DNA from: a virus
Strand: one strand, 5' to 3'
DNA length: 21,996 nt
IMG/VR virus record: IMGVR_UViG_3300047281_000143
Location: 1 to 21,996 of that record
The translations under genes were made by a program, and so were the position numbers. Under the pieces are notes generated by a model. The model was not told the DNA's origin. It was given only the letters and a program-made list of their open reading frames with translations, and did not search any database. Numbering within the stretch: the first letter of the stretch is position 1; each line of letters starts with the position of its first letter. This document shows, piece by piece, positions 1 through 21,996 of this stretch.

Positions 1-214
1 CAACCATATCCCTTGCTACTTCGCTAGTATTGTCAGTTGCCCCAACTGGGTCATCAATACCCATATCCCATTCGGATACTTTAGCGATACATTCTTTCAC
101 AATCAACTCGGCGAACTCTTCTAATGTGGCCCTTTGTACTGGTCCGATGTTAACCCAATCACTGAGGCGTTCAAATACCGGCTGGGCTAAGATGTCTTTA
201 ATTCGTTCGTTCAT
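1..214 (-). CDS. Conserved small phage protein, 3' end cut by window edge
   Basis: This is the N-terminal 71 residues of a protein whose gene runs off the left edge. It starts at an ATG preceded by a strong GAGGAG ribosome site. The protein begins MNERIKDILAQ and contains FAELIVKEC near residue 35. Both motifs recur in the protein at 300-551, so the two are tandem paralogues. Short proteins with an MNERI start and an FAELIV-EC block are common in T4-type phage early regions and have no known function. The part seen has no membrane segment and is rather acidic. No function is assigned; that it is a gene is well supported by the ribosome site and the paralogy. Confidence 0.75.
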   Translation of the reverse strand, partial: MNERIKDILAQPVFERLSDWVNIGPVQRATLEEFAELIVKECIAKVSEWDMGIDDPVGATDNTSEVARDMV

Positions 215-225
215 TCTTTAACTCC

Positions 226-303
226 TCACTTACAACGGAATACTAACAGGTACAACAGAAATAACACAATGCTTGCGTTGAAGGCAGTTACAACATAAAT
301 CAT
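226..303 (-). CDS. Possible 25-residue membrane peptide
   Basis: This is a tiny reading frame. Its ATG overlaps the TGA stop of the upstream gene (ATGA, 300-303) and it ends just before the ribosome site of the next gene. Its product, starting MIYVVTAFNAS, is almost entirely hydrophobic with one FRCK tail, so it would be a single-span membrane peptide with positive charge at the C-terminus. Evidence for it is the stop-start overlap, the fit between two real genes and the membrane-like composition. No own Shine-Dalgarno is obvious, so it would depend on translational coupling. It could still be chance. Confidence 0.45.
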   Translation of the reverse strand: MIYVVTAFNASIVLFLLYLLVFRCK

Positions 304-551
304 CCTTCAACTCCGAAATGTTCTAGAATCTGAAGTTTTGCGGCTCGCAATACATCATTATCACCGCCCTCAACATCTTCTAAATTAGTATCGCGGGCAA
401 GTTGGGCACATTCTAACACAATCAACTCGGCGAACTTTTCTTTATCAAACAAGATTATTTCGCTATTGTAAGAGTCGTACCCATTTAGTACGGGCGGTCC
501 TTTTTCACGTGTTGTAGCCTGTTCTATCAGTTCTTTAATTCGTTCGTTCAT
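300..551 (-). CDS. Conserved small phage protein, paralogue of 1-214
   Basis: An 83-residue protein starting MNERIKELIEQA, with a central FAELIVLECAQLA block (about residues 40-52) and an ILEHFGVEG end. The start, the FAELIV-EC block and the closing EHFGVE type of end are what I recall of a widespread T4-type phage family without known function. It shares the first two features with the truncated gene at 1-214, which points to tandem duplication. The gene lies 8 bp after the 45-residue gene at 560-697, presumably in the same transcript from the promoter at 739-767. The product is soluble and acidic. Confidence 0.8.
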   Translation of the reverse strand: MNERIKELIEQATTREKGPPVLNGYDSYNSEIILFDKEKFAELIVLECAQLARDTNLEDVEGGDNDVLRAAKLQILEHFGVEG

Positions 552-559
552 AATAACCC

Positions 560-697
560 TTAAACTGCGACGGTTTCTACTTCAAGAATTTGTTGTGTAA
601 TAACAACACCACCGTATGCTTGCTGATATGTTTCAGCGACTGCCTTGATGAAGAATGTGTAAACTTTGCCTTTTGATGTGATCAATGTAAACTTCAT
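560..697 (-). CDS. Small 45-residue unknown protein
   Basis: Found by reading the minus strand between larger genes. The ATG at 697 follows an AAAAGGA ribosome site and a consensus promoter (739-767) with a leader of about 35 nt. The product begins MKFTLITSKGKVYTF and ends EVETVAV. It has alternating hydrophobic and polar residues, suggesting a small beta-rich or alpha/beta protein, and no membrane segment. It is not recognised. The perfect promoter, good ribosome site and snug fit before the next gene support a real early gene. Confidence 0.7.
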   Translation of the reverse strand: MKFTLITSKGKVYTFFIKAVAETYQQAYGGVVITQQILEVETVAV

Positions 698-738
698 TCT
701 AAATCCTTTTAATCGTTTATCTGTCTGTCTAAGTATCT

Positions 739-767
739 ATTATAGCAGCTTTTGGATTTAATGTCAA
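739..767 (-). promoter_or_regulatory. Sigma70-type promoter for the 45-residue gene
   Basis: On the minus strand the -35 is TTGACA (762-767), the spacer is 17 bp and the -10 is TATAAT (739-744); both hexamers match the bacterial consensus exactly. The TGA inside the -35 is also the stop codon of the upstream gene (764-766). The -35 extends as TTGACATTAAATC, shared with other promoters in this window. Confidence 0.9.
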
Positions 768-1048
768 CCGACTTGTGCGTCAATTACACGAACCAGATCC
801 TCTGCGAATACATCAGTGACCTTTGCGTCCATTTTAATCTCATATTTGCGAATACGGAAGAACTCAATGTCGTACATATCAGTACCTTCATTGTACACGA
901 TGTTAACTTGACCTTTCCAACGGGTCATTCCGCTGGACTTGAACTTTAATCCTGAACCAGTATTTACTAGCTCTTTAGCACCCCAAGCAAACAGCGCCTT
1001 AGGATCAAGAATCTTGATTTGTGAGAGGATTGTTTGTGCTACGTTCAT
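764..1048 (-). CDS. Conserved phage protein of unknown function (94 aa)
   Basis: A 94-residue protein read from an ATG with an AGGAC ribosome site and its own promoter at 1081-1109. It has an N-terminal helix (NVAQTILSQIKIL), a GAKELVNTGSGLKFK stretch and a DMYDIEFFRIRKYEIK segment. This order (ILxQL, then an MTGAK-like block, then D-x-Y-x-hydrophobic-x-F) resembles a small protein family found in many tailed phages, with no known activity. Its stop codon lies inside the -35 box of the next promoter. The product is soluble, mixed alpha/beta. No function is assigned. Confidence 0.8.
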   Translation of the reverse strand: MNVAQTILSQIKILDPKALFAWGAKELVNTGSGLKFKSSGMTRWKGQVNIVYNEGTDMYDIEFFRIRKYEIKMDAKVTDVFAEDLVRVIDAQVG

Positions 1049-1080
1049 TTTAAGTCCTGTTTGTTGCTGTCTATGTATCT

Positions 1081-1109
1081 ATTATATACCCAAACTGATT
1101 TAATGTCAA
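1081..1109 (-). promoter_or_regulatory. Sigma70-type promoter for the 94-aa gene
   Basis: TTGACA (1104-1109), 17 bp, TATAAT (1081-1086) on the minus strand. The upstream gene's TGA stop (1106-1108) is inside the -35. The promoter plus leader, with a shared CATAGACAGCAACAAACAGG stretch, is nearly identical to that at 1397-1425. Confidence 0.9.
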
Positions 1110-1363
1110 GCGAATTCGTAGAATTTTACTGTAGGATCCAGTTTTTGTAACTGAGTTGCTGCTGTCATCAATGATTTATATCGTATATTGACCTGACTAC
1201 GAGACAATTCACCGTCGCAAGTGAGCCTTTCAGGGCTGAGGTCACCGTCTAAACAATCAGCGACTTCCTGACGACCTTTAGCAGTTTGGATCTCATGTGG
1301 TTGACCTTTGACCATGACTTTCCAACGATTCTTTTGTTCTATGTATTTTAACAATGATAACAT
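1106..1363 (-). CDS. Unknown protein, 85 aa
   Basis: The ATG at 1363 follows an AGGAG ribosome site in the leader of the promoter at 1397-1425. The protein starts MLSLLKYIEQKNRWKVMVKG. Its first half holds a W-containing, basic segment and its middle a DCLDGDLSPERLTCDGELSR region with two cysteines (about residues 37 and 49). Charged residues dominate and there is no membrane span. I do not recognise a family. The dedicated promoter, the ribosome site and the stop codon shared with the next promoter's -35 make it a convincing early gene. Confidence 0.75.
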   Translation of the reverse strand: MLSLLKYIEQKNRWKVMVKGQPHEIQTAKGRQEVADCLDGDLSPERLTCDGELSRSQVNIRYKSLMTAATQLQKLDPTVKFYEFA

Positions 1364-1396
1364 AAATAACTCCTGTTTGTTGCTGTCTATGAGTCT

Positions 1397-1425
1397 ATTA
1401 TATACCCAAACCGATTTAATGTCAA
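1397..1425 (-). promoter_or_regulatory. Sigma70-type promoter for the 85-aa gene
   Basis: TTGACA (1420-1425), 17 bp, TATAAT (1397-1402) on the minus strand. The stop codon of the SleB-like gene (1422-1424) is inside the -35. Its spacer (TTAAATCGGTTTGGGTA) differs by one base from that of the promoter at 1081-1109. Confidence 0.9.
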
Positions 1426-1958
1426 GCCTTTACAGGTTTCATTTTAGCTTTAGTGTAGAAAATGTGCTGCCCAATCTGTTGTATTTTCGCAACAGGATCG
1501 CGCCACTTTGGACTGACGTATTCAGCATGGTAGAACAGTGCCTTGTCAAGTTGAGCAACACGCTCACCTTGGAGTACTCTGTGGGCAATCCATTGACTAT
1601 CCATCCAAGCTTGTCCACTAGGGGTTTCCAACTTCTTTTTCAGAGTCCAACTAAACTGACTTTTAGCGTGAACCACTTCGCATAGACTATCACCCCACTT
1701 TCCTGATTTCAAGCGATTAACGGTAACTTGAGCAACCGCATATTTACCTTCCTCGCTTTCAATCCCTGCTTCGTAATAGATATTTTTAGCTAAACACTTT
1801 TCATCTTTGACAGTATGTGCTAACTGCTCAGTGGTTTGGGTGACGAATGCTTGTTTGATTTCAGCAACATCTTGGGAGATTGTAGTCAGTTGATATTGCT
1901 GTACTCCAAGAACCGCAACTAATGCGGTACAAGTTACTCCGATTAGGATTTTGCTCAT
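1422..1958 (-). CDS. SleB-type cell wall hydrolase with N-terminal membrane anchor
   Basis: A 178-residue protein. Residues 4-20 are a hydrophobic segment, fitting a signal anchor or a SAR-type export signal. A linker follows, and then a domain from about residue 54 matching the cell wall hydrolase SleB family (Hydrolase_2). Visible family motifs are CLAKNIYYEAG (55-65, with E63 the likely catalytic glutamate), a YAVAQVTVNRL block, a CEVVHAKSQFSW block and a late FYHA...VSPKW section. Enzymes of this family cut peptidoglycan as lytic transglycosylases. In a phage this could be the endolysin, released from the membrane at lysis, or an accessory wall enzyme. It has its own promoter (1991-2019) and an AGGAAA ribosome site. 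A family assignment is strong; the lysis role is inferred. Confidence 0.85.
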   Translation of the reverse strand: MSKILIGVTCTALVAVLGVQQYQLTTISQDVAEIKQAFVTQTTEQLAHTVKDEKCLAKNIYYEAGIESEEGKYAVAQVTVNRLKSGKWGDSLCEVVHAKSQFSWTLKKKLETPSGQAWMDSQWIAHRVLQGERVAQLDKALFYHAEYVSPKWRDPVAKIQQIGQHIFYTKAKMKPVKA

Positions 1959-1990
1959 TAATCATTTCCTGTGTATGTGTGTAAGAGTAC

Positions 1991-2019
1991 ATTATACACC
2001 CAAAATGATTAAATGTCAA
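1991..2019 (-). promoter_or_regulatory. Sigma70-type promoter for the SleB-like hydrolase
   Basis: TTGACA (2014-2019), 17 bp, TATAAT (1991-1996) on the minus strand. The TGA stop of the exonuclease gene (2016-2018) is inside the -35. The spacer starts TTTAATC, close to the TTAAATC of its neighbours. Confidence 0.88.
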
Positions 2020-3038
2020 GCGTTTTCTCGTAGGATACCTGAGTAAGGAATGTTCAACCAACGGGCGTATGTGTCTGCTTGCTCACCGATTTTTGTCAAC
2101 TCAAACTTGCCAGCGAATTTCATCAGATGAAGTCCTACGCTAGGAACTGTTGCGGTCCTAACACCTTCACGGATGTTTGTGTCAACTCCTACCTTGACAT
2201 CTTCGGGTTGTGCTGTAAGGTCGATAAGGATGCGATTACGTTCATAGTCGTCACGGACACGGTGCTCAACTTCATTGTGATCCATCCATCGTTGTAACAT
2301 AATATTGTTCCAATCAAATCCTTGCTTCTCACGATCAGCATAAGCCTCAATCAGTCCAACTTTATTCTTGCTGCCCTTAGTGCGAACACCAGGATAAGCC
2401 GAGAACACATTGTCAGTACCATCGCCGCGCATACACTTCTCAAAAAGTACAAATTGTGGATCACCGAGTAACTTGGCTTCACTTACTTTAGTCTTCTTGT
2501 CAATTACTTTTACTGCTTTACCTTTGTCATCAAAGTAACCATCTACTGTGATAAGTTGGTCAGTGATACCATTGTACTGCTTTACCTTGTCAGTAATTAA
2601 TTGCAGGTAGTCTGTGTCACTTGAAATTATAAAATGTTCATCTTCAGGATGAAGATGAATAAAGCGTGCGATAAGGTCGTCTGCTTCTGCCTTAGGGTCA
2701 CGAAGTACGCTTGTGTTTGTTTTTTCTTTAAGGAACGTAGTCAATGATTCATACGTATCCCAAAATAACTGCGCTTCTTCTTTTTCAGCTACAGTTTGTG
2801 ATTGAGTATCAACTACACGATTTTTCTTATAAGGAGTATAGAAGTCTTTGCGCCAGCTGCGACCTTCGAGTAGGAATACTACATGGATATCAGGTCCGAA
2901 CTTTTTCACAATCTTGTTGACTGATGCGAATACAAGATGTAGCGCATAGCCAACTTTTTCCCAAGAGTCAGATTGTTTAGATGCCATGTGGCGCATGCGG
3001 AAGTAAAGATTAGCTGTGTCGATTAGTGCGTATTTCAT
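2016..3038 (-). CDS. rnh: 5'-3' exonuclease, T4 RNase H/FEN family
   Basis: A 340-residue protein of the flap endonuclease/5'-3' exonuclease superfamily, close in length to T4 RNase H (about 305). In T4 this enzyme removes RNA primers and 5' flaps during lagging-strand synthesis and works with the gp45 clamp and gp32. Visible metal-site features are D7 in ALIDTAN, the FLLEGRSWRKDFYTPYKKNR block (about 55-74) carrying the conserved basic residues, EADDLIARF (118-126), SSDTDYLQL (139-147) and a GDGTDN loop further on. The start is unusual: the -10 at 3045-3050 would begin the transcript at the A of the ATG, and no Shine-Dalgarno precedes it. The clamp gene at 21057-21788 supports a replication role. 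The symbol follows T4 usage. Confidence 0.88.
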   Translation of the reverse strand: MKYALIDTANLYFRMRHMASKQSDSWEKVGYALHLVFASVNKIVKKFGPDIHVVFLLEGRSWRKDFYTPYKKNRVVDTQSQTVAEKEEAQLFWDTYESLTTFLKEKTNTSVLRDPKAEADDLIARFIHLHPEDEHFIISSDTDYLQLITDKVKQYNGITDQLITVDGYFDDKGKAVKVIDKKTKVSEAKLLGDPQFVLFEKCMRGDGTDNVFSAYPGVRTKGSKNKVGLIEAYADREKQGFDWNNIMLQRWMDHNEVEHRVRDDYERNRILIDLTAQPEDVKVGVDTNIREGVRTATVPSVGLHLMKFAGKFELTKIGEQADTYARWLNIPYSGILRENA

Positions 3039-3044
3039 TTTTCT

Positions 3045-3073
3045 ATTATAGTCGTATATTATGCTAAAGTCAA
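3045..3073 (-). promoter_or_regulatory. Promoter predicted to give a leaderless exonuclease mRNA
   Basis: TTGACT (3068-3073), 17 bp, TATAAT (3045-3050) on the minus strand. Seven bases after the -10 is position 3038, the A of the exonuclease start codon. The sequence between is AGAAAA, so there is no room for a ribosome site. Confidence 0.82.
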
Positions 3074-3076
3074 TAG

Positions 3077-3511
3077 TTAAAAGCCTTCAAGGTACTTTTC
3101 TGGGTACTTAATACAGTTTTCCATAAAGTTTTTCAACTTTGGGCTTGTCAATGTCAATGGAAGATGTTCTTTTTTCACAATAAAAATGCTAGGATTTCTT
3201 GCAATTTTCTTTCGATAGTAATCCTCTAGCATTTTCAAGGTGACGCCAGTTGATGCCTTATCGATATATTCAGTACTATCGAATCCATTGAATTTAGAAA
3301 AATATTTTTTAAAATATGCCTTACCGTCATCTTCAAGCGTTTCAACAATTCTACCGAGCCCGGGGCGGCTGATACATAGAAAGTGTACAGTGGAAATATT
3401 TCCACCTTTACTGTGACCAACCAGGCGGTCACCTATATCCTCAGCAATCCCCGGTTTGAGATATGTTACACGACCGTTGATTTCGGCGATGTATAATCCC
3501 AACAAGTTCAT
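3077..3511 (-). CDS. GIY-YIG-like (T5orf172/Mug113-type) small protein
   Basis: A 144-residue protein. Its first 35 residues, GLYIAEINGRVTYLKPGIAEDIGDRLVGH, have the pattern of GIY-YIG superfamily T5orf172/Mug113 domains: a Y-hydrophobic strand, a K-x-GIA strand, then an arginine and histidine in D-R-L-x-x-H. Later there is an IVETLEDDGKAYF helix and a DSTEYID segment, where family members have a helix and an (S/T)E-(Y/F) motif with the metal-binding glutamate. If active it would be a nuclease-fold protein of unknown target; other phage members may only bind DNA. The stop lies just upstream of the exonuclease promoter, and the start overlaps the end of the DGQH gene by 4 bp. The family call is by motif reading only. 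Confidence 0.55.
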   Translation of the reverse strand: MNLLGLYIAEINGRVTYLKPGIAEDIGDRLVGHSKGGNISTVHFLCISRPGLGRIVETLEDDGKAYFKKYFSKFNGFDSTEYIDKASTGVTLKMLEDYYRKKIARNPSIFIVKKEHLPLTLTSPKLKNFMENCIKYPEKYLEGF

Positions 3512-4827
3512 ACTTTAATAAAGTCTTGTAGTGTTTGATCTAGTGCGTGAAAGATTGTGTAACCTTGCTCACTGTAATCATCCATAAACATTTTGGAGAT
3601 GCTGTTAAATGTACCCCCGTGTTCATAGTACATATACAATAACAATGCTAGCGGCGCATCGGGCGGGTATGACGCTGGAGTTTTCTCACCTGGATACGCA
3701 TTACGAAACCATTCTTTGTATGTAACGTCAGTGAGAGTGCGCAATTTAGCAGGAGAACCAACTACGTTTTTAATGATATTACCTAGGGTGACTACGAAAT
3801 CTTTGACTGGTGCGCTAGTCAATGACTTAGAACCCTTCAGCTTGTGACGCAAGTTTACCATTGGTAACACCTCTACTGAGTCAACACTTCGGTCGTCCCA
3901 ATTCAATTGATGTACTGCACAGAACCAATGTACTTCTTCCTCAGACAAATCTTTTAGCAAATCAACCCGTTTGAAAGCACCCGGCTTGCCAGAGTTAATA
4001 TCATCCTTTTCGTGAATTGGGATGATGTTGTAACTTTCCATGATAACTTGTTGCGCATAAGCATCTTCGTATTTGTCTTCTGAGCAGATTTCATCTGGAC
4101 TATCTTGACGTTTAGCCAGCACATAGTTTTTCCACTTGTCAAAGTAAGCAAGTTTTAATTTGTCATCACCATTGATGCCCAAGAAGTGTTCCCGTGCGAA
4201 TGTGAAATTATCAAACTCGACAACTTGACATTTGATTTTAACATCCAGCCAATTCTCAGATAGAACTGTTGGAGCAAAGAATCCCCATTTAGCCCATACA
4301 CCATATGTGATTGCGGTGTGCTGTCCGTCAATCACATAATATGCATATTTCGTACCAATCTTAATCTTCAACACATTCACATATTGAACTTTTTTCTCGT
4401 CATATCCAACTAGAATATCCTTCACATGCTTATGAGCCACTGGACGTTGTACTGACAACGCACTCCATAACTCACTGAGTGGAATTTCTTTATAATTAGG
4501 CAATGCGTCCCAAGAAACAATTTTATTCTTAACTTGTTTAAGCGTCAACTTACCTGCAGGACCATCAGTAAATTCATTTACCAAATTTTCCAAAGTTTTA
4601 CCATCATGATCACCGGGCTTTTTATCTAAAGCGTTCTCTGGACGATCACTAGGATCAACTTGATCTGCTTCCACGTCATACACAAATACGTCAATAGCTG
4701 ACATTGTATTGTATGCGGTGTTGTATGGTACTACCCTTTTAGTAGTAGTTTTTTTGGGTGCTTTAACAGCTTTAACAGTAGCTGTAATAGGCACAAGTTT
4801 TGGAGTTTGTGATTTAAATGTCAACAT
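3508..4827 (-). CDS. DGQH-motif (ParB/DndB-like) protein
   Basis: A 439-residue protein with a basic, low-complexity N-terminus (about 1-35, rich in K, T and V). A core follows containing YYVIDGQHTAITYGVW (163-178) and then a CQVVEF...FLGINGDDKLKLAYFDKW block. A DGQH(R) motif followed by a helix and a conserved N-x-x-x-K stretch is typical of the ParB/sulfiredoxin-like fold seen in DGQHR-domain proteins, including DndB of phosphorothioate DNA modification. Its substrate is unknown. It has its own promoter (4861-4889) with a TACAAT -10. It could be a DNA-binding or nuclease-like protein. I am sure it is a gene and moderately sure of the fold. Confidence 0.6.
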   Translation of the reverse strand: MLTFKSQTPKLVPITATVKAVKAPKKTTTKRVVPYNTAYNTMSAIDVFVYDVEADQVDPSDRPENALDKKPGDHDGKTLENLVNEFTDGPAGKLTLKQVKNKIVSWDALPNYKEIPLSELWSALSVQRPVAHKHVKDILVGYDEKKVQYVNVLKIKIGTKYAYYVIDGQHTAITYGVWAKWGFFAPTVLSENWLDVKIKCQVVEFDNFTFAREHFLGINGDDKLKLAYFDKWKNYVLAKRQDSPDEICSEDKYEDAYAQQVIMESYNIIPIHEKDDINSGKPGAFKRVDLLKDLSEEEVHWFCAVHQLNWDDRSVDSVEVLPMVNLRHKLKGSKSLTSAPVKDFVVTLGNIIKNVVGSPAKLRTLTDVTYKEWFRNAYPGEKTPASYPPDAPLALLLYMYYEHGGTFNSISKMFMDDYSEQGYTIFHALDQTLQDFIKV

Positions 4828-4860
4828 TCGGTTTAATCCGTTAATTAAGTTAAGAAGTCT

Positions 4861-4889
4861 ATTGTATCAGAAAATGGATTTAATGTCAA
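4861..4889 (-). promoter_or_regulatory. Sigma70-type promoter for the DGQH gene
   Basis: TTGACA (4884-4889), 17 bp, TACAAT (4861-4866) on the minus strand, with the shared TTGACATTAAATC extension. The upstream stop (TAA, 4893-4895) is 3 bp before the -35. Confidence 0.85.
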
Positions 4890-4892
4890 ATT

Positions 4893-5162
4893 TTAACTTT
4901 GAACAAGTGGCAGTCGAGACATACCTGCCATTAAATTAGCAGAAATAAGATCAGATTCTAATTTTTCAGCAGTCTCAGCGAGACCCCGGAATTTACTAGT
5001 GTAAATACGAATTTTTCCAGTACCACCTAGTAAAACTTGTGCTACACGACCGTCACCTAGACGAGTGAATCCGTTACCGGTATCAATATCTGCCCTGCAA
5101 CGGGTATCAAATTGATTGGTATCAATATCTACCCATTCAATTGTTTCTTTAATTACGGTCAT
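4893..5162 (-). CDS. Unknown protein, 89 aa
   Basis: The ATG at 5162 follows an AAAGGAC ribosome site and the promoter at 5195-5223. The protein begins MTVIKETIEWVDIDTNQFDTR. A GNGFTRLGDGRVAQVLLGGTGKIRIYTSKF central section is rich in glycine and likely beta-strand, and the C-terminal third (GLAETAEKLESDLISANLMAG) is likely helical. No membrane segment or known motif is seen, and I do not recognise a family. The dedicated promoter and clean spacing make it a real early-type gene. Confidence 0.75.
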   Translation of the reverse strand: MTVIKETIEWVDIDTNQFDTRCRADIDTGNGFTRLGDGRVAQVLLGGTGKIRIYTSKFRGLAETAEKLESDLISANLMAGMSRLPLVQS

Positions 5163-5194
5163 TTTAAGTCCTTTAGTTAACTGTTTAAGATTCT

Positions 5195-5223
5195 ATTATA
5201 ACAGCATTCGGGTTAAATGTCAA
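5195..5223 (-). promoter_or_regulatory. Sigma70-type promoter for the 89-aa gene
   Basis: TTGACA (5218-5223), 17 bp, TATAAT (5195-5200) on the minus strand. The upstream TAA stop (5229-5231) is 5 bp before the -35. Confidence 0.88.
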
Positions 5224-5228
5224 CCGTT

Positions 5229-5666
5229 TTAACTGACTTCAGTGCGCCCGCCACCTAAATCTTTTGTACGGACCACTCGCTCGTCACGGTTAGTCGGGTC
5301 AGCTTGATTCTGCTCATAGATTTCTAAAACTATATTTCGGCAAATTGTGTGAAACCAACGATCCACGATCATTGTGTCAGTATCATCATCCTGCATTTTA
5401 TAACCGGCTTTGATTAAATTCAACAGAAATTTATCATTCCAATCTAATTCAAAAGAACCATTATGAATATTATGTGGATCAACATCTACACTTAGAATCG
5501 CAACATATGGATCACCTTTTGCTGTTGCCGCATCTTTTGCAGAAGTATCAATCTCCGGCTTTTTTGCTACTTCGGGAACTTTAATCTCTTTTGGTTTACG
5601 AGGCTTACTTACTTTAACAACCTTCTCAGGCTTCTTTGAAAATATATTTTTTAATTTATTGAACAT
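5229..5666 (-). CDS. Unknown protein with basic N-terminal tail (145 aa)
   Basis: A 145-residue protein in two parts. Residues 1-45 are rich in lysine, proline and valine (KKPEKVVKVSKPRKPKEIK), probably disordered and nucleic-acid- or protein-binding. The rest, from about residue 50, is a compact acidic domain with AILSVDVDP, FELDWNDKFLLNLIKAGY and a WFHTICRNIVLEIYEQ helix. The start overlaps the end of the UVDE gene by 11 bp, so the two are in one transcript. I do not recognise an enzyme family. The pairing with a repair endonuclease may be chance. Confidence 0.75.
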   Translation of the reverse strand: MFNKLKNIFSKKPEKVVKVSKPRKPKEIKVPEVAKKPEIDTSAKDAATAKGDPYVAILSVDVDPHNIHNGSFELDWNDKFLLNLIKAGYKMQDDDTDTMIVDRWFHTICRNIVLEIYEQNQADPTNRDERVVRTKDLGGGRTEVS

Positions 5667-6687
5667 TATTTACCCTATCTGTATATGTATCATGTAGCTT
5701 GAAGCTGGCAATATTTTTCCATTTAGATTCACACATTATATCAAAATTATCAGCAAATGACAACGCCCACTGGTTAACCTCATCATTCCAGTATGAGTCA
5801 GAATGTGCCCGCAGTTTTTGCTTGTTGAATCCAGCGGCAATTAGCGCGTCATGGTCGGGTGAAGTGGTAGGTGAATGACCGATGAGTACATCTTCGCGGC
5901 TAACACTGTAATGCATAGTAGGGCGCACACCACGCCAACTGTCAATAACCCTCTGAGTATTTTCGCTATCATGTTTAATATAAGTTCCTGTTTTAATCCA
6001 ATTGTGATGTACATCTAATACGATGGGAAGCAAATCACTTAGTGTGAGACAATCATCAAGTCCCCAACTCATTTCTTCGTTTTCAATGGTGATACAGTTG
6101 CGGGCTTCTGGAGATAGTCTTTTGTAGGCACTTCGGATGCCTTCGGGACCTTGTTTACCGGAGATGTGGACGTTGATTTTAAGGTCTTGGAAACGTCTAC
6201 CAAACCCCATCCAATTGGCCATTGAGGCATGATATTCAAACTCCTTGATACTGTTGATAACTATGCCTTCATTTATACTTGCCAAAACAGTAAACTGTCC
6301 GGGGTGAAATGAAAGACGAACATCTGCTGCTCTGGCAGCATCACCGACTTTAGCAAACAATGTTTCTATACGTGAAAGAACATCGGGCTTTTTATAAAAG
6401 TATTCCCAATTAGCATGAGTGAAAGCAATAAGAATATCACTGGTCAATCGCACCATGCGTAGTTCAGGCTTTAGTAAACCAACTCGCTTTACCAGATTGT
6501 AAGTGTTAGTGATATTTTTTTCAAGCATATCCCACAACTTTTGCTCAGCTACTTCACGAGTCTGGCGATTCAACCAAGAAATAGTAGTTCCACTGGTGTT
6601 CAGTTCAGGGATGCTTACTATTTCTTTTTTAGAATTTAGTTCTGAAAATTTACAAGCAAAGCCAATTCTTTTAATAAGTTGTGTCAA
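5656..6687 (-). CDS. uvsE: UV damage endonuclease, UVDE/UvsE family
   Basis: A 343-residue protein matching the UVDE family, a TIM-barrel metal endonuclease that nicks DNA 5' of UV photoproducts. Visible features: RIGFACKF near the N-terminus (7-14), MVRLTSDILIAF (78-89), RLSFHPGQFTVLAS (124-137) with the histidine of a metal site, INVHISGKQG (171-180), ITIENEEMSW (199-208) and LPIVLDVHHNW (220-230). The metal and catalytic ligands of the family lie in the HPGQ, ENE and DVHH blocks. The only plausible start is a TTG (6687) with a GTGGA sequence about 9 nt upstream; a TAG stop in frame lies just before. It would let the phage repair UV-damaged DNA independently of host excision repair. Confidence 0.88.
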   Translation of the reverse strand: MTQLIKRIGFACKFSELNSKKEIVSIPELNTSGTTISWLNRQTREVAEQKLWDMLEKNITNTYNLVKRVGLLKPELRMVRLTSDILIAFTHANWEYFYKKPDVLSRIETLFAKVGDAARAADVRLSFHPGQFTVLASINEGIVINSIKEFEYHASMANWMGFGRRFQDLKINVHISGKQGPEGIRSAYKRLSPEARNCITIENEEMSWGLDDCLTLSDLLPIVLDVHHNWIKTGTYIKHDSENTQRVIDSWRGVRPTMHYSVSREDVLIGHSPTTSPDHDALIAAGFNKQKLRAHSDSYWNDEVNQWALSFADNFDIMCESKWKNIASFKLHDTYTDRVNNVQ

Positions 6688-6715
6688 GATAAGAATCCAC
6701 TAATTAGGTTAAATA

Positions 6716-7291
6716 TTAAATACCGCGTTGGTCGTTATCACGAAGTCGGGTGATGCCTGCTAATCTAGCAATCCATCCTAATTCATCACGCTCCGATTCA
6801 AAAACAAAGGTGTTAGCTTGTTTGTTGTTTCGCAGCCGAGTGTACATATCACCCATTTGCCCTGGTTGAATCTCACCCAAGTTGTATTCAGACCCATCTT
6901 TGTTAATCAATCTAGTACCGTCTAAGTCTTTGACAAGCACAGCATCCTGATTAAATGCATTACCTAGCTTGTGCATATCCTGAGCGAATGCTGAATTTTT
7001 AGCTGAGCCGATAACAAAAATACTATCTTCTTTAACTGCTAATTCGTGTTCAGTACCTTGATTTTCGATCCAATGTCCGTCAACGAAAAAGAATCCATAC
7101 CCAAGTCTTTTAAGCTCACTGGCTAATTGTTTATTGCGATCAACATTTTTATGATACACTTCCCTAGCTGTTAGCTCAGGATCATAATCGTGTCGTCCAC
7201 GGAATGCCGTTAAAATAGCTACGGAATGGTCTGGGTTATTAAAATGCTGCCACACCCGACTAAGGCTTGTTTCTGTTAGATTAATTGTCAT
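6716..7291 (-). CDS. Unknown protein, possibly DUF3293-related (191 aa)
   Basis: A 191-residue protein. The order AILTAFRG (25-32), then NKQLASELKRLGYGFFFVDGHW, then KEDSIFVIG is reminiscent of DUF3293-type proteins (a TA-x-x-P strand, an N-x-x-L helix pair, and an E-(D/E)-S-hydrophobic strand), but I cannot confirm this by reading. The second half (GNAFNQDAVLVKDLDGTRLINKDG) is likely alpha/beta. No function can be given. The promoter at 7298-7326 would start the transcript at the A of this ATG and no ribosome site is present, so translation would be leaderless. The stop is 28 bp before the UVDE start, suggesting one transcript. Confidence 0.7.
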   Translation of the reverse strand: MTINLTETSLSRVWQHFNNPDHSVAILTAFRGRHDYDPELTAREVYHKNVDRNKQLASELKRLGYGFFFVDGHWIENQGTEHELAVKEDSIFVIGSAKNSAFAQDMHKLGNAFNQDAVLVKDLDGTRLINKDGSEYNLGEIQPGQMGDMYTRLRNNKQANTFVFESERDELGWIARLAGITRLRDNDQRGI

Positions 7292-7297
7292 ACATGT

Positions 7298-7326
7298 ATT
7301 ATATCATATTGCGTTATATTTGTCAA
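7298..7326 (-). promoter_or_regulatory. Promoter predicted to give a leaderless mRNA
   Basis: TTGACA (7321-7326), 17 bp, TATAAT (7298-7303) on the minus strand. The seventh base after the -10 is 7291, the A of the start codon of the 191-aa gene. Confidence 0.85.
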
Positions 7327-7334
7327 GTTTTTAT

Positions 7335-8699
7335 TCACAGGCCGTCAAATAAACCAGCACCAGAATGTTCTTCAACGGGTTTGAACAATGGATCCTTTGA
7401 CAAATAAGTGTTATCATCAGTATAAACATTGATAATAAACTTGTATCGATTGGCCAACACACTTTCGAAATCTTCACGAGCCAAATGACTACGATTCAAC
7501 CCAACAATATAGTCACGATAACAAACCGTTTCATTGTCGTTAATTTTCGCGGCATTTGAGTTGCTACGCTTAGCCACAAACTTATCTAGAAAAGTAATCC
7601 AGCCCTTAGCAGTAACGCTATCCAGATCGTTAATATAATCCAATGCCCCACCCTTAGCATAATCAGCCGGATCTGCGTTATATAAAGTAGTGACATGTGA
7701 TGCTGCTGAGGATAATTTTGTTTTCACGAAATACTTGCTATCAAAATTGTCAGACCAGTCTTGATTGTCTAGTACGACACACGGCATGTGACCTAAACAT
7801 TCTACAAATGCAAAGCCATAGCTCTCACCCAATGCGGGCATAAAGAATACCTTGCTGCCCTTAATAAAATCTACCTTCTCTTGTCCAATAATTCCTGCCT
7901 TGATTACATAGTCAGTAATACCTGCTTCTTTGAATGACTTTTCAAACTTTTTAGCACCATTACTATTGGTCATTACTCGACAAGGCAATCCTATTTCCTT
8001 CATTACTTTAATATACGCAGCCGGATTCTTGCGTTCTTCCCAACGACCGATGAACAGAACACCCTCACGAGGGCCTGTGTACTCATCTAGCAATCCGCGC
8101 TCTGTCATCGGTAATCGTAGTATTTCACCATTTTTTGCCCCATACTTAACCATCTCATTCAGATTGCGCTGGCTTTGAGTACCAACAAATATGTCATCAA
8201 ATTCCAGATGCTTGTTGAAGAATTCGTGATATTCATCAATACACACATCACTGAAATCTTGCTTGTCACGGAAGACCATACTGTATGAATGAGAATATAA
8301 CACGATCGGAATATACTTACCAATACCCATGGCGTAAGCAGCGGTCATTGATTCCTGTGTGTTACACACAAGCATATCGTAGATATTAGTTTGGAATGCG
8401 TGTAGAATACTTTTACGAAAGTTAACAACCTTTTCAAAGTTAATGCTATCACTAAACGCAAATGTGGCAGTGTGGTCACTATACTTCAGTGGATCTTCAG
8501 GATACACTATGTTAGCACCTAATGACTTTACATACTCACTAAAATCATTCGTTGGTTTTTTGTCCAGTATAATATCTACTTTCCAATCAATGCGACCACA
8601 CAATTCCGTAAAGCCTTTGGCAAATTGCCCAATGCCACCGTGAGGAATAAAGTGCTGGTCGGCGATTAGAAAGCCAATTCGTTTGCTGTAAGTCTTCAT
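7335..8699 (-). CDS. GT-B glycosyltransferase, GT4-like
   Basis: A 454-residue protein with the two-Rossmann GT-B layout. The N-terminal half has IADQHFIPHGGIGQFAKGF (12-30), the glycine-rich acceptor-side loop. The C-terminal half has LFIGRWEERKNP (215-226), the usual entry strand and loop of GT4 enzymes, then FMPALGESYGFAFVE (286-300), with the EX7E glutamates at 292 and 300 that contact the sugar nucleotide. The family transfers a sugar from UDP-, GDP- or ADP-sugar with retention. The ATG at 8699 is chosen over an in-frame TTG at 8714 because it overlaps the upstream stop (ATGA, 8696-8699). The acceptor is unknown: modified phage DNA, a structural protein or host glycan are all possible. 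A second glycosyltransferase and GalE lie in the same window. Confidence 0.87.
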   Translation of the reverse strand: MKTYSKRIGFLIADQHFIPHGGIGQFAKGFTELCGRIDWKVDIILDKKPTNDFSEYVKSLGANIVYPEDPLKYSDHTATFAFSDSINFEKVVNFRKSILHAFQTNIYDMLVCNTQESMTAAYAMGIGKYIPIVLYSHSYSMVFRDKQDFSDVCIDEYHEFFNKHLEFDDIFVGTQSQRNLNEMVKYGAKNGEILRLPMTERGLLDEYTGPREGVLFIGRWEERKNPAAYIKVMKEIGLPCRVMTNSNGAKKFEKSFKEAGITDYVIKAGIIGQEKVDFIKGSKVFFMPALGESYGFAFVECLGHMPCVVLDNQDWSDNFDSKYFVKTKLSSAASHVTTLYNADPADYAKGGALDYINDLDSVTAKGWITFLDKFVAKRSNSNAAKINDNETVCYRDYIVGLNRSHLAREDFESVLANRYKFIINVYTDDNTYLSKDPLFKPVEEHSGAGLFDGL

Positions 8700-8929
8700 T
8701 TCGTTAAATTCCAAATAATAAATTCATGTTTATCAATGTGATAATCATCGCTCATAGTCTCGCCGCGGTTAGTGACCTGGTAAGTACCTTTGTAACACCG
8801 TGTAAGCCAAAGTCGTTTCCCGGTTAGAAAACAAGTTCTTGGCCACAGACACAAATGTAAATGCCAGTCACCTGCTCTGGATAGTCCCCAGTCTTGTGAA
8901 GGAGGTGACTGCATTACTGGGTCAAGCAT
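8696..8929 (-). CDS. Small Trp/Cys-rich unknown protein (77 aa)
   Basis: The ATG at 8929 overlaps the TAA stop of queE (TAATG), and the stop overlaps the ATG of the glycosyltransferase, so it is tightly coupled on both sides. A GTG four codons upstream (8941) is possible but less likely. The 77 residues are rich in W, C, H and L in the middle (about 19-47, WHLHLCLWPRTCFLTG then KRLWLTRCY) and polar at the end (DDYHIDKHEFIIW). This W-plus-beta-strand style is seen in small phage proteins of unknown role. The hydrophobic part is too broken by charge for a membrane span. No function is assigned. Confidence 0.7.
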   Translation of the reverse strand: MLDPVMQSPPSQDWGLSRAGDWHLHLCLWPRTCFLTGKRLWLTRCYKGTYQVTNRGETMSDDYHIDKHEFIIWNLTK

Positions 8930-9798
8930 TAAGTGCCCCACTCGTTTTTGAACAACGGCACCTGGAGTCTGTCGCTATAACGCAGACCAGCTTTGACAGC
9001 AAAGTCTGCTACTCTACGATTATTCAGTGCGTAAACACTTTCTGTTCCACCAACTGGCATCAGGTAAACTGGTCCTTTAAATCCTGCAGCACGATATTCA
9101 CGCGCAGCACTAATCGCATCAGCAAAGTCTTCTTCAGTGGCAATTACGAACTTCAGATAAGTGTAGCCTACATCTTCATAAGACAACACAATCTCTGGAC
9201 AAATTGCTTCACTGTGTTTTTCGCCACTGCCGCTTAGCTTTGGACTAACTGAGAATGTTAGCTTGTCGTAACCACGAGCCTTACGAGTATCGTGGTATCT
9301 AGAATTCAATGTCCAGTTCAATAGATATTGTCTGAATTCAGGCGATAGTTCTTGTGAACCGTTTGTTTCAAATGTCAGTTCCTTGAGTCCAATCATCTTA
9401 GTGTGACTGAGTAGATCAGGATAGGCACGCTGCCAGCCTAGTAGCGGTTCACCACCTGTGATAACCAAGTGTTCATCAACCCAGCTATCAAATGGCAATA
9501 TATCCATAATGCCACTAACAATACTATCGGAATCGAGCACAGGACTAAGATGTTTAAAACGAGGGTCCCAAGATGCATACGAGTCACAGCCGCTACTGAC
9601 AAGCGGTAAGGATTTATAATTCGTAAAACTCTCTGCGTCAATTTTGTCTCGCTCAACACTTAATTCTCCTTTAGGCATTCCAAATCCACCGCATGTAAAG
9701 TTACATCCGTATGTTCTAAGGAACACAGAAGGAACTCCCATGAAGCGACCTTCTCCTTGGATACTATAGAACAATTCACTTATCTTTAATTTTGACAT
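8929..9798 (-). CDS. queE: 7-carboxy-7-deazaguanine synthase (QueE), divergent radical SAM
   Basis: A 289-residue radical SAM enzyme. QueE turns 6-carboxytetrahydropterin into 7-carboxy-7-deazaguanine, the ring-contraction step of the queuosine/7-deazaguanine pathway. Family signs are FYSIQGEGRFMGVPSVFLR (10-28), the cluster-binding cysteines, VITGGEPLLGW (112-122), the SAM-binding GGEP, ELTFETNGSQ (140-149) and a SVSPKLSGSG block (183-192). The cysteines are odd: C32 and C36 (CNFTC) are followed not by x-x-C but, after 34 residues, by C71 (SSGCDSYASW). The ATG at 9798 is chosen because AAAGGTGA sits just upstream; the upstream GTG at 9834 lies at the promoter -10. Its product would feed DpdA. 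FolE and QueD are also in the window. Confidence 0.88.
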   Translation of the reverse strand: MSKLKISELFYSIQGEGRFMGVPSVFLRTYGCNFTCGGFGMPKGELSVERDKIDAESFTNYKSLPLVSSGCDSYASWDPRFKHLSPVLDSDSIVSGIMDILPFDSWVDEHLVITGGEPLLGWQRAYPDLLSHTKMIGLKELTFETNGSQELSPEFRQYLLNWTLNSRYHDTRKARGYDKLTFSVSPKLSGSGEKHSEAICPEIVLSYEDVGYTYLKFVIATEEDFADAISAAREYRAAGFKGPVYLMPVGGTESVYALNNRRVADFAVKAGLRYSDRLQVPLFKNEWGT

Positions 9799-9813
9799 CA
9801 ATTCACCTTTGCT

Positions 9814-9826
9814 ATGTAACTTACAT
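9814..9826. promoter_or_regulatory. 13-bp palindrome at the queE transcription start
   Basis: ATGTAA-C-TTACAT is a perfect inverted repeat (6+1+6) that overlaps the last -10 base and the predicted +1 of the queE promoter, where an operator would be. The same half-site, ATGTAAG on the minus strand, occurs in the larger inverted repeat before folE (15114-15141). A regulator is inferred only. Confidence 0.45.
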
Positions 9827-9853
9827 AATAACACACTAAAAAAAGAAAGTCAA
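9825..9853 (-). promoter_or_regulatory. Sigma70-type promoter for queE
   Basis: TTGACT (9848-9853), 17 bp, TATTAT (9825-9830) on the minus strand, with about 20 nt of leader to the queE start. A palindrome at 9814-9826 covers the expected transcription start. Confidence 0.78.
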
Positions 9854-9874
9854 GTGTGAAATTGACCGTATTGA

Positions 9875-10204
9875 CTAAATTGCGGGCCAGTCTCTATACA
9901 GAGCGTGTTGTATATTACCCGAAACAAATTGATTAAAGCTTTTATGTTTTTCTTCAAGCTCACCTTCAAGTGGAGCGACCCGTTGAAAGGCAGCTTCCAA
10001 TTGGGTCATGTCATTAAATTCTATCATAATATGCCACTCTGGTAAATCTTGAATACTACGAAAACCCATCTTACATCTGGTGATTCTATACGAAACTAAT
10101 TTGCTTTCTAATTTTAAATGATCTAAAAAACCACGCATGTTACTTACCCAGTTTGAATCTGTTATATCACCTTCTTTATCTGCCCATATATGATATATAT
10201 CCAT
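9875..10204 (-). CDS. DUF6614-like small alpha/beta-barrel protein
   Basis: The ATG at 10204 follows AGAGGATAAC one base after the amidinotransferase stop, so the two genes are translationally linked. The 109-residue protein starts MDIYHIWADKEGDITDSNWV and continues with FLDHLKLESKLVSYRITRCKMGF, EWHIMIEFNDMTQLEAAFQRV and a closing HALYRDWPA. This order (a YH-W strand, a long helix, a YR-x-TR-x-K-x-GF strand, an E-x-H-hydrophobic-E strand and a final YRD-P) fits the DUF6614 family, small dimeric ferredoxin-like proteins without a known reaction. I rate the match as good but from memory. It may assist or act on the product of the amidinotransferase. Confidence 0.72.
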   Translation of the reverse strand: MDIYHIWADKEGDITDSNWVSNMRGFLDHLKLESKLVSYRITRCKMGFRSIQDLPEWHIMIEFNDMTQLEAAFQRVAPLEGELEEKHKSFNQFVSGNIQHALYRDWPAI

Positions 10205-10205
10205 G

Positions 10206-11240
10206 TTATCCTCTTTCTGGAAAATAATCTTGAAGTGTACCTTCTCTATGTACATCGCTTGTGATACAGTGTAATCCCCCATCCCAGAAGTATCTATGTC
10301 TGAAATTAATGATATGCGGGGTGATACCATGCCTATCAAATGCGTCAAATACGTCTTTATTATAATTATTACAAACAACGTTCTTCTCGTCAATTACAAG
10401 CATATTCACATCAAATACAGTTTCTTCTACATACCCCACCCAGTGACTCATCCAACTTTCAACAAAGCTAGTAAACTCATCATTGAGTTCCTCACCGGGC
10501 ACCCACCACTTCCCGCCATTTTTCTTCTTCAATTTTAAAAATCGCCTCACCTTATGCCAACTTTGACATGGTAGATAAACTACTTCCCAACCCGGAAATG
10601 TGTTTTCATATAGTGATATATCTCGTAATGACACAATCAATCCAGGTTTCACCGGACACATCACACCGTCACAGTGCCCAGCTGTTACTACATACGTATA
10701 TCGATAAGTATCAGGCAATTGTTCAACAATCCTATTATGAGTATCTATGTCGGCACCGTCATAACTGCCTAGATAGATATCTTTACCTACTCTAATAGAT
10801 TGAGCTGAATTAAATCCTGTTAATTCCGGAGAAACGGAATTTAGGCCGGTTAAAATATGATTACCAGCTAGTTTAATGTAAGCTATAACATCACTCCAAT
10901 CTATTCCCGGAACAGAGATATCATGATTTGCTTTAAAATAAAAATCAGTACCCAACATTATAGAATAATCTCTCGGAGTCATAGGAGGCGGTTGTATTCT
11001 GTCTTCACCTGGAAGCATACACTCTAGATAATTATCTGAAACAATAGGTCTTAGTACTTTTACACCAAAGCTTTCTAATAGTGTTATTAACAGTTGAAAA
11101 TCTTCCTCAGTCTCTCGTGCGATACGTTCAAATACTACACGAATGCGGTCATTTTTAATAAAATGATAAAATTCAGGAGAGTATGATTTCCCGACAATAC
11201 ATACTTTTAACGGGTCCCAGTGTTGATAAACAGAATACAT
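10206..11240 (-). CDS. Amidinotransferase, arginine-deiminase superfamily
   Basis: A 344-residue protein of the guanidine-group-modifying (GATM/arginine deiminase) superfamily, about the family's usual length. Key motifs: PPPMTPRDYSIMLGTDF (84-100), with the PRD that orients the guanidinium group; TAGHCDG (186-192), the catalytic His-x-Asp; and GGLHCITSDVHREG (321-334), with the nucleophile C325 near the end. These enzymes bind arginine or a related guanidine, form a Cys-amidino intermediate and pass the amidino group to an amine, or to water in deiminases. The long second half and the GGLHC-T-D-R end look more like amidinotransferases than deiminases. It has an AAGGAAAA ribosome site and a TATAAATA box (11262-11269) upstream. 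The acceptor amine is unknown. Confidence 0.85.
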   Translation of the reverse strand: MYSVYQHWDPLKVCIVGKSYSPEFYHFIKNDRIRVVFERIARETEEDFQLLITLLESFGVKVLRPIVSDNYLECMLPGEDRIQPPPMTPRDYSIMLGTDFYFKANHDISVPGIDWSDVIAYIKLAGNHILTGLNSVSPELTGFNSAQSIRVGKDIYLGSYDGADIDTHNRIVEQLPDTYRYTYVVTAGHCDGVMCPVKPGLIVSLRDISLYENTFPGWEVVYLPCQSWHKVRRFLKLKKKNGGKWWVPGEELNDEFTSFVESWMSHWVGYVEETVFDVNMLVIDEKNVVCNNYNKDVFDAFDRHGITPHIINFRHRYFWDGGLHCITSDVHREGTLQDYFPERG

Positions 11241-11261
11241 ACTTTTCCTTAATGATAAATA

Positions 11262-11269
11262 TATTTATA
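11262..11269 (-). promoter_or_regulatory. T4-type late promoter-like box TATAAATA
   Basis: The minus strand reads TATAAATA, the exact T4 late-promoter -10 element, 21 bp before the amidinotransferase start and followed by an AAGGAAAA ribosome site. It sits in the 28-bp divergent gap. The plus strand of the same gap has GATAAATA, a one-mismatch copy facing the forward gene. Use as a late promoter is inferred from T4. Confidence 0.45.
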
Positions 11270-11937
11270 TGAAAATTCAGTACAGTACAAATTTTGGCAA
11301 ATTTACTAGTTATGATTTTTCAATCACTTCAGTAACTGCAATAGTAAGTGCTGATGAACATTTACTTGCACTGGAGCAAGGATTTATTTGGCGTAACGAA
11401 GAATGGCAACAATGTCGCAGTACGCGAGTTTGTTTAGCAGACACATCCTATAGTCTATACGAATGTTCTGCTATATTGACCGAGTACGATTATGACGAAT
11501 TAATGATTATAAATAAGCGATATCTTTCGTGTCGAGGATATGAATATAATCCAGCTGATGTCCACATATCACCGCATGATACAATTTGGGGATACTATCA
11601 TAATGACACGTTGATTGCGTGGAGTCGCATACACAATTATAACGGAGCTAGAGAGACAGCATATTTTGCCTGGGATAGCATTGACATGAATTTACGCATT
11701 GGTACAAAAAGCTTACAACATGAAATAGCCTGGGCTAAAGAATTACATGATGAATATTTATACCTCGGACCAGGATACGAAAGCTGTTCTATTTACAAAA
11801 GCAGGATGCAAGGATTCGAATGGTGGAACGGATCTGAATGGAGCCATGATTTAGAACAGTACACTTGGTTATGTGAGCGAGAGACCTCAGTTAATAACTT
11901 CAAAGAATTTGAAACTATTGTTTATAACGCCAAGTAA
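11269..11937 (+). CDS. Arginyltransferase/GNAT-like protein, only forward-strand gene
   Basis: A 222-residue protein and the only forward gene. The C-terminal half has DTIWGYYHNDTLIAWSRIHNY, then a long helix pair (TKSLQHEIAWAKELHDE) and EYLYLGPGYESCSIYKSRMQGFEWWNGSEW (162-191). A YLYLG strand followed by YK-x-x-(F/M)-x-(P/G)-x-E-x-x-x-(G)-x-W is the signature layout of the arginyl/leucyl-tRNA-protein transferase C-terminal domain (Ate1/Bpt), which has a GNAT fold. The cysteine-rich N-terminal ATE domain is absent. It may therefore be a GNAT-type acyl or aminoacyl transferase; the donor is not known. No Shine-Dalgarno lies before the ATG. Its 3' end overlaps the convergent gene at 11915 by 23 bp. 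It is divergent from the amidinotransferase. Confidence 0.65.
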   Translation: MKIQYSTNFGKFTSYDFSITSVTAIVSADEHLLALEQGFIWRNEEWQQCRSTRVCLADTSYSLYECSAILTEYDYDELMIINKRYLSCRGYEYNPADVHISPHDTIWGYYHNDTLIAWSRIHNYNGARETAYFAWDSIDMNLRIGTKSLQHEIAWAKELHDEYLYLGPGYESCSIYKSRMQGFEWWNGSEWSHDLEQYTWLCERETSVNNFKEFETIVYNAK

Positions 11938-12412
11938 CTACAGAATCAATATTTTCTTGACTCCAGTGTTTATAGTAACCCTTTTCTTTAATCTGATCGG
12001 ATGCTAAATTCAATGCTGAAAGCGGTGATAGTAATAGAAGTCCACATTCTCCAAAATTCATACATACACCATTAACGTGTTCTATATCATCTGGGTGATC
12101 TTCAAGTATCACAAAATCTTTGGGCATTATTAGTTCATTTAACTCACTAACTAGCTTGACTGTTTCAGTAGCTGATATAGTTAAATGATCGAAACAGATC
12201 ACCACCACATCCTTTGTATCAAATAATGATAACGATTTTAATACCGTACTAGTTAGCTGATCCACGTCAGAAAACACAATTTCAATTTTATTTTTTACTC
12301 GTGCCTGTCTGGCGAAAGGACATGGTGGCCAGTTACCTAAATTAGGGTTAGGCTTCTCTACAAATTCGATCAACCATTTAAATAATTTAGTAGTTAATAA
12401 TGTTCTATCCAT
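11915..12412 (-). CDS. Conserved unknown protein (165 aa)
   Basis: The ATG at 12412, just after the TGA stop of the upstream small gene (12415-12417), is preferred over an in-frame TTG at 12421 because GGTGA precedes it. The protein has a helical start (LLTTKLFKWLIEFVE), then PNPNLGNWPPCPFARQAR (about residues 22-39), strand-rich DVVVICFD and DFVILEDHPDD segments and a GLLLLSPLSALNLA section. The LPPCPFA-type motif resembles conserved proteins I recall from marine phages and bacteria, of unknown activity; C31 could be a functional residue. It overlaps the forward gene tail to tail by 23 bp. Confidence 0.72.
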   Translation of the reverse strand: MDRTLLTTKLFKWLIEFVEKPNPNLGNWPPCPFARQARVKNKIEIVFSDVDQLTSTVLKSLSLFDTKDVVVICFDHLTISATETVKLVSELNELIMPKDFVILEDHPDDIEHVNGVCMNFGECGLLLLSPLSALNLASDQIKEKGYYKHWSQENIDSVVTWRYKQ

Positions 12413-12414
12413 AT

Positions 12415-12573
12415 TCACCAATGTCTAATTACGCCTGCAACAATAAAGAAGTTTGTAATAATGTATGTTAACACAATGAAGGTGCGAATACAAGCAATAC
12501 GGTCAGCTTCTTTGTCCGTAGTACCTGCTTTCTCGCCTAGTGCTTTTGCCCAAATATGCCACAGTTTTTTCAT
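12415..12573 (-). CDS. 52-residue single-span membrane protein
   Basis: This short gene lies directly between coding neighbours. Its ATG (12571-12573) abuts the TAA stop of the 40-residue gene (12574-12576). The product starts MKKLWHIWAKALGEKAG, has a polar middle (TTDKEADRIACIR) and then a hydrophobic segment (about 31-48, TFIVLTYIITNFFIVAGV) ending in IRHW. This is a single transmembrane helix with a basic N-terminus likely in the cytoplasm. Tight packing and a clear membrane pattern support it. Function unknown; small phage membrane peptides often act on the host envelope or in lysis control. Confidence 0.7.
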   Translation of the reverse strand: MKKLWHIWAKALGEKAGTTDKEADRIACIRTFIVLTYIITNFFIVAGVIRHW

Positions 12574-12696
12574 TTAACTTTTAGTTTTACGCCAGATTAC
12601 TTCAAATGTATCTGGTTTTAACATAACTGCCCATCCTTGTGGAATTGTTTCTGGATACCAATGCTTCTTACCGTCGCTGTGTTTGTAGAGTTTCAT
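12574..12696 (-). CDS. 40-residue unknown protein
   Basis: The ATG overlaps the stop of the QueD gene (ATGA, 12693-12696), and the TAA stop abuts the next ATG. The product begins MKLYKHSDGKKHWYPET, contains two further tryptophans (QGWAVMLK, VIWRK) and is strongly basic. It resembles no family I know. The overlap on both sides gives good support for translation. It is probably an accessory early protein. Confidence 0.65.
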   Translation of the reverse strand: MKLYKHSDGKKHWYPETIPQGWAVMLKPDTFEVIWRKTKS

Positions 12697-13190
12697 GCGA
12701 ACAAGTCCTCATTCCATTCACGGTGACCTTCTCTGAATGCCATATTAGCTTGTGTCTCACGGACCTCTACCTTGTAGCACCATAGACGCTTTGCTTCACC
12801 TTCGCCCCACATTTCAGGAATGTAAACACCATTGACATACTTGTAAAGCATGTCGCTTAGACCTTCGCAACCTAGTTTAGGTAGCACTACGATCTTAGCC
12901 ATATTCTTTTCTTGTAACAGCTTGAATGTTTCCATTTCTGGATCATCTTGTGCTACGATTAGTGTGTGGTCAAACTGATCTTCTAAGGTTTTCTTCAGTT
13001 CTTTGAGTCCACCGTAGTCAGCGGCCCAATTGCGGACATCTAAATCGTTTGTACCGAAATAGAACTTCATACTAAATGAATAGCCGTGAATTAGATTACA
13101 ATGACTGTCACTACGCCATTGACGATAAGCGCACGGGAACGCATCGTGATACTCTTTAGTACTTGTGTACTTGTATGATACTGGTTGCAT
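12693..13190 (-). CDS. queD: QueD/6-pyruvoyltetrahydropterin synthase homologue, altered zinc site
   Basis: A 165-residue T-fold protein. QueD converts dihydroneopterin triphosphate from FolE to 6-carboxytetrahydropterin, the QueE substrate. Family blocks: FPCAYRQW (18-25) in place of the usual F-x-(A/C)AHR, SHCNLIHGYSF (29-39) for C-x-x-(L/I)HGH, AADYGGLKELK (56-66) for the (V)DFG-x-LK helix, LEDQFDHTLI (69-78) for the catalytic DH, CEGLSDML (108-115) and VEVRET (141-146). Of the three zinc histidines only H35 is present as His; the other two positions are Y22 and Y37. HGY is, as I recall, usual in phage QueD, but Y22 is a single-base change from CAT to TAT. The promoter at 13208-13236 and an AGGAG ribosome site precede it. 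Confidence 0.85.
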   Translation of the reverse strand: MQPVSYKYTSTKEYHDAFPCAYRQWRSDSHCNLIHGYSFSMKFYFGTNDLDVRNWAADYGGLKELKKTLEDQFDHTLIVAQDDPEMETFKLLQEKNMAKIVVLPKLGCEGLSDMLYKYVNGVYIPEMWGEGEAKRLWCYKVEVRETQANMAFREGHREWNEDLFA

Positions 13191-13207
13191 TAATTTCTCC
13201 TATGTTA

Positions 13208-13236
13208 ATTATAGCATAGATGGCAGAGTTTGTAAA
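13208..13236 (-). promoter_or_regulatory. Sigma70-type promoter for queD
   Basis: TTTACA (13231-13236), 17 bp, TATAAT (13208-13213) on the minus strand, about 11 nt of leader and an AGGAGA ribosome site before the QueD ATG. Confidence 0.82.
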
Positions 13237-13262
13237 GCGGGATGAGCCTAAGACCGCTATAG

Positions 13263-13721
13263 TTATTTACCTTTTTGTGCTTCAACTACCCGTTTTCTCA
13301 AGCTACTAGAGCTAAACGAGTGGTCACGCCCATTGAACACTAATTCAATGTTTCTTTGGGCGCAGATATCTTTGCCCGTAAATTCTTTGTCTTTGTACTC
13401 TACACCCAAAATGCGAACATCAATTGGTAGTGTGAGTAGAATATCTTCAAGGTCCTTCTCAGTATTATAGACTACAATTTCATCTACAAAACGGACAGCA
13501 CTCAGACTAATCTGTCGTTCAACAATACTTTGAATGGGTTCATTCTTTTCAGGTCTATCCCATTGAGCATTGTTTTGTAGTGCAGCAATAAGATAATCAC
13601 AATGGTTCTTAGCTTGACTAAGCATTGCAATGTGACCTGCATGTAATAGATCAAATTGGCTAAAGGTGATACCAATCTTTAGTCCCTTGTCTTTTAGTTC
13701 TTTAATCTTATTGAATATCAT
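13263..13721 (-). CDS. TagD-like nucleotidyltransferase (HxGH class)
   Basis: A 152-residue protein with the cytidylyltransferase fold: IGITFSQFDLLHAGHIAMLSQAK (about 16-38), where HAGH is the nucleotide-binding HxGH motif, then DYLIAALQNNAQWDR, the RQISLSAVRFVDEIVVY block and an SSSSLRKRV end matching the (I/S)STT-x-(I/L)-x-x-R motif. Glycerol-3-phosphate cytidylyltransferase (TagD) and the HldE/RfaE2 C-terminal domain are the nearest families; the substrate cannot be told from sequence alone. It overlaps the 67-residue gene by 14 bp and is followed by the queD promoter. It may activate a sugar- or polyol-phosphate. Confidence 0.83.
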   Translation of the reverse strand: MIFNKIKELKDKGLKIGITFSQFDLLHAGHIAMLSQAKNHCDYLIAALQNNAQWDRPEKNEPIQSIVERQISLSAVRFVDEIVVYNTEKDLEDILLTLPIDVRILGVEYKDKEFTGKDICAQRNIELVFNGRDHSFSSSSLRKRVVEAQKGK

Positions 13722-13911
13722 TTTTAGCCTTGCTTATAGCATCTTTCATTCTAACTTCGTGTTCTCTTTCAGAGATACTAAGTTCATGTAGTCTGTCAGC
13801 GCAACTACGGATATCTTCACTCAATTGACCGTGACCTACTTCAGTTTCTACTGTTCGTACAATCTCATGTAATGCTATTACTGCATCAACTAATTCAAGA
13901 TTTCTCATCAT
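13708..13911 (-). CDS. Small helical unknown protein (67 aa)
   Basis: The start lies within the last codons of the preceding gene; the minus strand has GGAGAACG before ATGATG, so either M1 (13911) or M2 (13908) may be used. The product is nearly all helix-forming (ELVDAVIALHEIVRTVETEVG, then IRSCADRLHELSISEREHEVRMKDAISKAKND), with heptad-like hydrophobic spacing that suggests a short coiled coil. No enzyme motif is seen. The overlaps at both ends (17 and 14 bp) support a polycistronic gene. Confidence 0.7.
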   Translation of the reverse strand: MMRNLELVDAVIALHEIVRTVETEVGHGQLSEDIRSCADRLHELSISEREHEVRMKDAISKAKNDIQ

Positions 13912-14182
13912 CGTTCTCCGGTAGTATCTCTGTTAATTCGTCAAATCCAACACCGTCAGTTAGGTGATACTCTTTGCCTGCATGATGGTACACTGTAGTC
14001 CAAGTATGTTGATTGTTACTTGTGCCAGTGGGTTTAATGAGCCTGAACACAGTTAACATATGTTCTTTCTCAACTCCCTCAATGATTCTACAAGACGGCC
14101 CCATTACATCACGTAAAAACTTTTTGAGTTTTGCTGGATCTTTCCTTAGCTCATCTATGAACTCATTGTGCGAACCTGTCAC
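13895..14182 (-). CDS. Unknown protein, GTG start (95 aa)
   Basis: The gene starts with GTG, whose last bases form the TGA stop of the preceding gene (GTGTGA), so it is translationally coupled. The 95 residues include a charged helix (NEFIDELRKDPAKLKKFLRDVMG), a strand section (HMLTVFRLIKPTG, HTWTTVYHHAGKEYHL) and a DGVGFDELTEILPEN end. It is soluble and not recognised. It lies in the transcript that begins with folE, but nothing ties it to that pathway. Confidence 0.68.
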   Translation of the reverse strand: MTGSHNEFIDELRKDPAKLKKFLRDVMGPSCRIIEGVEKEHMLTVFRLIKPTGTSNNQHTWTTVYHHAGKEYHLTDGVGFDELTEILPENDDEKS

Positions 14183-14406
14183 ACCAATTCCTCAACAATA
14201 CCTAAAACTTCTGCAACAATTAGCAGTGTGCCTGCTTCGGGGAAGCCTACCATAATCAATGATGTGCCTGCGCCAATGCGTAGTACACTCTTTACAAGGC
14301 TAACATAAAAATGTCCCTTGCTTGTATCTTTAGGTTGAATATTGAGCTTAGGTGTATCTGCGCAATCACAATCTCTGCCTTGATTACATTTTTGATTACA
14401 ACTCAT
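14179..14406 (-). CDS. Membrane protein with N-terminal cysteine cluster (75 aa)
   Basis: The ATG overlaps the folE stop (TAATG). The first 15 residues, MSCNQKCNQGRDCDC, carry four cysteines (C3, C7, C13, C15). A polar linker follows and then two hydrophobic stretches (about 35-54 and 56-72) split by a G-F-P-E-A-G turn, which would make a membrane hairpin or one long span. A CX3CX5CXC cluster could bind zinc or iron, or serve in thiol exchange; this is inferred. No family is recognised. Confidence 0.68.
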   Translation of the reverse strand: MSCNQKCNQGRDCDCADTPKLNIQPKDTSKGHFYVSLVKSVLRIGAGTSLIMVGFPEAGTLLIVAEVLGIVEELV

Positions 14407-15080
14407 TATCGTCCCCTTGCTAGTTGATAGAACTCTGCTCGTGCTGCTGGATCACTTTTGAAGCCACCGCCTAGTTTACTAGTGACAGTTGAGCTACCCA
14501 CATCCTCTACGCCGCGCGATTTTACACAATAATGTTGGGCATCAATCATAACTGCTACATCTTCTGTATCCAGAATATATTGAAGGGCGTAGAATACTTG
14601 CTCAGTTAGTCGTTCTTGAATTTGAGGACGTTTGCTGAAGTATTCCACGATACGATTGATCTTGCTTAATCCAAGTACTTTATCTTTTGGTACATATGCA
14701 ACAGTAGCAAGACCGTCAATCACCACAAAGTGATGTTCACAGTTTGATTGTACATTAACATTGCGTTCGCACACCATTTCATCGTACTTCATTTTGTTAT
14801 CAACAGTAGTACATTTAGGGAATGCTTCATAGTCAAGACCCCAAAATATTTCGTTGACATACATCTTAGCAACACGCTTTGGTGTATCCATAAGGCTGTC
14901 ATCACTCAGATCAAGACCCAGTGTCTTCATAATCTGGTGCATGTATCCTTCGATAGCATCAATCTTTTCTTTGCGATCCCAATTATTTGGATTCATTGGA
15001 GTTTCGACTCCCATCTTAACTAGATGTTCGTGAACTCGTTGACCCAACTCTGGATCGCATTTTGTTTTATTGTATGACAT
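14406..15080 (-). CDS. folE: GTP cyclohydrolase I
   Basis: A 224-residue protein with the full FolE layout and length. FolE opens and rearranges GTP to 7,8-dihydroneopterin triphosphate, the first step toward folate and 7-deazaguanines. Visible: DTPKRVAKMY (65-74), SNCEHHFVVIDG (112-123) with zinc ligands C114 and H117, YVPKDKVLGLSKINRIVEYFSKR (129-151), QERLTEQ (155-161) and AQHYCVKSRG (181-190) with zinc ligand C185. All catalytic residues expected from the bacterial enzyme appear present. In a phage with QueD, QueE and DpdA it most likely supplies the pterin precursor for a modified DNA base, though extra folate for nucleotide synthesis is possible. An AAAGGAAGG ribosome site precedes it, and an inverted repeat lies at 15114-15141. 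Confidence 0.93.
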   Translation of the reverse strand: MSYNKTKCDPELGQRVHEHLVKMGVETPMNPNNWDRKEKIDAIEGYMHQIMKTLGLDLSDDSLMDTPKRVAKMYVNEIFWGLDYEAFPKCTTVDNKMKYDEMVCERNVNVQSNCEHHFVVIDGLATVAYVPKDKVLGLSKINRIVEYFSKRPQIQERLTEQVFYALQYILDTEDVAVMIDAQHYCVKSRGVEDVGSSTVTSKLGGGFKSDPAARAEFYQLARGR

Positions 15081-15113
15081 GATAACCTTCCTTTGTGATG
15101 GTTTGTTTTTGAT

Positions 15114-15141
15114 ATGTAAGCTACCATTGTGTAGCTTACAT
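15114..15141. repeat. 11-bp inverted repeat before folE
   Basis: ATGTAAGCTAC and GTAGCTTACAT face each other across a 6-base loop (CATTGT), a perfect 11-bp stem, in the 66-bp gap between the 15147-15338 gene and folE. No T-run follows on the minus strand (it continues ATCAAAAAC), so a classic terminator is unlikely. It may be an mRNA processing or stabilising hairpin or an operator; it shares ATGTAAG with the queE palindrome. Confidence 0.7.
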
Positions 15142-15146
15142 TCTAT

Positions 15147-15338
15147 TTAGCTTTCGTACTTCACATCCATTAAATTCTTCATCATTACGTATTGGTCATA
15201 CACGCGACTACCTTCACTGTCAACGCCGCATCCCCAATCCATAGCAGCCTGCATCTTTAACGTAGCTAACTGATGTTTGCTAAGAGTAGGGAACGCAGGT
15301 TTCGCAAATGATTCCCAAATTTCCTGTAGTGTTTTCAC
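15147..15338 (-). CDS. Small unknown protein (63 aa)
   Basis: An in-frame ATG at 15386 would give 79 residues, but it overlaps the upstream gene by 47 bp. A GTG at 15338, just after the upstream stop, is preferred; it has an AGAAG sequence about 12 nt before it. From there the protein reads (M)KTLQEIWESFAKPAFPTLSK, a helical and aromatic domain with MQAAMDWGCGVD and YDQYVMMKNLMD. It is soluble and not recognised. The start is uncertain; the gene itself is likely real. Confidence 0.6.
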   Translation of the reverse strand: MKTLQEIWESFAKPAFPTLSKHQLATLKMQAAMDWGCGVDSEGSRVYDQYVMMKNLMDVKYES

Positions 15339-15339
15339 T

Positions 15340-15540
15340 TTAGGCTTTAGCTTCTTTTCGTGCGTTCTTAGTCTCAGTAATCTCATTACGGCGAGTTTTA
15401 ACTAGTTTACTTACTTCTGCTAATGCTTTGCGGGCACGAGTGCCTGCGGCTGAGTTACCTGCTGTAAATTTTGCATCTTCCAATTGGTAATCGAGTACCG
15501 CTTGACTAATTGCTTGAGATGTTGTAGTTGATGTTGTCAT
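15340..15540 (-). CDS. Small unknown protein with basic C-terminus (66 aa)
   Basis: The ATG at 15540 follows an AAAGGAAAA ribosome site after the GalE stop. The protein starts MTTSTTTSQAISQAV, is helical in the middle (AGTRARKALAEVSKLVKTRR) and ends with KNARKEAKA. Basic, alanine-rich helices suggest nucleic-acid binding or simple packing, but no motif is recognised. It resembles short conserved phage proteins with an (S/T)AG-x-RARK-x-L core. No function assigned. Confidence 0.7.
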   Translation of the reverse strand: MTTSTTTSQAISQAVLDYQLEDAKFTAGNSAAGTRARKALAEVSKLVKTRRNEITETKNARKEAKA

Positions 15541-15557
15541 TTTATTTTCCTTTAAGT

Positions 15558-16550
15558 TTAATTTTCAATTGAGTAATCTAATTTTTTCATCCAGTCATAT
15601 GTAGTCTGGACAATATTATGTAGATCACTATGTACTGGTTTCCAGTCCGTTAATTTCATAAATCTGTTAGGATTCGCAATTAACGTTCCGGGGTCACCTT
15701 CTCTTGCTCGACCGTAACTGTAATTAACCTTCTCACCAGTAATCTTTTCTACTGCGTGAATAATTGATAAGTTACTAGTTCCCGTGCCCGTAGCTAGATT
15801 ATACGCATTAAACGTATAAGTAGCAAGTGTTTCGGCTAAGTTGACTGCTGCTAAATGCGCAGAAGCAATATCAGTAACATGTAGATAGTCTCTGATACAC
15901 GTTCCATCCTCAGTGTCAAAGTCTGACCCGTTTATTACTAATTTCTCTTTAGTCACTAAACTTCGTACTACTTTGGGCACTAAATGGGAGTCATCTGCTG
16001 TGTTGCCTAACTCACCATTGGCATCGCATCCACATGCGTTAAAGTATCTAAGTGCGATACCTTTGAATCCATGAGCATAGCAATGATCATTAATAATAGT
16101 TTCAGCCATTAACTTACTGCGACCGTATGGACTAACTGGATCAGCAATATCGTATTCATCCCATGGTAAGGCAAAGGTGTTGCCGTAAATTGCGGCGCTA
16201 CTACTGAAGACAACAGTACCATACCATCCTACTTCATGCATTGTTTGAAGCATTTTGTTAGTCTTGGCAGCATTATTATCATAATACAATCCTGGATTGG
16301 TAATACTAGGTCCAACTAAGCTAGCACCGGCAATATGAATCACTGCGACAGCATTTGAATTTTTCGCAGCGTGAGCTGCCATAGTTTCAAAATCGTCTTT
16401 GATATAAGTATCTAGATACTTGACACCAGATGAATTGCTACAACTAATATCAATTCCAATCACAGCATATCCAGCTTCTTTGAAAGCTTTAGCAGTATGA
16501 CTGCCAATGAATCCCAGCGCCCCGGTTATTACTACAGTTTTCTTAGACAT
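15558..16550 (-). CDS. galE: UDP-glucose 4-epimerase-like (GalE) protein
   Basis: A 330-residue extended short-chain dehydrogenase/reductase, the length of bacterial GalE. Motifs: the NAD-binding TGALGFIGSHT (9-19), IHIAGASLVGPSITNP (71-86), VVFSSSAAIYGNT (113-125), the catalytic YGRSK (Y142, K146) with S117-S119 nearby, ALRYFNACGCD, and an RDYLHVTDIASAHL block. The last two are characteristic of GalE rather than of dehydratases or rhamnose enzymes. It would interconvert UDP-glucose and UDP-galactose (or the N-acetyl forms). The gene is one base past the stop of a glycosyltransferase and downstream of a nucleotidyltransferase-cupin fusion, so it probably prepares the donor sugar for that transferase. 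Confidence 0.9.
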   Translation of the reverse strand: MSKKTVVITGALGFIGSHTAKAFKEAGYAVIGIDISCSNSSGVKYLDTYIKDDFETMAAHAAKNSNAVAVIHIAGASLVGPSITNPGLYYDNNAAKTNKMLQTMHEVGWYGTVVFSSSAAIYGNTFALPWDEYDIADPVSPYGRSKLMAETIINDHCYAHGFKGIALRYFNACGCDANGELGNTADDSHLVPKVVRSLVTKEKLVINGSDFDTEDGTCIRDYLHVTDIASAHLAAVNLAETLATYTFNAYNLATGTGTSNLSIIHAVEKITGEKVNYSYGRAREGDPGTLIANPNRFMKLTDWKPVHSDLHNIVQTTYDWMKKLDYSIEN

Positions 16551-16551
16551 T

Positions 16552-17727
16552 TTAGTATTTGCTTTCTCTGGTATGTTTACGATAATCGGTTGTCATGCGT
16601 AGCATAGATTCCCCGTGACCTTCCATGATATCAATAACTCTATCAATAGTGCCATCATTGTAATCGCTAATCTCGCCCATCTTTTCATGCGGGCGCTGAA
16701 GTAACTTCTCTAACTTATCCAATGCATCTTCTATAGACCAAGGAACGTAGAGGCGTGTATGATCGTTAGCAAATGTTTCAGGAAAACTACGATAAGCAGG
16801 ATAAAGCACATTGCAGCCAAGCGCATCTGCTTCGGAGACGGTGTTGGAGACCCAGTCTTGAAGAGCACAGTTGAACACCACGCGAGAATTATTAACAATA
16901 TCGTAGTAATCATTTTTGCCTAAATCTTCATATACTTTGAGTTGACCTATATTAACCATATTCATTGTGCGGTTCATGTAACTATCGTTGTTACTTTTTA
17001 GCTTACTACCGCTACATACTGCGAACTCTACTGCGCTTTCTGGATGCCGTTCGAAGTACGCTTCAACGAGGTCCATATAGAAGTCTGGTTGCTTTTCTTG
17101 ATCCCAACGTGCAGAGAATACAACACGATGTTTGCGTTCAGACCATGGAGTAATGGTTGCAACACGACTTTGAACTTCATCCTTACCAAATGCTAATCCA
17201 CTGATGTTATAGATCGGGGCGTCCCAACCTGCAATTTTCATGTGCATTACCATTTCTTCGTTAGTAGCAAGTACGCCGTCTACGAATGAGTCAACCATTT
17301 TCTCGTATTGTCCCATCCACTTCTGCATACCCCAAACATGAACGAAATCATCAGGATCAATGGATTGAGCAAGACAGCGCACAAAAATGCGAGGACGGTG
17401 AGCAGAATCAATTTGATCGAGAATATAAGGAAGGCTCTCGATACCGGGCTGAAACATGTCTTCAAAGTAGATAACATCTTCATTAGTTACTTCTCCTGTT
17501 TTCATCATTTTAACTAGATTCATTAACTGCGACATACCAAAGTATGTGCGACCATGAGCGTCTAGAACTTGACCCGTGACTATAGCTTGGTCGTTGCCTA
17601 ATGTGTCACCGGGAACAATAACGTAATCGATGCCACGTGCAATAAACACTGCTTCATTCCAGTCTTGTAACTGTAGTGTATATCGGGCTTTGTAGGGTTC
17701 AAGTCCCATGTAGAATAATTTACGCAT
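16552..17727 (-). CDS. Glycosyltransferase, GT-B fold
   Basis: The ATG at 17727 is used: it follows GAGAGAAAAG, and the upstream in-frame start (TTG, 17751) would overlap the neighbour by 32 bp. The 391-residue protein has a divergent N-terminal domain (YFEDMFQPGIESLPYIL, VDGVLATNEEMVMHMK) and a clearer C-terminal GT-B domain: HRVVFSARWDQEKQPDFY is the donor-domain entry strand, NSRVVFNCALQDWVSNTVSEADALGCNVLYP the sugar-nucleotide site with its E. This is like GT4 family members from phages. The acceptor is unknown. Its stop is adjacent to galE, and its start overlaps the nucleotidyltransferase-cupin gene by 8 bp, so these three are one translation unit. Confidence 0.82.
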   Translation of the reverse strand: MRKLFYMGLEPYKARYTLQLQDWNEAVFIARGIDYVIVPGDTLGNDQAIVTGQVLDAHGRTYFGMSQLMNLVKMMKTGEVTNEDVIYFEDMFQPGIESLPYILDQIDSAHRPRIFVRCLAQSIDPDDFVHVWGMQKWMGQYEKMVDSFVDGVLATNEEMVMHMKIAGWDAPIYNISGLAFGKDEVQSRVATITPWSERKHRVVFSARWDQEKQPDFYMDLVEAYFERHPESAVEFAVCSGSKLKSNNDSYMNRTMNMVNIGQLKVYEDLGKNDYYDIVNNSRVVFNCALQDWVSNTVSEADALGCNVLYPAYRSFPETFANDHTRLYVPWSIEDALDKLEKLLQRPHEKMGEISDYNDGTIDRVIDIMEGHGESMLRMTTDYRKHTRESKY

Positions 17728-18490
17728 CTTTTCTCTCAATGTCTTCTTCAATACAATCTTCGCCGTATTGAATCTCTACAATACGACAGGGTGTGTCAAA
17801 CGGGTTAGTTAATTGATGCCAGCTATTAATCGGAATATACCATTCTTCATGAGTTTTCAAGTGGTGCTCTTCTACATAAGAATTCGCAAGTTCATGTTTT
17901 ATAACACATGAACCTTCACTGACAATCCAATATTCACTTCGTTTGCTATGTCTTTGCATACTTAACGACTTTCCCGGATCAACTGTTAGCTCTTTAACTT
18001 TACATCCTGACACAGTATGTAGTATACGATAGTATCCCCATTGTCGCAATGTTTTTGGATGTTTCCATTCTTCCAGAATCCAGCTTGAGCTATTCTTTTT
18101 ATCTTCTCCGCCTACTCCAAATTTGAAGATCACATCTTTGACTTCCATTTCTGGAATATTCGTTTCAGTACGATCACCACCATTTGCGAATATGATTGGA
18201 TAATCATAGTATAATTTCTTAACTTTTTCTAGCAAGTTACAGGCTGTACCGTCGCTGTCATCAAATGACATTACTTCATCAACAGCTTTCAGATTAGATA
18301 CTACTGCGAATCGTTCAGCCCATGGCATAAATGATTTACTCTTTTTTCGTTCTAACCATTCATCACTGTTAAGTCCGACAATAAGATAATGCCCTAACGT
18401 CTTTGCTGAGTTAAGCAGATGAATGTGTCCGGCATGAACTGGGTCGAACCCACCGGACACTACCACGATAGTTTGATTATCGGGGCGCAT
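17720..18490 (-). CDS. Nucleotidyltransferase-cupin fusion
   Basis: A 256-residue fusion. Residues 8-115 are a cytidylyltransferase-fold domain: VVVSGGFDPVHAGHIHLLNSA (9-29) holds HxGH, followed by LIVGLNSDEWLERKK, a PWAERFAVVSNLKAVDEV block and FANGGDR, the layout of HldE/RfaE2-type and glycerol-phosphate enzymes. Residues 150-250 match the cupin domain at the C-terminus of type II mannose-6-phosphate isomerase/ManC: QWGYYRIL, VKELTVDPGKSLSMQRH, RSEYWIVSEGS, WYIPINSWHQLTNP and CRIVEIQYG, with metal-site residues of the LS-x-Q-x-H and H-x-L-x-N type. The two halves would activate and isomerise a sugar phosphate. It overlaps the genes on both sides, and precedes a glycosyltransferase and galE. 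Confidence 0.85.
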   Translation of the reverse strand: MRPDNQTIVVVSGGFDPVHAGHIHLLNSAKTLGHYLIVGLNSDEWLERKKSKSFMPWAERFAVVSNLKAVDEVMSFDDSDGTACNLLEKVKKLYYDYPIIFANGGDRTETNIPEMEVKDVIFKFGVGGEDKKNSSSWILEEWKHPKTLRQWGYYRILHTVSGCKVKELTVDPGKSLSMQRHSKRSEYWIVSEGSCVIKHELANSYVEEHHLKTHEEWYIPINSWHQLTNPFDTPCRIVEIQYGEDCIEEDIERKDA

Positions 18491-18683
18491 TTTCCTGCCA
18501 TTGATCCTTAGGATATTTGCCGGTTACAAACTTGTTGAATTGACGAAACGCATAATTGCGCATGTCATACATAGTTGCTTCGTCAAACGGATACCCGAAG
18601 TCAATACAGAATTCACGATACATGTCAAGATCGTCAAATAGTTGAGTGACACGAGGGTTAGTTTGAAAGGTTGGTTTTGCCAT
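18477..18683 (-). CDS. Conserved small acidic-aromatic unknown (68 aa)
   Basis: The ATG at 18683 follows AAGGAAACAAA. The protein starts MAKPTFQTNPRVTQLFDDLDMYREFCIDFGYPFDEATMYDMRNY and ends FNKFVTGKYPKDQWQENAPR. It is rich in F, Y, D and R, and likely a small helical bundle. I recall similar short proteins in T4-type phage genomes but no function. It overlaps the nucleotidyltransferase-cupin start by 14 bp and lies 9 bp after the T-fold gene, so it links the DpdA group to the sugar group in one transcript. Confidence 0.72.
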   Translation of the reverse strand: MAKPTFQTNPRVTQLFDDLDMYREFCIDFGYPFDEATMYDMRNYAFRQFNKFVTGKYPKDQWQENAPR

Positions 18684-18692
18684 TTTGTTTCC

Positions 18693-19145
18693 TTAGATAG
18701 CGAGTTGATTAACAGGTTTAAAATTATTGTAATAGATCGTGGCACCATTCTCACCGTCTTCTGAGACTGTGATTTCAATGTCACGATCAGGATAACGACT
18801 TGCGATAATCTCAAAAAGATCATCACTCATCATTTCACACGACTTGAAGTTCAGTTCAAGAATGCCTTGAGAGTATTGATTCTCCAGCCATCGTTTGAAT
18901 TGAATAAATTCAATATCCCTGTCATTGTGAAATACTTGCACAGCCACGTTAAAGTGAAAGACGTGACGATGCGGGGTTGCTAAAAAGCTAACATCATACT
19001 CATCTCCTGTTGCCAGTGATGGGTCTGTTGCTGCTGCTGGGTACTTATGAATACCTTCTTTTTGAAAAGTAACAAAGATCGTGCGCTTTGCTTGATCTTT
19101 AATACGTGTTCGTTTTTCTGTCAATGATTGATTCTGTTGGTTCAT
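18693..19145 (-). CDS. Divergent T-fold (QueD-like) protein, DpdL candidate
   Basis: A 150-residue protein whose reading follows the T-fold (PTPS/QueD) pattern: RTIFVTFQKEGIHKYPAAA (21-39) in the position of the F-x-AAHR block, ATPHRHVFHFNVAVQV (56-71) for the HGH-strand block, NDRDIEFIQFKRWLEN (74-89) for the DFG-x-LK helix, LNFKSCEMMSDDLFEII (98-114) for the P-T-x-E-N-x-A helix with E104 as the substrate-binding glutamate, and IEITVSEDGENGATIYY (123-139) for the closing V-x-V-x-E strand. Histidines 33, 59, 61 and 64 are candidate metal ligands. It is directly linked to DpdA by a TAATG overlap. A second QueD-type protein beside DpdA could modify 7-carboxy-7-deazaguanine, the role I recall being proposed for DpdL. 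The fold is inferred by pattern. Confidence 0.6.
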   Translation of the reverse strand: MNQQNQSLTEKRTRIKDQAKRTIFVTFQKEGIHKYPAAATDPSLATGDEYDVSFLATPHRHVFHFNVAVQVFHNDRDIEFIQFKRWLENQYSQGILELNFKSCEMMSDDLFEIIASRYPDRDIEITVSEDGENGATIYYNNFKPVNQLAI

Positions 19146-20698
19146 TAAATATCCCCGAGTACTTTACTAATTTCGTCATCGCTGTCCAATTCTTCTTCGT
19201 CAGCAATCTGGTCAGATTCTTCTTCAGTAAACAAGGCAGTAAACATAGTAGACGAATTCACAGTTTTTTTACCACTGTAGCCTTGACTACCACTTTGAAA
19301 TTGCATCCAATATCTTGAATATGATTCAATCATATCTAGACTTTTCTGACGATCCTTCAAAGCAAATATTTCATTAATTACTTCACTAAATACGATTTTC
19401 TCAAATGTATCATTAGTCAGCATCTTTGGAATAACACCTTGATCATAACGACGATTTGCTTCCTGTACTGCTGTCATATGTGACCACACATTGTGACCCT
19501 GTAGTAAAGTATAACTGAGTGTATCCCAACTAGTTTTAGTTTCTTTTCCATGCTGACCAATAAATCCTTGACCTCTATAACACAGATCACTTAGTATCAT
19601 TTTATCAGTAATTGGACTGTCTGTAAAGATTTTATGGATACCTTCAGCTAAAACAGCATCTTTGAATTTACGGTTATCAGTAGAGTACGCTTTCTTTTCA
19701 GCCGTTTTCTCCATACTGTATGACCACTTCTTATTGTGTTCAATATTCGTATTGAAATATGACAAGCCCTTAGCAGCACTAAAGAACGGACTAGCACAAT
19801 CAAATGTAATCTGTAAATTTGAGTTATGGTGTTTACGAATCGCACGTTGTACATCACTGAAAAGCACAGCATATTCCAGAATACTTGTACCCAGACAGTG
19901 AATCAGATCATGCTTACCTTCTTCTAACAATCCGTCATGGATAATGTTTACCAACCGTTTAAGGAATAAGTGAACATCAATCTTGTTCTGACCTCCCATG
20001 GCCCATCCATTGAAGTGAGTCTCTGGGTAGATATTTGGATCACAATACTTCTTCATTTCATCATACCAGGCATCACTTTGTGTATGATTCAATCCCTGTA
20101 ATACATTCAGAAATTTACATTTACCCGAACGATTAGCAATGAAGTACTCGTTGTTAATGTGAGTGGCAGAGATGGCATCTTCAATAGTTTTGATTCCATG
20201 AAGTGATTTACCATTCTTGTCTTTCATACCATATGTACGCAACGACTGTGAGGGGATATCAAGACACATACCATAGTCCATGTATGTGTCCATCCAGTTC
20301 AACACTGCTTTACGCTTGATCATGGCCTTAGGACAAGCAGGATCTTTCCAGTCAGCAGGCCATTGACCTTTAAGAATCTGGAAACCACCCGAGTCACCAA
20401 GCATGAATGTGCCTGCTTCACGATCACGGATAATGCTTTCACACGGATCAACCTTAGTTGTATCTAAATTAGCGTGACCCGCTGAGTACAAGCCCCATTT
20501 ATAATAAAACAAACTTTTTTGACTATTAAGAAAGTTCAGAGTCTCAACATCTTGAATCTGCGCAGGCAATCTTGCTTGATCGAAATAATTCAGACCCGCG
20601 CGTTGTTTTCCTAGACCCGCAATATAGAATGAACTAACTGCTGGTAGAAATAGTGCCCAGTCTGGATTGTGTTTAGCTGTGAGATTATCTTGTTCCAT
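19145..20698 (-). CDS. dpdA: DpdA-type DNA 7-deazaguanine transglycosylase
   Basis: A 517-residue protein with tRNA-guanine transglycosylase (TGT) motifs: FMLGDSGGFQILKG (98-111), with D102 in the place of the TGT general acid, NVLQGLN (198-204), GWAMGGQ (231-237) in place of GGLAVGE, and TFDCASPFFSAAKG (298-311), where D300 fits the TGT nucleophile of FDCVLPTR. The four-cysteine zinc site of bacterial TGT is not seen. TGT swaps guanine for a 7-deazaguanine in tRNA; DpdA enzymes do so in DNA. FolE, QueD and QueE in the same window make a DNA role likely. It is linked to the upstream gene and to the T-fold gene by TAATG overlaps at both ends. The acidic C-terminal tail (TEEESDQIADEEELDSDDE) is distinctive. 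Confidence 0.85.
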   Translation of the reverse strand: MEQDNLTAKHNPDWALFLPAVSSFYIAGLGKQRAGLNYFDQARLPAQIQDVETLNFLNSQKSLFYYKWGLYSAGHANLDTTKVDPCESIIRDREAGTFMLGDSGGFQILKGQWPADWKDPACPKAMIKRKAVLNWMDTYMDYGMCLDIPSQSLRTYGMKDKNGKSLHGIKTIEDAISATHINNEYFIANRSGKCKFLNVLQGLNHTQSDAWYDEMKKYCDPNIYPETHFNGWAMGGQNKIDVHLFLKRLVNIIHDGLLEEGKHDLIHCLGTSILEYAVLFSDVQRAIRKHHNSNLQITFDCASPFFSAAKGLSYFNTNIEHNKKWSYSMEKTAEKKAYSTDNRKFKDAVLAEGIHKIFTDSPITDKMILSDLCYRGQGFIGQHGKETKTSWDTLSYTLLQGHNVWSHMTAVQEANRRYDQGVIPKMLTNDTFEKIVFSEVINEIFALKDRQKSLDMIESYSRYWMQFQSGSQGYSGKKTVNSSTMFTALFTEEESDQIADEEELDSDDEISKVLGDI

Positions 20699-21060
20699 TA
20701 TACTTTAACTTCTTCTTTCATCAGAATCTTGATCATTTCAATTTGATTCTTGTATTTGTTCATTTCATCAACTATACTTTTTATAGTAGGGTTAGTTGAT
20801 ACAAGCATAGCAAGTTCCTGTTCCTCGACCATCTTCTTTTGCGCCCAATCAAGAATGCTAATAGCATGTGCATCTAGGTTAACAGACATTACGCCACCGC
20901 CGACATCTCGCCAGCCGGAGCCGTCATAGATTTTCATGTTACCAGAAGAATCTGTTGATAGTGAACCTTGCGCTGGGCACAGGTTGGGGGGAACACTTGA
21001 CATGTAGCCTTTGCTGCTGGTCACCAACATGTACTTGCCTCCGTAAGCAGAGTCGATCAT
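20698..21060 (-). CDS. Unknown protein between clamp and dpdA (120 aa)
   Basis: The ATG overlaps the clamp gene's stop by 4 bp (21057-21060) and its own stop overlaps the dpdA start. The first half is glycine- and serine-rich (GGKYMLVTSSKGYMSSVPP, then STDSSGNMKIYDGSGWRDVGGG), a beta pattern like repeats in phage structural or tail proteins. The second half (LDAHAISILDWAQKKMVEEQELAMLVSTN, then SIVDEMNKYKNQIEMIKILMKEE) is helical. I do not recognise a named family. Its place between the clamp and dpdA might mean co-expression with replication, but its composition is more like a virion protein. Confidence 0.72.
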   Translation of the reverse strand: MIDSAYGGKYMLVTSSKGYMSSVPPNLCPAQGSLSTDSSGNMKIYDGSGWRDVGGGVMSVNLDAHAISILDWAQKKMVEEQELAMLVSTNPTIKSIVDEMNKYKNQIEMIKILMKEEVKV

Positions 21061-21788
21061 TTTGCCTGAGCAGGAAGCAAGTAACGATAAACTGCTGTGC
21101 CACTGTCAACTGTGATTTCAGCAGCACCTGCATCAGAAATGCGTACGGTCTTGTCACCAACCAAGTCCATGATACTCAGAAACTGCTTGACTGGCCACAT
21201 CCAAGTGCGTGACAGTGTACCAGTAACTTGTGAATGGAATACAAAGTTACCAGAGTGAGTAGATGGGTCACCGAAGAAAATCTTCAGATCACCGTTCTCA
21301 ACTTTAGTCGTGAAGTTTTGTTCTTCGCTATTAGCTTGAGATTGTTTCTTCAAACGCATAATACCTGCGACAGTAGGCTCAAACTCCACGTTCCAAGCGG
21401 CGCCCTTGAAGGTGACATTCTTGACTTTTTCTTCAATGATAGCTTTGCTCATCAAACGATAATCATTAACAAAGTCACCTGACTTAGTTTCAAAGTGAAT
21501 ACTAGCCGGGATGTTTACACCATTGTTATCTACTCGCTTAACAGTAATGTTTGATGTTGCGTCATAGTCATCAAAGCTAAGAATAGTTTTCAGCTTACCT
21601 AAATTAGGCATGCCGAACACACCATCAAAGTCAGCAACTGGGTTGTTAAATGTGCCGCTGACGATAACGGTTTTATCTTCTGCCACAGCATTAATTTGCG
21701 TGTCAGCGAGAGTTCCAGTGACTTTGATTAGTTCAATACAGCCTAGACCGAATGTGTGAGCAATAACGTCTTGTAAAATATCTTTCAT
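21057..21788 (-). CDS. 45: DNA polymerase sliding clamp, T4 gp45-like
   Basis: A 243-residue protein, near T4 gp45 in length (228). Family-like segments are the LIKVTGTLADTQINAVAEDKTVIVSG start, VADFDGVFGMPNLGKLKTILSF (which parallels the VIDFDVAIYDLNGFLGILSL region of T4 gp45), the RLMSKAIIEEKVKNVTFKG connector, and a C-terminal domain with LSRTWMWPVKQFLSIMDLV and SGTAVYRYLLPAQ. gp45 forms a trimeric ring that tethers the polymerase to DNA and, in T4, also activates late transcription. The ATG has an AAAGGAAAC ribosome site and a promoter at 21839-21867. It heads the transcript that contains dpdA, tying DNA modification to replication expression. Confidence 0.85.
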   Translation of the reverse strand: MKDILQDVIAHTFGLGCIELIKVTGTLADTQINAVAEDKTVIVSGTFNNPVADFDGVFGMPNLGKLKTILSFDDYDATSNITVKRVDNNGVNIPASIHFETKSGDFVNDYRLMSKAIIEEKVKNVTFKGAAWNVEFEPTVAGIMRLKKQSQANSEEQNFTTKVENGDLKIFFGDPSTHSGNFVFHSQVTGTLSRTWMWPVKQFLSIMDLVGDKTVRISDAGAAEITVDSGTAVYRYLLPAQAK

Positions 21789-21838
21789 GAGTTTCCTTTG
21801 TGTTTGTTTGTAATACTATTTAGGTATCGTATGTGTAT

Positions 21839-21867
21839 ATTATATCGGAATATTTCGCGCAAGTCAA
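21839..21867 (-). promoter_or_regulatory. Sigma70-type promoter for the sliding clamp operon
   Basis: TTGACT (21862-21867), 17 bp, TATAAT (21839-21844) on the minus strand, with a leader of about 45 nt and an AAAGGAAA ribosome site. Confidence 0.85.
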
Positions 21868-21874
21868 CACGAGT

Positions 21875-21996
21875 TTATCCGAATGTGAATAATGAACCAA
21901 AAGTTGAGTTGGTGTCAGTGCTGTACTTTAATTCCCAATCCAGTACTCCTAACAAGTTATCAATCTTCTGGTCTACTAATAGTTCTTCCATTAGAT
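21875..21996 (-). CDS. C-terminal end of an unidentified gene (or 38-aa gene)
   Basis: The frame ends with a TAA at 21875-21877. The last residues are MEELLVDQKIDNLLGVLDWELKYSTDTNSTFGSLFTFG, split here only by a helix (MEELLVDQKIDNLLGVLDW) and a polar tail. It may be the tail of a longer gene extending past the right edge. Alternatively it is a 38-residue gene starting at the ATG at 21991, since the minus strand reads TAATG there. The promoter for the clamp lies directly after it. No family is recognised. Confidence 0.55.
   Translation of the reverse strand, partial: LMEELLVDQKIDNLLGVLDWELKYSTDTNSTFGSLFTFG

What the first reader, a model, noticed from the sequence alone, without database searches (positions are those of the whole stretch)
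739..2019. Four promoters in a row whose -35 box contains the upstream gene's stop codon
At 764, 1106, 1422 and 2016 the TGA stop of one gene is the TGA of TTGACA for the next promoter. Each has an exact 17-bp spacer and a perfect TATAAT. The same geometry four times running is not chance; it implies that gene ends and promoters move or were selected as a unit, giving each gene its own strong early promoter with no extra DNA.
Basis: seen in the sequence. Interest (0 to 1): 0.75.

Follow-up and report, generated by a model that had tools for sequence, protein, structure and literature searches.

The report
Phage promoters doubling as gene stops
In a group of uncultivated large phages, many small genes are separated by copies of one roughly 60-base promoter sequence whose first element also contains the stop codon of the gene before it; the four copies in this window are real, and the pattern recurs widely because the promoter offers any gene running into it in the right frame a ready-made stop.

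Summary
On the minus strand, four exact TTGACA-17-TATAAT promoters (767-739, 1109-1081, 1425-1397, 2019-1991) each contain the in-frame TGA stop of the preceding gene. Relatives show this is clade-wide: of 341 distinct promoters lying between genes, 132 (39%) have this geometry, and 166 of 1,027 TGA-ending genes end in TTGACA (about 1% expected), 158 of them with a -10 box at exactly 17 bp. The promoters are copies of one dispersed cassette: -35, conserved spacer, -10, conserved leader, ending at the Shine-Dalgarno. Genes joined by a cassette change neighbours far more often than genes joined without one. But overlapping cassettes are not exchanged more than non-overlapping ones, unrelated phages show the same overlap (17 of 74), and it saves only a few bases. 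Best explanation: interchangeable promoter cassettes in which TTGACA supplies a backup stop in one frame, so genes drift or recombine into using it. Near relatives show the transition: TAAATTTGACA versus AAAATTTGACA (two extra residues), and a 272-bp gene gain/loss precisely at a GG|TTGA junction. Closest known idea: mobile regulatory cassettes of T4-type phages. Promoter activity and 'early' timing remain untested.

The parts
739..767 (-). promoter 1, TTGACA-17-TATAAT; TGA at 766-764 is the stop of ORF 764-1048
   Evidence: exact match; stop offset +3
698..738 (-). cassette leader (5' UTR) 1 to the start codon of ORF 560-697
   Evidence: -10 to ATG 41 nt
1081..1109 (-). promoter 2; TGA at 1108-1106 is the stop of ORF 1106-1363
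1049..1080 (-). cassette leader 2 to ORF 764-1048
   Evidence: 32 nt
1397..1425 (-). promoter 3; TGA at 1424-1422 is the stop of ORF 1422-1958
1364..1396 (-). cassette leader 3 to ORF 1106-1363
   Evidence: 33 nt
1991..2019 (-). promoter 4; TGA at 2018-2016 is the stop of ORF 2016-3038
1959..1990 (-). cassette leader 4 to ORF 1422-1958
   Evidence: 32 nt
560..697 (-). 45-aa ORF, unknown
   Evidence: no Pfam or PHROG hit
764..1048 (-). 94-aa ORF, unknown; in L006 an unrelated gene lies between its homologue and the promoter
   Evidence: phrog_9437 E 1e-6
1106..1363 (-). 85-aa ORF, unknown, followed by different genes in different relatives
1422..1958 (-). cell wall hydrolase / endolysin-like protein
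   Evidence: PF07486 E 7e-24; phrog_938 endolysin E 3e-26
2016..3038 (-). 5'-3' exonuclease / RNase H-like protein
   Evidence: PF02739; 47% identity to PA5oct exonuclease
5195..5223 (-). related cassette, stop 6 bases upstream (not overlapping)
4861..4889 (-). related cassette (TACAAT), stop 4 bases upstream
3045..3073 (-). promoter TTGACT-17-TATAAT, ATG 6 nt after the -10, probably leaderless mRNA of the exonuclease
7298..7326 (-). exact promoter, ATG 6 nt after the -10, probably leaderless mRNA of ORF 6716-7291

Best explanation
The window carries copies of a dispersed promoter cassette (consensus TTGACAwTAAATgg.TTTGGgtaTATAATAgA.TCTTA.ACAGTTAA...AAGGA, then ATG) that gives small accessory genes their own sigma70-type promoter and leader, and across which genes are gained, lost and exchanged. 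The -35 TTGACA contains TGA in one of the three frames, while the other two frames are open for roughly the next 12-15 codons in the cassette consensus. A gene joined to the cassette in the TGA frame therefore has a harmless backup stop: its own stop can be lost by mutation, deletion or recombination at the cassette edge, leaving the TGA of the -35 box as the stop. Repeated gene exchange plus this backup makes the arrangement common. Shown: cassette family, overlap frequency, frame bias, neighbour exchange, two transitional cases. Inferred: that the promoters are active and host-sigma70-driven, that homologous or microhomology recombination is the agent, and that the genes are early.
For: Overlap in 132 of 341 distinct promoter junctions and 28 of 75 in loci found by protein only, without use of the promoter. 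Stops within -10..+3 fall in the TGA frame in 169 of 242 (5e-31 against one third); about 76 of 108 when one junction per gene family is used. Only 20 of 152 run-in genes pass the -35. Information content starts at the -35 and ends near the Shine-Dalgarno. Protein-ascertained promoters match the core spacer in 41 of 80, unrelated ones in 1 of 195. With upstream genes 80-97% identical, downstream families differ in 79/107 promoter junctions against 261/942 without promoter (per-family 0.63 vs 0.38, p=0.002). Transition by point change...RLAA-stop TAAATTTGACA versus ...RLAAKI AAAATTTGACA. Transition by indel: L006 against the window, 97% identical flanks, 272 bp carrying an extra ORF exactly at GG|TTGA, that ORF itself ending GGTTGACA.
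Against: No transcription data. Accessory regions are variable for other reasons and also promoter-rich, so neighbour exchange is correlated with, not proved to be caused by, the cassettes. Part of the related loci were found by searching for the spacer, which inflates its conservation (the protein-only subset was used as a check). Orthologous junctions keep spacers slightly more alike (3.56 differences) than other junctions of the same genome (3.92), so there is no strong homogenisation. My gene calls come from a simple codon-usage caller.
Confidence: 0.68

Rival explanations
1. Pure compaction: selection to shorten the genome pushes each stop codon as close to the next promoter as possible, and TGA inside TTGACA is simply the closest possible position; no role for cassette exchange.
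For: Unrelated phages show the same overlap, 17 of 74 junctions, and the same frame bias, 23 of 35; other gene joints overlap by 4 or 1 bases.
Against: The saving is only a few bases while a roughly 60-bp leader cassette is retained; overlap is more frequent in this clade (39% vs 23%, p=0.011); recent gene gain or loss occurs exactly at the junction.
Confidence: 0.2
2. Stop and promoter are selected as one functional unit, for example because ending translation at the -35 or read-through from the upstream promoter regulates the next gene.
For: Overlap junctions lack terminator-like hairpins (1 of 132, against 18 of 87 where the stop is more than 8 nt upstream), so read-through transcripts are expected.
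Against: The same gene families occur with overlapping and non-overlapping stops; non-overlapping junctions close to the promoter also lack terminators (1 of 102); no conserved pairing of upstream and downstream genes.
Confidence: 0.08
3. The conserved spacer and leader are a binding site for a phage regulator or recombinase, and copies are kept alike by that function rather than by copying. (Not exclusive of the backup-stop account.)
For: Spacer information of 1.0-1.7 bits per position in TAAAT and TTTGGG is much higher than promoter function needs; cassettes are more alike within than between genomes (0 of 500 permutations).
Against: No regulator identified; part of the conservation is ascertainment; leader conservation is equally explained by common descent and translation needs.
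Confidence: 0.2

Closest known systems
Mobile regulatory cassettes (promoter early stem-loop elements) of T4-type phages, Arbiol et al. 2010, Genome Biol Evol 2:140 (title seen in the reference list of PMC4177764; the paper itself is not held; details from memory)
   Same: Repeated intergenic promoter modules between small accessory genes, associated with gene shuffling
   Different: Here overlap junctions have no stem-loop, the cassette contains the stop codon of the upstream gene, and the phages resemble Arenbergviridae (PA5oct) rather than T4
Host-takeover early promoters of Bacillus phage SPO1
   Same: Many strong housekeeping-sigma promoters in front of small genes
   Different: Five near-consensus promoters found in 25 kb; at most one or two have a long open TGA frame, and no shared spacer like this one
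Pseudomonas phage PA5oct, nearest cultured relative found by protein
   Same: Shares exonuclease (47%), sliding clamp (31%), FolE, QueD and QueE genes
   Different: Few consensus promoters, a handful with a possible stop overlap, no conserved cassette
Bacterial promoters that overlap the end of the upstream gene (for example ampC within the frd operon end of E. coli; from memory)
   Same: Promoter element shared with coding sequence
   Different: A single locus, not a repeated interchangeable cassette

Membership tests
Sigma70-type promoter | TTGACA and TATAAT hexamers, 17-bp spacing | tested here: met
   four exact; 381 of 387 exact non-genic promoters in relatives have 17 bp
Sigma70-type promoter | transcription start about 7 nt downstream of the -10 | not testable with these tools
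   no RNA data for these uncultivated phages
T4-type mobile regulatory cassettes | promoter in intergenic region, dispersed repeated copies | tested here: met
T4-type mobile regulatory cassettes | association with shuffling of neighbouring genes | tested here: met
T4-type mobile regulatory cassettes | stem-loop (terminator) next to the promoter | tested here: not met
   1 of 132 overlap junctions, 18 of 87 distant junctions; only the 40 nt upstream of the -35 were scanned
T4-type mobile regulatory cassettes | located in T4-type phages | tested here: inconclusive
   nearest cultured relatives by exonuclease and clamp are PA5oct and other jumbo phages

The most novel reading that the evidence does not exclude
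The -35 box acts as a universal seam: because it supplies the stop of any upstream gene in the right frame and the promoter of any downstream gene, these phages can plug genes in and out by recombination between cassettes with neither neighbour damaged, an integron-like gene exchange system without an integrase.
Probability: 0.3. Interest if true: 0.65.

Novelty: new variant of a known kind. Interest (0 to 1): 0.48.

Why it matters
It shows how large phages can give dozens of small accessory genes individual promoters while freely exchanging them, and it points to a general rule, seen also in unrelated phages, that the TGA in the -35 consensus serves as a backup stop codon. This helps promoter and gene-end annotation, and makes gene gain and loss in phage accessory regions traceable to exact breakpoints. 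A limited paper search did not find the -35/stop sharing described as a recurrent feature.

Tried and rejected
Chance: rejected. Megablast of the window against cultured phages: no match. Cassette core pattern in bacterial genomes: none, so no host hint. Strong concerted evolution of cassettes: not supported, orthologous junctions are slightly more alike than same-genome ones. Overlap junctions as special recombination sites compared with other promoter junctions: not supported. Family-averaged neighbour exchange over the wide 50-97% identity range showed no significant difference; the effect appears in close relatives, where neighbour change is not yet saturated. The Arbiol 2010 paper could not be read, and phage T5 was not available under the accession tried.

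Full report
What is there. The window is a 21,996-bp virus contig with almost all genes on the minus strand. Four exact TTGACA-17-TATAAT promoters lie at 767-739, 1109-1081, 1425-1397 and 2019-1991 on the minus strand. In each, the T-TGA-CA of the -35 box holds the in-frame TGA stop of the preceding ORF (764-1048, 1106-1363, 1422-1958, 2016-3038). The start codon follows the -10 by 32-41 nt. Four further near-consensus promoters of the window (5223, 4889, 3073, 7326) do not overlap a stop, but the preceding stop ends only 4-9 bases upstream of the -35.

What virus it is. The exonuclease gene (PF02739) is 47% identical to that of Pseudomonas phage PA5oct, with similar matches in other jumbo phages; the sliding clamp is also closest to such phages. 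FolE, QueD and a QueE-like radical SAM protein are shared with PA5oct. No cultured phage matches at DNA level. The host is unknown.

Is it more than chance. Relatives were collected by protein and by cassette pattern, and genes were called with a codon-usage script. In a non-redundant set, 166 of 1,027 TGA-ending genes end in TTGACA, against about 0.95% expected from the context of TAA-ending genes, and 158 of them have a TATAAT-like box at exactly 17 bp. Of 341 distinct exact promoters with genes on both sides, 132 (39%) have the stop in the -35; in loci found by protein alone the figure is 28 of 75, so the pattern search did not create it.

It is a repeated cassette. Across junctions the conserved sequence starts at the -35 (preceded by AAAAGG when the stop lies further upstream) and ends at the Shine-Dalgarno: TTGACAwTAAATgg.TTTGGgtaTATAATAgA.TCTTA.ACAGTTAA...AAGGA. 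The core spacer is present in 41 of 80 protein-ascertained promoters but 1 of 195 promoters of unrelated viral contigs. Larger contigs carry about 8-30 exact promoters each, often clustered and with near-identical spacers. Cassettes are more alike within a genome than between genomes (0 of 500 permutations), though orthologous junctions remain slightly more alike still, so this is not strong homogenisation.

Why the stop sits in the -35. The -35 box reads as a stop in one frame only; the cassette consensus is open for 12-15 codons in the other two (read directly from the consensus). Stops close to the -35 fall in the TGA frame in 169 of 242 cases (p 5e-31), about 70% when each gene family is counted once. 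Unrelated phages show the same trend: 17 of 74 overlaps, 23 of 35 in frame. So TTGACA appears to work as a backup stop in general. Two intermediates support this. In one gene family, members ending ...RLAA-TAA-ATTTGACA coexist with members in which TAA has become AAA and the protein runs two residues further to the TGA of the -35. And contig L006, 97% identical to the window on both sides, differs at the 767 junction by 272 bp holding one extra ORF: the 94-aa gene there ends GTTGGATGA, the extra ORF ends AAAGGTTGACA, and the promoter and the 45-aa gene downstream are the same. The more distant relative L007 has the direct junction as in the window, which favours a gain in L006.

Gene exchange. 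When upstream genes are 80-97% identical between contigs, the downstream gene belongs to a different family in 79 of 107 cassette junctions, against 261 of 942 junctions without a promoter (per-family means 0.63 and 0.38, p=0.002); limiting the test to small genes leaves the difference. Overlap and non-overlap cassettes do not differ (0.71 and 0.75). The 85-aa gene of the window, for instance, is followed by different genes in different contigs. Exchange therefore goes with the promoter cassette, not with the stop overlap as such.

Mechanism and limits. The most likely picture is a set of interchangeable promoter-leader cassettes, with the overlap produced by the backup-stop property plus gene exchange. 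Shown here: anatomy, frequency, frame bias, exchange, transitional states. Inferred: promoter activity, host sigma70 use, early timing, and recombination as the agent. Overlap junctions almost never have a terminator-like hairpin upstream (1 of 132), so read-through from upstream promoters is expected.

Comparison with what is known. The nearest idea is the mobile regulatory cassettes proposed for T4-type phages (Arbiol et al. 2010; title seen through PMC4177764; content from memory since the paper is not held). Dispersed promoters and gene shuffling agree; the stem-loop does not. PA5oct lacks the cassette, and SPO1's early region lacks a shared spacer of this kind. I therefore call it a new variant of a known kind: it works like those cassettes, but is not filed as a member because the stem-loop was tested and not met.

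Noticed in passing
window 3073-3045 and 7326-7298: Promoters with only 6 nt between the -10 box and ATG, predicting leaderless mRNAs; the same spacing recurs in relatives, often in front of the exonuclease gene.
   Followed up: partly
window 2-214 and 300-551: Two tandem small ORFs both starting MNERIK; a family with this start is the largest in the related loci, 179 members among 201 loci, function unknown.
   Followed up: no
window 6716-7291: Match to the S-adenosylmethionine lyase family (PF23780, E 2.5e-8), as in known anti-restriction SAM lyases of phages.
   Followed up: no
window 8929-9798, 12693-13190, 14406-15080, 19145-20698: QueE-like radical SAM, PTPS/QueD, GTP cyclohydrolase I and a 517-aa protein without Pfam match, suggesting a 7-deazaguanine DNA modification pathway.
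   Followed up: no
window 5656-6687: UV endonuclease UvdE homologue (PF03851, E 3e-35).
   Followed up: no
window 3508-4827: Weak match to a ParB-like partition protein family (phrog_1033, E 4e-6).
   Followed up: no
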